Assembly (NCBI RefSeq): GCF_000160115.1
Contig: NZ_GG665867.1
Coordinates: 300,053 to 364,052 of the forward strand
DNA: 64,000 bases
Direction of reading: 5' to 3'
Source: Shuttleworthella satelles DSM 14600
Lineage (GTDB): Bacteria; Bacillota; Clostridia; Lachnospirales; Lachnospiraceae
The position numbers and the translations under genes were made by a program. Positions 1 through 64,000 of this stretch are shown piece by piece (position 1 is the stretch's first letter; each line of letters opens with the position of its first letter). The notes beneath the pieces are model-generated. The model searched no databases. It saw only the letters and a program-made list of their open reading frames with translations, and was not told the origin of the DNA.

Positions 1-463
1 AAGTTTCCCTTTAATCATGCCGCCTTCTGTCTTAACAGTGATATATTTCAGTCTTTCATTTTTGCTGACTTCAGACGGCTCGCGGCAAAAAAAGCGCTGG
101 CTTCCTCCAGGAACTCGTTTTCTTCTTTAAGACGACGAATTTCCTTATCCTGATCTTTGACCTGCTTACGTAAGGTGATCAGCTCCCCATTCAGGGTCAT
201 AGCACTTTTGGGGGTCTGGGATCCCGCTCCAAGATCCAGATTTCCGAGCCTATTAGCGCGTATCCATGTATAGAGCGTGTTTTTGGGGATGCCTAGTTCA
301 CGTGCAGCTTTTGCCTGGCCAATCTCTTTTGCCAGCTTAACTGCCTGGATTTTGTACTCCTGATCGTACTGTCTGTTAGTTGCCACCGTAAACGCCTCCT
401 TATTCTCTTAAATTATAATGAAATCCTTGAGAATAAGATGTCAACTTTATTTATACAGCATCA
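1..463 (-). mobile_element. IS3-family insertion sequence, copy 0 (cut by window start)
   Basis: This is the left-end half of the same element found complete at 35717-37084 and 46060-47428. The terminal sequence ends at 463 with the complement of TGATGCTGTATAAATAAAG. It contains orfA (48-386); the first codons of orfB (start codon complement at 16-18) run off the window. It abuts the last codons of virB4 directly, so its insertion or a later deletion removed the rest of that gene. It differs from the other copies at only a few positions, for example Gly for Glu in orfA. Confidence 0.9.
48..386 (-). CDS. IS3-family transposase OrfA (helix-turn-helix subunit)
   Basis: This 112-residue protein has the Transposase_8 pattern: an N-terminal helix-turn-helix (EIGQAKAARELGIPKNTLY, about residues 21-39) that binds the element ends, and a C-terminal leucine/lysine-rich coiled coil (about 68-100) ending where OrfB begins. 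The start is GTG at 386, preceded by an AGGAGG-like site. As in other IS3 elements the active transposase is probably an OrfAB fusion made by -1 frameshifting near the A-rich stretch at the 3' end. OrfB is almost wholly outside the window here. Confidence 0.9.
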   Translation of the reverse strand: MATNRQYDQEYKIQAVKLAKEIGQAKAARELGIPKNTLYTWIRANRLGNLDLGAGSQTPKSAMTLNGELITLRKQVKDQDKEIRRLKEENEFLEEASAFFAASRLKSAKMKD

Positions 464-545
464 CATTGTGCCTTTCCTTGATAAGTTTCCGAAAGATACA
501 ATCCTTTATCAGAAGATGACTACCAAGCCGGAAGAAGTGAGGTAG
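464..545 (+). pseudogene. 3' remnant of VirB4/TraE-type conjugation ATPase gene (ICE A)
   Basis: After the IS3 end only about 27 codons remain, ending PEEVR-stop at 545. They match the end of the larger virB4 fragment at 47429-48688 exactly by eye (offset 48143). VirB4 ATPases power type IV secretion. Here the ATPase domain is absent, so ICE A as seen in this window lacks this function unless another copy supplies it. Confidence 0.85.
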
Positions 546-548
546 CCT

Positions 549-2556
549 ATGGGAAAGAAGCTGAAAAAGGACTTTAAGGAAAGGCACAAGGCAAGCATTG
601 AAAAAGAAATGCTCCATAGTGAAACAAACATTATACCTGAAGAAAGTAAGCTAAAGGATACCGATGATTACAGAGGGAAAATCGTTCATGAGAAAGAACG
701 GTTTCAGGATAAAGTTCATAAAAAGACAAGTAAGATAAATGACGATGATGATCCTTTAGGAAAAGACCTTGATAATGATGGGATTATAGACAGATACGAC
801 AATGACTTTAGGGATAGCGGCTATTTTGAGTCAACCTATGATGTCGAGGATAATCTTCATCATAAAGCAGAAAATACAAATAGCTTCTCAAAAAGCCAAA
901 AAGCTCAAAAGAAAAATTATAAGAGAAAAAACTATACCGAAAGCCTTTATACAAGGAAAAAGGATGATGTGTTAAAGGAGAATAAGCCTGAAGATAAAAA
1001 GACTGGAAAAGATACTGCAAGCAAAAAAGTTCATAGCAGTATTTATAAAGAGCAGAAGAAAAAGCTAAAAAAAGACATGGTAAAGGTATCTGCCCTTTCA
1101 GGACTTGCTAAAGGAAGTGAAACCGTAAGAGATTACTTATCTCATGGAAGTGATGAAAATCAAGGAGTGGAAGCAGGAGAAAAGACAGCAGATACAAGCT
1201 CCAAGCTCATTCATGGCATAAAGAAGTATTCTGATAAGAAAAGAGCTAAAAGAGGCTATGACCTTACAAATAAGGACTATAAAATCAGAAAGCGTAAGTC
1301 AAAGTTGGAATTTCGTGATGCCAAAAAGGAACTGAAAAAGACGGATGAGTATAAAAGAGCAAATGCCTATAAAAGATTTCAAAGGAAAAATCAGGTAAAG
1401 GCAGCAATTTCTCGTGAGAATAAGTCAAGGCTTAGAGATCGAATTAAAGAGGGACTTATCGGAACACTGAAAAGCTCAAAGGATATGATTGTCCGAAAAG
1501 CAAAAGGACTAATGCTTATTTTCATAGGTATCATTATCTTAGGGACTTTTGTGATTAACTTTGCAGGAACGGGAATGACAGGCTTTATGAATTCTACAAG
1601 CTCTGTGCTTACAACAAGCTATTTATCAAAGCCAAATGTCCTAAGTGAAATCAATCAGAAATTTTCAGATATGGAGGTTGAGCTTCAAAGTGAAGTTGAC
1701 CATGTGAAAGAAAATTATCCCGGATATGATGAATATATCTTAAATAATACAGAATATATCGGGCATAATGTCCATGAGCTTTTATCCTACATTACATCAA
1801 GGTGTGGAGAGGTAAAGAGTGTATCGGAAGTAGAATCCATATTAAAAGAATTATTTGATTCCATGTATGACCTTGAGTATAGGGAAGAAATTGAAATCAG
1901 ATACAGGACGGTTAACAAAAACCTATACCGATGAAGATGGCAATGAATATACCGAAAGCCACGAAGAACCTTATGAGTATAAAAAACTCATCGTAACGCT
2001 TCATAAAAAAGAGATGGACAGCATTATCCGAAAGGTCTTTGCAAACTATCCCGATAATCTAAAGCACTATGAAGCCTTGTTCCTTGCACAAGGCAATATG
2101 GGAGAAGCCTTTGGTAATTCTGACCTTATCAGTGCAAATGGAGGTATCGGCGGTGGAAAAGAGTATGAGGCATCTACGGAAGTACAAAAGAAGATTGTTA
2201 ATGCTGCATACATTACGCCATCTCCGGGTGCAGGCTGGTGTGCCATGTGGGTATCACAGGTCTATCAAAATGCAGGACTTGGATATATAGGCGGGAATGC
2301 CTGTGATATGTACCGAAACTATACCTTTACATCAGACAGGTCAAAGCTCAAGGTCGGAATGCTTGTGGCAGTCGAAAGCAGCAGTAGCGGAAGCAGTGCA
2401 GGGCTTACCTATGGTCATGTAGGTATTTACATTGGAGATGGAAAAGTGATTGATAACATCGGTCGAATAAGAGTAACTACCTTAGATGATTGGATAGCAA
2501 CATTTTGTAAGCACCATCCCGTAGGATTCGGTTTTCCGCCAAATGTAAAGAAATAG
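549..2556 (+). pseudogene. ICE cell-wall peptidase (CHAP/NlpC-like), frameshifted copy A
   Basis: Copy B at 48692-50824 is a single 710-residue frame. Here one extra A near 1914 (GGTTAACAAAAACC against GGTTACAAAAACC) splits it into 549-1934 and a second frame ending at 2556. The N-terminal third is lysine-rich and charged and carries a [17 protein letters not shown] motif resembling calcium-binding DxDxDG loops (about residue 75). A transmembrane helix (LMLIFIGIIILGTFVINF) follows. The C-terminal peptidase domain has a GWCAMW catalytic-cysteine motif and a YGHVGIYIGDG histidine motif. The family localises wall-cleaving activity to the conjugation channel. Compared with B about 49 codons are missing before the DxDxDG motif. 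The frameshift removes the peptidase domain, unless it is a sequence error. Confidence 0.85.
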
Positions 2557-2567
2557 GAGGTAACAAT

Positions 2568-2807
2568 TTGAAAAAGGAACTGATAGCAGTAAAAAACAGA
2601 ATAAAGAAGTTAAAGGATAAAAAGGCTCTGATTGATGAAGAATTGGAGCCTTTATTCATTCGTGAAGAAGAGCTTGAAAATGAAGAAATCATTGCCATTT
2701 GCAGAAAGAATAACATCACAATCAGCGATTTGATGGCAAAGGTAAACAGACAAAAAGCAGAAATGAAAAAGGAGAAAACAAATGAAAACCAGTTTGAAAA
2801 AGAATAA
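2568..2807 (+). CDS. DUF4315 family ICE protein, copy A
   Basis: A 79-residue, highly charged, mostly helical protein (KNRIKKLKDKKALIDEELEPL, then NNITISDLMAKVNRQKAEMKKEK). It matches DUF4315, a small protein found between the wall peptidase and DUF4366 genes in Clostridia-type ICEs. Its biochemical role is not known. It starts with TTG at 2568 after GGAGG, and its last 26 bases overlap the start of the next gene, which suggests translational coupling. It is identical to copy B (50836-51075). Confidence 0.85.
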   Translation: MKKELIAVKNRIKKLKDKKALIDEELEPLFIREEELENEEIIAICRKNNITISDLMAKVNRQKAEMKKEKTNENQFEKE

Positions 2808-4266
2808 TAAGTTTTGGACGGTAGCACTTGCGGTAATTGTAAGTATTAGTTGTATTTTAGGTCTTTGGACGGTTGTTTATGCACAGGAGCAAAAATCTGA
2901 AGCTCCAACAAAAAACGAAGCTGTTCAAACGGAAGTTGAAGTAAATGTAAGGTATATCTTTGAAGATGAAAAGGTCTTTAAGGAAGAAAAGATAAAGGCT
3001 GAGAAAGGACAACTTATTGATAGCGGAGATCTTCCAATGCTCCCAGATGATATGAAATTCATTGATGAATTTCTGTTTTATGAGGTAAAGGGAGATGGAA
3101 AAGATGAGATTATCCGTAAGGTAGCAAAGATAGAGGTTAAGGATAAGGGAACGCAGACAGAGCTTTCTAAAGACGATATTTCAAAAATAGAAAAAGAGGC
3201 AAAAGAGCTTCAGGATAAACTTGATAAGTTAAATTGCGAACTTAAGGATAAAGACAAATTAAGTGATAAGCAAAAGAATAAAATTAAAGATCTTGAAGAT
3301 GAAATTGATAGCCTGAAAGAAAAAATGAAGAAAGATAAGGGAAATAAGGACTTATCAGAAGATATGAAAAAGGAAATAGATAAGCTGACGGAAAAGGTGA
3401 AAGAGCTTGAGAAAAAGGCAACTGAAACAAATAAAGCTCCTGTAACATCACAATCAGTTACACCGATTAGTCCTATTTCCGGAATTAAGACAAGTTCAGG
3501 TATTTCTCCTCAAACACCACAGACTTCTGTAAGTAGTACCGGTAAAGGCTCATCGGATTCGGTAAGCTCAGGTAATACTACAAAGGATACCGGTAAAGGC
3601 AAAACGGAAGTAAAGGAGAAAGAAAAGGAAATTCGTTATCCTAATAAGCTGACAGCTAAAATGCCTGCTAACAATAACAGCCAAGATTCAGCTATGGATG
3701 GCACAAGTAAGAGTGTAAATACCAATAAGGGAGTAGCTTCTGCACCGTCTAAGGCAAGAGGAAGTATTACGGAAAATAAGGATAATGCCAATAAGGAATA
3801 TCCGATTCATCATGGGGATAGCAGCGATAATAAAGAAACGGATCAGTATTCGGCTGATGCAAGGCAGTTTATTACCTTTCAAACGAAAAACGGTAAGACT
3901 TTTCATCTTATCATCAACCACGATGAAGATAGTGAGAATGTAATACTTCTTACGGAAGTATCTGAAGATGATTTGCTTAACATGGTGGAGAAAAAAGAAG
4001 CACCAAAGCAGGAAGTGGTAAAAGAAGAACCTGTTAAGGAAGAAGTAAAGCCTGAGAAGAAGGACGAAAAGAGTAATTTAGGAACCTATATTATTTTGCT
4101 TCTTGTAGTAGGCGGGGCATTGGGGGCAGGCTACTATTTTAAGGTTGTGAAAAAGAAAGAAGATAAAGAACTTGAAGCCTTAGAGGAGGAAGATGATGAT
4201 TTCTTTTCTGAAGCTGAAAGCGAGGAAGAAATAAATGATGCAGATGAAGTAGAAGATGAAGAATAA
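2782..4266 (+). CDS. DUF4366 family membrane protein, copy A
   Basis: A 494-residue protein with an N-terminal signal or anchor helix (WTVALAVIVSISCILGLWTVVYA, about residues 12-34). An extracellular acidic domain follows, then a long coiled coil (about 125-215), a Ser/Thr/Gly-rich linker and a second conserved patch (DARQFITFQTKNGKTFHLII, about 355-375). Near the C-terminus are a transmembrane helix (about 435-455) and an acidic tail. DUF4366 proteins are part of the conjugation module of Clostridia ICEs; a surface or channel-scaffold role is inferred from topology only. The first 122 residues equal copy B; the rest diverges slightly. Confidence 0.85.
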   Translation: MKTSLKKNNKFWTVALAVIVSISCILGLWTVVYAQEQKSEAPTKNEAVQTEVEVNVRYIFEDEKVFKEEKIKAEKGQLIDSGDLPMLPDDMKFIDEFLFYEVKGDGKDEIIRKVAKIEVKDKGTQTELSKDDISKIEKEAKELQDKLDKLNCELKDKDKLSDKQKNKIKDLEDEIDSLKEKMKKDKGNKDLSEDMKKEIDKLTEKVKELEKKATETNKAPVTSQSVTPISPISGIKTSSGISPQTPQTSVSSTGKGSSDSVSSGNTTKDTGKGKTEVKEKEKEIRYPNKLTAKMPANNNSQDSAMDGTSKSVNTNKGVASAPSKARGSITENKDNANKEYPIHHGDSSDNKETDQYSADARQFITFQTKNGKTFHLIINHDEDSENVILLTEVSEDDLLNMVEKKEAPKQEVVKEEPVKEEVKPEKKDEKSNLGTYIILLLVVGGALGAGYYFKVVKKKEDKELEALEEEDDDFFSEAESEEEINDADEVEDEE

Positions 4267-4302
4267 ACGCACCTAAAAACATATTATTTTGAGTGCAAAG
4301 TT

Positions 4303-4330
4303 AGGGCGGGAGAGTAACATCTTTCGCCCT
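4303..4330 (+). terminator. Hairpin between DUF4366 and topB (copy A)
   Basis: AGGGCG pairs with CGCCCT around a 16-base loop and is followed by ATTTTGATTT. It is a weak intrinsic terminator or processing hairpin just upstream of the topB ribosome site. It is conserved at 52568-52595 in copy B. Confidence 0.5.
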
Positions 4331-4360
4331 ATTTTGATTTATAACAGGAGGAAAACACAG

Positions 4361-6067
4361 ATGAAGTTAGTTATTGCAGAAAAGCCGAGTGTTGCAATCT
4401 CCATTACAAAGGTTATTGGAGCAAATAAAAAGAAAGACGGATATTATGAAGGAAACGGATATAGGGTGAGCTGGTGCATTGGACACCTAATTCAAATGGC
4501 AAATCCGGACGCTTATGATGAAAAATATGCTAAATGGAATATTACAGATTTACCGATTGTTCCAAAGAACTATAAGTATGAGATAGCAAAATCCACGAGG
4601 AAACAGTTTAATATCCTTAAAAAGCTGATGAATGATAAAGAAATAGATTCTGTTATCAATGCGTGCGACGCAGGTCGTGAGGGAGAAAGCATTTTTAGAC
4701 TGGTATATAACGAAGCTAAATGCAAAAAGAAGATGAAACGCCTTTGGATTTCATCTATGGAAGATAGTGCCATTAAAGAGGGCTTTGATAAGCTAAAAGA
4801 CGGAAAAGACTATGACAATCTCTTTGAATCGGCACAGGCAAGAGCGATTGCCGACTGGCTTGTCGGAATGAATATTAGTAGGCTCTACTCTTGTCTGTAT
4901 CAGCAGAATTACAGTGTTGGCAGAGTGCAGACACCTACCCTTGCCATGATTGTAAAAAGAGATGATGAGATAGCAAATTATCAGAAAGAAAAATATTACA
5001 CAGTAGAGCTTTCTACAAATGGTTTTACACTATCAACGGATAGAATTGATGATGAAGTTGCTGCTGAACAGCTCTTAAATTTAGTAGGCGATAAGATTGA
5101 AATAACCGATGTAATTCAGAAAGAAAAGATTACTAAACCTGATTTACCCTTTGACCTTACAACACTTCAAAGAGAGTGCAATAAGTATTTCGGATACAGT
5201 GCTAAACAGACACTTGACTATGCTCAAAGCCTGTATGAAAAGAAACTGATCACCTATCCAAGAACAGACAGCAGATGTTTAACGGAAGATATGATTGTAA
5301 GTACGGTCAATAACATTTTGGGTAAAAATGACTTTGATACAGAGCGTATTAAGGTAGTATTTGATTCTAAAAAGGTTACAGATCATCACGCTATTATTCC
5401 GACAGTAAGCTCACTGAGTGAAGGTTTATCAGGCATTCCTGAGAGTGAAGCAAAGGTATATAGGCTTATATCTAATAAGCTCCACGCAAGTGTGGGTTAT
5501 CCGCTTATTGAAAACACAACAAAGATTGTAGCTTCATTTGATGGTTTTGAATTTACAAGTTCAGGTAAGGTAATTAAGGATGAAGGCTTTAGCAAATACC
5601 TTAAAGAATACAAACCCAAAAAGAGTGAAGATGCTGTATTGCCTGATGTAAGTATTGGTGATGTTTTAAGTATTGAAAATAAAGAGATTAAAGAAAAATT
5701 TACTCAACCACCGAAACACTTTACTGAAGATACGCTTCTAAAGTCTATGGAGATTGCAGGAAATGAAGCCTTAGAAAAAGGTGTAGAAGTGGAAAGAAAG
5801 GGACTTGGAACACCTGCAACAAGGGCAGGAATTATTGAAAACTTAATCTATAAGGGTTTTGTCGAAAGAGATAAGAAAAATTTGATTGCCACGCATAAGG
5901 GGATCAGCCTTGTAACAATAGTATCCGATACCTTTAAGTCAGCGGAAACAACTGCAAAGTGGGAAATGGAATTAGCGGATATTGCCAAAGGGAAATCTTC
6001 CAAAGAAAAATTCTTGAAAGATATTGAAAGCGAGATACAGGAGGCGGTTTTAAAATATCGCAAGTAA
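4361..6067 (+). CDS. topB: DNA topoisomerase III of the ICE, copy A
   Basis: A 568-residue type IA topoisomerase. The N-terminal TOPRIM domain begins MKLVIAEKPSVA and has the CDAGREGE acidic motif (about residues 104-111). The active-site region reads LITYPRTDSR (Tyr about 303). ICE-borne TopB is thought to resolve linkage during transfer or replication of the element. The ATG at 4361 is chosen over the open frame from 4289, because AGGAGG lies eight bases upstream and MKLVIAEKPS is the usual family N-terminus. It is close to copy B (52626-54332), with scattered substitutions. Confidence 0.93.
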   Translation: MKLVIAEKPSVAISITKVIGANKKKDGYYEGNGYRVSWCIGHLIQMANPDAYDEKYAKWNITDLPIVPKNYKYEIAKSTRKQFNILKKLMNDKEIDSVINACDAGREGESIFRLVYNEAKCKKKMKRLWISSMEDSAIKEGFDKLKDGKDYDNLFESAQARAIADWLVGMNISRLYSCLYQQNYSVGRVQTPTLAMIVKRDDEIANYQKEKYYTVELSTNGFTLSTDRIDDEVAAEQLLNLVGDKIEITDVIQKEKITKPDLPFDLTTLQRECNKYFGYSAKQTLDYAQSLYEKKLITYPRTDSRCLTEDMIVSTVNNILGKNDFDTERIKVVFDSKKVTDHHAIIPTVSSLSEGLSGIPESEAKVYRLISNKLHASVGYPLIENTTKIVASFDGFEFTSSGKVIKDEGFSKYLKEYKPKKSEDAVLPDVSIGDVLSIENKEIKEKFTQPPKHFTEDTLLKSMEIAGNEALEKGVEVERKGLGTPATRAGIIENLIYKGFVERDKKNLIATHKGISLVTIVSDTFKSAETTAKWEMELADIAKGKSSKEKFLKDIESEIQEAVLKYRK

Positions 6068-6070
6068 GTG

Positions 6071-6120
6071 CCTGCTGATTTCAGAGTGGAGAAAATCCTC
6101 TGGAAATGGTATAATATACA
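6071..6120 (+). promoter_or_regulatory. Conserved promoter of the topB-helicase cargo slot (copy A)
   Basis: TTTCAGAGTGGA then TATAAT at 6110-6115. The same block (TTTCAGCGTGGA ... TATAAT) precedes an unrelated gene in copy B (54336-54385). This suggests the promoter belongs to the element and the gene behind it is exchanged. The -35 box is weak by eye. Confidence 0.5.
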
Positions 6121-6148
6121 AATAAAATTTTTGAAAAGAGGAGGTATT

Positions 6149-7681
6149 ATGCAGCTTTTAGATATAAAAAGAATGGCTCATAACATTCTTGAAAATCAAA
6201 ACATAGAAAGCAGTTTTATCGAATATAAAAAGTCGGCAAATTTTAAAGATAAAATTCTAAAAACTGCTTGTGCCTTTGCCAATAACTATATGAACAATGA
6301 GATAGGCTTGTTGTTTGTTGGTATTGAAGAAGTCGATGATAAAGAAACGGGAGAAAAAGCAATTCCTAAAAGACCGATTGAAGGGATAAAGGAAGCAAAA
6401 TTAGAGGGAATAGAAAATGAACTTAAATCGCTCCTTGCCAATATTCATCCTAAAATCAACTATCACATTATTACGGATCAAATTGATGATGAATACTATA
6501 TCGTAGTTGCGGTAGAAAGTGGTAGTAACGGTCCGTTTCAAACAAGTGAAAGGGCAGAAAAAGATAAAGATATTCGATTAAAGGCAGGAAGATATATTAG
6601 AGTCGGTAGAGATTCAAGGCTTCCAAATCCAACCGAAGAATTTGAACTTTTGAAGAAGTTTGCAAACTTTTCTTTTAGCTCAAACTTGAACGATACAGCT
6701 ACCATAGATGATTTAAGCTATGAATATATGAAAGAATATTTGCTTCAAACAGGAGCAAAAAAAGATATTAGAGAAATGTCTAAGCTGGATATGGCAAAGA
6801 GTATGGGGCTTGTCAGTGAAAGTGAGTATGGCGGTTATAGAGCTAAAAATTTTGCTGTGCTGATGTTTACAGATACACCAAATAAATTTATTCCAAATGC
6901 CCATGTTGAAATCATAAGAGAAATTGATGGAACTGATAAAATGGAATCAAAGAAATTTGATGGTCCGGTTTGGATACAGGCAAAGCAAGTCAGCAAATAT
7001 TTTGAAGATAATATTATGGCTTCATATACCATAAGGGAAGCGGATAAAATCGAGCATAAGATTGTCTATAACTATCCTCTTACAGCATTTGAGGAACTTG
7101 CTACAAATGCCATTTTGCATAAGGAATACGATACGCCTGAATATGTTGGGATATACATTTACAAGGACAGAATTTCTTTTGTGAATCATAATAGACCGCT
7201 CCCTCCTGTAACCATTGAGGCTCTTAACAGGGATAGAACTTTTGATCGAAGGCAGTATCTTAACAAAGAACTTAAAGATATGTTCTTTTCACTTAATTTG
7301 ATAGAGTCTTACGGTTCGGGTATAAGGCGTGCAAAGGATGCACTATTAGAAAATGGTTCTCCTGAGCTTAAGTTTTATCCGGATAATGAAGAAGATAACT
7401 ATACCAACGCAGTTATGGGTGTGAATAAAGAATTTTTGAAAGAGTTTAATGGTAGTAATGATGAAAAAACTACCATTAAAACTACTACTAAAACTACTAT
7501 GAAACAGGAAGAGATTATTAAGATAATAGCTGAAAATCCTCACATAAGTGCGAAAGAAATGGCAGAAAAACTAAACCTGACTGTTGATGGTGTACGTTAT
7601 CATTTAAATAAAATGAGGAAAGCAGGACTTATTCGATATGAAGGCTCAACGAAATTAGGTCGGTGGGTAATTATGAAGTAG
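6149..7681 (+). CDS. AlbA/Schlafen-type ATP-binding regulator with winged helix
   Basis: A 510-residue protein. Residues about 1-165 match the divergent AAA_4 (AlbA_2/Schlafen-like) domain (SSFIEYKKSANFKDKILKTA; NNEIGLLFVGIEE; GRYIRVGRDSRLPNPTEEF). A GHKL-like ATP-binding segment follows (LATNAILHKEYD; LIESYGSGIRRAKDALLENG). After a Thr/Lys linker (TTIKTTTKTTMK) comes a winged helix-turn-helix (NPHISAKEMAEKLNLTVDGV). The family is annotated as putative transcriptional regulators; the targets are unknown. The start ATG 6149 follows AGGAGG. It occupies the slot held by a KilA-N gene in copy B, so it is accessory cargo. Confidence 0.85.
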   Translation: MQLLDIKRMAHNILENQNIESSFIEYKKSANFKDKILKTACAFANNYMNNEIGLLFVGIEEVDDKETGEKAIPKRPIEGIKEAKLEGIENELKSLLANIHPKINYHIITDQIDDEYYIVVAVESGSNGPFQTSERAEKDKDIRLKAGRYIRVGRDSRLPNPTEEFELLKKFANFSFSSNLNDTATIDDLSYEYMKEYLLQTGAKKDIREMSKLDMAKSMGLVSESEYGGYRAKNFAVLMFTDTPNKFIPNAHVEIIREIDGTDKMESKKFDGPVWIQAKQVSKYFEDNIMASYTIREADKIEHKIVYNYPLTAFEELATNAILHKEYDTPEYVGIYIYKDRISFVNHNRPLPPVTIEALNRDRTFDRRQYLNKELKDMFFSLNLIESYGSGIRRAKDALLENGSPELKFYPDNEEDNYTNAVMGVNKEFLKEFNGSNDEKTTIKTTTKTTMKQEEIIKIIAENPHISAKEMAEKLNLTVDGVRYHLNKMRKAGLIRYEGSTKLGRWVIMK

Positions 7682-7707
7682 TGGTAAGTTGCAATACACA
7701 GAATTAA

Positions 7708-7741
7708 AAGGTGATTAGAGTAAAATCTAACCGCCTTTTTT
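7708..7741 (+). terminator. Terminator closing the cargo slot (copy A)
   Basis: A hairpin with arms AAGGTG-TTAGA and TCTAA-CCGCCTT, followed by a T run. The equivalent hairpin is at 55245-55276 in copy B, where the arms pair better (AAGGTG/CACCTT). Confidence 0.65.
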
Positions 7742-7767
7742 TGTTTGGGAAAACGAAGGAGGTAAAA

Positions 7768-10700
7768 ATGCGAATAAATGATTTTCATAACATTTTGGAG
7801 CTTATAAAACAAGATGTGCTTCATAGTGAAGTAGAGTATCTGAAGCTCTTAAAGGTTGTCGGAAACAATCAAAGATATGACTTTAGAAGTCAATTAAGTA
7901 TCTATGATAAAAATCCTGAAGCAATAGCTTGTGCCAAGTTTGACTACTGGAGGGAACGTTTTAATCGAACAGTAATGCGAGGACAGAAAGGTATCCCCAT
8001 TTTAGAGGACTATGGCACATTCAAAAAAGTGGACTATATTTTTGATATAGGTCAGACAGTTTCAAGAAACAGAGATGTCAACGAAGTAAATCTTTGGAAG
8101 TTTGACAAAGAAAACCATCAAGATGTGTTAAAGGAAATGATTAAAAGCGAGGGCTATGATGAAAGTAAAAGCACACTTGAAAACATCTTTTCTTTAAGCA
8201 GACTCTACGGTGATGAAAAAATAGATACCTTAATGAATGAACTTAGAGTAGCGGATGAGGATAGAATATCCTTTACCAAGTTTGTAAGGGACTCGGTAAG
8301 CTATGCGGTAGCGTCAAGATTTAAGTTAGATTATTCGATAGATTATGAGCTTTTAAGAGAGAATTTTCAAAGACTTGACAGCATATCTCTAATGAGTCTT
8401 GGTGAAAGCGTATCGGATATTAGCGGAAAAATTATTGATGCGACCATTCAAAAAAGCAAAGAACTGGAGCTTCAAAAAGAAGTTTTAAGAGGAAAAGAAG
8501 CAGGATATAATAGGATTAAGGAAGAATTAGAGGAGGTAGAAGAAAATGTACTTCGACGAGATGATCAGAAAAGAAATGAAAACGAGCGAGTTCTCCGAAA
8601 TGGAGAGTACGGACGAGATAATAGAGAAAATCAGGGAGAATACACTAAACAGCTTGGAGGAACAGACGGATTTCATGAAAGAATTCCCGAATCCGATTTA
8701 CGCAGTGATGAGACTCACTTATCTTTCAGAGAGCGAGGAGCAGAGCCATTTCGAGATGTTAGTGGATCTATACAAGGAGAAGAAGCTGACAGGACACCTG
8801 ATGGATATTCAAAAACAAGCGATAGACTTTATGAGAGCGGAGAAGCCGAAACTGATGGCAGCGTGGAAGATAGAGGACGAGAACAATCCACAGTATGGAG
8901 CGATGATTTCAGCTCTCAAAGAAATGACCATCAAGGAAGTGGTAGAAATCTAAAAGATAATACTGAAGCAGAGATAAGAGAAGCTGATAATGCTTCTTTT
9001 TCTTTGCCTGAAAATTCTTATGGACAGATACTCCTTACTATCCCACTAACCGAGAAGGATATAGATACCGTTCTTGTTAACGGAGGAAATCACGATGGCG
9101 GTAGACTTCCTGTTATTGCTGAGTTTTCCAAAGAAAAAACAGTAGAAGAATTGGGAGAATACCTCAAAGATACCTTTAAAGGAGGAAATGGATTTTACAT
9201 TGATGAAAAAGAAGTATCTTCCTGGTATTCGGATAAAGGAATTCATTTAGCTTACGGAACATCGGCAAGAGAAGATGATACGCAGGTTTTAAGTTGGAGT
9301 GATGCTGCAAAGAGGATAAACGAACTTCTTAATAACGGAGGGTTTGCCACAAATGTAGAGATTTCTGAAGCTCTTGATTATGAAAGAGATCGGATTTCAG
9401 AATCTCTATGGTATTTATCTAATGATTTAAGTGAAGAAGGAAAAGCACAGGGTTATTTTGATTTTATAGAAAGAGGAGGGGGCTTTCCGGAAGAAACGAA
9501 AAGACTCTCTGAGGCATTAAAAAATCCTGAATATCTAAAGGAAACAATCAAAGAATATGGCAGGTTTTTAGAAGGATATAAAGAAAACAGAAATGTATTA
9601 AGGTTTCATTATCACAAGCTAGATAGCCTTTATCAGAAGTTGCAAGAACTTGAGCTGCCACGAAAGGAATATAGTACCAATCTGACAGAATTTCCTAAAG
9701 TAAAGCCCTTTATTACAGATGACGAAGTTCTTGCTACCCTGTCAAGAGGAAGCGGAATAGATAAGGGAAAAGAGCGGATTACAAAATTTTTCAAAGAAAA
9801 CCATACACTTCAAGAAAAAGCTAACTTCTTAAAAGACGAATATGGAATCGGAGGACATTCCCATGCGGTTTCAGGGGCAATGGGAAGTGATGAATGGCAC
9901 GATGCTAAGGGACTTAAATTACAGAAGAAGAATTGCAGTGATGTATTTCTTACTTGGTCAAGTGTGGCAAAACATATGGATGAGCTGCTTTCTAAAAATC
10001 TGTATGAAGAAAAGAAAATAGAGAGCAAGACAGAGATAGAAGAATCAAAAGCACCACAATATTATTCTAAAGATGATCCTGAAAACTTAATGACCGATGA
10101 AATGCTTAAAAGAGTGCCTGAACTTTATGCACAGGAAGATGTATCTTTAGCAGATAAGCAAGTTCATGCTGCATATATTATTCCCTTTAGAAGCAATTGG
10201 ACTTGGTATATGACAGAATACGATAGAGAAAGTGGAGATGCCTTTGGACTTGTACTTGGGATTGAACCTGAATGGGGATATTTCAATCTTGAAGAATTGA
10301 AAGAATTAAATACCCAAAGGCTTATTTTAGAGGATTTTCCAAAGACTTTTAGAGAGCTTAAAGATACAGAACTTGCAAAGCAGATGGATGAACAGGAGCT
10401 TCAATCAGTCTTTAACGGAGAACTTAGCTTTGAAGATAAAGAAGAACTTGAAATATCTGAAGAAGTAGAAGAAAGAGTAGCTGTAACACCTGTTCAGGAA
10501 ACACTATTTGATTATCTGAAGGAAAGAGAAGAAGTAGAGCTTAACGAAGAAAAGGGAAGGCTTTCAGATGAATTTGCAGTTAAAGAGGGCGATACCGTTT
10601 ATTTTAATCATGAAGAATATACTGTAAGGGAGATTGCTAAAAACCAAATCACAGGAAGAAATGATTTATGGCTTGATCCGGTAAGAAGTGGAAACCATCA

Positions 10701-13700
10701 AATCCCTATTGTAGCTTTTATAGATAATGAAGATTTATTAAGACAAGTAAGCCCTGAAAGACCTGCGTTTATCGTTGGAGATGAAATTAAATATAAGGAC
10801 AAAAACTATACCATTACACGCTTTGATGATATGGGAAATAATCTAAAGACGGTAACGGTTAAGGACAATACAGAATATCTTGGCGGTATGATAACAGGCT
10901 CCGATGTGATTCCTTATCGTCTTGAAAGCGACCTTGAGAGGATATTTGAAAATCTGACATATCAGAATCCTGAAAAGACAACTGAAAAAATTGAAATAAA
11001 GAAAGCTGAGGCTCATAACTTCAAAATTAAAGAAGAAACGCTACCTGACAAGTTATCTCCAAGTGAGAGATTAAACGATAACCTTGAAGCAATCTCGATG
11101 TTAAATCGAATTGAAAGAGGTGAGAGAGATTTAGATATTACCGCTCAGGAAGTTTTGGCAAAGTATGTCGGATGGGGCGGACTTGCTGATGTGTTTGATG
11201 AAAGTAAAGAGGGACAATGGGAAGTTGCAAGAAGTTTCTTAAAGGAAAATCTATCGCCATCTGAATATGAAGCTGCAAGAGAATCTACTTTAACGAGCTT
11301 TTACACACCGAAAACAGTGATTGACGGAGTGTATAAGACGCTTTTGGATATGGGATTTAAACAGGGAAACATTTTAGAGCCAAGTATGGGAATAGGGAAC
11401 TTTATAGGCAATATCCCTGATGAAATGAATAAGTCTAAGTTTTATGGTGTAGAGCTTGACTCTGTAAGCGGTCGAATTGGAAAGCTGTTATACCCTGAAA
11501 GTGATATACAGATTAAGGGGCTTGAAGAAACTTCCTTCTCCAATAACTTCTTTGATGCGATTATCGGCAATGTACCCTTTGGAGAATATAAGGTAAATGA
11601 CAGGGAGTATAACAAAAATAACTTCCTTATCCATGATTATTTCTTTGCCAAGTCCATTGATAAAGTAAGAAATGGCGGCGTTATCGCCTTTATTACATCA
11701 AGCGGAACAATGGATAAAAAAGACGAAAGTGTCAGACGCTACCTTGCAGCAAGAGCAGAGTTTTTAGGAGCTATCAGACTTCCAAATGATACCTTTAAGG
11801 GTGTTGCCGGAACGGAAGTAACATCGGACATTATTTTCCTAAAGAAAAGAGATAGTATCAGAGAAAGAGATGAGGACTGGATACATCTTGTGGAAGATGA
11901 AAATGGTCTTATCTACAATAAATACTTTGTAGATCATCCTGAGATGGTTTTTGGAAGTATGGAGGAAGTATCAGGCAGATTTGGAAATACGATAGCTTGT
12001 CTACCGAAAGAAAATGCTGACTTAAAGGAATTACTTACAAAAGCAAGCGAAGAAATCGCTAAAAATGCTAATTATGAAGAAATAGAGCTACTTGATGATG
12101 AAATCAGCACAATACCCGCAACGGACGATGTCAAGAATTTCTCCTACACCATTATTGATGATGAAGTTTATTACAGAGAAAACTCCCTATTTGTAAAGAA
12201 AGAAGTAACGGATAAAAACAAGGAAAAGATTAAGGACTATCTTGAGTTAAATGTTGCCTTAAAGGATGTTATTTACAAACAGAAAGAAGATTTTTCAGAT
12301 GATGAAGTAAAGAAAGCTCAGGAGAAGTTAAATGAAGTCTATGACAGTTTTTCTAAAAAACATGGGTATGTCAATAATCTTTCTAATACCAGAGCCTTAA
12401 AAGAAGATAGTAACTTCCCGCTTGTATCTTCCATAGAAATCCTTGATGAAGAAGAAAACTTTAAGGCTAAGGGAGATATTTTTTCAAAAAGAACAATCAT
12501 AAAGGCAAAGACAATCGATCATGTTGATACTTCCCTTGAAGCTCTTGTTTTATCTATGTCTGAAAAAGGTTATGTGGATTTTGAATATATGGAAAGTCTG
12601 ACAGATAAAGATAGACCTACTTTGATTGAGGAGCTTAGAGGGGAAATCTATCTAAACATCAGAGAGGAACAAAACTTTTACAGACCGCTTTCCTTTAACC
12701 TCGAAGATGGAGATTTGCCTTTTGCCTGTGCCAATGGCGGCAACTCCTATAAGTATGGCTATGTAACAAAAGATGAGTACCTAAGTGGAAATATCAGAGA
12801 TAAGATTGCCATCGTAGACAGCTACCTTGCAAAGCTAAGACAGACAGAAAGAGAGCTGCCTCATCTTGGTTATGCCGAAGATGGGAAAGAAAAAGAGCTG
12901 ATAAGCTATGAGATGAGCCGATTGGAATACCAAAAGGCTGAGCTTACGAAAGTTCTCCCAAAGGAGCTTGAAGCAAGTGAAATCAATGTCCGTCTTGGTG
13001 CAACTTGGATACCGATTAAAGATGTTGAAAAATTTATTTTTGAAACACTAAAAACACCGGGTTGGGCGAGATGGGATATTAAGGTTAAATTTTCAAATCT
13101 CACAAGTGAATGGAATGTAGAGGGAAAGAGCAGGGACAGAGGAAATGACCTTGCTGAAATGACCTACGGTACATCAAGGGTAAATGCCTATAAGCTGGTT
13201 GAAGATGCTCTAAACCTTAAAGAAACAAAAGTGTTTGACCAGATTGTAAATCCTGATGGCTCAAAAACTTCTGTGCTAAATAAAAAGGAAACCTTACTTG
13301 CAGGGCAAAAGCAGGAGCTTCTAAAAGAAGAATTTAAGAACTGGATATTTAACGATCAGGAAAGAAGAAACAGACTTGTAAAACTGTATAATGAGCGTTT
13401 TAACTCCATCAGAAATCGTGAGTATGATGGAAGTAAGCTATCTTTTGAGGGAATGAATACTAAAATAGATTTAAGACCTCATCAGAGAAATGCCATTGCA
13501 AGAAGTTTGTATGGTGGAAATGCGCTACTTGCTCATGTGGTAGGTAGTGGAAAGACTTTTGAAATGGTAGCTTCCGCAATGGAATCTAAAAGACTTGGGA
13601 TGTGTTCCAAGTCTTTATTTGTTGTGCCGAATCATCTAACAGGACAAATAGGCAGAGAGTTTATGCAGCTCTATCCGTCAGCAAATATCATGGTGGCAGA

Positions 13701-16320
13701 TAAAAAAGACTTTGAGCCGAAAAACCGTAAGCGTTTCATCGGTAGAATTGCCACAGGAGAGTATGATGCCGTTGTAATCGGGCATACACAGTTTGAAAAG
13801 ATCCCGATGAGTAAGGAATATCAGGAGAAGCATATTCAGGATCAGATTGATGAGATTATTAACTATGTTGAGGAATATAAGCATGACAGAAATCAGAATT
13901 TTACGGTAAAGCAGCTCGAAAAGACGAAGAAGAAACTGGAAACAAGGCTTGAGAAATTAAATGATGATTTTAAGAAAGATGATGTTATTACCTTTGAGGA
14001 ATTAGGCGTAGATAAGCTCTTTATCGACGAGGCACACAACTACAAAAATCTTTATCTTTACACAAAAATGAGGAATGTAGCAGGTATTGGGCAGTCCGAA
14101 GCCTTTAAGTCCTCCGATATGTTTATGAAGTGTAGATATATGGATGAAATGACAGGTGGTAAAGGGATTGTCTTTGCAACAGGAACGCCTGTGAGTAATT
14201 CTATGACTGAGCTTTATACCATGCAGCGTTATCTTCAGTATGAAAGCCTTAAAAAGAATAATTTAGAGCATTTTGACTCTTGGGCTTCTACCTTTGGGGA
14301 AACGCAGTCTGCTTTTGAACTTTCTCCGGAGGGAACAGGGTACAGAGTAAAGACAAGATTTTCCAAGTTCTATAACTTGCCTGAACTAATGTCTATGTTT
14401 AAGGAAGTTGCGGACATTCAGACAGCGGATATGCTTAATCTTCCAACACCTGAAGCACACTATGAAGTCATTAAGACTTTGCCAAGTGAGGAACAAAAGG
14501 AAATTCTAAAGAGCTTATCTGAAAGAGCAGATGATGTGAGAAATAGGGTGGTAGAACCTGACGAAGATAATATGCTGAAAATCACCAATGACGGCAAGAA
14601 ACTTGCCTTAGATCAGCGTTTAATCAATCCTTTGCTACCTGATAATCCTGACAGCAAGGTCAATGTGTGCGTGAAAAATGTCTTTTCCATTTGGGATAAG
14701 ACAAGAGAAAATAAGTCCACACAGCTTCTTTTCTCCGATATATCAACTCCAAAAGGAGATGGAGAGTTTAATATTTACGATGATATTAGAGAAAAACTTG
14801 TGGCAATGGGAATACCGAAAGAAGAAATAGCCTTTATCCATGAAGCAAATTCCGACAAGCAAAAAGATGAACTCTTTGCAAAGGTAAGAAAAGGAGATGT
14901 GAGGATTTTGCTTGGTTCTACTCAGAAGATGGGAGCCGGAACGAATGTGCAAAACAAGCTGATTGCACTTCATGACCTCGATGTCCCATGGCGTCCTGCC
15001 GACCTTGAGCAGAGAGCAGGCAGAATTGTGAGGCAGGGAAATGAAAATAAAGAGGTAAATATCTATCGTTATGTAACGGAGAATACCTTTGATGCGTATT
15101 TGTGGCAGACCATCGAGAATAAACAGAAGTTCATTTCTCAGATTATGACAAGTAAAACACCTGTAAGAGTGGCGGAAGATGTGGACGAAAGCAGCTTAAA
15201 CTATGCAGAGATTAAAGCCCTTGCTACAGGTGATCCGAAAATCAAGGAAAAGATGGATTTGGATAATGAGGTTACAAAACTTAAAATGCTTGAAGCAAAC
15301 TATAAGTCCAACCGTTACAGATTAGAGGATAAGGTTGCTAAAAACTATCCGGAAGAAATTTCAAGAACAGAAAAGCTCATTGAGGCTGTAAAGAAAGATA
15401 TTGAAGATGTAGAAGCAAAAGCTGAAGGAGAGGAAAAGTTTGCTTCTATTACTATCGGTGGTGAGAAGATATTAGATAAAAAGTTAGCCGGAGAAAAGCT
15501 GCTTGAAGCTATTTCTAAAGTAAAGATCAATGAAAGCAAAGTTATCGGTAAGTATAGAAATATGGACTTGGAGGTAAGTTATAACTTCTTTACCAATGCC
15601 CATGACTTTAGCTTAAACGGTGCTGCAAAGCATTCAGGAGAGCTTGGAACGAGTGCGGACGGTAATATTACAAGGCTTGATAATGCTCTTGAGAAAATGC
15701 CTGAGAAATTAAAGAGGCTTGAAGAAAAGCTCTTCAGCACAAAAGAACAGCTTGAAAATGCCAAAGAGGAATTACAAAAGCCTTTTGAAAAAGCTGATGA
15801 ACTAAAGAATAAGGTGCTTCGCTTGGCAGAACTGAATAAGCTCCTTGATATGGGAGAAGTGGAAGAAAAGAGAAATGATAATCCCCTTGTAGAAGATGTA
15901 AAACGAGCCATCATTGACTTCTGCAACAGAGAGTATGAGGAAAACCATAGTTATGATGAGTTTGACGCTCTATATCCTGATTTAAAGCACATAGGAATTG
16001 CTTATACTGATACACCGGATGAAAGACATGGCATACAGTTTGAGTTAGACCTTGAGAATTATACAGCAACTCAATATGTAAATGATGTTGTAGTAAGTCA
16101 TTATGATTATGTAAAGGAAAATGGAAGTGTTGAAAAGGCTCTTGATGTCATAAAATTTGAAATGGAAAATGGAGAGTTTAATACCTTTGTTTCGGTAGAT
16201 GAAGAAGAATTAAAGCAAGCAATGGGACTTGAAATTGATGATGAAGGTAACTTCTATGATCCACTTTCTAAAGACCTTGATAATGATGGAATTGCTGACA
16301 GATATGACAATGACTTTTAA
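7768..16320 (+). CDS. LtrC-like N6-adenine methylase / SNF2-type helicase, copy A (C-terminus truncated)
   Basis: A giant 2,850-residue ICE protein. An ArdC/LtrC-like N-terminus (about 1-110) includes [22 protein letters not shown] disordered charged linker (about 255-395) hides the nested gene at 8546. A DUF2958-like part lies near 785-870. An N6-adenine methyltransferase has EPSMGIGNF (about 1203) and the NVPF motif IV (about 1267). A helicase core has HVVGSGKT (Walker A, about 1922), DEAH (about 2087) and [10 protein letters not shown] (motif VI, about 2413). Coiled coils follow, then a [14 protein letters not shown] tag. The start ATG 7768 follows AGGAGG. Compared with copy B an extra T near 16317 ends the protein 58 residues early; the lost tail is listed separately. 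A role in protecting or processing transferred DNA is inferred. Confidence 0.9.
8546..8953 (+). CDS. Nested TnpV-like gene inside the methylase-helicase frame, copy A
   Basis: A 135-residue frame lies wholly inside the 7768-16320 gene, shifted +1. It has AGGAGGT at 8531-8537, eight bases before its ATG. The C-terminal half ([18 protein letters not shown] and onward) resembles the TnpV family of small transposon proteins of unknown function. Copy B keeps the frame, ribosome site and length. Between copies 27 bases differ over the 408. They change 8 residues in this frame but 20 in the host frame, and 15 changed codons here are synonymous. This points to real coding selection on the nested frame. 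The function is unknown. Confidence 0.8.
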
Positions 16321-16495
16321 GGACAGCGATTATTTTGAGTCAACCTATGATGTTGAAGATAATTTGCATACCAAAGAGGAAGCCACACAGAAAACGGGTG
16401 ATAAACCATCTATCTTAGGACAGATAAGAGCCTATCAGGAAGAAAGTAAAACAGAAGAAAAACAAACTGCAAAAGAACAGGAATATGTACGATAA
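16318..16495 (+). pseudogene. Frameshift-displaced C-terminal tail of the methylase-helicase (copy A)
   Basis: In the frame one base away the sequence continues [15 protein letters not shown] through [14 protein letters not shown] to a stop at 16495. The same residues continue in frame in copy B. An extra T (GACTTTTAAGG against GACTTTAAGG) creates the stop at 16320. No separate ribosome site precedes it, so it is not a gene of its own. Confidence 0.85.
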
Positions 16496-16535
16496 GGGAG
16501 GGAAACCTCCCTTTTACCATGAAAGGAGATAAAAC

Positions 16536-17195
16536 ATGGATTACAAAACAATGAGAAATCAGATAGAAGATATGGTAAGTGATAATCACAAGGACTTTGT
16601 TAAGGCGGTTATCAGCATGGAAAAAGGTATCAACGATGAAAGTGCTTTGGATAAGCTCTATGAGGCTTATATGGACAATGACACCGTTAATTTACTGCAT
16701 GAGGAATTTGATTACATGATTGAAGATTTAAGAGAACAGGGGCAGATTAAAGATCTTCCTTATGTTCAAGAGGAGAAAGATAATCTTGTCAATATCGTTG
16801 GAAATATTGTAGGAAAGATCGATGTAGTTGAAAGAGAAAATAAGAACGGCGAAGCCTTTCAAGTAGTAAACTTCTCTGTGGCATCTAAAGATGATGAGGG
16901 CAATAAGGTATATCATAATTGCTCCGCATACGGAGAAAAGGGTGATATTCCAAAAGACTTTAAGCAGGGAGATTTTGTAAAACTCTTTGGACAGATCAGA
17001 ACTTCCGTTGACGATAACGGCAAGGAACATACTAACATCAGGATACTTTCTTCAAAGCTCTTAAAGGCAAAAGAACAGATGAAAGGTCGAGATGAAAAGA
17101 AAGAGTCTGTGCTTGGAGCTATCAAAAAATATCAGGCTGAAGATAAGGAAAAGCCTAAAGAAAAGAAAGAAACATCAAAAGAAGCTGAGAGATAA
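16536..17195 (+). CDS. SSB-like OB-fold protein of the ICE
   Basis: A 219-residue protein. The N-terminal helical part (about 1-75) precedes an OB-fold-like segment (about 80-165: LVNIVGNIVGKIDVVERENKNG, VNFSVASKD, FVKLFGQIRTS). The pattern fits single-strand DNA-binding proteins encoded by ICEs. The charged C-terminal tail contains SVLGAIKKYQAEDK, matching [14 protein letters not shown] at the end of the helicase encoded just upstream. AGGAG precedes the ATG. It probably coats or delivers transferred single-stranded DNA. The strong terminator at 17203 follows. Confidence 0.7.
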   Translation: MDYKTMRNQIEDMVSDNHKDFVKAVISMEKGINDESALDKLYEAYMDNDTVNLLHEEFDYMIEDLREQGQIKDLPYVQEEKDNLVNIVGNIVGKIDVVERENKNGEAFQVVNFSVASKDDEGNKVYHNCSAYGEKGDIPKDFKQGDFVKLFGQIRTSVDDNGKEHTNIRILSSKLLKAKEQMKGRDEKKESVLGAIKKYQAEDKEKPKEKKETSKEAER

Positions 17196-17202
17196 ACTTA
17201 TG

Positions 17203-17239
17203 GTCGGTGTGGTCTTGGGACTGCACCGACTCTTTTTTT
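17203..17239 (+). terminator. Terminator after the SSB-like gene
   Basis: GTCGGTG pairs with CACCGAC, followed by TCTTTTTTTA. It separates the rightward conjugation operon from the leftward mobilisation genes. Confidence 0.85.
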
Positions 17240-17263
17240 ATTTGCGAAAAAAGGAGATAAAGA

Positions 17264-18595
17264 TTATCTCTCCATCTCCTTACCCATATAAATTCCGTAA
17301 TTTTTTCGTATCTTATAAAGCTCGTCCATAGTGGATTTTGAGGAAGAATACTCTTGCATAAGGCTATTCTTTTTTTCTTGTAATTTATCAAGCTCAGCTA
17401 AAATATCCTTTGAATTTGGGAGCTTGGAATAAGATTTTTTAAGCTCTGAGAGAGCATTTTCATATAGGGTAATCTGGGCTTTGTACTCTTCAAAAAATGC
17501 CTTGTCAGACGGATTAGCAGTATATTCCTTGTAGCACGCTCTGTATTTTTTAACGGTATGAACTTGCTCCATAGTGGTGGAAAGCTTCTGCATTTCCTTA
17601 TCAATAGCCTTGATTTTCTCTTGTATATTTTGCCTTTCATCGGCTGCTTTTTGAATATACTCGTCAAGCTGTTTAACGGATTTAATGCCATGTTCTCTGA
17701 TATAAATAACAGACTCAGCCATTGTATGAAGGTTATGTTTGGTTGCCCAATATTCGTAGCCTTTGCTTTCCTTTACCTTTGCATTGGTGTTCATGTCAAT
17801 AACATTGCCGATGCGTTTTTTGACGTCGGGAGTCTTGATAAACTCTCTTTCTGCAATTCGTTCTTTTAATCTTTCCTCGGTATAATCTTCTCCGATTGTT
17901 TTAGTCCTTGTAAATCTCGCCTTATCTTTTGGCTTAAAAGCAATGTGCTTACCGTATTTGATTTCATAGCCAAGATCAGCCATCTTCTTTAAAAATTCGT
18001 CCCAGTCCTTTGACTGTTTTATTATTCTATCAATGTCAAATTGAAGTTTACTTTTCCAAGAAGTGCCATGCTTTGCCTGTTCGTTTTCATACCAAGATTT
18101 ACCGTTAATCTTATATTTTTTCTTATAGCTTTCGTAAAACTCGTCAATGACAGATAGGCTATTTTCTTTGCAGAGTTTATCACTCTGATAACGGATTTGG
18201 TGGTAGCTTTTCTTGTTAGACTGGTAGCACCTACCTGTTACCATATTTACATTATTGAAGATGATGTGATTGTGGATATGCCCCTTATCTACGTGAGTAG
18301 ATAAGACAAATTCGTACTCATCTTTGAGTATCTTTTTACACAGCTCCATACCAATCTGGTGAGCCAATTCAGGGCTTGTTTCTCCCGGTAAAAATGATTG
18401 AATGAGATGTCTTGCAAGAACGGTTCCTTTTGTTCCTGCGTCATTTCGTGTCCTTAAAAACTGAGTGTGAGCAGTTGATTCGTGGCATTTATGAGTGCTT
18501 ACTAAAAGCTGCTCGTCTGTTTTATCTCCATTTACAATGTAGTCGATAGCAAGATTAAGAGTCGATTTTATTGGGTGTATTTTTGTAATAGCCAT
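17264..18595 (-). CDS. Relaxase / mobilisation nuclease (MobP-like)
   Basis: A 443-residue relaxase of the pfam03432 type. It has a candidate nicking tyrosine (AIDYIVNG, Tyr19) and the metal-binding histidine cluster STHVDKGHIHNHIIFN (His101, His106, His108, His110, with Asp103). A charged coiled-coil C-terminus follows. Relaxases nick oriT and pilot the strand through the channel. The gene lies two bases behind mobC on the minus strand, opposite to all its neighbours. Either it is the ICE's own relaxase or a captured mobilisation unit; its position inside the element favours the former. Confidence 0.9.
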   Translation of the reverse strand: MAITKIHPIKSTLNLAIDYIVNGDKTDEQLLVSTHKCHESTAHTQFLRTRNDAGTKGTVLARHLIQSFLPGETSPELAHQIGMELCKKILKDEYEFVLSTHVDKGHIHNHIIFNNVNMVTGRCYQSNKKSYHQIRYQSDKLCKENSLSVIDEFYESYKKKYKINGKSWYENEQAKHGTSWKSKLQFDIDRIIKQSKDWDEFLKKMADLGYEIKYGKHIAFKPKDKARFTRTKTIGEDYTEERLKERIAEREFIKTPDVKKRIGNVIDMNTNAKVKESKGYEYWATKHNLHTMAESVIYIREHGIKSVKQLDEYIQKAADERQNIQEKIKAIDKEMQKLSTTMEQVHTVKKYRACYKEYTANPSDKAFFEEYKAQITLYENALSELKKSYSKLPNSKDILAELDKLQEKKNSLMQEYSSSKSTMDELYKIRKNYGIYMGKEMER

Positions 18596-18597
18596 TA

Positions 18598-18954
18598 TTA
18601 TTCACCTTCCGTTTCAGATGTTCTTTTCAGAAGTAGTGAATGAATTTGCCATAACTCTTTTGAGAAATGTTCAATCTCTTTTTTTATATCACCTATGTCC
18701 TCTTTGTAGATTACACCTGTCGAATTTACTCGCTTTGCAATCTGATTGATGTTGTTTGTAGCGTTGTAAAGTAATCCTTGTAAATCTCGAAAAGGCTTTA
18801 AATCTACTTGATATATTTCCTTTTGTAAAACGCATTTGCGGATAAAATGACTCATATTTCTGCACTTTGCAAGTTTCCTTTTCTCTTCAAAAAGAGCTTT
18901 TTCTTCTTCGGTTAATTTAATTTCAAGTCGTTCATTTCGTATCCTATTTGCCAT
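18598..18954 (-). CDS. mobC: MobC relaxosome accessory protein
   Basis: A 118-residue protein with a ribbon-helix-helix-like N-terminus (ERLEIKLTEEEKALFEEKRKLA) and a C-terminal MobC segment (LLYNATNNINQIAKRVNSTG, about 61-80) typical of relaxosome proteins that open oriT for the relaxase. The ATG at 18954 is preceded by AGGAGG on the minus strand. It is co-transcribed with the relaxase, and its upstream region carries the inverted repeats listed as a candidate oriT. Confidence 0.85.
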   Translation of the reverse strand: MANRIRNERLEIKLTEEEKALFEEKRKLAKCRNMSHFIRKCVLQKEIYQVDLKPFRDLQGLLYNATNNINQIAKRVNSTGVIYKEDIGDIKKEIEHFSKELWQIHSLLLKRTSETEGE

Positions 18955-19008
18955 AGGTAATTCCTCCTTTATATGTATTTCGGGGTCTTAGGGTTCTCCC
19001 TAACAAGC

Positions 19009-19140
19009 TAAAAATTGATAAAAAAAGAAGCAGATCCCAAAGGGCTGCTTCATCAATTTTTCCGTAAGTGTCCGTACACTTACTGTGCTTGCTACAAAAG
19101 AATGATAAGGACAGCAAGCATTAAGCAAATATTAAGTCCA
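19009..19140. other. Candidate origin of transfer (oriT)
   Basis: The leader of mobC has two strong inverted repeats. AAAAATTGAT and GAAGCAG (19010-19033) pair with CTGCTTC and ATCAATTTTT (19045-19061). GTAAGTGT pairs with ACACTTAC around CCGT (19064-19083). oriT sites of mobilisation systems commonly lie just upstream of mobC/relaxase genes and contain such repeats beside the nick. The nick position cannot be told from sequence alone. Confidence 0.5.
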
Positions 19141-19215
19141 TAGATATTATAACATAATACATGAAATGTTTGAAATTCATTTATCCGCTTTTTGTAAATG
19201 AAAATTCGAATATTT

Positions 19216-19279
19216 TCGAAATAGAATTGACATGTTTTGTGTAAAGAAGTATAATCTATTTAGAAATAAATCGAAATAG
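19216..19279 (+). promoter_or_regulatory. Consensus promoter of the sdpR operon with flanking TCGAAATAG boxes
   Basis: TTGACA (19227-19232), 17 bases, TATAAT (19250-19255): a perfect sigma-A promoter. TCGAAATAG occurs at 19216-19224 and again at 19271-19279, 55 bases apart, flanking the core promoter. They are good candidate operators for the ArsR-family repressor encoded next. Confidence 0.7.
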
Positions 19280-19322
19280 CTTCATTACGAGTATTAAATA
19301 TAGATTAGAAGAGGTAAATTTA

Positions 19323-19598
19323 GTGGGATTTCCAAATACATTTAAAGCATTAGCAGATCCTGTCAGGCGGGATATTTTACTCTCCTTAAAACAAAAATCA
19401 CTTACAGCGGGCGAGATTGCTGAAAAATATGATTTATCTAATTCGACCATTTCTTATCATTTATCTTTGCTAAAGAAAGCAGAGTTAGTAACGGAGAGGA
19501 AGTATAAGAATTTCATATATTATGACATAAATATATCCGTATTTGAGGAAATGATAATTTGGTTATCACAGTTTCAAGGAGTGGAAAATGAAGAATAA
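19323..19598 (+). CDS. ArsR-family autorepressor, SdpR-like
   Basis: A 91-residue winged-helix protein. FKALADPVRRDILLSLKQKSLTA is the typical ArsR/SdpR start, then a helix-turn-helix (AGEIAEKYDLSNSTISYHLS, about 33-52) and a beta wing. It starts with GTG behind AGAGGT. In Bacillus subtilis SdpR represses the sdpRI operon until SdpI sequesters it at the membrane after sensing the SdpC toxin. Here the same gene order, and an 11-base overlap with the following sdpI-like gene, suggest similar regulation. No metal-binding cysteines are visible. Confidence 0.85.
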   Translation: MGFPNTFKALADPVRRDILLSLKQKSLTAGEIAEKYDLSNSTISYHLSLLKKAELVTERKYKNFIYYDINISVFEEMIIWLSQFQGVENEE

Positions 19599-20187
19599 AA
19601 AATGGTATGTAGTAATAATGCTACTTAGCTTTTCGGCAAGTATATATCTACTAACTACTGGAAATAGAGAAATTGGTTTTTATAAGATGTATGTATTACC
19701 AGTAATAATTTCAACATTTAGCATAGGCTTAGATATTATAGGCAGAAGACTTGCAGAAAAAGATAGGTTGCCACATAAATTAATACTACCAATTGCAATG
19801 AGTGTCCCTGTAATATTTGCCATATCACAATATGGTCAGTATGTTTTTAATCAGGAGAATGAAAATTATACTCAGGAAATAATTCGTGTTTTAGTAGCTT
19901 TAATTATCATTGCAGTTGGAAATTATTTGCCTAAGACAAAGCCCAGTCGGTTTGTAGGATTGAAATTTTTCTGGCTTCTGGATAAACCGGTATTATGGTT
20001 TAAAGTGCATAGGTTAGCGGGATATTTATGGATTATTTCCGGTGTTTTGATGCTCTCCATGAGGGTTTCAAATAAATGGTTTTGGGTAGTTAGTTATGCA
20101 ACGCTGCTATATGTCATTCCACTGATATATTCCATTGTATTGTTAAAAAGAGAGAGGGAGGAACAATATGAAAACATCAAAAATTAA
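19588..20187 (+). CDS. SdpI-like immunity / signal membrane protein
   Basis: A 199-residue protein with about six hydrophobic helices. It carries the SdpI hallmark NYLPKTKPSRFVGLKFFWLLD (about 111-131) followed by WFKVHRLAGYLWIISGV. SdpI proteins protect against SdpC-type toxins and tether the SdpR repressor. It overlaps sdpR by 11 bases and the next gene by 20, so the three are translationally coupled. No SdpC-like toxin gene is visible nearby, so this may give immunity against other strains' toxins rather than self-protection. Confidence 0.85.
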   Translation: MKNKKWYVVIMLLSFSASIYLLTTGNREIGFYKMYVLPVIISTFSIGLDIIGRRLAEKDRLPHKLILPIAMSVPVIFAISQYGQYVFNQENENYTQEIIRVLVALIIIAVGNYLPKTKPSRFVGLKFFWLLDKPVLWFKVHRLAGYLWIISGVLMLSMRVSNKWFWVVSYATLLYVIPLIYSIVLLKREREEQYENIKN

Positions 20188-20476
20188 GCATCTAATCATC
20201 AGCAGTATTTTATGTTTAGCTACAATTGGTATTTTTCTGGTATTTGGTAAAAATTTACCAGATGTAGTGCCTGTACATTGGGATTCATCGGGTAACGTTA
20301 ATGGTACTATTGCCAAAACTTATTTAACTTACGGAGCACCGATTGCGTATTTACTTATTAATTTTATTGCAATTGCAAAGTTTCAAGGAAGTGAAAAGGC
20401 AACATGGAAATACTATCTTGTACCAATAAGTGTAATAGCAATTAGTTTCTTGGTAATATTTTTAGCTTTAAGATAA
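20168..20476 (+). CDS. DUF1648 small membrane protein
   Basis: A 102-residue protein with three hydrophobic helices. The first is followed by the DUF1648 signature LPDVVPVHWDSSGNVNGTIAKT (about 32-53). DUF1648 is often fused to the N-terminus of SdpI proteins; here it is a separate gene overlapping the sdpI-like gene, so the split pair probably works as one membrane unit. A stem-loop follows at 20493. Confidence 0.8.
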   Translation: MKTSKIKHLIISSILCLATIGIFLVFGKNLPDVVPVHWDSSGNVNGTIAKTYLTYGAPIAYLLINFIAIAKFQGSEKATWKYYLVPISVIAISFLVIFLALR

Positions 20477-20492
20477 GAAAATATAGCAGAGT

Positions 20493-20532
20493 AAAATAGC
20501 TCCAGACAGATTATTCTGCTGGGGCTATTTTT
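20493..20532 (+). terminator. Hairpin between the sdpRI operon and the ABC transporter
   Basis: AAAATAGCTCC pairs with GGGGCTATTTT and is followed by T residues, ending directly against the AGGAGGAG ribosome site of the next gene. It may terminate most sdpRI transcripts and leave read-through to express the transporter. Confidence 0.6.
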
Positions 20533-20542
20533 AGGAGGAGTT

Positions 20543-21253
20543 ATGCTGGAAATAAGTAATTTTTCAACAGTTTATAGCAATGGTCATGTGGCAGTTGATA
20601 ATTTAAATCTAACAGTAGAAGCAGGTGATATATATGCTTTTATAGGTTCCAATGGTTCAGGAAAGACATCAACTATAAAGGCTATTGTGGGGATACATGA
20701 TTTTAATGGAGAAATTATTGTTAATGGTAAAAAGGTAAGCAAAAATAATGAAATTTATAAAAAAGATATCGCTTATATACCGGATAACCCTGATGTATAT
20801 GAAAATTTGACAGGATTTCAATATGTAAATTTTATATCTGATTTATATGAAGTCGAAAAGAATGTAAGAAAAGAAAAATTAGACTATTTCTCTAACTTGT
20901 TTGAGATGAAAGCCTTTCTAAGCAATGCAATCTCATCCTATTCGCATGGTATGAAGCAAAAAATTGTTATTATTTCAGCGTTTATACATTCTCCGAAGCT
21001 ATTGGTAATGGATGAGCCTTTTGTGGGCTTAGATCCCAAATCATCATACTTGCTAAAAGAAGAAATGAGAAAATTAGCAAGAGGTGGTGGAGCGATTTTC
21101 TTTTCAACACATGTTTTAGAAGTGGCAGAGAAGTTATGCAATAAAATTGCAATGATAGATAATGGACGTTTGATTGTTGAAGGGGAAACGACGGAAATAT
21201 TAAAAAATGCAGATGGATTAGAGCAATATTTTATGGAGATGATTAAAAAATGA
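20543..21253 (+). CDS. ABC transporter ATP-binding protein
   Basis: A 236-residue nucleotide-binding subunit with Walker A GSNGSGKTS (about 36-44), signature YSHGMKQK (about 133) and Walker B LLVMDEPFVGLDP (about 155). It is closest in style to antibiotic-peptide or two-component export ATPases that pair with one large permease. Its stop overlaps the permease start by four bases (ATGA). With the sdpRI-like genes ahead it may give resistance to or export of peptides; the substrate cannot be read from sequence. Confidence 0.88.
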   Translation: MLEISNFSTVYSNGHVAVDNLNLTVEAGDIYAFIGSNGSGKTSTIKAIVGIHDFNGEIIVNGKKVSKNNEIYKKDIAYIPDNPDVYENLTGFQYVNFISDLYEVEKNVRKEKLDYFSNLFEMKAFLSNAISSYSHGMKQKIVIISAFIHSPKLLVMDEPFVGLDPKSSYLLKEEMRKLARGGGAIFFSTHVLEVAEKLCNKIAMIDNGRLIVEGETTEILKNADGLEQYFMEMIKK

Positions 21254-22800
21254 AAAATACTATGATACTTGCAAAAAATCAAGTATTTAATAATCTCCTT
21301 AATATAGGAAATGGAGAGAAAAATAAAAAAGAAACGTTGACTTATACTGCATTAAGCCTATTTTCTGTGTTTCTGTTGGTGTGCTTATACAATTTGTTTT
21401 CAATAAAATCAATTATAGAAATGGGGTTAAATAAGTATGCGATGTCATATGGAGTTTCCGTATCATTTTTCTTTGTAGTATTAGCAACGATTTTTAAAAG
21501 TAATTCTATTTTCTTTTACAATAAAGACTTTGAAATGCTTAGTTCTTTTCCCGTGAAAAAGTCGGAAGTCATTGCAAGTAAGTTTTTTCTATTATATCTA
21601 ATAGATATAGTTATATGTGAAAGCATATTATTACCGGATATGATTTTGTTGGTAGTTAAACAATACATTTCAATTAAACTGTTTCTGTTTTTTTTAGCAA
21701 CAAGTATTGTTACGCCTGTCATTCCTATGTGTGTGGCTTCTATTTTAGCAATTTTAATAGAGATATTAGGGAACTTATTTAAAAGAAAAAATATTGTGAA
21801 TATCGTTTTATCATTTTTATTTTTTATAGGATATTTCATAGCCATATCAATAAATCGTGATGAGAAAAATGTGGCGTTAGAAGAAATCGTAGAAAATAAG
21901 CTTATAAAAATATTTCCTTTAGCAAAGTTGTTTTATATAGGAGAAAATCTACAAAATGGGATTGTTCTTTTCATACTTATTTCAGTGGTGATTTTCAGCT
22001 TGTACTGTTTTTTAATAATGAAAAACTACGATAATATACATCAATATCTGAATAGAAGCTTTCAAGGGAAATCTTGTATCAATTTGGAGATTAAGATAAA
22101 GAAACCATGTAGAGCATTGTTTGAAAAAGAATTGAGAAGGTATTTAGGTTCAAGTAGTTATGTTATAAATACCTCTTTAGGTGTTATGGTTTTGTGCTTT
22201 ACTTCGGTTGCGAGTATTTTGTTTGGAGTTTCGAATATAGAGAAATTATTTGGGATAAGGTCATTAGATTTAATCCTTTCTCAATATGCTTCATTGGTTA
22301 TTGCTTCGTTTTTAGTAATGTCTTGTACGACTTCGTCATCTATATCATTAGAGGGTAATAATCTATGGATATTGCAATCATCGCCGGTATCTGTCAAAAA
22401 AATTGTAAACAGTAAAATAGCGGTAAATATCTTGATACATTTTATAGGCTATTTTTTCGCCGTTACAATGATCTTCTTAAAAATTAAATTAAATGTGATT
22501 CAAATGCTTTCGATATTGATTGTTCCGATATGTTATTCATTATTTATTTCAGTTGTGGGACTGTATATTAACATGAGGTATATGAAATTAATATGGAGTG
22601 ATGAGATAAGTGTAGTAAAGCATAGTACAGCAGCTATACTAACCAATCTCATTGCAATATTTATGGTTGCTGCTCCTGTTACAATGATGATTTTCTTGAA
22701 CTTGTCATATCAAATAGCGATGCTTATAATATGCACCTTAATGCTAATTGTTTGTCAAAAATTATATAGAGTTACTCTATCTGCAAATTTGTGCAAGTGA
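21250..22800 (+). CDS. ABC transporter permease, 12-helix type
   Basis: A 516-residue polytopic protein with roughly twelve hydrophobic segments in two halves separated by a charged loop (about 270-300). This layout is typical of permeases paired with one small ATPase in peptide-antibiotic or immunity transporters. There is no protease or bacteriocin-processing domain. Its substrate is unknown. A strong terminator follows at 22856. Confidence 0.8.
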   Translation: MKNTMILAKNQVFNNLLNIGNGEKNKKETLTYTALSLFSVFLLVCLYNLFSIKSIIEMGLNKYAMSYGVSVSFFFVVLATIFKSNSIFFYNKDFEMLSSFPVKKSEVIASKFFLLYLIDIVICESILLPDMILLVVKQYISIKLFLFFLATSIVTPVIPMCVASILAILIEILGNLFKRKNIVNIVLSFLFFIGYFIAISINRDEKNVALEEIVENKLIKIFPLAKLFYIGENLQNGIVLFILISVVIFSLYCFLIMKNYDNIHQYLNRSFQGKSCINLEIKIKKPCRALFEKELRRYLGSSSYVINTSLGVMVLCFTSVASILFGVSNIEKLFGIRSLDLILSQYASLVIASFLVMSCTTSSSISLEGNNLWILQSSPVSVKKIVNSKIAVNILIHFIGYFFAVTMIFLKIKLNVIQMLSILIVPICYSLFISVVGLYINMRYMKLIWSDEISVVKHSTAAILTNLIAIFMVAAPVTMMIFLNLSYQIAMLIICTLMLIVCQKLYRVTLSANLCK

Positions 22801-22855
22801 TGCGAAGAAAATACTCATGACTTAATAGTAAAACTAAATACAGAAATAACTCCAA

Positions 22856-22897
22856 GAGGACCTTTTACGCCAAAGTGTAGAAGTCCTCCTTTTTTAT
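22856..22897 (+). terminator. Terminator after the ABC permease
   Basis: GAGGAC (22856-22861) pairs with GTCCTC (22883-22888), followed by CTTTTTTATT. Confidence 0.8.
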
Positions 22898-22939
22898 TCT
22901 CAAAAGCAAAACAGAGAACAGGCAAAGGAGGATAATACA

Positions 22940-23350
22940 ATGGCTAAAGAATATTCCCTTTATATCAAAGGAAAAGCTGTATCGGTAAGCGAAGATGTCT
23001 ATAAAGCCTATTGGAAGATAATCGAGCATGAAAAATATCTTCAAAAAAAGGATTGGAAGTATGGAATTATTCCATTTTCATCATTGGATCATGATGGACA
23101 CTTCGCAGATAACATTGTTGATGAAAGCATTGATGTAGCAAAAATTGTGGAAACACAGATAATGATTGAAGCATTGAGAAATGCTATATCAAGACTAAAT
23201 GATGAAGAAAGGGACATCATTGAGCGTTTGTACTTCAATGATGAAACGCTTCGTTCAGTAGCAAAGCTTAAAAGTATTACACATCCAGCTTTAATCAAAA
23301 GAAGAAACAAAATTCTTGAAAAGCTGAAAAAATTCATCGAAGAACTTTAA
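22940..23350 (+). CDS. Small sigma-70-like factor of the ICE
   Basis: A 136-residue protein. The C-terminal half (about 80-134) is a sigma region 4-like helix-turn-helix (AISRLNDEERDIIERLYFNDETLRSVA, then ITHPALIKRRNKIL). The N-terminal half lacks a clear region 2. Similar small sigma-like proteins precede excision/integration genes in Tn916- and Tn1549-type elements and are thought to regulate them. AGGAGG precedes the ATG. It probably controls the recombinase block downstream; this is inferred from position. Confidence 0.75.
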   Translation: MAKEYSLYIKGKAVSVSEDVYKAYWKIIEHEKYLQKKDWKYGIIPFSSLDHDGHFADNIVDESIDVAKIVETQIMIEALRNAISRLNDEERDIIERLYFNDETLRSVAKLKSITHPALIKRRNKILEKLKKFIEEL

Positions 23351-23484
23351 AACTTCGGTAACCAAAGGGGTCAAATTTTCCTTATGTAAAGTGAAGGGGA
23401 GTTTGACCTCCTTTACCTTTATAAGAGATATAGCCTATTTATGACAAAAAGGAAGATGTAAAGAAAATCCCTTTCAAATATTTG

Positions 23485-23790
23485 TTCTTTGACAACTGAA
23501 TAGACCATGACGGGACTTTTAATTACTTAGTGAGCGTAAGAAATTTACGCCAAGACTTTTCTGCTGAAGAAATTCGGTTTAAATGAATACTGTCAAAGAT
23601 AAGGATATAAGGAAACGAGCGATGAATAAATTTTCTTAAAGCAAAGGACAAGGATAACTTTGTGAGCTATGACCTGAGTAATGATAATGATACTTCTTTA
23701 GTGAAAGCCGGCTCATCTTAACAGGGGCGGTGGTGAGATTCCAATGTTGCTTATCCTAAGCACCCGTTAATGTCATAAAACTTTAGATAA
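23485..23790 (+). ncRNA. Candidate structured RNA / leader upstream of the recombinase block
   Basis: This 460-base gene-free stretch (23351-23812) has no long frame but several compact hairpins. GCGTAA pairs with TTACGC around a GAAAT loop (23534-23550). CTGAA pairs with TTCGG around a GAAA loop (23564-23577). A CTCATC/GGTGAG helix lies near 23712-23740. A separate repeat pair (AAAGGGGTCAAA / TTTGACCTCCTTT) at 23364-23415 looks like the terminator of the sigma gene. No known riboswitch class is recognised. Confidence 0.4.
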
Positions 23791-23812
23791 AATTATATGA
23801 GGAGGATTTAGA

Positions 23813-23959
23813 ATGAATAATGAACTATTAAGATATAGCCTCCAATTATCTATGCTATCTATCTTGCTCTCTAAACATTTACTAAACGATATTGAATACA
23901 GAAAGATAAAGTTAAAACTGATGAAAAAGTACAATATTTCAACAGAATTATATTTATAA
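23813..23959 (+). CDS. Small SHOCT-like protein (48 aa)
   Basis: A 48-residue protein starting ATG at 23813 behind GAGGAGG. It is a leucine-rich helix followed by LLNDIEYRKIKLKLMKKYNIS. The latter resembles the short SHOCT helix pair common in small proteins encoded next to ICE recombinases. It may assist excision or bind the recombinase. Functional assignment is uncertain; start, ribosome site and position support its being real. Confidence 0.6.
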   Translation: MNNELLRYSLQLSMLSILLSKHLLNDIEYRKIKLKLMKKYNISTELYL

Positions 23960-24019
23960 TGTTTTGCGAGTGTGGTATAATAGAACTGCATAGAGAGATA
24001 CAAAAAGGAGGCGGATGCA

Positions 24020-25813
24020 GTGAAGAAAGATGTAAAAGTTATTAAAGGTGATACCACACTGAAAAGAACTGCATCAGGCTGTGTTGAACGCTCAATAAAG
24101 CGAGTGGCAGCTTATTGCAGAGTTAGTACAGATACTGAAGATCAGATTAACAGCTATAATTCTCAAGTAGAACACTACACAGAATTTATAAAGAAAAATA
24201 AAGAGTGGACACTTGCAGGAATATATGCTGATGAAGCGATAACCGGTACACAGGTTGACAGAAGAATTGATTTTCAAAGACTAATCAATGATTGTATGAA
24301 CGGCGATATAGATATGATAATTACAAAGTCTATATCAAGATTTGCAAGAAATACATTAGACACCTTAAAGTATGTAAGAAAGTTGAAAGAGTTTAATGTT
24401 GCGGTCTTTTTTGAAGAGGAAAACATAAACACCTTAACAATGGACGGAGAGTTGCTTTTAACAATTTTAAGTTCAGTTGCGCAACAGGAAGTAGAGAACA
24501 TTTCAGCCAATGTCAAAAAAGGTTTGAGAATGAAGATGGAAAGAGGAGAAATGGTCGGCTTTCAAGGGTGTTTAGGCTACGACTATGATCCGGAAACTAA
24601 AAGCATTTCTATCAATGAAAAAGAAGCTGAGATTGTAAGATATATTTTCAGAAGATATATTGAAGGTGTTGGCGGTATGGTAATCTCCAGAGAACTTGAA
24701 GAACAAGGATATTTATCGCCAAGAGGAAATAAAAGATGGACGGAAACAACAGTTTTAGGAATCATAAAAAACGAGAAATATAAAGGGGATCTTATGATGG
24801 GAAAGACCTATACGGTTGATCCTATTTCAAAGAGAAGATTGGATAATTTCGGAGAACAGGATAAGTTTTATATAGAGAACCATCACGAGCCAATCATTTC
24901 GGAAGAAGATTTTGAAAAAGCTCAAGGTATTAGATTAAGAAGGTCAAAAAACAGAAATACCGTTGCTAATAATGGCGGTAAGAGAGAAAAGTATTCAAGA
25001 AAATATGCTTTTAGCAGCATGCTTGAATGTGGATTTTGCGGTCATAATCTTTCAAGAAGAAATTGGCATTCGAGTTCAGAGTATACAAAAGTTATATGGC
25101 AGTGTGTCAATGCTACTAAAAACGGAAAGAAGTATTGTCCGCATAGTAAAGGGATTGAAGAAGAAGCCATAGAAAAAGCATTCATGGAAAGCTATCGTCA
25201 GGTATGCCACAATAATGTGGAAATTACTAATGAATTCCTTAAAACTGTGGAAGAAGAATTGAAAGACAACAGTTTAGCTAAAGACCTGAAGAAGATAACA
25301 AATCAACTTGATAAGATACTAAAGAAAGAAAAGGATCTTGTTGAGTTAAGGCTGAATGAGTCAATCAGCATGGATATATATCAGGATAAGTATAATGAAA
25401 TAGCTATTAGTAAAGAGAAATTACTTGCAGAAAAAAGGACTTTAGAAGTAACACTCACTGATGAAAAAGCGTTGAAGAAAAGGCTCGAGGGGTTTAAAAA
25501 ATTACTTGAGTCCAATAAATATCTTGAGGAATTTGATAGGGCAGTATTTGAAAGTATAGTAGATAAAATCATCATTGGGGGAACTAACGATGAAGGTGAA
25601 ATTGATCCTGCAATGATTACTATCATATATAAGACTGGAAAAAAAGATTCTCAGGACGGAAGATTATTCAAGAGCAGAAGAAAAAATGCCAAGGAAGTTA
25701 ATGAGGAAACTGACAACAAATTGTATCCTCATTCAAGCGACGAGGTCAATAATTTGTGTTCCTATCCTATGGACAACACATGTGGAGACGGTGGTGTTGA
25801 TGTCAAGGATTAA
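24020..25813 (+). CDS. Large serine recombinase (ICE integrase, TndX/TnpX type)
   Basis: A 597-residue large serine recombinase. The resolvase domain has AAYCRVSTD with catalytic Ser36 and later SRFARNTLD. The recombinase domain (about 185-300) includes EAEIVRYIFRRYIEG. A zinc ribbon has CGFCG and WQC...CPH cysteines (about 337-375), then a coiled coil (about 410-510). The start is GTG at 24020 behind AAAGGAGG. Such enzymes both excise and insert the element. The last codons lie on a sequence that, in another frame, encodes the C-terminus of RlmD, placing the crossover site at the gene's own 3' end. Confidence 0.93.
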   Translation: MKKDVKVIKGDTTLKRTASGCVERSIKRVAAYCRVSTDTEDQINSYNSQVEHYTEFIKKNKEWTLAGIYADEAITGTQVDRRIDFQRLINDCMNGDIDMIITKSISRFARNTLDTLKYVRKLKEFNVAVFFEEENINTLTMDGELLLTILSSVAQQEVENISANVKKGLRMKMERGEMVGFQGCLGYDYDPETKSISINEKEAEIVRYIFRRYIEGVGGMVISRELEEQGYLSPRGNKRWTETTVLGIIKNEKYKGDLMMGKTYTVDPISKRRLDNFGEQDKFYIENHHEPIISEEDFEKAQGIRLRRSKNRNTVANNGGKREKYSRKYAFSSMLECGFCGHNLSRRNWHSSSEYTKVIWQCVNATKNGKKYCPHSKGIEEEAIEKAFMESYRQVCHNNVEITNEFLKTVEEELKDNSLAKDLKKITNQLDKILKKEKDLVELRLNESISMDIYQDKYNEIAISKEKLLAEKRTLEVTLTDEKALKKRLEGFKKLLESNKYLEEFDRAVFESIVDKIIIGGTNDEGEIDPAMITIIYKTGKKDSQDGRLFKSRRKNAKEVNEETDNKLYPHSSDEVNNLCSYPMDNTCGDGGVDVKD

Positions 25814-25820
25814 GGAGTGA
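25773..25820 (+). other. Probable attachment site: rlmD (rumA) 3' end overlapping the recombinase gene
   Basis: One frame away from the recombinase the sequence reads THVETVVLMSRIKE-stop (CAT at 25779, TGA at 25818-25820). HVETV-hydrophobic is the conserved C-terminus of 23S rRNA uracil methyltransferase RlmD. The 3' end of rumA/rlmD is a known ICE integration site. A second such end is at 38713-38757, sharing CATGTGGAGACGGT and TTGATGTCAAG. Confidence 0.65.
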
Positions 25821-26018
25821 AACTCGTAGAAAGCCCGGAACTACAAGAATTTGCGGGAGATGAAAGTTATGTCAAACTTCGGAACTCAGGGAGTCTGTTT
25901 TTACGTGAATGAGGGTTCTGTAAATATGATTTGAACACTATAGCATTGAGTCAATATTGCAAAAAAATGGCAAAGCGCTTGCAAAGAGAAACCCATCTTT
26001 GACAGTTAATTAAGAGTG

Positions 26019-26060
26019 AGAAGCCCACAAGTCGCGTAGTTACGCCATTTGTGGGCTTCT
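26019..26060 (-). terminator. Long hairpin terminator at the end of the IS1634-like element
   Basis: A near-perfect stem of twelve pairs (AGAAGCCCACAA / TTGTGGGCTTCT) with an inner GCGTA/TACGC stem. It lies downstream of the minus-strand transposase stop and would also block transcription entering the element. Confidence 0.7.
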
Positions 26061-26088
26061 GTTCTGTTTCTAAATTCTAGCTATATTT

Positions 26089-27798
26089 CTACTTTCTTGT
26101 TACTGTTAAAATCTTTTTCATATTTCTCTGAGACACAATCTCATAATCCGTTCTGAAACCAAATACATCGTGCAGTTTATCCGTAAGATCAGTGCGAGTG
26201 TACTCCGGGATATACCCCTCACCGGGCACTACCAGCATGTTCATCTCTTTCAGCGTTCTTATGATGTTTTCGCTGGTATAGCTCTCGCCTAGCTTCTTCT
26301 CCAGAATGCGGTAAAGGATCAGTGCTGTGAAGCAGGTGATGAAATGTGCCGTGATTCGATCTTTTCGGCTCAGATATACCGGTCGAGCCTGGAATTCGCT
26401 TTTCATAATCCGGAAGCATTCTTCTATCTGCCATCGTTTTTGGTTGATGCTGATGATCGTTGCGGCATCATCTTCAAGGTTTGTACATACGGCGTAGAAG
26501 CCGTCATAATGTTCTTCCTCTCTGGCAACATTTTCATCCATCGAAGCGATCATTTTGTCTGCAATCTCACCGTCAGAGGTACAGTGATCCTGACGGATAA
26601 ACCGTTTGGGATCGTTCGGTCGCTTTCTTTTCAGAGAAGAGGGGTTGTCGACAAGTTTTTGGGCACGTTCAAGCTGCCGACTGCGTATTTTTCTCATATA
26701 GTCCCGGTATTGGAAGGAGAAGGTAACGATAAGATGCTGCTCAAGGCCGTCCTCGTTAATCCATCGGTCTTTATAGAAGGTTTTCTCATAGTTCTCATTC
26801 TCATCTAATTCACTAAGCTTGTACTCTCTTTTGTCCCCGATCAGATGCCATCCATCCGCATCAAGACAGTAATCCTTGAGAAATCCTTTTAGCTTCTTGA
26901 TCGGTTGCGTTGTTACAAATTTCCGGTTTGGAGTGCTGTTGAAGATACGATTCGAGACGGATGATAGTCCGGCAACTGTACAGACAATAAACTTCGTCAT
27001 TCCAAAGTCGGTAAGGATCTTTTTCTCCAGCGGCTTCATTGAGGGCTGTTCATTTTCATTTCCGTTAAAGACGGAGAAGGTGAGTGGAATACCATCTGCA
27101 TCCATAAACAGACCCATCTGGACAATCGGATTCGGTCGATTTTCCTTGGAATGACCATATTTTCTGAAATCATCAGCTTCTTCAATCTCAAAGTAATAGT
27201 TGGTGCAGTCATAGTAAAGGACTCTCTTGTGCCGAGTCAGCACCATTTCAGAATTCTTGTAAAGCTGAGCCTGGAAAAAGTCGTTTTCTTTTGCGAGGAT
27301 CTCCAGCGCCCGGTAAACGTGATGGAACTTACAGTCTGGCTTTTCAAGAAACTTCCGTGAAATTTCAAGAGAAGATCTCTTGGATCCCGGATAAATAATC
27401 CTGGAGAAGAGCAGCATCGACAGGATGTGATTCAGATCATACTCGAACTTATACTTTTCAGCGATCTGCGCACAGATGTCGTGGATTTTTAAATCATAGT
27501 AGATGTCCTTGAGGAAGAGATAGCCGACATTTACGCTGCGGCAGGTATCTTTTTTAATCCTGGCAGAAGAGGAATACTTGATTATGATGTCCTTTTTTGA
27601 AGCTTTTTCTTCTGCAGAGCGTTTGGCGGCATACTGCTTAGCCCATTCTAGAGGAGTGAGATCTCCGCAAATCTTTAGGAGATCGTCTTCGGCACCGATC
27701 TTCTCTATTGTTTTCGTAGTGGATTTACCATTCACCCAAACAGATTTACTCAGGTAATAAATAGTCTGATTCTTAGATTTTGATACGGACACCTTCAT
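26089..27798 (-). CDS. IS1634-family DDE transposase, probably inactive
   Basis: A 569-residue transposase with an N-terminal YLSKSVWVNGKSTTKTIEKIG start typical of IS1634-like proteins. The DDE domain has YYDCTNYYFE (first Asp, about 196), and QKRWQIEECFRIMKSEF carries the final Glu (about 468). The segment where the family usually reads DAGL or DRGL reads TVAGLSS here (about 277): a valine codon GTT in place of an expected GAT. If so, the second catalytic aspartate is lost and this copy cannot transpose itself. AGGAGG precedes the ATG at 27798. Confidence 0.85.
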   Translation of the reverse strand: MKVSVSKSKNQTIYYLSKSVWVNGKSTTKTIEKIGAEDDLLKICGDLTPLEWAKQYAAKRSAEEKASKKDIIIKYSSSARIKKDTCRSVNVGYLFLKDIYYDLKIHDICAQIAEKYKFEYDLNHILSMLLFSRIIYPGSKRSSLEISRKFLEKPDCKFHHVYRALEILAKENDFFQAQLYKNSEMVLTRHKRVLYYDCTNYYFEIEEADDFRKYGHSKENRPNPIVQMGLFMDADGIPLTFSVFNGNENEQPSMKPLEKKILTDFGMTKFIVCTVAGLSSVSNRIFNSTPNRKFVTTQPIKKLKGFLKDYCLDADGWHLIGDKREYKLSELDENENYEKTFYKDRWINEDGLEQHLIVTFSFQYRDYMRKIRSRQLERAQKLVDNPSSLKRKRPNDPKRFIRQDHCTSDGEIADKMIASMDENVAREEEHYDGFYAVCTNLEDDAATIISINQKRWQIEECFRIMKSEFQARPVYLSRKDRITAHFITCFTALILYRILEKKLGESYTSENIIRTLKEMNMLVVPGEGYIPEYTRTDLTDKLHDVFGFRTDYEIVSQRNMKKILTVTRK

Positions 27799-28083
27799 GA
27801 TGTTGTTCCTCCTATATATCCATTATACAACATATAGCCTAATATAGCTATCGTAAATCCGATGAAATTTGACAAAAAAACAGGCTTTTCAAGGCCTGTA
27901 GGGTTTTTAGAATTATTCAACTGTCAAAGTCCCGAACTGTCAAAGTCCCAATTATAGCAAGATGCAAATTTTTACTAAAATTATGGCATTTCTTTTTTGG
28001 TGGTAAAATATAAATAATAAATTAATTTATTCGGTTTATGGTGGTATAATGAAATGAAGACTGAAAATAGGAGGAGTGCGCTC

Positions 28084-29427
28084 TTGGGCAGGAAACGGTA
28101 TAAGCGGAAAGATGTGTCAAAAGAAAAAACCGCGGCTCTCGGCATCGACGATTTGTTCGCGCTGAAGACGAGCGATGACAATCACTTTTATGCCGTGCAT
28201 GAGCGTTACTTTTCCGATGACAAGGTGGCGTGCCCGGCTTGCGGATCGACTAAAACACGGTGTTCAAAAGTCGTGAAGCGAAACTTCAAAGACATATTGT
28301 GGGATAAGCCATCAGGCAAGGATGAGGAAGAAAAGAAGTTCCGTGTGGTAGACCTGACCTTTTATCAGCGATACCTTCGCTGCGACGGCTGCAACAACAG
28401 CGTCTTCCCGGAGCCTATTGATTTCGGAGATAAAGGATGCCGCTATACCAACAGGCTGTCAGACGACTTGGCAGATGGGACATTCCGCTTCTCTTATAAG
28501 AAGGTTTGCGATTACTACGGTGTCCCGGCGTCTACTGCCTCTATCGGACCTATTATGCGCAGAAGGATTCAATACCGTGAATCACTATTGCTGCCGGTCA
28601 GCACACCGCAAAGACTTGGAATCATGGAAGTAGTGTTCTTTCGTGAATCCCGACCTATCGTATATGCGCTGCGAGATGACGGCGTGTACTGCCTGGATAT
28701 CCTTGAGGACTCCCCGGAAGAAACTGTACTGACTTTTTTGCGTACATTGGACACGAACGAGGTTGACACGGTTTTCATCGATCCAGTTGAAAGCATACGC
28801 AGTGCTGCAGCGACCGCGTTTCCGGGCGCAAATATTGTGGTGTCAGATGAGTGCCTGCTTCGCTATGCCAGAAACGCAATGCTTGAAATCATACATTCGG
28901 ATGGAAAGCGGTTTCCTGTGAAATTCAAGGATGCGGCTCTCACCATGCAAGACAAGCATCTTCAAAGCGATTTCGAGCGGCAGCAGATAAAAGACGGCAT
29001 GGAAAGCCGACCAAGATTGAAATCTGCGTATGAGAGGCATCAGGCTTTCATGGAACTTCTATCTGGTGACTGGAAGACAGAGGATTTGGAGAAATGGGTG
29101 GATGCGCTGCCGGACGATTTGCCGGGGTTCGATCCCCTTGTCGATGTGATCGATTTGTTTAAGCAGGAAATCTCCGGCTACCTTGAATTAGAAGAAAAAC
29201 CGCCGGATTTCTATCCAACGGCATTGCAGGCGGTGTGTGAAGCATTCCGAGGAATGCCCCACTGCATATTCGATGTGTTGAGGGCGCGATGTTTCCTTAC
29301 TATCGCTTACGACACCATCGAAGAGAATGGCGAAAAATATCGGCTTGGGATACATACCACCAGGCTGACTCAAAAAATGAATGAGATTTCGAACAACATC
29401 AAGGAGGCAAGAGAATATGGACTCTAA
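28084..29427 (+). CDS. ISL3-transposase-like protein coupled to the type I restriction operon
   Basis: About 447 residues. Two CxxC zinc pairs (CPACGS, CDGCNN) open an ISL3-style N-terminus, followed by a helix-turn-helix (FRFSYKKVCDYYGVPASTASIG). The DDE-like core follows (VDTVFIDPVESIRSAA; FPGANIVVSDECLLRYARNAM), and the end reads MNEISNNIKEAREYGL, matching the ISL3 motif with the last Glu. The first Asp of ISL3 (GID) reads GIM. There are no terminal repeats, and the gene stop overlaps the hsdM start by 11 bases, so it is an operon member rather than a mobile copy. Start: a TATAAT at 28045-28050 makes ATG 28054 unlikely; TTG 28084 follows AGGAGG. Confidence 0.75.
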   Translation: MGRKRYKRKDVSKEKTAALGIDDLFALKTSDDNHFYAVHERYFSDDKVACPACGSTKTRCSKVVKRNFKDILWDKPSGKDEEEKKFRVVDLTFYQRYLRCDGCNNSVFPEPIDFGDKGCRYTNRLSDDLADGTFRFSYKKVCDYYGVPASTASIGPIMRRRIQYRESLLLPVSTPQRLGIMEVVFFRESRPIVYALRDDGVYCLDILEDSPEETVLTFLRTLDTNEVDTVFIDPVESIRSAAATAFPGANIVVSDECLLRYARNAMLEIIHSDGKRFPVKFKDAALTMQDKHLQSDFERQQIKDGMESRPRLKSAYERHQAFMELLSGDWKTEDLEKWVDALPDDLPGFDPLVDVIDLFKQEISGYLELEEKPPDFYPTALQAVCEAFRGMPHCIFDVLRARCFLTIAYDTIEENGEKYRLGIHTTRLTQKMNEISNNIKEAREYGL

Positions 29428-31204
29428 CGATAAGATCAAGGCAGTTGGCATCAATATTAAAGAAAAGGCAAACCTGATCTGGAATGTGGCTAACTCCCTG
29501 TTTGGTGCATACAAGCCCCATGAGTACGGTCTTGTTATCCTGCCGATGGCTGTGATTAAACGATTCCACGACTGCCTTCTCCCCACCCATGATAAAGTGC
29601 TTGCGACATACGAAAAGATCAAGCATCTCGCTGTGAAAGAAGGATTCCTTCGGACGGCCACGGGCGGTTACCGTTTCTACAATGTCAGCCCCTTTACTTT
29701 CGAGCGGCTGAAAGCTGACCCAGAGAACATCAAGGCAAATTTCGAATCCTACATCAACGGCTTTTCCGACAATGTCATAGACATTCTTGCAAACATGGGA
29801 TTCTTTAACCAGATCGACCGCATGAACGATGCTGGGGTTCTGTATCAGGTCATCAGCGACTTCTGCGAAGATAGCGCAGACATGAGTCCTGACAAAATCT
29901 CTGCTGTCGATATGGGCTATGTATTTGAAAATCTCGTCCAGAGATTTTCCGAAAGCTACGACGAAGAAGCCGGAGCACACTTTACCAGCAGGGACATCAT
30001 TTATCTGATGTGTGACATGTTGACAATGGAGGCTGATTTTTCGAGCTCCGATAGCCCTGCCAAGACCGTATATGACATGGCAATGGGAACAAGCCAGATG
30101 CTTACCTGCATGGAGGAACGCATAAAATCGCTGGATGCGGAAGCACAAATCATCTGCTATGGTCAGGAAATTAATCCGTTTACTTTTGGTATCGCTAAAG
30201 CGGACGTGCTTATCCGCGGCGGTGATCCTGACAACATGCGGTTCGGCGATACATTAAATGACGATAAGTTCAAGGGATACACCTTCGATTATTGTATTTC
30301 CAATCCGCCCTTTGGCATCGACTGGAAGCGCGAGGCAGCGGACGTTGAGAAGGAGCACAAAAAGGGTGATGCTGGACGTTTCGGAGTCGGACTTCCTGCG
30401 AAGTCGGATGGGCAAATGCTCTTTATGCTGAACGGTATAGCCAAGCTGAAAGATACCGGCCGAATGGCAATTATCCAGAATGGATCTTCTTTATTTACAG
30501 GGGATGCCGGAAGCGGTCCAAGTGAAATCAGGAGATACATTATAGAGAATGACTGGCTGGATGCCATTGTTCAGCTGCCGAATGACAGTTTCTACAATAC
30601 CGGGATTGCCACCTATGTATGGATCATCACAAAAGATAAGCCTGTGACGCATCGAGAGCAGGTTCTGCTGATCGATGCCAGCGGCTGCTATGAGCAGCGC
30701 AGGAGCCCAATCGGTAATAAGCGTGTAGATATCACTGAAGTTTGCCGTGATCTTATTGTCAAAGCCTACAGCGACTACGACAGCAAGACTTACGAAAAGA
30801 AAATTGACAGCAATACAGCGATTGTTGTTAAAAGCAAAAGGTTGGATTCGATTTCGCTCGGCTATAACAAAATCACGGTGGAAAGCCCACAGCTTGATGA
30901 TGACGGGGAACCAATCCTCAAAAAGGGGAAGAAAGTCGCTGATACATCCAAGCGTGATACGGAAACCGTACCTCTGGATGAAGATATGGATGTTTACTTT
31001 GAAAGGGAAGTTCTTCCTTATCGTCCGGGTGCATGGATAGACAAATCGAAGACAAAGGTTGGTTACGAGATTCCATTTACCAAGACATTTTATGAATACC
31101 TTGAAATGGAGTCGGCCGATGAAATAGCCAAGCGCATCGAAGAGCATGAACACAGCTTGATGCAGAAACTGCGGGCGCTGTTCGGAGGTGAGCAGAATGA
31201 GTGA
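29417..31204 (+). CDS. hsdM: Type I restriction-modification methyltransferase subunit
   Basis: A 595-residue HsdM. The N-terminal HsdM_N-like helical domain (KEKANLIWNVANSLFGAYKPHEYG...) is followed by an N6-adenine methyltransferase domain. Motif I reads DMAMGTSQML, unusual against the common DP.CGTGG(F/M)L, and motif IV is an intact NPPF (about 298). The ATG at 29417 has GGAGG ten bases upstream; the longer frame from 29381 lacks a ribosome site. It overlaps the ISL3-like gene by 11 bases and hsdS by 8. With HsdS it methylates host sites. Confidence 0.92.
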   Translation: MDSNDKIKAVGINIKEKANLIWNVANSLFGAYKPHEYGLVILPMAVIKRFHDCLLPTHDKVLATYEKIKHLAVKEGFLRTATGGYRFYNVSPFTFERLKADPENIKANFESYINGFSDNVIDILANMGFFNQIDRMNDAGVLYQVISDFCEDSADMSPDKISAVDMGYVFENLVQRFSESYDEEAGAHFTSRDIIYLMCDMLTMEADFSSSDSPAKTVYDMAMGTSQMLTCMEERIKSLDAEAQIICYGQEINPFTFGIAKADVLIRGGDPDNMRFGDTLNDDKFKGYTFDYCISNPPFGIDWKREAADVEKEHKKGDAGRFGVGLPAKSDGQMLFMLNGIAKLKDTGRMAIIQNGSSLFTGDAGSGPSEIRRYIIENDWLDAIVQLPNDSFYNTGIATYVWIITKDKPVTHREQVLLIDASGCYEQRRSPIGNKRVDITEVCRDLIVKAYSDYDSKTYEKKIDSNTAIVVKSKRLDSISLGYNKITVESPQLDDDGEPILKKGKKVADTSKRDTETVPLDEDMDVYFEREVLPYRPGAWIDKSKTKVGYEIPFTKTFYEYLEMESADEIAKRIEEHEHSLMQKLRALFGGEQNE

Positions 31205-32420
31205 AACAGTTCGATACACCGACATGAAGGACAGCGGAATCAAATGGATTGGCGAGGTTCCTGCAAGCTGGAATGTCCGGACGCTCTATCAGCTTGCGAC
31301 AAGGGTGAATAACAAGAATTCTGACCTCGCTGAACAGAATCTGCTCTCTTTAAGCTATGGAAAAATAAAGCGCAAGGACATCAATACCAAGGACGGTCTG
31401 CTGCCTGCTTCTTTTGATGGATATAACATCATCGAAGCCGGTGACATTGTGCTGCGCCTTACTGATCTTCAGAATGACCATACGAGTTTGCGTGTCGGGC
31501 AGGCTACAGAACGTGGCATCATTACTTCGGCATATACTACTCTGCAGCCGATCAACCCGTCGAATGCCAGATATCTGTATTATTTGCTTCATGCTTTTGA
31601 CCTCAAAAAAGGTTTTTACGGCATGGGTTCAGGAGTGAGACAAGGCTTGAACTATGACGAGGTTAAAGAGCTGCGATCAGTTCTTCCTTCACAGATAGAG
31701 CAAGATGCGATTGTTTCTTATCTGGATGATGTTTGTCAGCAGATAGATTTGATAATCGAGGAAGCAAAATCCAGCATTGAGGGCTATAAAGGGTGGCGGT
31801 TATCGACCATCAAAGAGGTGACTACTCATGGCATCTCCAAAGACGTTGAAATGGTAGATACAGAAATATCGTGGGCAAAATCGATTCCTTCGAATTGGAA
31901 TATTGGAAAAGGGCATTATTTTGCCTCAACATATAGTGGTAGAGCGATCCCTGGTGATGGTACTACAGGAAGCATACCTGTTTATGGCTCAGGTGGTTCT
32001 TTTAAGAAAACAGAGAATCCGTTATACGCAGGAGAAGCTGTCCTATTTGGACGAAAGGGTACTCTCGGAAAGCCTATATATGTAAATAGACCTTTCTGGG
32101 CTGTCGACACTATTTATTATGCCGTGTGCAATGAAAAATGGATGCTACCCAAATATCTATACTATATGCTTACGATATTTGATTGGGAGTCTTTCATTAC
32201 ACATACTGCCCTTCCAAGCATTGTGGCGAATGAAGTCTTTTCATCGGTGTTCATTTGTCCCCCAATATCAGAGCAACTACAAATTATAAAAAAATTAGAC
32301 TGCGTATGTGACAATGCAGATACTGCGATTGAGGCAACTGAACATTTGATTGAAGAACTTGAGTTATATAAGCGTTCTCTAATTTATGAGGCTGTTACAG
32401 GAAAGCGAAAGGTGGTGTGA
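31197..32420 (+). CDS. hsdS: Type I restriction-modification specificity subunit
   Basis: A 407-residue HsdS with two target-recognition domains. Each opens with the family's W-I-G-E-V-P-x-S-W style motif (GIKWIGEVPASWNVRTL, about 13; ISWAKSIPSNWNIGKG, about 222). Each ends in a conserved helix (LPSQIEQDAIVSYLDDVCQQID; PPISEQLQIIKKLDCVCDNAD) that spaces the half-sites. ATG 31197 is preferred to the in-frame GTG at 31188 because GGAGGTG lies just upstream. The recognition sequence cannot be inferred. No invertible or duplicate hsdS is present. Confidence 0.92.
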   Translation: MSETVRYTDMKDSGIKWIGEVPASWNVRTLYQLATRVNNKNSDLAEQNLLSLSYGKIKRKDINTKDGLLPASFDGYNIIEAGDIVLRLTDLQNDHTSLRVGQATERGIITSAYTTLQPINPSNARYLYYLLHAFDLKKGFYGMGSGVRQGLNYDEVKELRSVLPSQIEQDAIVSYLDDVCQQIDLIIEEAKSSIEGYKGWRLSTIKEVTTHGISKDVEMVDTEISWAKSIPSNWNIGKGHYFASTYSGRAIPGDGTTGSIPVYGSGGSFKKTENPLYAGEAVLFGRKGTLGKPIYVNRPFWAVDTIYYAVCNEKWMLPKYLYYMLTIFDWESFITHTALPSIVANEVFSSVFICPPISEQLQIIKKLDCVCDNADTAIEATEHLIEELELYKRSLIYEAVTGKRKVV

Positions 32421-32423
32421 CCT

Positions 32424-35400
32424 ATGAATGAGAAGAAAGGATTTCAGGATCGTGCCAGAGCGTATTATGATGGAGTTCAAAGCATGGATGAATCCGAAAA
32501 AAGATTTGAGGAATTCATAGAAGACTACCTCATTTCTGAAGAAGGCGGGTGGACGAAGGCGACGGATGCCGGACTTCGTGGCGAGGAAAGCCGTGGCATG
32601 AATCTGGACATTGTGACGCTGACGGACTTCGTAAAAAGCACCCAGCCGATGGCATGGAAGCGCTTCGAGCGGATGTGTACCATCAATCCGGTACGCCAGT
32701 TCTACAAGTCGTTCGAGAACGCTGTTGTTCAGAATGGGCTCATTTCCGTTCTGCGTTATGGGTTCAAGCATCGCGGCGTCAACTTCCGTGTGTGCTACTT
32801 CAAGCCGGAATCAGAACTGAATGAACTGGCGGTGGCGAACTATCAGAAAAATGTCTGCCAATGCATCCGGCAGTGGCATTATTCCGAGCAGAACAAGAAC
32901 AGCATAGATATGCTGCTCGCCGTCAACGGCATCCCGGTCATTGCCATCGAACTGAAGAATCAGCTGACCGGGCAGTCTGTGGATGACGCAAAAAAGCAGT
33001 GGGCATATAACCGGAATCCGAAAGAACCGGTCTTCAGTTTTAATAAGCGGATACTGGCTTACTTCGCCTGCGATCTTTACGATGTTTACATGACCACGCG
33101 GCTTGAAGGTCCGATGACAAACTTCCTTCCATTCAATCAGGGGAGCAACGGCGCAGGGCATGACGGCGGCGCAGGTAATCCGCCTAATCCGACGGGCGGG
33201 TATGTGATCTCCTACTTCTGGGAGAATGTTCTGCAAAAGGACAAGCTCCTGGATATCCTTCAAAAGTTCATCAGCTATGAGAAGACCGAGAAGAAGGAAA
33301 TCCTGCCTGACGGCTCTGCCAACATCAAGAAGACAGAGAAAATCATCTTCCCGCGCTACCATCAGCTCGATGTTGTGCGGAAACTGGTGGATCATGTCCG
33401 CGAGAACGGACCGGGACACAATTACCTCATCCAGCATAGCGCGGGCTCCGGCAAATCAAACTCCATCGCATGGACAGCTTACCGAATGGCGAGTCTGCAT
33501 AATGCCGAAAACGAAGCTGTATATGATAGCGTGATCGTCGTGACAGACCGCCGTGTACTTGACCAGCAGCTGCAGGCGACAATTTCTAGCTTTGACCACA
33601 CGCTCGGCAGCGTAGAAACCATCGACGATAAGAAAAGCTCGAAGGACCTTCTGAACGCAATCAACAAGGGTAAGCGCATTATTGTCACTACCCTGCAGAA
33701 GTTCCCAGTCATTTATGAACAGGTCAATTCGTCTGTTGGCAAGCACTATGCCATCATCGTGGACGAAGCGCACAGCAGCCAGACCGGGCAATCGGCGATG
33801 AAACTGAAAGCCGCTCTCGCTGACGTCTCGGATGCGCTTGAAGAATATGCGGAACTTGAGCAGAAAGCGGTGGACGAGATTGAGGCAAAGGACATCCTCG
33901 TTCAGGAAATGCTCAGTCAGGGGAAACACAGTAATCTGAGCTTCTTCGCTTTCACAGCCACTCCGAAAGGCAAAACGCTTGAAATTTTCGGCGAGCCCCA
34001 GCCGGACGGTTCCTTCCATCCCTTCCACATCTACTCCATGCGTCAGGCAATCGAAGAAGGATTTATTCTGGACGTTCTGGCAAACTACACCACCTATAAG
34101 ATGTGCTACCAGATTGCAAAGAATGTGCCGGACAATCCCGACGTTCCCACATCAAAAGCAGTACGCACCATCCGCCGCTATGAGGAACTGCATCCGCATA
34201 ATCTCGCGCAAAAGGCTGCTATCATTGTTGAGACGTTCCGGGATGTTACCAAGCACAAGATTGGCGGTCTCGGAAAGATGATGGTCGTAACCGCCTCCAG
34301 GCTTGCGGCGGTTCGCTACTACCACGAAATCAAACGGTATCTGGAACAGAATGATTATGACGATGTGGAAATCATGATCGCGTTCAGCGGAAGCCTGAAA
34401 GACCCGGATGATCCGGACGGTCCGGAATACTCCGAAAGTTCCATGAATGTAGACAGCAATGGAAACCGCGTTAAAGAGAGCCAAACAAAGAATGTCTTCC
34501 ACGATGAAGGGGACATCCTGATTGTTGCAGAGAAATACCAGACGGGATTCGACGAGCCGCTGCTCCATACCATGATTGTGGATAAGGAACTTAGGGACGT
34601 TAAAGCGGTTCAGACTTTGAGCCGGTTGAACAGAACCTATCCCGGAAAAGTGGACACCTTCGTTCTGGATTTCGTAAATGATGTTGACCGCATCAGAGAG
34701 GCTTTCCAGCCGTTCTATCAGGAAACGAGCCTTGATGAAGAGATTAATTTTGACCTGATTTACACCACGCAGAATATCCTTCATGGATTTAATGTTTATT
34801 CCGAAGAAGATATTGAGGCAGTATCGCAGATATACTTTGACCCGGATATTCGCAAGGCAAATGCCACACAGGGGAAGATTTCAAATATCCTCAAGCCTGT
34901 TGCTGACCGGTACAATCAGCTGAATCAGGAACAGCGGTATCAGTTCCGCAGAGAAGTCCGAGCTTTTGTGAAATGGTATAATTACATTTCACAGATAACG
35001 AGGATGTTTGATAAGGAACTTCATAAGGAATACATCCTGTGCTCATACCTCGCGAAACTGCTGCCCGCCGATAAAACACAGCCGTTCGACCTCGATAACC
35101 GCGTAAAACTGGAATACTATCGGCTTGAAAAAACCTTCGAGGGCGCGATTGAACTGGAGGCTGAACCGGGCTCGTGGAAGCCTACGCAGCCAAAAAAAGC
35201 CGGCGGACAAAAAGACAGGATGAGTCCTCTGGATGAGATTATTGCCAGGATTAACGAGGAATTTTTCGGAGACTTTACGGATGCAGATCGCGTTATGGTA
35301 GACACGCTCTATTCCAAGATGCGCAAGGATGCAAAGGTGAAAAAGGCTGCCAAGAGCAACGACAGGCAGGTTTACGAACACAGCATCTTCCCCGGAATCT

Positions 35401-35540
35401 TTGACACGACCGCACAGGAAGCCTACATGGAGAACACGGAGGCTTATGAGCAGCTCTTCCTCGATGCGGAAAAATACAGAGTCATACAACAGGCTCTTGC
35501 TGAACGGCTCTACAAGGAGCTGCATGGAGAAAACAAGTAA
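32424..35540 (+). CDS. hsdR: Type I restriction endonuclease subunit
   Basis: A 1,038-residue HsdR. The PD-(D/E)xK nuclease domain ends in VIAIELKNQ (about 172-180). The superfamily 2 translocase has [10 protein letters not shown] (Walker A, about 337), VDEAHSSQ (motif II, about 446), FTATP (motif III) and [13 protein letters not shown] (motifs V-VI, about 707 and 731). A helical C-terminus binds the methylase. It cuts unmodified DNA after translocation. It starts three bases after hsdS and appears intact. Confidence 0.93.
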
Positions 35541-35557
35541 AGGAGTCGAAAAGCAGG

Positions 35558-35716
35558 ATGAAAACGAATGACAGACCACTTACCGATTTGATGAAGGCTG
35601 TGGACAATGGAGCGGCACAGCTGCCGGACTTTCAGAGAGGCTGGGTATGGGATGACGGGCGCATCAAGGCATTGATTCTCAGCGTCATACACAACTTTCC
35701 TGTAGGTGCGGCGATG
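35558..35716 (+). pseudogene. DUF262 (GmrSD-type) restriction gene, cut by IS3
   Basis: Fifty-three codons remain: MKTNDRPLTDLMKAV, then LPDFQRGWVWDD and IHNFPVGA. These are the conserved start of DUF262/GmrS proteins, which restrict modified DNA or regulate other defence systems. IS3 copy 1 starts right after codon 53 and supplies the stop. The rest of the gene is not recognisable beyond the IS, so part was deleted. It follows hsdR by 17 bases, so it was probably part of the restriction operon. Confidence 0.8.
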
Positions 35717-35792
35717 TGATGCTGTATAAATAAAGTTGACATCTTATTCGCAAGGATTTCATTATAATCAAAAAAATAAGGAGGCGTTTACG

Positions 35793-36131
35793 GTGGCAAC
35801 TAACAGACAGTACGATCAGGAGTACAAAATCCAGACAGTTAAGTTGGCAAAAGAGATTGGCCAGGCAAAAGCTACACATGAACTCGGCATCCCCAAAAAC
35901 ACGCTCTATACATGGATACGCGCTAATAGGCTCGGAAATCTGGATCTTGGAGCGGGATCTCAGACCCCCAAAAGTGCTATGACCCTGAATGAGGAGCTGA
36001 TCACCTTACGTAAGCAGGTCAAAGATCAGGATAAGGAAATTCGTCGCCTTAAAGAAGAAAATGAGTTCCTGGAGGAAGACAGCGCTTTTTTCGCCGCGAG
36101 CCGTCTGAAGTCAGCAAAAATGAAAGGCTGA
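35793..36131 (+). CDS. IS3-family transposase OrfA, copy 1
   Basis: 112 residues, GTG start at 35793 behind AAGGAGG; the open frame extends upstream to 35736 without a ribosome site. Helix-turn-helix plus leucine-zipper layout as in copy 0, with small differences (Thr for Ala, THELG for ARELG). The A-rich stretch near 36115 is the likely -1 frameshift region joining it to OrfB. Confidence 0.9.
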   Translation: MATNRQYDQEYKIQTVKLAKEIGQAKATHELGIPKNTLYTWIRANRLGNLDLGAGSQTPKSAMTLNEELITLRKQVKDQDKEIRRLKEENEFLEEDSAFFAASRLKSAKMKG

Positions 36132-36160
36132 AATATATCGCTGTTAAGACAGAAGGCGGC

Positions 36161-37036
36161 ATGATGAAAGGAAAACTTACATTCTACTGTCGGATGCTCC
36201 ATGTGAGCTGCCAGGCATTCTATAAATACCTGCAACGTAAGGATCGGCCTTGGAAATATCAGAAGCTGGCCGATGCTATGCGGGATATCCTAAAGGAAGA
36301 TGAATGTAATGATACCTATGGTCGTTCCAGGATGCGTGATGCTCTTCTGCAGAAGAAGCCGAAGAATGTCGATATCCCGAGTGAGCGGACCGTCTATCGA
36401 ATAATGGAAGAAATCGGCATCAGTCATCGTCCAAAGCGTAAACCAAATGGAATAACGAAAGCCGACAAGGCTGCTCGTAAATCGGATGATCTGCTCAAGC
36501 GGGATTTCAGGTCAACAGAGCCACTGACAAAATGTGTTACGGACATAACCGAAATCAAGGCGAGTGATGGTAAACTCTATGTTTCTGCCATGTTTGACTG
36601 CTTTGATCTGGCTGTCTTAGGACTGGCAATGGCTACCAACATGAAGGCTCCGTTGTTTGCCCGAACCCTGAGGAATGCTCATAAGGCTTACCCGGGGATC
36701 GAAGGTGCGATTTGCCATAGCGATCGTGGAGTACAGTACACCAGTGATTGCTACCGTAGAGCCGTCCAGGACTGCCATATAACACAGAGCATGAACAGTG
36801 ATGGTGGCCGTTGCCATGATAATACTCGTTGTGAGAGCATGTGGGCGAGAATGCAATCTGAACTCTTATATGATTGCTATGACACCGAGAAGATGACTGT
36901 AACTGAGCTAAAAGAGCTTATCTGGCGTTACTACATGAGCTACTGGAATAACCGTCGAATCTGTTCCGCAAATGATGGCCTTCCACCCATGGTCAAGAGA
37001 CAACAATACGATTCATCTTTACAGGAAGCAGCTTAG
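36161..37036 (+). CDS. IS3-family transposase OrfB (DDE integrase), copy 1
   Basis: A 291-residue retroviral-integrase-like catalytic subunit with an HTH_21-like N-terminus (DECNDTYGRSRMRDAL). The DD35E residues are in TKCVTDITEIKA (Asp about 127), CHSDRGVQYTS (Asp about 188) and NTRCESMWARM (Glu about 224). It lies in the -1 frame relative to OrfA, as usual for the family. It appears intact, so this copy could be active. Confidence 0.92.
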   Translation: MMKGKLTFYCRMLHVSCQAFYKYLQRKDRPWKYQKLADAMRDILKEDECNDTYGRSRMRDALLQKKPKNVDIPSERTVYRIMEEIGISHRPKRKPNGITKADKAARKSDDLLKRDFRSTEPLTKCVTDITEIKASDGKLYVSAMFDCFDLAVLGLAMATNMKAPLFARTLRNAHKAYPGIEGAICHSDRGVQYTSDCYRRAVQDCHITQSMNSDGGRCHDNTRCESMWARMQSELLYDCYDTEKMTVTELKELIWRYYMSYWNNRRICSANDGLPPMVKRQQYDSSLQEAA

Positions 37037-37215
37037 GGTTGTAAATCCTTGAGGAAAATCTGTCAACCATTATTGACAATATCAAGAACATCTATGTGTC
37101 AATTGAAAAAGCTGAATTATCAATCAGAAGAAAAATGAGAATCATTGGCTGTATAGCATCTGGGTTGAAGTCTTCTTTGAGAATCACTGGATAAATGAAA
37201 ACGAGAGAATAAAAA

Positions 37216-37305
37216 TGCGGATTCCGCAAAAATTATTCAAATAACACTTGAAAACCTTTGCACGATCATGTATATTAAACACGAAAAATAGATGCGGATT
37301 CCGCA
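37216..37305 (+). promoter_or_regulatory. Promoter bracketed by two identical 13-base palindromes
   Basis: TTGAAA (37248-37253), 17 bases, TATATT (37271-37276). TGCGGATTCCGCA, symmetric about its centre, occurs at 37216-37228 and 37293-37305, upstream of -35 and just downstream of the expected start. This arrangement suggests repression by looping or cooperative binding. The regulator is unknown. The rest of 37085-37336 shows no gene. Confidence 0.6.
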
Positions 37306-37336
37306 AAATATTTCGTAAAGGATAAGGTGCTGATGA

Positions 37337-38638
37337 ATGGAATTTAAAAGACAACAATACCTGCAGAAGCTGATTGCAAAGATGAATAACGGCAAAGTGA
37401 AGGTTATCACTGGTATAAGGCGGTGTGGAAAGTCATATCTGCTGTTTGGACTTTTCGCTTGTTATCTTCATGAGAATGGTGTGGCTGATGATCAGATTAT
37501 AACCCTTGCTCTTGATGAAGTCCTCAGCGCAAAATATAGAAATCCGATGAACCTTGATAAATTCATCAGGGAACAGATAACAGATAAAAAGAAGCAGTAC
37601 TATATCTTTATCGATGAGATTCAGTTTGTGGAGGAAATCCGAAATCCCTATATAGACAATAAAGATGCGAAAATCACCTTTATCGATGTTATTCTCGGAT
37701 GGATGAAAATCAAGAATGCAGACGTGTATGTAACCGGAAGCAACTCGAAGATGCTTTCCAGCGATGTGTTGACACAGTTCCGAGACCGCGGGGATGAAAT
37801 ATGTGTTTACCCGCTCTCATTTGCAGAATTTCATGAAGTATATGGCGGAAATGAGAGAGACGCCTGGCCCGACTATTATACTTATGGGGGCATGCCTGCC
37901 GCTTTTTTACTTCCATCACATGAAGAAAAAAGCAGATATCTCCAGGATTTGTTCAGGCGTACCTATATAAAGGATGTCATTGAACGACATAACATACAAA
38001 ATGATGCAACCGTGCTTGATGATCTTCTTAACATCACAGCATCAGCGGTTGGGTCGCTTACAAATCCGACAAAGTTAGCAAATACATTTCGAAGTGAAAA
38101 ACAGGTGCGGATTAATCCTGCGACGATTGAGCGGTATCTCGGCTATTTTGAGGATGCTTTTCTGGTATGCCGGGCCAATCGGTATGATGTAAAGGGAAAG
38201 AAATATCTGCAGACTCCCCTGAAATATTATTACACAGATGTCGGACTGCGAAACGCCAGGCTTGGCTTCCGCCAGCAGGAGGAAACGCATATTATGGAAA
38301 ATGTCCTCTATCTCGATTTGGTTCGGAGAGGATATGATGTTGATGTGGGCGTTGTGGAACAGAATATCAAAACGCCGGAAGGGAAGAAACTGCGGAAACA
38401 GCTTGAGGTGGATTTTGTTGTGAATCGCGGGAATGAGCGGTATTACATTCAATCGGCATTGTCCATTGCCGAACCCGAAAAAAGGATGCAGGAAATCGCA
38501 TCGCTCATCCGCATCCCGGATTCCTTCAGAAAGATTGTAGTGACCAGAGATTATATTAAGCCGTGGATGGATGAAAATGGTATCTTGTACCTTGGAGTTG
38601 AACAGTTCCTGTTGGATGAAAATGCACTTAGGAAATAG
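37337..38638 (+). CDS. DUF4143-type AAA ATPase
   Basis: A 433-residue ATPase with Walker A TGIRRCGKSYLL (about 21-32), Walker B YIFIDEIQFV (about 90) and sensor GSNSKMLSSD (about 135). A C-terminal DUF4143 domain (PLKYYYTDVGLRNARLG; VDFVVNRGNERYYIQSA) resembles a nuclease-like fold. These widespread proteins have no settled function. The start ATG 37337 follows AAGGATAAGG. It stands alone behind the palindrome-flanked promoter. Confidence 0.85.
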   Translation: MEFKRQQYLQKLIAKMNNGKVKVITGIRRCGKSYLLFGLFACYLHENGVADDQIITLALDEVLSAKYRNPMNLDKFIREQITDKKKQYYIFIDEIQFVEEIRNPYIDNKDAKITFIDVILGWMKIKNADVYVTGSNSKMLSSDVLTQFRDRGDEICVYPLSFAEFHEVYGGNERDAWPDYYTYGGMPAAFLLPSHEEKSRYLQDLFRRTYIKDVIERHNIQNDATVLDDLLNITASAVGSLTNPTKLANTFRSEKQVRINPATIERYLGYFEDAFLVCRANRYDVKGKKYLQTPLKYYYTDVGLRNARLGFRQQEETHIMENVLYLDLVRRGYDVDVGVVEQNIKTPEGKKLRKQLEVDFVVNRGNERYYIQSALSIAEPEKRMQEIASLIRIPDSFRKIVVTRDYIKPWMDENGILYLGVEQFLLDENALRK

Positions 38639-38640
38639 AC

Positions 38641-38757
38641 TTCTTCAGTCATACTGTTTTGACCTATGAGATTTTTGGTACAACCGTTGACATCCACGGC
38701 ATTGTCTCAAGGCATGTGGAGACGGTCTGTTTGATGTCAAGAGTCGAAGGGAAATAG
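38641..38757 (+). pseudogene. rlmD-like 3' end remnant (second attachment-site candidate)
   Basis: An open stretch ends RHVETVCLMSRVEGK-stop (CAT at 38713, TAG at 38755-38757), the C-terminal signature of RlmD/RumA. Upstream residues (YEIFGTTVDIHGIVS) fit only loosely. It shares CATGTGGAGACGGT and TTGATGTCAAG with the site at the recombinase 3' end and lies 12.9 kb from it in the same orientation. It could be attR, attB or a remnant of an earlier insertion. Confidence 0.55.
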
Positions 38758-38840
38758 GCGCGAAAACGAAATGATTGCCTGCTGCTCTGATAGAACGAGA
38801 CCGGTTATTTTCAAGCATTTGAACAACGAGGTGGAGTGGA

Positions 38841-39938
38841 GTGAACAAGGATCCATTTGAAGAGTATATCAAAGAATCTGAACCGGCAAAGCGAGACAAG
38901 GGCTATGCATGGCATACAGCCATTGGCCTGCAGGCGGTTGACGGGCTAAAGACATCAGAATATCTTGTGCATACTGCCGTCCGGAATATCGAGGGGGAGA
39001 TTTCCTTTGAAGAGGCAAATGCGCTTTTACAGATCTATTACGAGGAGAATCCTACCCGTGATGCGTCAGACCGCACCGAGGAAGCCGACAAGGTTTCCGC
39101 ACGGATTGCTGCGCTGCTTTCCGAGCGTGCCTTTAGTTTCACGCCGAATGAGTATCTCTCTATTCATAGAAAGCTATTTACCGGTATCTATTCCCATGCA
39201 GGGCGAATTCGGGATTACAACATTACAAAGAAAGAATGGGTGCTGAATGGAGCAACTGTGCTTTATGGAAGCGCTACGGAGCTGCGAGCGACACTGGATT
39301 ATGATTTCTCGGAAGAGAAGAAATTTTCTTATAGGAATCTCTCGATGGACGAGATCATTCATCATCTTGCGTTTTTCGTTTCCAGACTGTGGCAGATCCA
39401 TATTTTTGCCGAGGGCAATACCAGAACGACTGCGGTATTCTTCATCAAGTATCTGCGCACGCTGGGCTTTGATGTGACGAATGACATCTTTGCAGAGAAT
39501 GCTTGGTATTTCCGCAATTCACTCGTCTGCGCAAACTATAACGATCTGAAAAATGGTATTCATGAGACGATAGAATATCTTGAACTGTTTCTTCGCAATC
39601 TCCTTCTGAACGAGAATCATCCTCTTCATAACCGGACATTGCATATTAGTGGAACATTTAAAGAAACAGAAAAACCGGACATTGAAATTAAAAAACCGGA
39701 CATTGAGACGTTAAAACTGGACATTGAAAAATCATTCCAGACGAAAACAGCAAGTCATATTTTGAAACTTCGTGAAGCATTTCCGGGTCAGACGATCTTT
39801 GGACGCTCAGATGTGATGAAGGTGGTTGATATTAAAGCATCCAGAGCCTCTGATCTTCTGAGGGCAATGGTGGAATATGGAGTCATTGAATCTGTGTCGG
39901 GACATGGCAAAGGTAAATATCAATTTCGGCAGCATTAG
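38841..39938 (+). CDS. Fic family protein
   Basis: A 365-residue protein with Fic core HIFAEGNTRTTAVFF (His187, Glu191, Asn193, Arg195). The usual HxFxxGNGRxxR second arginine is absent, as in a branch of Fic proteins. The N-terminal helical part (GLQAVDGLKTSE; VRNIEGEISFEEANALL) resembles antitoxin-like helices found ahead of Fic domains. The C-terminus has a winged-helix (FGRSDVMKVVDIKASRASDLL). Between them is a triple PDIE/LDIE repeat (about 263-283). Fic enzymes transfer AMP or similar groups to proteins; the target is unknown. Confidence 0.87.
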   Translation: MNKDPFEEYIKESEPAKRDKGYAWHTAIGLQAVDGLKTSEYLVHTAVRNIEGEISFEEANALLQIYYEENPTRDASDRTEEADKVSARIAALLSERAFSFTPNEYLSIHRKLFTGIYSHAGRIRDYNITKKEWVLNGATVLYGSATELRATLDYDFSEEKKFSYRNLSMDEIIHHLAFFVSRLWQIHIFAEGNTRTTAVFFIKYLRTLGFDVTNDIFAENAWYFRNSLVCANYNDLKNGIHETIEYLELFLRNLLLNENHPLHNRTLHISGTFKETEKPDIEIKKPDIETLKLDIEKSFQTKTASHILKLREAFPGQTIFGRSDVMKVVDIKASRASDLLRAMVEYGVIESVSGHGKGKYQFRQH

Positions 39939-40150
39939 AGTCGAGACGATGGAATTTCAGACTTGTTCCCTCAGAGCGAAATCTAGAAGCGATCATCAAA
40001 TCTGTGAGTTTGCATATTATATTATAGGTAGGAGTAAGGTCTTTTACCTGTTTCCAAAAACGCACAAGGGTAAGAATAGGTGTGTTTTAAGGCAAAAACT
40101 CCCCGCACAAATTCATTGTCATTCAACTGCATTGAAAGAAGGTTTTTATT

Positions 40151-41101
40151 ATGAGCAAAATCGTAATTATGGAATCCCTTGGCATCTCTGCCGAAGAGCT
40201 TGCCGCCCGCAAAGCACCTTTTGAAGCACAGGGACATGTGTTTGTGGACTATCCCAAAACCACCGATTCCGCCCAGCTGGTCGAAGAAGCCAAGGATGCA
40301 GATGCCATGATCCTTGCCAATATGCCGATGCCAGCCGATGTCCTGCGCAAATGTGATAAGCTCAAGTTTATCGATGTTGCTTTTACCGGTGTGGATCATG
40401 TTGGTCTGGATGCTGCCAAGGAGAAGAATATCGCCGTTAGCAACGCTTCCGGTTACTCCAATGAGGCAGTTTCCGAGCTGGTCATCGGTACGACTCTTTC
40501 TCTTGCCCGGAATCTCCGCAGTGTGGAAGACCGCTGCCGTGAAGGAAAGGACAAGACTGGTCTTGTCGGCTGGGAGATTAAGGGCAAAACGGTCGGTATT
40601 ATCGGTTTTGGCAAAATCGGTACCCGGACTGGCGAACTGTTCCACGCATTTGGGGCTAATGTTCTGGCTCAGAGCCGTACGCACCATGATGGCGTTGCAG
40701 GATACATCGAGCAGGTCACTCAGGACGAATTACTCCGCCGCTCGGACATCGTTGTTCTGCATTGCCCGCTGAATGATTCCACCCGTGGCATGATCAACGC
40801 AGAAAAGCTTGCGATGATGAAACCCACCGCTCTTCTGGTCAATGTTGCGCGCGGCCCTGTTGTCGCGGGAAAAGACCTCGCCGTAGCACTTGAAAACGGT
40901 GTGATTGCCGGTGCTGCCATTGATGTCTTTGATAAAGAGCCGCCGCTGGACACCGCCTCTCCCATCCTGCATGCCCCCAACTGCCTTGTAACTCCTCATG
41001 TCGCATTTGCCACGCAGCAGTCTATGAGTCTCCGAGCTGAGATTGTCTTTGATAATCTCGCCAAATGGATGGAAGGCCATCAGATCAACGTCATTCTCTG
41101 A
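40151..41101 (+). CDS. D-isomer-specific 2-hydroxyacid dehydrogenase
   Basis: A 316-residue NAD-dependent dehydrogenase. Rossmann motif VGIIGFGKIGT (about 146-156). Catalytic arginine region NVARGPVV (about 233), glutamate in DVFDKEPPL (about 258-266) and histidine in VTPHVAF (about 281). It would interconvert 2-oxo acids and D-2-hydroxy acids; the precise substrate is not readable. An AAAGAAGG-like site precedes the ATG. It is followed by decayed DNA, suggesting it is the last surviving member of a former operon. 39939-40150 shows no further gene. Confidence 0.9.
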   Translation: MSKIVIMESLGISAEELAARKAPFEAQGHVFVDYPKTTDSAQLVEEAKDADAMILANMPMPADVLRKCDKLKFIDVAFTGVDHVGLDAAKEKNIAVSNASGYSNEAVSELVIGTTLSLARNLRSVEDRCREGKDKTGLVGWEIKGKTVGIIGFGKIGTRTGELFHAFGANVLAQSRTHHDGVAGYIEQVTQDELLRRSDIVVLHCPLNDSTRGMINAEKLAMMKPTALLVNVARGPVVAGKDLAVALENGVIAGAAIDVFDKEPPLDTASPILHAPNCLVTPHVAFATQQSMSLRAEIVFDNLAKWMEGHQINVIL

Positions 41102-41130
41102 TTTCTCCTGTATTTACTATTTTCTTTGAA

Positions 41131-41660
41131 CCATTTCTCCTTAAAAACAGTCCAGCGCAGCAGATGCACCTACTGTACAGCTTCCTGTTCTGGAAACGGA
41201 TGTTTTGGTTGCCGGTGCTGGTACGGCCGGCTGCATCGCTGCAATCGCAGCTGCACGCCAAGGCGCATCTGTCATCCAGATCGAAAAACTGCCCGTTTCC
41301 GGTGGCGTTCCTCATGAGCAAAAGATTGATGGATGGCGGCGTCATCGCCAGCGGTGTAAGCGGATGGAGCCGGTAAGCAACTGGCTCCATACTATGCTCC
41401 AGAAATTCGGCAGCGCATAGAACACCTGCTTTGGATGCAAATTTGTAAATATGCCTGTATTACACGTAAACAAGGGCAAGACGGCGGCACTGTGCCTCGC
41501 AAAGCGGCTAGATTTTCTGGGCAAAGGCGTCGGCTACGAAGAATGCGTTTGACGTTCTGCCGGAAGGAACAAAACTTTCCACAATCAACAAACTGTGCGC
41601 CGAGAGAAAGCGGCTGGTTGAAGAACGGAAAGCTGAGTATGAGTTAATTGTTTGTATTTA
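41131..41660 (+). pseudogene. Decayed pieces of a flavoprotein and a possible relaxase tail
   Basis: 41165-41320 encodes LETDVLVAGAGTAGCIAAIA and IQIEKLPVSGG, the FAD-binding start of a flavoprotein oxidoreductase. It then loses frame (a second frame gives LMDGGVIASGVSGWS). Near 41520-41660 another frame reads FDVLPEGTKLSTINKLCAER then KRLVEERKAEYELIV-stop, resembling the helical tail of a mobilisation protein. No intact gene lies in 41102-41903; 41661-41903 shows nothing recognisable. Confidence 0.55.
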
Positions 41661-41903
41661 GCCATTTGATCCTCCTGTTCTAGTCAGAGCAACAGGACAA
41701 GACCCCCAGTAGCTATTTTAGTTCTTTCGGAAGAATTGACTTCTAGCGACTAAGAGGAGGGGGTAGAAACTCAGATTGCAATTCACCACGGGTCAGAGAA
41801 GCCGAGCGAAGAGTGGAAGATATATTGAGAAAATCATAGTCATAGTGTAGGGTATGATTTGTTAAGTAGAGAACAATAATAGAGTTGAAAACAAGGAGAT
41901 GTT

Positions 41904-43172
41904 ATGGGACTTCTCGAGCCGCTTACTCATAAAGAAGAAATTGAAAATCTTTTGAATGAAGCGCAAACCACATATGATCAATCAAAGGACAAATTCGAAA
42001 GTCAAAAAAAGAAGACAACCAAATCACTTGAAAAGCTCGGAAAGGTAAAAGTTAAAGCGTGGTCTGATGGGATGAACTCCTTTGTGGATAATTTTAAGGC
42101 GTTCAATAATATTGAAGTTGTCCAAACTGTCGATACAAACATGAACTTCATCGGAAGCGATGAAGAACCAAAAGAAATCATTGTCAACATGGAACAGGCT
42201 TCTCTTACGGCAACAGAAGTTGCAAAGGTAGGGGCGGCTGCGATCGGAACTGGTGCGCTTGTAGGAATTGCGTCTTATGGTGGCGCAATGATGTTTGGTG
42301 CTGCTTCGACAGGGACGGCAATAGCTGCTCTGTCGGGAGCAGCAAAGACCAATGCGACTCTCGCATGGTTCGGGGGAGGAGCAAAGGCTGCAGGAGGCTT
42401 GGGCATCGTTGGCGGGAAAGTAGTTTTGGCTGGTTTAGTTGTGGCTCCTGTGATCGCGATTGCCGCTGTTATTGGAAGTTCGAAAGCCAAGGAAAAACTT
42501 GCGGAAGCAAAAAAAATAAACGCAGAGGCTAAAGATGCTGCTGCGAAAATGGACGTAATGACTACTGGGATGAATGGAATTGAGAAGATGTCAGACAATT
42601 ATTCCAATTTCATTCAGAAGCTAAACAAGAAATTCAAACCCTTTATAAGAGAAATGGAAAGAATCAGGGGTGCTCATCCGATGCCCAGTGGTGAGCAAAT
42701 TGATTTTAATACGCTGACAAATGTCGAACAAAAGACGCTTCATCTATCTTGGCTAATGGCTCAGATATATTATCATGTACTTTCTACTCCGATTATGACT
42801 TCAAAAGGGGAGGTGTCTTCTGATGCGGGGAAGGTACTATCTGTTGCGGATAAAGAGTATAAACAGTTCAGAAAGGATACATATAAAATGTCGGGGGATG
42901 ATGCCAAGGCCGCGGATTTGCTTTGGCGATCCTCGGCTAACAATATGACCGTATTGGGCTTCGCACAGGTGGTAATTTTTATAGTCTGTGCAATTGCACT
43001 TGGTACAGGAATAGTAAGTAAAATAATATTTATTGGAGGGGCCGTCATAGCATTTCCAATTTTCTTCAAATTCAGAGATATGCCTGCAAGTAAACTCTAC
43101 ACATGGAGAAAAGTTCGCTGTATATCAGCATTGGCCTTTGTTGTTATGATGCATATTTTGATGGGGGTCTAG
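41904..43172 (+). CDS. Glycine-rich membrane protein, first gene of an unrecognised pair
   Basis: 422 residues; not recognised. A charged coiled-coil N-terminus (about 10-55) precedes a long Gly/Ala-rich hydrophobic region (about 105-195), including GAAAIGTGALVGIASYGGAM and GGKVVLAGLVVAPVIAIAAV. Its small-residue spacing suggests glycine-zipper membrane insertion. A charged helical domain (about 195-345) and two C-terminal hydrophobic helices (about 350-420) follow. AAGGAGAT precedes the ATG. The stop lies two bases before the next gene, so the two are co-translated. A membrane-active effector role is inference only. Confidence 0.7.
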   Translation: MGLLEPLTHKEEIENLLNEAQTTYDQSKDKFESQKKKTTKSLEKLGKVKVKAWSDGMNSFVDNFKAFNNIEVVQTVDTNMNFIGSDEEPKEIIVNMEQASLTATEVAKVGAAAIGTGALVGIASYGGAMMFGAASTGTAIAALSGAAKTNATLAWFGGGAKAAGGLGIVGGKVVLAGLVVAPVIAIAAVIGSSKAKEKLAEAKKINAEAKDAAAKMDVMTTGMNGIEKMSDNYSNFIQKLNKKFKPFIREMERIRGAHPMPSGEQIDFNTLTNVEQKTLHLSWLMAQIYYHVLSTPIMTSKGEVSSDAGKVLSVADKEYKQFRKDTYKMSGDDAKAADLLWRSSANNMTVLGFAQVVIFIVCAIALGTGIVSKIIFIGGAVIAFPIFFKFRDMPASKLYTWRKVRCISALAFVVMMHILMGV

Positions 43173-43470
43173 TAATGTCTTTATTTCATAAAGTCACGAA
43201 AGATGCCGCCAGTAAAGTGGGGACTTTTATTGGAGACTTTGCATCGGAAAATGAGCAGCGTGCAACCAATTCTGCAATAAAAGGAATGGATCTTTTTAAA
43301 AAGGTTGCCGAAGAGAAGCATAATGTTGCGTTCGACCAGGCAAAAGGGAATTTATTTGAATATATTGAGGCAGCGAAGTTTAATCAGAATGCTGCCCGTA
43401 ATAGGAGTGATCTTGGGGCTGTGGTAACTGCAGCCGATGGTCGACCTGCCGATCCGGCGGATATCGAAAT

Positions 43471-44570
43471 CTTGAATTGTCAAGCTAAGTGCAACACGAT
43501 TGAATGATAGACTTCATAGGGTGTTTTGAATCCAAGGCATTTTCGTGGTCGTTTGTTCATTTCATCCACTTTGCTTTGTATATATTCTTCTGTCACATCA
43601 TCAAGGTCGTAACTCTTAGGAAAATACTCTCTAAGAAGTCCATTTGTATTTTCATTTGTTCCTCGTTGCCAAGGATGATGTGGCAGCGGAAAATAAAATT
43701 TAACCTTTTCGAGTGCAAAGGGAAATTTCAGCGTGTTTCGCAAATTCCATGCCTCGATCAGGTGTAATTGAGTGACAAGGTTGCCCTGTAAGACAGGAAA
43801 TCATAGTATCTCTTACAGACACAGAATCTTTCTTCTTGGCTTTAGAACTTAGAAGAAAACGACTCTTTCTGTCAACCAGAGTAACAAGGCAAGCCCCGCC
43901 TCTCTTGCCAATAACCGTATCGGCTTCCCAATCTCCTATGCGGATTCGGTTATTAGCTTCCTTAGGTCTATCTGAAATATTGTTGCTGATTGGAATTTTC
44001 CCGCGTTTTTCAATGTACCATTGTGCATGTCGTGATTTCCCACGATGACGAAGTTTGCGGATGGCACCACGATTACCATTCGAAGCACGTTCCTTGTCAG
44101 TGTCAAACATTCCAGAATATATAGCACGATATATTGTTGCATAACTGATATATCGCTCGGATTTCTCCAGTTTTAGCCGACCACATATTTGTTCAGGTGA
44201 CCATTTTAATTTTAGAAACTTATCTCTAACATATTTGAATATTTTAGGATTAGAGAGTTTGAGTTTAGGTTTGCAGTTGGTACGACGTTTCAAATATTTA
44301 GTATGAGCTACACTTGGTGAATAAGCTCCCTTATAGCTGTTGCGAGCTATTTCTCTGGAGACTGTTGACTTATCACGATGAATAGTCTTGGCTATATAGG
44401 TCAATGTTTTATTCTGAGAGTGGAGAAGAAATATCTTTTCTCTCTCAATTGGTGTAAGATGTTTGTAATGACTCATAGTTCCTCCTTGGATTTTGGATGT
44501 CTTAGCAAACACCATTATACCAAGGCTATGAGTCATTTTTTAATTGTTGCACTTAGAGTGTATATTCAAG
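43471..44570 (-). mobile_element. IS30-family insertion sequence
   Basis: 1,100 bases bounded by 26-base imperfect inverted repeats (CTTGAATTGTCAAGCTAAGT... at 43471-43496; its counterpart at 44545-44570) and flanked by an AT duplication (43469-43470 and 44571-44572). Excision on paper restores the interrupted gene exactly, confirming the boundaries. Confidence 0.9.
43480..44476 (-). pseudogene. IS30-family transposase, frameshifted
   Basis: The first frame (start MSHYKHLTPIEREKI at 44476) has the IS30 helix-turn-helix (LTYIAKTIHRDKSTVSREIA) and the first catalytic Asp (DWEADTVIG). It breaks after GMEFAKHAEIS. The second frame (43480-43743) resumes ALEKVKFYFPLPHHPWQRGT, then NENTNGLLREYFPK with the final Glu. 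A one-base shift near 43735 separates them, so the copy is probably inactive. A sequence error is possible. Confidence 0.8.
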
Positions 44571-45746
44571 ATTGTAAAAAATGGTAAAATTGTACGCCAG
44601 GTTCAGGCGAAATTCAGCGATTCTAAGCATGCTGCCGCTGATTCTGTCTCCATGCAGAGAAAACAAAAATACAGGGGTATGCAGCGGCTTATTAGAAAAG
44701 AAAACCATTATGTGGATCCTGCAATAGGAAAAGAAACAACGCTTCTAAAAAAAGCAAAAAGTCTTGCAGAGAACCGAAGTGGAATAGAAGGGAATATTTA
44801 TCAGGAAGATTATAAGGATGTTACTGAGAATCTGACGGATGAGCTTCATTACGGCAATGTAAGTTCCGGAGGTACTACTTTAGATGATCTTCAGAGGGCA
44901 TATGACAATCCGAATGCCTATGCAGGCGCATATGAAAAAGCTCAAGTTGCAAGAGAAATCAGGGCGTCCGCTTCCAATATGGCAGCAGCCAGTATGGTGA
45001 CAGGGGGAATTGCATCTGGTATAACAAACATGTTTGCTGTTTTCAATGATAACAAAGAACTTGCAGAAGCTTTCCATGATGTTGGGGCTGATGCGATAAA
45101 AAGTGGTATACGAGGTGGTGCAACAGGTGCTTTAAGTACTGTCATCAGATATAAAGGGGTCAAGGCCGGGAGTGCATTGCTCAGCGATTCGATGTCTGCA
45201 ACTGTTATGGCTGGAGGGATCATTGATGGGGGAGTTGCACTATACTCTTATGCCAGAGGGGAAATTTCAGCTGAACAATTAAGAGACGAATTAGTGGACA
45301 CTACAGCGAAAGCAGCGACTACTATTTACTACACGAAAGCTGTGACCGCAATAATGGGGGCCTCTGTTCGTCCGTTTATCCCTATAGCAGTGTATACAAC
45401 GGCAAGCTATGTGATTATCGCCACACGTGAAATTATCAGAAATGCTAATTTAAATGCGGTTGAATACAATTGTCTTGCTGCGATTCTGGAAGAATCAACG
45501 CGCCAGACTAAGGAAGCACATGAAGAGTTTTTCAAGAGGGTGCAGGAATGTGAGGAGCGACAAAGAGTTATGCTCAATAGGTTCATTGACGCTTTTGAGT
45601 ATAACATAGAAACAGGTGAGAACTATGATCAGGCATTATACGCGATTGTAAGCTTTGCAGACGAGGCGGGAATTGCCCTGCAGCACGTAAAATTTGAGGA
45701 TTTTAGTTCGGCCATGAAATCAAAACAGACATTTCGTTTAGAATAA

Positions 45747-46059
45747 GATCGATGAAAATATTTTGAACTCGCGTCATATAGCAATCCGGCCGGATGGGAA
45801 AGAGATTTCCTGTCCAACCCTTGTTTTTGCACTGGAGACTGCAGGATCTTTTTATCCAACAGATTGGGTTTTCGTCCAAAATAAAAGTATAATTGTACAA
45901 AAATAAAGTCCGCTGGACGAAAGGAGTTCTAGTGAGATCGAGTTTGAAATTTCCCTTTTGCTGTCGGCTTCAGATGATACAATAGACATGGCGTAAGTCC
46001 TCTAAGGTGTGATTGGTTGTTCGTTGAATCTATTATACCAAGGCATGGGGCTTATGCCT
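45747..46059. other. Gene-free stretch next to IS3 copy 2
   Basis: No coding region is supported. A hairpin AAGGCAT / ATGCCTT sits against the IS3 end (46039-46060). The words ATTATACCAAGGC before it also occur upstream of the IS30 transposase (44514-44526), hinting at a decayed IS30-type end. Confidence 0.4.
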
Positions 46060-46107
46060 TGATATTGTCAATAATGGTTGACAGATTTTCCTCAAGGATT
46101 TACAACC

Positions 46108-46983
46108 CTAAGCTGATTCCTGTAAAGATGAATAGTATTGTTGTCTCTTGACCATGGGTGGAAGGCCATCATTTGCGGAACAGATTCGACGGTTATTCCA
46201 GTAGCTCATGTAGTAACGCCAGATAAGCTCTTTTAGCTCTGTTACAGTCATCTTCTCGGTATCATAGCGATCATATAAGAGTTCAGATTTCATTCTCGCC
46301 CACATGCTCTCGCAACGAGCATTATCATGGCAACGGCCACCATCACTGTTCATGCTCTGTGTTATATGGCAGTCCTGGACGGCTCTACGGTAGCAATCAC
46401 TGGTGTACTGTACTCCGCGATCGCTATGGCAGATCGCACCTTCGATCTCCGGGTAAGCCTTATGAGCATTCCTCAGGGTTCGGGCACACAACGGGGCCTT
46501 CATGTTGGTAGCCATTGCCAGTCCTAAGACAGCCAGATCGAAGCAGTCAAACATAGCAGAAACATAGAGTTTACCATCACTTGCCTTGATTTCGGTTATG
46601 TCCGTAACACATTTTGTCAGTGGCTCTGTTGACCTGAAATCCCGCTTGAGCAGATCATCCGATTTACGAGCAGCCTTGTCGGCTTTCGTTATTCCATTTG
46701 GCTTACGCTTTGGACGATGACTGATGCCGATTTCTTCCATTACTCGATAGACGGTCCGCTCACTCGGGATATCGATATCCTTCGGCTTCTTCTGCAGAAG
46801 AGCGTCACGCATCCTGGAACGACCATAGGTATCATTACATTCATCTTCCTTTAGGATATCCCGCATAGCATCGGCCAGCTTCTGATATTTCCAAGGCCGA
46901 TCCTTACGTTGCAGGTATTTATAGAATGCCTGGCGGCTCACATGGAGCATCCGACAGTAGAATGTAAGTTTCCCTTTAATCAT
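46108..46983 (-). CDS. IS3-family transposase OrfB, copy 2
   Basis: 291 residues, near-identical to copy 1 with a few changes (Arg for Cys at HVSRQAF, Ile for Val). DD35E residues are intact in TDITEIKA, CHSDRGVQYTS and NARCESMWARM. It overlaps OrfA through the usual -1 frameshift arrangement. Confidence 0.92.
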   Translation of the reverse strand: MIKGKLTFYCRMLHVSRQAFYKYLQRKDRPWKYQKLADAMRDILKEDECNDTYGRSRMRDALLQKKPKDIDIPSERTVYRVMEEIGISHRPKRKPNGITKADKAARKSDDLLKRDFRSTEPLTKCVTDITEIKASDGKLYVSAMFDCFDLAVLGLAMATNMKAPLCARTLRNAHKAYPEIEGAICHSDRGVQYTSDCYRRAVQDCHITQSMNSDGGRCHDNARCESMWARMKSELLYDRYDTEKMTVTELKELIWRYYMSYWNNRRICSANDGLPPMVKRQQYYSSLQESA

Positions 46984-47012
46984 GCCGCCTTCTGTCTTAA
47001 CAGTGATATATT

Positions 47013-47351
47013 TCAGTCTTTCATTTTTGCTGACTTCAGACGGCTCGCGGCAAAAAAAGCGCTGGCTTCCTCCAGGAACTCGTTTTCTTCTTTAAGACGA
47101 CGAATTTCCTTATCCTGATCTTTGACCTGCTTACGTAAGGTGATCAGCTCCTCATTCAGGGTCATAGCACTTTTGGGGGTCTGGGATCCCGCTCCAAGAT
47201 CCAGATTTCCGAGCCTATTAGCGCGTATCCATGTATAGAGCGTGTTTTTGGGGATGCCTAGTTCACGTGCAGCTTTTGCCTGGCCAATCTCTTTTGCCAG
47301 CTTAACTGCCTGGATTTTGTACTCCTGATCGTACTGTCTGTTAGTTGCCAC
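47013..47351 (-). CDS. IS3-family transposase OrfA, copy 2
   Basis: 112 residues, GTG start at 47351 behind GGAGG. Identical to copy 0 except Glu for Gly in LNEELIT. Helix-turn-helix plus coiled coil. Confidence 0.9.
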   Translation of the reverse strand: MATNRQYDQEYKIQAVKLAKEIGQAKAARELGIPKNTLYTWIRANRLGNLDLGAGSQTPKSAMTLNEELITLRKQVKDQDKEIRRLKEENEFLEEASAFFAASRLKSAKMKD

Positions 47352-47428
47352 CGTAAACGCCTCCTTATTCTCTTAAATTATAATGAAATCCTTGAGAATA
47401 AGATGTCAACTTTATTTATACAGCATCA

Positions 47429-48688
47429 AAGCATAACTGTAAGCTGAAAAGACTTGACCATTCTCAAGAACAAGGTTTAGTGAGCGTGCTGCCTCTTGGT
47501 GTAAATAAGATTGAGATAGATAGAGGATTGACAAGCTCATCAACGGCAGTATTTATGCCATTTACCACAGAGGAGCTTTTTATCAATTCAAGTAATAGTC
47601 TTTACTACGGACTAAATGCCCTAAGCCATAACCTGATTATGGCAGATAGAAAGAAATTAAAGAACCCAAACGGTCTAATCCTCGGAACTCCGGGCAGCGG
47701 TAAATCCTTTAGTGCCAAAAGAGAAATGGCAAATGCGATTTTAGTAACAGATGATGATGTGATTATCTGCGATCCGGAAGGAGAGTATGGAAACCTTGTA
47801 AGGCAGTTTAAGGGAGAAGTCATTAAGGTCAGCAGTAAGTCAAAGGATTACCTGAATCCCCTTGATATAAATTCAAATTATGGAGATGGGGACGCACCTC
47901 TTAAAGACAAGGCAAACTTTATCATGAGTATGCTTGAGCTTGTAGTAGGTGGCAGTGGTCTTACGGCAGAAGAAAAGTCCGTTATAGATAGATGCCTGCC
48001 TAAAATTTATGAAAAGTATTTTGAAAACCCAGAGCCTTGTAATATGCCAATACTGCAAGACCTATACGATATGTTAAAAGGACAGGAAGAAAAGGTTGGT
48101 AAGAAGCTGGCAACAGAGATGGAAATCTATGTATCAGGTTCTCTTAATGTCTTTAATCACAGGTCAAATGTGGACTTAAATAAGAAGCTCCTTTGTTTTG
48201 ATATTAAAGAACTTGGAAGTCAGCTAAAGAAAATCGGTATGCTTGTTATTCAGGATCAGGTGTGGAATAAGGTGTCACAAAACAGAGGAAACAAGTCTAC
48301 AAGGTACTATATCGACGAGTTTCATTTACTTTTAAAAGATGAGCAGACAGCATCGTATTCGGTTGAGATTTGGAAGCGTTTTAGAAAATGGGGAGGTATC
48401 CCGACAGGTATCACGCAAAATGTCAAAGACCTACTTATGAGTAAGGAAATTGAAAATATCTTTGATAATACGGACTTTGTCTTAATGTTAAATCAGGCTT
48501 CAGGAGATAGAGAAATCTTAGCAAGGAAACTTAAAATCTCACTTCCTCAGCTTAGGTATGTAACTAACTCTAATGAGGGTGAGGGACTACTGTTCTTTGG
48601 AAATACCATTGTGCCTTTCCTTGATAAGTTTCCGAAAGATACAATCCTTTATCAGAAGATGACTACCAAGCCGGAAGAAGTGAGGTAG
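47429..48688 (+). pseudogene. VirB4/TraE-type conjugation ATPase, N-terminus removed by IS3 (ICE B)
   Basis: 419 codons in frame from the IS edge. KRLDHSQEQGLVSVLPLGVN leads into the ATPase domain with Walker A GTPGSGKSFSAKRE, Walker B RYYIDEFHLLL and GITQNVKDLL. VirB4 energises type IV secretion in conjugation. The N-terminal half is missing, so the protein is probably not functional even if a start at 47480 were used. The stop is four bases before the peptidase gene. The same IS cuts the ICE A copy 1,178 bases further downstream. Confidence 0.87.
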
Positions 48689-48691
48689 CCT

Positions 48692-50824
48692 ATGGGAAAG
48701 AAGCTGAAAAAGGACTTTAAGGAAAGGCACAAGGCAAGCATTGAAAAAGAAATGCTCCATAGTGAAACAAACATTATACCTGAAGAAAGTAAGCTAAAGG
48801 ATACCGATGATTACAGAGGTAAAATCGTTCATGAGAAAGAACGGTTTCAGGATAAAGTGCATGAAAAAACAAGTAAGGTAAGTGCTGATAATGAAAAGTC
48901 TTATGGAACATCCAAGAGAAACGAAAAATATAGAGATTCAGATAAGGGAGACGTAAATTCCGCAATTGAAACGGGAAGATCAGATTATATTACGGAGGTT
49001 AAGGATGAAAAAATCTATGATCCTTTGGGACAAGACCTTGATAATGATGGAATCATAGACAGGTATGATAATGACTTTAGGGATAGCGACTACTTTGAAT
49101 CAACCTATGATGTAGATGACAATCTCCATAAAAAAGATGAGTTTATTGGAAGTTCCTCTAAAAATCATAAGGCTCAAAAGAAAAATTATAAGAGAAAAAA
49201 CTACACCGATAGCCTTTATACAAGAAAAAAGGAAGATGTGCCAAAGGAAAATAAATCTGAAGGTAAAAAGACAGGGAAAGATGTTGCAGGCGAAAAAGAG
49301 TATAGCAGTCTATCAAAAGACCAAAAGAAAAAGCTAAAAAAAGACATGGTAAAGGTATCTGCCCTTTCAGGACTTGCCAAAGGAAGTGAAACGGTAAGAG
49401 ACTACCTTTCTCATGGAAGTGATGAAAATCAAGGCGTAGAGGCAGGAGAAAAGACAGCAGATACAAGCTCAAAACTCATTCATGGCATAAAGAAATATTC
49501 TGATAAGAAAGGAGCTAAAAGAGGCTATGACCTTACAAATAAGGACTATAAAATCAGAAAACGTAAGTCAAAGTTGGAATTTCGTGATGCCAAAAAGGAA
49601 CTGAAAAAGACGGATGAGTATAAAAGAGCAAGTGCATATAAAAGATTTCAAAAGAAAAATCAGGTAAAGGCAGCAATTTCTCGTGAGAATAAGTCAAGGC
49701 TTAGAGATCGAATTAAAGAGGGACTTATCGGAACACTGAAAAGCTCAAAGGATATGATTGTCCGAAAAGCAAAAGGACTAATGCTTATTTTCATAGGTAT
49801 CATTATCTTAGGGACTTTTGTGATTAACTTTGCAGGAACGGGAATGACAGGCTTTATGAATTCTACAAGCTCTGTGCTTACAACAAGCTATTTATCAAAG
49901 CCAAATGTCCTAAGTGAAATCAATCAGAAATTTTCAGATATGGAGGTTGAGCTTCAAAGTGAAGTTGACCATGTGAAAGAAAATTATCCCGGATATGATG
50001 AATATATCTTAAATAATACAGAATATATCGGGCATAATGTCCATGAGCTTTTATCCTACATTACATCAAGGTGTGGAGAGGTAAAGAGTGTATCGGAAGT
50101 AGAATCCATATTAAAAGAATTATTTGATTCCATGTATGACCTTGAGTATAGGGAAGAAATTGAAATCAGATACAGGACGGTTACAAAAACCTATACCGAT
50201 GAAGATGGCAATGAATATACCGAAAGCCACGAAGAACCTTATGAGTATAAAAAACTCATCGTAACGCTTCATAAAAAAGAGATGGACAGCATTATCCGAA
50301 AGGTCTTTGCAAACTATCCCGATAATCTAAAGCACTATGAAGCCTTGTTCCTTGCACAAGGCAATATGGGAGAAGCCTTTGGTAATTCTGACCTTATCAG
50401 TGCAAATGGAGGTATCGGCGGTGGAAAAGAGTATGAGGCATCTACGGAAGTACAAAAGAAGATTGTTAATGCTGCATACATTACGCCATCTCCGGGTGCA
50501 GGCTGGTGTGCCATGTGGGTATCACAGGTCTATCAAAATGCAGGACTTGGATATATAGGCGGGAATGCCTGTGATATGTACCGAAACTATACCTTTACAT
50601 CAGACAGGTCAAAGCTCAAGGTCGGAATGCTTGTGGCAGTCGAAAGCAGCAGTAGCGGAAGCAGTGCAGGGCTTACCTATGGTCATGTAGGTATTTACAT
50701 TGGAGATGGAAAAGTGATTGATAACATCGGTCGAATAAGAGTAACTACCTTAGATGATTGGATAGCAACATTTTGTAAGCACCATCCCGTAGGATTCGGT
50801 TTTCCGCCAAATGTAAAGAAATAG
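48692..50824 (+). CDS. ICE cell-wall peptidase (CHAP/NlpC-like), copy B
   Basis: The intact 710-residue version. Charged N-terminus; DPLGQDLDNDGIIDRYDND loop motif (about 110-128); a lysine-rich region; a transmembrane helix (about 366-385); an extracellular helical part (about 400-510); and a C-terminal peptidase domain with the GWCAMWVSQVY cysteine (about 607) and YGHVGIYIGDG histidine (about 664). It would open peptidoglycan at the transfer site. It contains a 49-codon stretch absent from copy A, and from 49654 its DNA is identical to copy A apart from one base. Confidence 0.9.
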   Translation: MGKKLKKDFKERHKASIEKEMLHSETNIIPEESKLKDTDDYRGKIVHEKERFQDKVHEKTSKVSADNEKSYGTSKRNEKYRDSDKGDVNSAIETGRSDYITEVKDEKIYDPLGQDLDNDGIIDRYDNDFRDSDYFESTYDVDDNLHKKDEFIGSSSKNHKAQKKNYKRKNYTDSLYTRKKEDVPKENKSEGKKTGKDVAGEKEYSSLSKDQKKKLKKDMVKVSALSGLAKGSETVRDYLSHGSDENQGVEAGEKTADTSSKLIHGIKKYSDKKGAKRGYDLTNKDYKIRKRKSKLEFRDAKKELKKTDEYKRASAYKRFQKKNQVKAAISRENKSRLRDRIKEGLIGTLKSSKDMIVRKAKGLMLIFIGIIILGTFVINFAGTGMTGFMNSTSSVLTTSYLSKPNVLSEINQKFSDMEVELQSEVDHVKENYPGYDEYILNNTEYIGHNVHELLSYITSRCGEVKSVSEVESILKELFDSMYDLEYREEIEIRYRTVTKTYTDEDGNEYTESHEEPYEYKKLIVTLHKKEMDSIIRKVFANYPDNLKHYEALFLAQGNMGEAFGNSDLISANGGIGGGKEYEASTEVQKKIVNAAYITPSPGAGWCAMWVSQVYQNAGLGYIGGNACDMYRNYTFTSDRSKLKVGMLVAVESSSSGSSAGLTYGHVGIYIGDGKVIDNIGRIRVTTLDDWIATFCKHHPVGFGFPPNVKK

Positions 50825-51416
50825 GAGGTAACAATTTGAAAAAGGAACTGATAGCAGTAAAAAACAGAATAAAGAAGTTAAAGGATAAAAAGGCTCTGAT
50901 TGATGAAGAATTGGAGCCTTTATTCATTCGTGAAGAAGAGCTTGAAAATGAAGAAATCATTGCCATTTGCAGAAAGAATAACATCACAATCAGCGATTTG
51001 ATGGCAAAGGTAAACAGACAAAAAGCAGAAATGAAAAAGGAGAAAACAAATGAAAACCAGTTTGAAAAAGAATAATAAGTTTTGGACGGTAGCACTTGCG
51101 GTAATTGTAAGTATTAGTTGTATTTTAGGTCTTTGGACGGTTGTTTATGCACAGGAGCAAAAATCTGAAGCTCCAACAAAAAACGAAGCTGTTCAAACGG
51201 AAGTTGAAGTAAATGTAAGGTATATCTTTGAAGATGAAAAGGTCTTTAAGGAAGAAAAGATAAAGGCTGAGAAAGGACAACTTATTGATAGCGGAGATCT
51301 TCCAATGCTCCCAGATGATATGAAATTCATTGATGAATTTCTGTTTTATGAGGTAAAGGGAGATGGAAAAGATGAGATTATCCGTAAGGTAGCAAAGATA
51401 GAGGTTAAGGATAAGG
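49654..51416 (+). repeat. Perfect-identity block shared with 1385-3148
   Basis: By eye about 1.76 kb is identical to ICE A, except for the one-base insertion in A near 1914. The flanks on both sides carry frequent substitutions (first differences at 1384 and 3149 of copy A). This is consistent with a gene-conversion or recombination tract. Confidence 0.75.
50836..51075 (+). CDS. DUF4315 family ICE protein, copy B
   Basis: 79 residues, TTG start behind GGAGG, identical to copy A (2568-2807). It overlaps the next gene by 26 bases. It is inside the perfect-identity block. Confidence 0.85.
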   Translation: MKKELIAVKNRIKKLKDKKALIDEELEPLFIREEELENEEIIAICRKNNITISDLMAKVNRQKAEMKKEKTNENQFEKE

Positions 51417-52531
51417 AAACGCAGACAGAGCTTTCTAAAGACGATATTTCAAAAATAGAAAAAGAGGCAAAAGAGCTTCAGGATAAACTTGATAAGTTAA
51501 ATTGCGAACTTAAGGACAAAGACAAATTAAGTGATAAGCAAAAGAATAAAATTAAAGACCTTGAAGATGAAATTGATAGCCTGAAAGAAAAAATGAAGAA
51601 AGATAAGGGAAATAAGGACTTATCAGAAGATATGAAAAAGGAAATAGATAAGCTGACGGAAAAGGTGAAAGAGCTTGAGAAAAAGGCAACTGAAACAAAT
51701 AAAGCTCCTGTAACATCACAATCAGTTACACCGATTAGTCCTATTTCCGGAATTAAGACAAGTTCAGGTATTTCTCCTCAAACACCACAGACTTCTGTAA
51801 GTAGTACAGGTAAAGGCTCATCGGATTCGGTAAGCTCAGGTAATACTACAAAGGATACCGGCAAAGGCAAAACGGAAGTAAAGGAGAAAGAAAAGGAAGT
51901 TCGCTATCCCAATAAGTTGACGGCAAAAGCTCCTGCGAATAACAGTCAGGATTCATCAATGGGGTCTGCAAGTAAGAGTGTAAACACCAACAAGGGAGTA
52001 GCTTCATCTCCGTCAAAGGCGAGAGCATCCGTTACGGAGAATAAAGATAATGCAAATAAGGAGTATCCGATTCATCATGGAGATAGCAGCGATAACAAAG
52101 AAACGGATCAGTATTCGGCAGATGCAAGGCAGTTTATTACCTTTCAAACGAAAAACGGTAAGACCTTTTATTTAATCATCAATCATGATGAAGATAGTGA
52201 GAATGTAATGCTTCTTACGGAAGTATCTGAAGATGATCTCTTAAACATGGTGGAGAAAAAAGAAGCACCAAAGCAGGAAGTAGTAAAAGAAGAACCTGTT
52301 AAGGAAGAAGTAAAGCCTGAGAAGAAGGACGAAAAGGGTAATTTAGGAACCTATATTATTTTGCTTCTTGTATTAGGCGGAGCATTAGGAGCAGGCTACT
52401 ATTTTAAGGTTGTGAAAAAGAAAGAAGATAAAGAACTTGAAGCCTTAGAGGAGGAAGATGATGATTTCTTTTCTGAATCTGAAAGCGAGGAAGAAATAAA
52501 TGATGCAGATGAAGTAGAAGATGAAGAATAA
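51050..52531 (+). CDS. DUF4366 family membrane protein, copy B
   Basis: 493 residues with the same topology as copy A: signal/anchor helix, extracellular domain, coiled coil, Ser/Thr-rich linker, C-terminal transmembrane helix and acidic tail. Differences concentrate in the linker (about 290-335) and a few tail positions, with one residue less overall. A channel or surface-scaffold role in conjugation is inferred from topology and context. Confidence 0.85.
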   Translation: MKTSLKKNNKFWTVALAVIVSISCILGLWTVVYAQEQKSEAPTKNEAVQTEVEVNVRYIFEDEKVFKEEKIKAEKGQLIDSGDLPMLPDDMKFIDEFLFYEVKGDGKDEIIRKVAKIEVKDKETQTELSKDDISKIEKEAKELQDKLDKLNCELKDKDKLSDKQKNKIKDLEDEIDSLKEKMKKDKGNKDLSEDMKKEIDKLTEKVKELEKKATETNKAPVTSQSVTPISPISGIKTSSGISPQTPQTSVSSTGKGSSDSVSSGNTTKDTGKGKTEVKEKEKEVRYPNKLTAKAPANNSQDSSMGSASKSVNTNKGVASSPSKARASVTENKDNANKEYPIHHGDSSDNKETDQYSADARQFITFQTKNGKTFYLIINHDEDSENVMLLTEVSEDDLLNMVEKKEAPKQEVVKEEPVKEEVKPEKKDEKGNLGTYIILLLVLGGALGAGYYFKVVKKKEDKELEALEEEDDDFFSESESEEEINDADEVEDEE

Positions 52532-52567
52532 ACGCACCTAAAAACATATTATTTTGGGTGCAAAGTT

Positions 52568-52595
52568 AGGGCGGGAGAGTAACATCTTTCGCCCT
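52568..52595 (+). terminator. Hairpin between DUF4366 and topB (copy B)
   Basis: AGGGCG / CGCCCT stem followed by ATTTTGATTT, identical to copy A. Confidence 0.5.
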
Positions 52596-52625
52596 ATTTT
52601 GATTTATAACAGGAGGAAAACACAG

Positions 52626-54332
52626 ATGAAGTTAGTTATTGCAGAAAAGCCGAGTGTTGCAATCTCCATTGCAAAGGTTATTGGAGCAAATAAAAAGAAA
52701 GACGGATATTATGAAGGAAACGGATATAGGGTGAGCTGGTGCGTTGGACACCTAATTCAAATGGCAAATCCAGATGCTTATGATGAAAAGTACGCCAAGT
52801 GGAATATGGCGGACTTACCGATTATTCCAAGAGAATATAAGTATGAGGTGGCAAAGGCAACTAAGAAGCAGTTTAACATCCTTAAAAAGCTGATGAATGG
52901 TAAAGAGATTGATATGGTTATCAATGCCTGCGACGCAGGTCGTGAGGGAGAAGCTATCTTTAGGCTTGTATATAATCAAGTGAATTGTAAAAAGAAGATG
53001 AAACGCCTTTGGATTTCTTCAATGGAAGATAGTGCCATTAAAGAGGGTTTTGATAACCTAACAGACGGAAAAGACTATGATAATCTCTTTGAATCGGCAC
53101 AGGCAAGAGCTATTGCGGATTGGTTAGTCGGAATGAATATTAGTAGGCTCTACTCTTGTCTGTATCAGCAAAATTACAGTGTTGGCAGAGTGCAGACACC
53201 TACTCTTGCCATGATCGTAAAAAGAGATGATGAGATAGCAAATTATCAGAAAGAAAAATATTACACAGTAGAGCTTTCTATGAACGGCTTTACATTATCG
53301 ACAGACAAAATTGGTGATGAAATAACCGCAGAGCAGCTTATTAATTTAATAGGCGATAATATTGAAATAACCGATGTCATTCAGAAAGAAAAGATTACTA
53401 AACCTGATTTACCCTTTGACCTTACAACACTTCAAAGAGAGTGCAATAAGTATTTCGGATATAGTGCCAAGCAGACACTTGATTATGCCCAAAGCCTTTA
53501 TGAGAAAAAGCTCATCACCTATCCAAGAACAGACAGCAGATGTTTAACAGAGGATATGATTGTAAGTACGGTCAATAACATTTTGGGTAAAAATGACTTT
53601 GATACAGAGCGTATTAATGTAGTATTTGATTCTAAAAAGGTTACAGATCATCACGCTATTATTCCGACAGTAAGCTCACTGAGTGAAGGTTTATCAGGCA
53701 TTCCTGAGAGTGAAGCAAAGGTATATAGGCTTATATCTAATAAGCTCCACGCAAGTGTGGGCTATCCGCTTATTGAAAATACAACAAAGATTGTAGCTTC
53801 ATTTGACGGTTTTGAATTTACAAGTTCAGGTAAGATAATTAAGGATGAAGGCTTTAGCAAATACCTTAAAGAATACAAATCAAAAAAGAGTGAAGATGCT
53901 GTATTGCCCGATGTAAGTGTTGGTGATGTTTTGAGCGTTGAAAATAAAGAGGTTAAAGAAAAATTTACCCAATCTCCGAAACACTTTACTGAAGATACGC
54001 TCTTAAAGTCTATGGAGATTGCGGGAAATGATGCCTTAGAAAAAGGTGTAGAGGTGGAAAGAAAAGGTCTTGGCACTCCGGCAACAAGGGCAGGAATTAT
54101 TGAAAATCTAATCTTTAAGAGATTTGTCGAAAGAGATAAGAAGAATCTAATTGCAACGCATAAGGGGATCAGCCTTGTAACGATTGTAGCAGATACCTTT
54201 AAGTCGGCAGAAACGACAGCAAAGTGGGAAATGGAATTATCGGATATTGCTCAGGGTAAATCCTCTAAGAAAGAATTTTTAGATGCGATTGAAAATGAGA
54301 TAAAAGAAGCGGTTTTGACATATCGCAAGTAA
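52626..54332 (+). CDS. topB: DNA topoisomerase III of the ICE, copy B
   Basis: 568 residues with the TOPRIM motif CDAGREGE (about 104-111) and active-site YPRTDSR. The ATG at 52626 behind AGGAGG is preferred over the longer frame from 52554. Divergence from copy A is concentrated in the first 150 and last 60 residues plus a patch near 230-250, while the middle is almost unchanged. Confidence 0.93.
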   Translation: MKLVIAEKPSVAISIAKVIGANKKKDGYYEGNGYRVSWCVGHLIQMANPDAYDEKYAKWNMADLPIIPREYKYEVAKATKKQFNILKKLMNGKEIDMVINACDAGREGEAIFRLVYNQVNCKKKMKRLWISSMEDSAIKEGFDNLTDGKDYDNLFESAQARAIADWLVGMNISRLYSCLYQQNYSVGRVQTPTLAMIVKRDDEIANYQKEKYYTVELSMNGFTLSTDKIGDEITAEQLINLIGDNIEITDVIQKEKITKPDLPFDLTTLQRECNKYFGYSAKQTLDYAQSLYEKKLITYPRTDSRCLTEDMIVSTVNNILGKNDFDTERINVVFDSKKVTDHHAIIPTVSSLSEGLSGIPESEAKVYRLISNKLHASVGYPLIENTTKIVASFDGFEFTSSGKIIKDEGFSKYLKEYKSKKSEDAVLPDVSVGDVLSVENKEVKEKFTQSPKHFTEDTLLKSMEIAGNDALEKGVEVERKGLGTPATRAGIIENLIFKRFVERDKKNLIATHKGISLVTIVADTFKSAETTAKWEMELSDIAQGKSSKKEFLDAIENEIKEAVLTYRK

Positions 54333-54335
54333 GAC

Positions 54336-54385
54336 AGCACTAATTTCAGCGTGGAAAAAATGCTTTAAAAATGCTATAATGCAAA
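54336..54385 (+). promoter_or_regulatory. Conserved promoter of the topB-helicase cargo slot (copy B)
   Basis: TTTCAGCGTGGA then TATAAT at 54375-54380. It parallels 6071-6120 in copy A although the gene behind it is unrelated. Confidence 0.5.
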
Positions 54386-54416
54386 GTAATCAATTTAATG
54401 ATTGAGAGGTGATTAT

Positions 54417-55220
54417 ATGTCTAAAATAAATGTTGAAGGTTCAGAAATCAGCATTATTGCCATAGACAATAGAGATTATATTTCTTTAACGGATATGGTT
54501 AGAAATATTGAGAACGGTTCTGCTTTGATTGAAAAGTGGCTCAGAAACAAGAATACAATAGAGTTTTTAGGTATTTGGGAAGAAATGTATAACACGAATT
54601 TTAATTCCCCCGAATTCGAGGGAATTAAAAATGAAGCAGGATTTAACCGTTTTATATTATCGGTCAAGCAATGGGTGGAAAAAACTAATTCTATCGGTAT
54701 CGTTGCGAGAGCAGGAAGATATGGTGGAACTTATGCTCATAAAGATATAGCGTTTGAGTTTGCTTCTTGGGTATCGCCATACTTTAAATTATATTTAATC
54801 AAGGAATTTGAACGCCTAAAGGAAGAAGAACAAAAGAAGTTAGGATGGGATATTAAGAGAAATTTGGCAAAAATCAATTATAGAATTCACACAGATGCCA
54901 TTAAAAACAAACTTGTACCGGATAAACTTTCAAAAGAAAAAATCAATTTTATTTATGCAAGTGAAGCGGATATTCTTAATGTTTCTCTATTTGGAATAAC
55001 AGCTAAGGAGTGGCGTGATGAAAATCCGGATTTAAAAGGCAATATTAGAGATTATGCGGATATATCACAGCTTGTCTGCCTTTCTAATCTTGAGAATCTT
55101 AATGCGGTATTTATAAATGAAGGCATGAGCCAATCTGAAAGATTGGAAAAATTAAATGCAATAGCTATTGAACAAATGAAGATACTATCTGAAAGTGAAT
55201 CAATTAAAAAATTGAAATAG
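54417..55220 (+). CDS. KilA-N domain protein
   Basis: 267 residues. The N-terminal KilA-N domain (about 1-125) has YISLTDMVRNIENGSALIEK, a variable middle, and GRYGGTYAHKDIAFEFASWVSPYFKLYLIKEF, its hallmark. KilA-N is a DNA-binding domain of phage and mobile-element regulators and antirepressors. The C-terminal half is helical and of unknown role (FGITAKEWRDENPDLKGNIRDYA). ATG 54417 behind GAGAGGTG is chosen over TTG 54402. It replaces the AlbA-type regulator of copy A in the same slot. Confidence 0.87.
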   Translation: MSKINVEGSEISIIAIDNRDYISLTDMVRNIENGSALIEKWLRNKNTIEFLGIWEEMYNTNFNSPEFEGIKNEAGFNRFILSVKQWVEKTNSIGIVARAGRYGGTYAHKDIAFEFASWVSPYFKLYLIKEFERLKEEEQKKLGWDIKRNLAKINYRIHTDAIKNKLVPDKLSKEKINFIYASEADILNVSLFGITAKEWRDENPDLKGNIRDYADISQLVCLSNLENLNAVFINEGMSQSERLEKLNAIAIEQMKILSESESIKKLK

Positions 55221-55244
55221 AGTAATAATATTTGGTATATAGCG

Positions 55245-55276
55245 AAGGTGATTAGAGTAAAATCTAACACCTTTTT
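55245..55276 (+). terminator. Terminator closing the cargo slot (copy B)
   Basis: AAGGTG and TTAGA pair with TCTAA and CACCTT, followed by a T run, just before the helicase ribosome site. Confidence 0.75.
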
Positions 55277-55302
55277 TGTTTGTAAAAAAGAAGGAGGTAA
55301 AA

Positions 55303-58300
55303 ATGCGAATAAATGATTTTCATAACATTTTGGAGCTTGTAAAACAAGATGTTTTGCAAAGTGAAATAGAATATCTAAAGCTCCTAAAAGTTGTCGGAAA
55401 CAATCAGAGATATGCTTTTAGAAGCCAGCTTAGTATTTATGATAAAAATCCGAAAGCGACAGCCTGTGCCAAGTTTGACTACTGGAGGGAACGCTTTAAC
55501 CGAACCGTTATGCGAGGTCAAAAGGGTATCCCCATTTTAGAGGACTACGGCACATATAAGAAAGTTGACTATATCTTTGATATAGCTCAGACAGTTTCAA
55601 GAAACAGGGATGTCAATGAAGTGAATCTTTGGAAGTTTGACAAAGAAGTACATCAAGATGTCTTAAAGGAAATGATAAAAAGTGAGGGATATGAGGAAAG
55701 TGAAAGCACCTTAGAAAATATCTTTTCTTTAAGCAGGCTTTACAGTGATGAAAAGATAGATAGCCTTATGAATGAGCTTAGAATAGCAGATGAAGATAGA
55801 ATATCTTTTACAAAGTTTGTGAGGGACTCAATAAGCTATGCAGTTGCTTCAAGATTTCAGCTTGATTATCCTATGGATAAGGAGCTGTTAAGAGAGAATT
55901 TTCAAAGACTTGATAGTATATCTCTTATGAGTCTTGGTGAAACCGTATCGGATATTAGTGGGAATATTATTGATGAAACCATTCAGAAAAGTAAAGAACT
56001 TGATAAAGAGATTTTAAGAGGTAAAGAAGCAGGATATAATAAGATTAGAGAAGAAATTGAGGAGGTAGAAGAAAATGTACTTCGACGAGATGATCAGAAA
56101 AGAAATGAAAACGAGCGAGTTCTCCGAAATGGAGAGTACGGACGAGATAATAGAGAAAATCAGGGAGAATACGCTAAACAGCTTGGAGGAACAGGCGGAC
56201 TTCATGAAAGAATTCCCGAATCCGACTTACGCAGTGATGAGGCTGGATTATCTTTCACAGAGCGAGGAGCAGAGCCACTTCGAGATGCTTTTGGATCTAT
56301 ACAAGGAGAAGAAGCTGACAGGACACCTGATGGATATTCAGAAACAAGCGATAGAGTTTATGAGAAGAGAGAAGCCGAAGCTGATGGCAGCTTGGAAGAT
56401 AGAGGGCGAGAACAATCCGCAGTATGGGGCGATGATTTCAGCTCTCAAAGAAATGACCATCAAGGAAGTAGTGGAGATTTAAAAGACAATACGGATAAAG
56501 AGATTAGAGAAGCTGAAAAGGCTTCTTTTTCTTTACCCGAAAATTCTTATGGACAGATAAGCCTTACTATTCCGCTAACTGAGAAGGATATAGATACCGT
56601 CCTTATTAACGGAGGAAATCACGATGGCAGTAGGCTTCCTGTTATCGCAGAGTTTTCTAAAGGAAAAAGTAATGAAGAATTGGGAGAATACCTCAAAGAT
56701 ACCTTTAGAGGAGGAAACGGATTTTACATTGATGAAAGAGAAGTATCTTCCTGGTATTCGGATAAAGGTATTCATTTAGCTTATGGAACATCGGCAAGAG
56801 AGGATAATACACAAATTTTAAGCTGGCGTGATGCAGCAAGTAGGATAAATGAACTTCTTGACAGAGGTGAGTTTGCTACAAATGTAGAACTTTTAGAGGC
56901 ACAGGACTATGAAAGGGATAGAATTTCAGAATCCTTATGGTATCTAACGCACGATTTAAGCGAAGAAGGAATAGAGCAAGGATATTTCAACTCTTTTGAA
57001 AGAGGTGGTGGCTTTCCGGAAGAAACGAAAAGATTATCTGAAGCATTAAAAAATCCTGAATATCTGAAAGAAACAATCAGGGAATACGAAAGATTTTTAG
57101 AAGGATACAAAGAAAACAGAGATGTACTAAGGTTTCATTATCACAAGGTTGATAGCCTTTATCAAAGACTCAAGGAACTTGAACTGCCACGAAAGGAATA
57201 CAGTACCAATCTGACAGAACTTCCGAAGGTAAAGCCTTTTATTACAGAAGATGAAGTCCTTGAAAGCCTTTCAAGAGGAAGCGGCGTTGATAGAGGAAAA
57301 GAACGAATCACCAAGTTTTTTAAAGAAAATCATACGCTTCAGGAAAAAGCGAACTTCTTAAAAGACGAATATGGAATCGGAGGACATTCCCATGCGGTTT
57401 CAGGGGCAATGGGAAGTGATGAATGGCACGATGCAAAGGGACTTAAATTACAGAAAAATGATTGTAATGATGCGTTTCTTACTTGGACAAGTGTTGCAAA
57501 GCATATCGATGAGCTGCTTTCTAAAAATCTCTATATTGAAGAAACGGAAATAGGAATTAAGTCAGAGATAGAAGAACCACAATATTATTCCAAAGATGAT
57601 CCTGAAAACTTAATGACAGATGAAATGCTTGAAAGAGTACCGGAGCTTTACGTACAGGAGGATGTAGCTTTGGCGGATAAGCAGGTTCATGCTGCATATA
57701 TTATTCCCTTTAGAAGTAACTGGACTTGGTATATGACGGAGTATGACAGGGAAAGCGGCGATGCCTTTGGACTTGTGCTTGGGATTGAGCCTGAATGGGG
57801 ATATTTTAATCTTGAGGAGTTGAAAGAACTAAACGCACAAAGGCTCATTTTAGAAGATTTTCCAAAGACCTTTAGAGAACTTAAAGACAGTGAACTTAAA
57901 AAGCAGATGGATGAGCAGGAGCTTCAGTTTGTCTTTAATGGAGAACTTAGCTTTGAAGATAAAGTAGAGCTTGAAGCACCTGAAGAAACAGAAGAAGATA
58001 CAAAGCGTGACACAGTTCAAGCTACCTTATTTGATTACCTCAAAGAAAGAGAAGAAGTAGAACTGAATGAAAAAGAGGACAGCATTTTAGAAGAGTTTGC
58101 AGTTAAAGCAGGCGATACCGTCTATTTTAATCATGAAGAATATAAAGTCAGAGAAATTTCTAAAAATGAAATCACAGGAAGATATGATTTGTGGCTTGAT
58201 CCGGTAAGAAGTGGAAACCATCAAATTCCGATTGTAGACTTTACAGATAATGAGGACTTGCTGAATAAAATAAGTCTTGAAAGACCGAACTTTATTGTCG

Positions 58301-61300
58301 GTGATGAAGTTAAATACAAGGACAAAAACCATACCATAACACGCTTTGATGATATGGGAAAGAACCTAAATACGGTAACGGTGAAGGACAACACCGAGTA
58401 TTTTGGTGGGATGATAACAGGCTCCGATGTCATTCCTTATCGTCTGGAAGGTGACCTTGAGAGGGTATTTGAAAACCTGACATATAAACAGCAAGAGCAG
58501 ACTACTGAAGAAACTCAAATAAGGAAAGCGGAAGCTCATAACTTTAAAATTACAGAAGAAACGCTCCCTGAAAAGTTAAGTCCAAGCGAAAGATTAAATC
58601 AAAACCTTGAAGCAATTTCCATGCTTAACAGAGTGGAGAGCGGACAAAGAGCGCTTGACAGTACAGCTCAGGAAGTTTTAGCAAGGTATGTAGGATGGGG
58701 CGGACTTTCCGAAGTGTTTGATGAAGAAAAAGGCGGACAGTGGAAAGAAGCGAGGAGCTTTCTAAAAGAGAACTTATCGCAGGCAGAATATGAAGCTGCA
58801 AGAGAATCTACCTTAACGAGCTTTTACACACCGAAAGCAGTTATTGACAGCGTATATAAGACACTTTCTGATATGGGATTTAAACAGGGAAACATTTTAG
58901 AGCCATCAATGGGCGTCGGAAACTTTATAGGCAATATCCCTGATGAAATGAATAAGTCCAAGTTTTATGGCGTAGAACTTGACTCGGTAAGCGGTCGAAT
59001 TGGAAAACTACTATACCCTGAAAGTGAAGTGCAGATTAAAGGACTGGAAGAAACTTCTTTTTCCAATAACTTCTTTGATGCGGTTATCGGCAATGTACCC
59101 TTTGGAGAATATAAGGTAAATGACAGGGAGTATAACAAAAATAACTTCCTTATCCATGATTATTTCTTTGCCAAGTCCATTGATAAAGTCAGAAACGGCG
59201 GTATTATCGCCTTTATCACATCAAGTGGAACAATGGATAAAAAGGACGAAAGTGTTAGACGATACCTTGCAGCAAGAACAGAGTTTTTAGGGGCAATCAG
59301 ACTTCCAAATGATACATTTAAGGGCGTAGCCGGAACAGAAGTAACCTCAGATATTATATTCCTAAAGAAAAGGGACAGTATCAGAGAAAGAGATGAGGAC
59401 TGGATTCACCTTGCTGAAGATGAAAATGGTCTTACCTATAACAAATATTTCGTAGATCATCCTGAGCAGGTACTCGGCACAATGCATGAAGTTTCAGGAA
59501 GATTTGGAAACACACTTGCGTGCCTGCCGAAAGAAAATGCCGACTTAAAAGAGCTTCTGACAAAAGCAAGTGAAGAAATATCCAAAGGATCAACTTATGA
59601 AGAAATAGAGCTTTTAGATGATGAAATCACTTCAATTCCTGCAACGGATGATGTCAAAAATTTTTCTTATAACGTTATTGATGATGAAGTCTATTACAGA
59701 GAAAACTCCCTTTTCATCAAGAAAGAGATAACGGATAAGAATAAGGAAAAGATTAAGGACTATCTTGAACTGAATACTGCCCTTAAAGATGTTATCTACA
59801 AGCAGAAAGAGGACTATTCCGATGATGAGGTAAAGAAAGCTCAAGAAAAGCTCAATGAAGTCTATGATAACTTTTCAAAGAAGCATGGCTTTATAAATAA
59901 TTTAAGCAATACCAGAGCCTTAAAAGAGGATAGCAATTTCCCTCTTGTATCTTCCATTGAAATTCTTGATGAAGAAGAAAACTTCAAGGCAAAGGGGGAT
60001 ATTTTCTCAAAGAGAACCATTACAAAAGCCAAAGTCATAGACCATGTGGACACTTCCCTTGAAGCTCTTGTCTTATCGATATCTGAAAAAGGCTATGTGG
60101 ATTTTGAGTATATGGAAAGCCTTACAGGTAAAGACAGACCAACTTTGATTGAGGAACTTAGAGGGGAAATCTACTTAAACATCAGAGAGGAACAAAATTT
60201 TTATAGACCATTATCCTTTAACCTCGAAGATGGAGATTTGCCTTTTGCCTGTGCTAATGGTAGCAATTCATATAAGTACGGCTATGTAACAAAAGATGAA
60301 TACCTAAGTGGAAATATCAGAGATAAGATTTCTATTGTAGACAGCTACCTTGCAAAGCTAAGACAGACAGAAAGAGAGTTACCTCATCTTGGCTATGCGG
60401 AAGATGGCAAAGAAAAAGAACTGATAAGCTATGAGATGAACCGATTGGAATACCAAAAGGCAGAGCTTACAAAAGTTTTACCAAAGGAGCTTGAAGCAAG
60501 TGAAATCAATGTAAGGCTTGGTGCTACTTGGATACCGATAAAAGATATTGAAAAGTTTATCTTTGAAACACTGAAAACGCCGGGCTGGGCAAGATGGGAT
60601 ATTAAGGTTAAATTTTCAAATCTTACAAGCGAATGGAATATTGAGGGAAAAAGCAAAGACAGAGGAAATGACCTTGCTGAAATGACTTATGGTACATCAA
60701 GGGTAAGTGCCTATAAGCTGATTGAGGATGCCTTAAACCTTAAAGAAACAAAGGTCTTTGACCAGATTGTAAATCCTGACGGCTCGAAAACTTCTGTGCT
60801 AAATAAAAAGGAAACTCTCCTTGCAGGACAAAAGCAGGAGCTTCTAAAAGAAGAATTTAAGAACTGGATATTTAATGATCAGGAAAGAAGAAACAGACTT
60901 GTAAAACTGTATAATGAGCGTTTTAACTCTATCAGAAATCGTGAGTATGATGGAAGTAAACTATCTTTTGAGGGAATGAATACTAAAATAGATTTAAGAC
61001 CTCATCAGAGAAATGCCATTGCAAGAAGTTTGTATGGTGGAAATGCGCTACTTGCTCATGTGGTAGGTAGTGGAAAGACTTTTGAAATGGTAGCTTCCGC
61101 AATGGAATCTAAAAGACTTGGGATGTGTTCCAAGTCTTTATTTGTTGTGCCGAACCATCTAACAGGACAAATAGGCAGAGAGTTTATGCAGCTCTATCCG
61201 TCAGCAAATATTATGGTGGCAGATAAAAAAGACTTTGAGCCGAAAAACAGAAAAAGGTTCATAGGAAGAATTGCAACAGGAGAGTACGATGCGGTTGTAA

Positions 61301-64000
61301 TCGGGCATACGCAATTTGAAAAAATTCCGATGAGTAAGGACTATCAGGAAAAGCATATTCAGGATCAGATTGATGAAATCATAAATTATGTTGAGGAATA
61401 TAAGCATGATAGAAATCAAAACTTTACAGTAAAACAGCTTGAAAAAACAAAGAAAAAACTGGAAACAAGGCTTGAAAAGTTAAACGACGATTTTAAGAAA
61501 GACGATGTTATTACCTTTGAGGAATTAGGCGTTGATAAGCTATTTATCGACGAAGCACACAATTACAAAAATCTCTATCTCTACACAAAAATGAGAAATG
61601 TAGCAGGTATCGGTCAAAGTGAAGCCTTTAAGTCCTCCGATATGTTTATGAAGTGTAGATATATGGATGAAATGACGGGTGGAAAAGGTATTGTATTTGC
61701 CACAGGAACGCCTGTAAGTAACTCTATGACAGAGCTTTATACCATGCAGCGTTATCTTCAGTATGAAAGTCTTAAAAAGAATAATTTAGAGCATTTTGAT
61801 AGCTGGGCATCTACCTTTGGTGAAACACAGTCTGCCTTTGAATTATCTCCGGAGGGAACAGGGTACAGAGTTAAGACAAGATTTTCAAAGTTTTATAACC
61901 TGCCTGAGCTAATGAGTATGTTCAAGGAAGTAGCGGATATTCAAACAGCGGATATGCTGAATCTTCCAACACCGGAAGCACACTATGAGGTTATTAAAAC
62001 ATTGCCAAGTGAGGAACAAAAAGAAATCCTAAAGAGCCTATCTGAAAGAGCTGATGATGTCAGAAATAGAGTTGTTGAGCCTGATGAGGATAATATGCTG
62101 AAGATTACTAATGACGGAAAGAAACTTGCTTTAGATCAGCGTTTAATCAATCCTCTGCTACCTGATAATCCTGATAGTAAGGTCAATGTATGCGTAAAAA
62201 ATGTGTTTGCCATTTGGGATAAGACAAAAGAAGATAGGTCAACACAGCTTCTATTTTCCGATATGTCAACTCCAAAAGGCGATGGAGAGTTTAATATATA
62301 TGATGATATTAGAGAAAAACTTGTAGCAATGGGGATACCGAAAGAAGAAATTGCCTTTATCCATGAAGCTAATTCAGACAAACAAAAAGATGAACTCTTT
62401 GCAAAGGTAAGAAAAGGAGATGTGAGGATATTACTCGGTTCTACTCAGAAGATGGGAGCCGGCACAAATGTGCAAAATAAGCTCATCGCTCTTCACGACC
62501 TCGATGTTCCTTGGCGTCCTGCCGACCTTGAGCAGCGTGCAGGTAGAATTGTAAGACAGGGAAATGAAAATAAAGAAGTGAATATCTATCGTTATGTTAC
62601 AGAGAATACCTTTGATGCCTATCTCTGGCAGACCATAGAGAATAAGCAGAAGTTCATATCTCAGATTATGACAAGTAAAACACCTGTCAGAGTAGCGGAA
62701 GATGTGGACGAAAGCAGTTTAAATTATGCTGAAATAAAAGCACTTGCAACAGGTGACCCAAAGATTAAGGAAAAGATGGACTTGGATAATGAAGTTACAA
62801 AACTTAAAATGCTGGAAGCAAACTTCAAGTCCAATCGTTATAGGTTAGAGGATAAGGTAGCGAAAAACTATCCGGAAGAAATAGCAAGGACGGAAAAGCT
62901 GATTGAGGCTGTAAAGAAAGACATATCAGAAGTTGATCCGCAAGGAGAGGACGAAAATAAATTTACTTCGATAACCATAAAGGGAGAGAAGATATTTGAT
63001 AAAAAGGTCGCAGGAGAAAAGCTACTCGAAGCTATCAAGACCGTAAAAATCAATGAAAGTAAGATTATAGGAAAGTATAGAAATATGGACTTGGAAGTAA
63101 GCTATAACTTCTTTACCAATTCACATAACTTTAGCTTAAATGGTGCTGCAAAGCATTCAGGAGAGCTTGGAACAAGTGCAGATGGTAATATCACAAGACT
63201 GGATAATGCTCTTGAGAAAATGCCTGAGAAATTAAATAGGCTTGAAGAAAAACTTATCAGCACAAAGGAACAACTGGAAAATGCCAAAGAAGAATTAAAG
63301 AAACCTTTTGAGAAGGCAGATGAGCTGAAAACTAAGGTGTTAAGGCTTGCAGAACTGAATAAGCTCCTTGATATGGGAGAAGTGGAAGAAAGGAGAAATG
63401 ATAATCCACTTGTAGAAGATGTAAAACGAGCCATCATTGACTTCTGCAACAGAGAGTATGAGGAAAACCATAGTTATGATGAGTTTGACGCTCTATATCC
63501 TGATTTAAAGCACATAGGAATTGCTTATACTGATACACCGGATGAAAGACATGGCATACAGTTTGAGTTAGACCTTGAGAATTATACAGCAACTCAATAT
63601 GTAAATGATGTTGTAGTAAGTCATTATGATTATGTAAAGGAAAATGGAAGTGTTGAAAAGGCTCTTGATGTCATAAAATTTGAAATGGAAAATGGAGAGT
63701 TTAATACCTTTGTTTCGGTAGATGAAGAAGAATTAAAGCAAGCAATGGGACTTGAAATTGATGATGAAGGTAACTTCTATGATCCACTTTCTAAAGACCT
63801 TGATAATGATGGAATTGCTGACAGATATGACAATGACTTTAAGGACAGCGATTATTTTGAGTCAACCTATGATGTTGAAGATAATTTGCATACCAAAGAG
63901 GAAGCCACACAGAAAACGGGTGATAAACCATCTATCTTAGGACAGATAAGAGCCTATCAGGAAGAAAGTAAAACAGAAGAAAAACAAACTGCAAAAGAAC
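55303..64000 (+). CDS. LtrC-like N6-adenine methylase / SNF2-type helicase, copy B (runs off window)
   Basis: An open frame of 2,899 codons from ATG 55303 (behind AAGGAGG) to the window end; by comparison with copy A only a few codons are missing. Same domain order as copy A: ArdC/LtrC-like start, disordered linker with a nested gene, DUF2958-like region, methyltransferase ([16 protein letters not shown]), helicase ([22 protein letters not shown]). The C-terminal [20 protein letters not shown] tag is unbroken and followed by [15 protein letters not shown] checked the frame at the start, at the nested gene and at the end, not at every codon. Confidence 0.85.
56075..56482 (+). CDS. Nested TnpV-like gene inside the methylase-helicase frame, copy B
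   Basis: A 135-residue frame, +1 relative to the host gene, with AGGAGGT at 56060-56066 eight bases before ATG. Length, start, stop and ribosome site are the same as in copy A. Its first 32 codons are unchanged, and 8 residues differ over the whole. The C-terminal part resembles TnpV proteins ([18 protein letters not shown]). Function unknown. Confidence 0.8.

Follow-up and report, generated by a model that had tools for sequence, protein, structure and literature searches.

A protein derived from an ISL3 transposase is encoded as first gene of a type I restriction-modification (RM) operon in Shuttleworthella satelles DSM 14600 and probably serves as a transcriptional regulator of this operon, as judged from sequence comparison and structure prediction. 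The window analysed is a stretch of 64,000 nt (NZ_GG665867.1, positions 300,053-364,052, forward strand), to which all coordinates refer. According to the favoured model, an ISL3 transposase would have lost strand-transfer catalysis while retaining its zinc ribbon and helix-turn-helix (HTH); its targets would be two direct repeats in the promoter which drives its own operon, of which the proximal one is situated within the core promoter, and by binding them the protein would repress, or at least autogenously tune, transcription of its own gene and hsdMSR. Such control may hold restriction in check upon entry of the operon into a new host as well as in steady state. The first-pass annotation had proposed a domesticated transposase acting as regulator or accessory subunit of HsdMSR, and this proposal is supported by the recurrent position of the gene and by the features of its homologues described below. 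Of the two roles, that of a regulator is favoured because of the promoter repeats.

Gene and operon organization

The TTG start at 28084, a TATAAT box of its own and a ribosome-binding site had been annotated for the gene; all are present in the window (Table 1), and TATAAT and GGAGG are both conserved in most of 13 aligned near relatives. The -35 hexamer reads TTGATT or TTGACY in several relatives of this alignment. A consensus promoter scan of the window did not have this promoter among its listings. The 11-base overlap between the gene's stop (ending at 29427) and the hsdM start (ATG at 29417) agrees with the original reading.

Table 1 Features of the ISL3-derived gene, its promoter and the hsdMSR genes in the window
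Feature	Position	Strand	Basis
Distal direct repeat, candidate operator (core TGGTGG at 27998-28003)	27984..28011	+	Alignment, repeat tests
-35-like hexamer TTAATT, 17 bases before -10	28022..28027	+	By eye
Proximal direct repeat, candidate operator (core TGGTGG at 28039-28044), touches -10 box	28025..28052	+	Alignment, repeat tests
-10 box TATAAT	28045..28050	+	Sequence, alignment
Ribosome-binding site AGGAGGA before TTG start (GGAGG at 28070-28074)	28069..28075	+	Sequence, alignment
ISL3-transposase-derived protein, 447 aa, TTG start, first gene of operon	28084..29427	+	ORF, PF01610, NF033550, alignment
Zinc-ribbon part, Cys 50/53/100/103	28231..28392	+	Alignment
HTH part, about residues 122-167	28447..28584	+	Alignment, predicted model
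RNase H-like (DDE) core with helical insertion, residues 173-418	28600..29337	+	Predicted model, alignment
hsdM, type I methyltransferase, ATG at 29417	29417..31204	+	Profile match, sequence
hsdS, type I specificity subunit, ATG at 31197	31197..32420	+	
hsdR, type I restriction subunit	32424..35540	+	

Family affiliation, catalytic residues and predicted fold

The suggested likeness to ISL3 transposases was borne out by a match of the 447-aa protein to PF01610 above the profile cut-off (E 7.9e-10); with NF033550 it attained 75 bits, below the cut-off of 180 bits. All 25 family members match both profiles at E up to 0.01. The protein shares with ISL3 transposases homology over most of its length, the zinc cysteines, the HTH region and an RNase H-like core with helical insertion, but differs in the low NF033550 score and in the absence of the first catalytic Asp, the catalytic Glu and terminal inverted repeats (TIRs).

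The zinc finger had correctly been described as kept: the four cysteines of the window protein are conserved in all 29 members with letters at these positions. The HTH region is the most conserved part of the protein (0.77 versus 0.54-0.64 elsewhere among 16 near members) and is seen by alignment and in the predicted model; however, Pfam's ISL3 HTH model gives no score in the window protein. Pfam's ISL3 zinc-ribbon model likewise gives no score there, and the zinc-ribbon and HTH models matched 2/25 and 4/25 family members, respectively.

The alignment places Met181 at the position of the first catalytic Asp (Asp1), as originally read, and Asp1 is absent from all 30 aligned members; Asp2 (Asp233 in the window protein) is present in 30/30. 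The terminal Glu motif, by contrast, had been wrongly regarded as kept: the window protein has Thr at the aligned position (PDFYPTALQ vs. TNAYTESLN), and the Glu is missing in 29/30 members, its sole occurrence (L098) being in an unrelated context. The D-D-E triad is intact in all eight reference ISL3 transposases of the same alignment. An intact triad, looked for by alignment as possible evidence against domestication, was thus found in none of the aligned members.

In fold, the predicted model best matches the ISCth4 transposase (PDB 6xg8, Z 13.4; PDB 6xgx, Z 12.6), an enzyme captured in strand-transfer complexes, which we take to be of IS256 type and which resembles the window protein in predicted fold at a sequence identity of 11-15 %. 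Foldseek returned the same structures (E 5.7e-8 for 6xg8 and 1.8e-7 for 6xgx), and ISCth4 as well as retroviral integrases were among the matches listed in a structural comparison with 1000 chains. A sequence search of solved structures with the window protein gave nothing useful, the best match (E 0.011) being a designed protein.

Occurrence before hsdM across genomes

Relatives were gathered by a scan seeded with HsdM, which yielded 79 hsdM loci. An ISL3-derived homologue is located directly before hsdM in 31 of them, 43 are without the gene and 5 are truncated by a contig end. In all 32 loci (window included) the stop of the homologue overlaps the nearest in-frame hsdM start. The same placement was found in 4/4 viral-collection contigs matched by the family query, three of which share identity and repeats with L050, L102 and L052 and may represent the same genomes. 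Recurrent placement before hsdM, proposed beforehand as a check, is therefore established, and the gene is no stray insertion sequence (IS). The carriers were found chiefly in Bacillota, many of them from gut or rumen by record titles. Locus L120, whose ISL3 gene lies upstream of hsdM at a distance of 152 bases and has catalytic motifs intact by eye, was rejected as a member and included in the 43 controls.

Scans with the window protein itself revealed no homologue in genome contigs and viral contigs, and searches of sampled family, order and class genomes yielded only two other matches (L005 and L045), both intact ISL3s. These scans missed the relatives recovered by the HsdM-seeded scan because search patterns were short and sampling sparse. 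The genus is represented among the sampled genomes by that of the window only. Plasmid and phage searches led only to places annotated as ISL3 transposases, or to nothing. Among 299 family genomes, 16 besides the window's contain HsdM relatives; by BLAST, no ISL3-like gene was detected near HsdM in stretches from 12 of these 16, at least two of which (L079, L121) are placed by the HsdM tree outside the carrier clade, nor in three plasmid loci (L006-L008).

Promoter repeats and direction of control

A pair of operator-like direct repeats co-occurs with the gene. The two repeats of the window are 41 bases apart, and a TGGTGG pair is present upstream of the start in all 21 near members, at a spacing of 41 (7 members) or 50-51 bases (14 members). 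TGGTGGYA was found in none of the 43 hsdM loci without the gene; the motif is also absent from L057 and L068, which belong to the carrier clade and lack the gene. A genome-wide search for the pair gave a single occurrence, against none for the reversed pattern used as control.

A blind direct-repeat test, with at most 1/100 shuffles as good taken as the mark, was positive in 19/30 carrier loci, some of which are near-copies of each other, versus 0/43 loci without the gene; for the window, 0/100 shuffles were as good. Eleven carrier loci were below the mark (L050, L051, L053, L058, L086, L091, L092, L093, L098, L106 and L117), though the first four of them do carry the TGGTGG pair; the repeats of L106 and L117 are poor by eye. 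More distant clades have, by eye, repeats of their own kind before the gene. The predicted ligand of the repeats is the ISL3-derived protein, but a host factor could also bind them.

In case of binding by the ISL3-derived protein, the effect is probably repression. Among the near members, the proximal repeat is conserved better than the distal one, some of this conservation reflecting the promoter because part of the repeat doubles as extended -10 box. Alternatively, the protein may resemble C proteins of type II systems as an activator or dual activator-repressor, occupying the distal site first and assisting RNA polymerase, and shutting off the promoter upon subsequent occupation of the proximal site. 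The tandem arrangement with a distal site upstream of the core promoter and the weak -35 hexamer of the window would agree with activation. However, the proximal site is located in the spacer between the -35 and -10 elements, in contact with the -10 box, and relatives possess good -35 boxes (e.g., TTGACT). We consider activation unlikely, bearing in mind that it overlaps with the autogenous part of the favoured model, so that the respective probabilities do not add up.

Selection and co-inheritance with HsdM

The ISL3-derived gene is under strong purifying selection: of 11 pairs compared, 4 gave a finite dN/dS (0.05-0.16), 6 others have pN far below pS, and one is identical. Internal stops are absent from 29/30 aligned members (one of these partial), and L093 has a single early stop. 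Presence of the gene changes state 3 times on the HsdM tree, compared to about 23 times for shuffled labels. Non-synonymous divergence of the gene is 2.2-4.6 times that of HsdM in 8/10 pairs, the two others being L111/L055, with a factor of 1.8 based on few changes, and L066/L069, in which both genes diverge about equally; the two sequences of the eleventh pair are almost the same.

Co-inheritance of this kind and the invariable stop-start overlap would also be expected for an accessory subunit which becomes part of the HsdM/HsdS complex and directs or adjusts modification or restriction, translational coupling matching the amounts of the proteins. The faster divergence relative to HsdM argues against such a subunit, as does the close relationship of carrier HsdM to HsdM proteins working without the gene: those of L057 and L068 are placed inside the carrier clade, that of L057 being 81 % identical to the window's. 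Since a subunit would moreover leave the promoter repeats unexplained, this role appears quite improbable.

In a tree of 26 members and 34 comparison ISL3 rows (56 of the 60 rows distinct), the group receives support of 100/100, to which common loss of catalytic residues could still contribute by pulling the rows of the group together. A few of the comparison rows (such as L143 and L150) are decayed. In a tree with few ordinary ISL3s and one row (L148) from a wrong, non-ISL3 reading frame, support is 52/33.

Comparison with live ISL3 elements

No flanking terminal repeats had been noticed around the gene, and this holds true: none were detected around gene or operon in 12 tests covering the window and five relatives (best 13-16/22 matches, with an equally good result in 2-30 of 30 shuffles; the lowest count, 2, refers to the operon of L049). 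No element ends emerged that would delimit flanks for a target-site duplication. Four ISL3 elements used as positive controls yielded 19-20/22 matches and 0/30 shuffles as good. Homologues mostly flanked by inverted repeats in unrelated contexts, which would have spoken against domestication, were not encountered; placement before hsdM was recurrent instead.

Active ISL3 elements with hsdM-S-R passengers are described in two reports, ISKpn25 being mobile (PMC5142620, PMC8796155). Like the window operon, ISKpn25 and ISSm4 combine an ISL3-type protein with type I RM genes and have direct repeats before hsdM. They differ from the window in possessing an intact D-D-E triad, TIRs (19/22 matches) and a transposase gene at the end of the cluster; in the window the transposase-like gene comes first, the catalytic residues are gone and TIRs are absent. 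Direct repeats before the first gene of live ISL3 elements were supported for ISKpn25 (0/200 shuffles as good), ISSm4 (2/200), a Lysinibacillus phage element (0/200) and a Geoalkalibacter element (7/200). The value for Azospira (28/200) stems from a place that is not before hsdM and is uninformative. The window shares direct repeats before the first gene with the ISKpn25-type elements, a criterion that is proposed here and not an established one.

Elements of the ISKpn25/ISSm4 type are plausible ancestors of operon and regulator. One may speculate, with somewhat less than even confidence, that this whole family of type I RM control proteins goes back to a single RM-carrying ISL3 transposon, whose transposase lost catalysis and turned into the repressor of the operon, its operators descending from transposase-binding repeats of the kind present around the hsd promoter of live elements such as ISKpn25; the regulatory role would then predate the loss of mobility. 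Comparison of 15 repeat sites with 8 live ISL3 ends showed strong likeness for the distal site of L100 only (0/2000 shuffles). Likeness was borderline for two sites of L104 (33 and 44 of 2000 shuffles), and weak for the proximal sites of the window (111) and L119 (128); the remaining ten sites showed no significant likeness (at least 225 of 2000).

The known RM-carrying elements might suggest that the gene is the functionless remnant of an ISKpn25-type transporter IS with hsdMSR that recently lost its mobility; the rarity of internal stops, strong purifying selection, catalytic loss throughout one group, the position of the gene at the head and not at the end of the operon and the missing terminal repeats render this very unlikely. 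Equally remote is a role as anti-transposon factor, i.e., a dead transposase competing for terminal repeats of live ISL3 elements or poisoning their multimers, since despite the retained DNA-binding modules and the element-like distal operator of L100 it leaves the fixed coupling to hsdM unexplained, and live ISL3 elements are uncommon (ISL3s over the cut-off in 10/150 sampled family genomes).

Comparison with known RM regulators

Regulation by the ISL3-derived protein would have a counterpart in RptR, whose gene adjoins a type I RM operon upstream; RptR represses the operon promoter via three direct repeats, of which two overlap the -10 box, and regulator and sites are conserved jointly (PMC12255303). 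The window gene likewise immediately precedes type I RM genes and has promoter direct repeats touching the -10 box. RptR is set apart as a regulator called small that binds the palindrome TAGCTA, the word "transposase" being absent from the available part of the text (PMC12255303). The window protein, in contrast, has 447 aa, is ISL3-derived and has a putative site of about 20 bases centred on TGGTGG, with repeats 41-51 bases apart; by direct reading, TAGCTA is absent from 27951-28083. C proteins are short HTH proteins. Their genes are described as regulatory genes of type II RM systems acting on transcription of the same system (PMC12707154); the likeness, compared by description, would consist in control of own-system transcription.

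Control of type I RM operons entering new cells has received little study apart from a few cases, and the RptR authors say likewise of defence systems in general (PMC12255303). With the present family, type I systems would have a further kind of dedicated regulator in addition to RptR. No ISL3-derived family of RM regulators is described among open-licence PubMed Central titles and abstract openings on ISL3, type I regulation and domesticated transposases. If the favoured model holds, the family would be a clear example of how a DNA transposase can become a transcription factor in bacteria, and its live relatives ISKpn25 and ISSm4 show a likely starting point. Automatic annotation would probably label the protein as ISL3 transposase, and such regulators may therefore easily be overlooked.

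Gene and operon organization

The operon of the window belongs to a genome of 2.17 Mb and is headed by an ISL3-transposase-like gene (see table), the product of which matches one ISL3 transposase model above cut-off (PF01610, 39 bits) and another below it (NF033550, 75 bits, cut-off 180). The AlphaFold model of this protein is confident (mean pLDDT 90.5, pTM 0.83), with the ISCth4 transposase as top structural match (Z 13.4; Foldseek E 5.7e-8). Elsewhere in the same genome there is a partial copy of an ordinary ISL3 transposase (134-aa frame, G000:C5:282016-282390).

Type I RM operon and neighbouring features in the window
Feature	Position	Strand	Remarks
ISL3-transposase-like gene (447 aa)	28084-29427	+	TTG start preceded by GGAGG
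hsdM	ATG 29417	+	11-base overlap with 3' end of ISL3-like gene
hsdS	ATG 31197	+	overlaps hsdM
hsdR	32424	+	downstream of hsdS
IS1634-family element	25997-27929		transposase 26089-27798, minus strand; inverted ends; close to one side of the RM operon
IS3-family element	35735-37067		ORFs 35736-36131 and 36161-37036; inverted ends; close to the other side
597-aa ORF	24020-25813		putative large serine recombinase (by eye)

Catalytic residues

Eight ordinary ISL3 transposases uniformly display D-D-D-E at four diagnostic alignment columns (8/8), of which we take the second as catalytic Asp2 and the third as an additional conserved Asp of the RNase H fold. At these columns the window protein reads M-D-S-T, i.e., Asp1 and Glu are lost and Asp2 is retained. 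The same holds for the family of proteins encoded directly before hsdM (window plus 29 loci, L104 and L096 being left out): Asp1 is lost in 30/30, Asp2 retained in 30/30 and Glu lost in 29/30 members; the zinc cysteines are retained in all 29 members with letters at those columns. The first-pass annotation had thus correctly recognized the loss of the first catalytic Asp but was wrong on the terminal Glu motif, where the window protein has a Thr.

Recurrence before hsdM

From a genome scan with the HsdM of the window came 83 relatives, the best of which make up the 79 loci used here. An ISL3-like gene directly precedes hsdM in 31 of them, is absent from 43 and is cut off by contig edges in five. 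Twenty-nine of the 31 were identified in BLAST or tblastn searches with either the window protein or one of two ordinary ISL3 proteins as query, including a weak match at L106 (E 0.003, ordinary ISL3 query); L104 was added on account of alignment, family models and tree, and L096 as a contig-edge piece of 115 aa, likened by eye to L098. Identity to the window protein ranges from 17 to 78 % (24 loci of alignment A2). Both in the window and at all 31 loci, the ISL3-like gene ends 4 to 38 bases into hsdM, counted from the nearest in-frame start codon; in distant clades this codon is a GTG or ATG three codons ahead of the matched hsdM stretch. Judged by their record titles, 30 carriers belong to Bacillota, the remaining one being a MAG assigned to Bacteroidia. 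A family-seeded scan added four viral-collection contigs, all with this arrangement and both repeats (see below); three share identity and repeats with L050, L102 and L052 and may represent the same genomes. Across 392 order-level genomes (at most about four candidates scored per genome), the family profile retrieved the copy of the window as sole member; other matches with readable catalytic columns retained the Asp residues, L172 lying outside this readout.

Long ORFs (577 aa, L035 10227-11960; 747 aa, L036 9760-12003) that end directly or ~60 bases before hsdM occur in two related operons lacking the dead transposase; these ORFs are possibly other accessory or control genes. An hsdM at L120 is preceded, at a distance of 152 bases, by an ISL3 transposase gene of the ordinary kind that seems intact (4235-5848).

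In an HsdM tree built quickly from 69 rows (80 including the window before L087, L088, L094, L107, L114, L118, L120, L122 and L127 were omitted as cut or otherwise unsuitable and L108 and L123 were removed for stops), the carrier/non-carrier split requires 3 changes versus about 23 with shuffled labels. The transposase-like proteins form a single group against 34 other ISL3 rows (support 100/100; 52/33 in an earlier tree containing one wrong row). Among 11 pairs compared, dN/dS was 0.05-0.16 in the four with a finite value, and pN was far below pS in six saturated pairs. The gene has therefore long been retained for a role other than transposition. The most conserved part is the HTH region (0.77 versus 0.54-0.64 for other parts, 16 near members).

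Promoter repeats and predicted function

Two TGGTGG copies with similar flanks (roughly RTTYNNWWTWTGGTGGYAWAWT) precede the start in all 21 near members with sufficient sequence (the cut L070 lies outside this count), spaced by 41 bases in 7 and by 50-51 in 14. The proximal copy of the window is situated within the -35/-10 spacer, touching TATAAT, and the paired pattern occurs once in the whole genome, at this promoter. TGGTGGYA was found in none of the 43 hsdM loci without the gene. A blind direct-repeat test was positive for 19/30 carriers versus 0/43 controls; since several carriers are near-copies, the 30 cases are not independent. Distant clades carry other repeats, recognized by eye, examples being three copies around TTAACTTARTGGTGGGYA at L104 and copies of ATGGTTAT in the Gemmiger group; some of the distant repeats fail the blind test. 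These features are those expected of an operator at which the first gene product of the operon itself would bind.

The nearest working analogue of the dead ISL3-transposase family is RptR, a small repressor whose gene lies ahead of type I RM operons; among the direct repeats that RptR binds, two overlap the -10 box (PMC12255303). The ISL3-derived family would do the same job, i.e., repress the type I RM operon, albeit as a different protein acting at different sites. The open-licence literature searched yielded no paper describing this family before hsdM.

Relation to RM-carrying ISL3 elements

Known ISL3 elements in which the transposase gene comes last, behind hsdM-hsdS-hsdR, include ISKpn25 (8154 bases, four ORFs; PMC8796155), the hsdM of which is termed a passenger gene (PMC5142620), and, by annotation, ISSm4. 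Both possess TIRs and intact catalytic residues, whereas the operon of the window, with Asp1 and Glu lost, has no TIRs at either gene or operon ends; DNA homology to its closest relatives begins near 27950 to 27998 and ends near the hsdR stop. Direct repeats precede hsdM in both elements (46 bases apart) and are also present in the window operon. Compared with real ISL3 ends, the repeats of the family show a striking likeness at one of 15 sites (L100 distal, 0/2000 shuffles), a borderline one at two L104 sites, a weak one at the proximal sites of L119 and the window, and no significant likeness at ten. On these grounds, it is plausible that the family descends from an RM-carrying transposon.

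Plasmid pGSUB1 of Geoalkalibacter subterraneus (L009 7783-16170) provides a Desulfuromonadales example of an ISL3 element with RM genes: 22-base inverted repeats (20 matches) enclose hsdM and hsdS, a hypothetical gene, hsdR and, with its catalytic residues intact, an ISL3 transposase gene. In pAZI09 of Azospira sp. I09 (L011 553-8248), PDDEXK nuclease and nucleotidyltransferase genes are followed by hsdS, hsdR and an ISL3 gene, with no annotated hsdM in this stretch. A PDDEXK nuclease gene also lies between hsdM and hsdS of ISSm4 (Serratia marcescens plasmid, L046 2365-11305). In Lysinibacillus phage vB_LspM-01 (L048 5428-7405), an intact ISL3 transposase gene is located just behind a small gene annotated as DNA methyltransferase; inverted ends are present, and a pair of similar direct repeats lies ahead of the methyltransferase gene.
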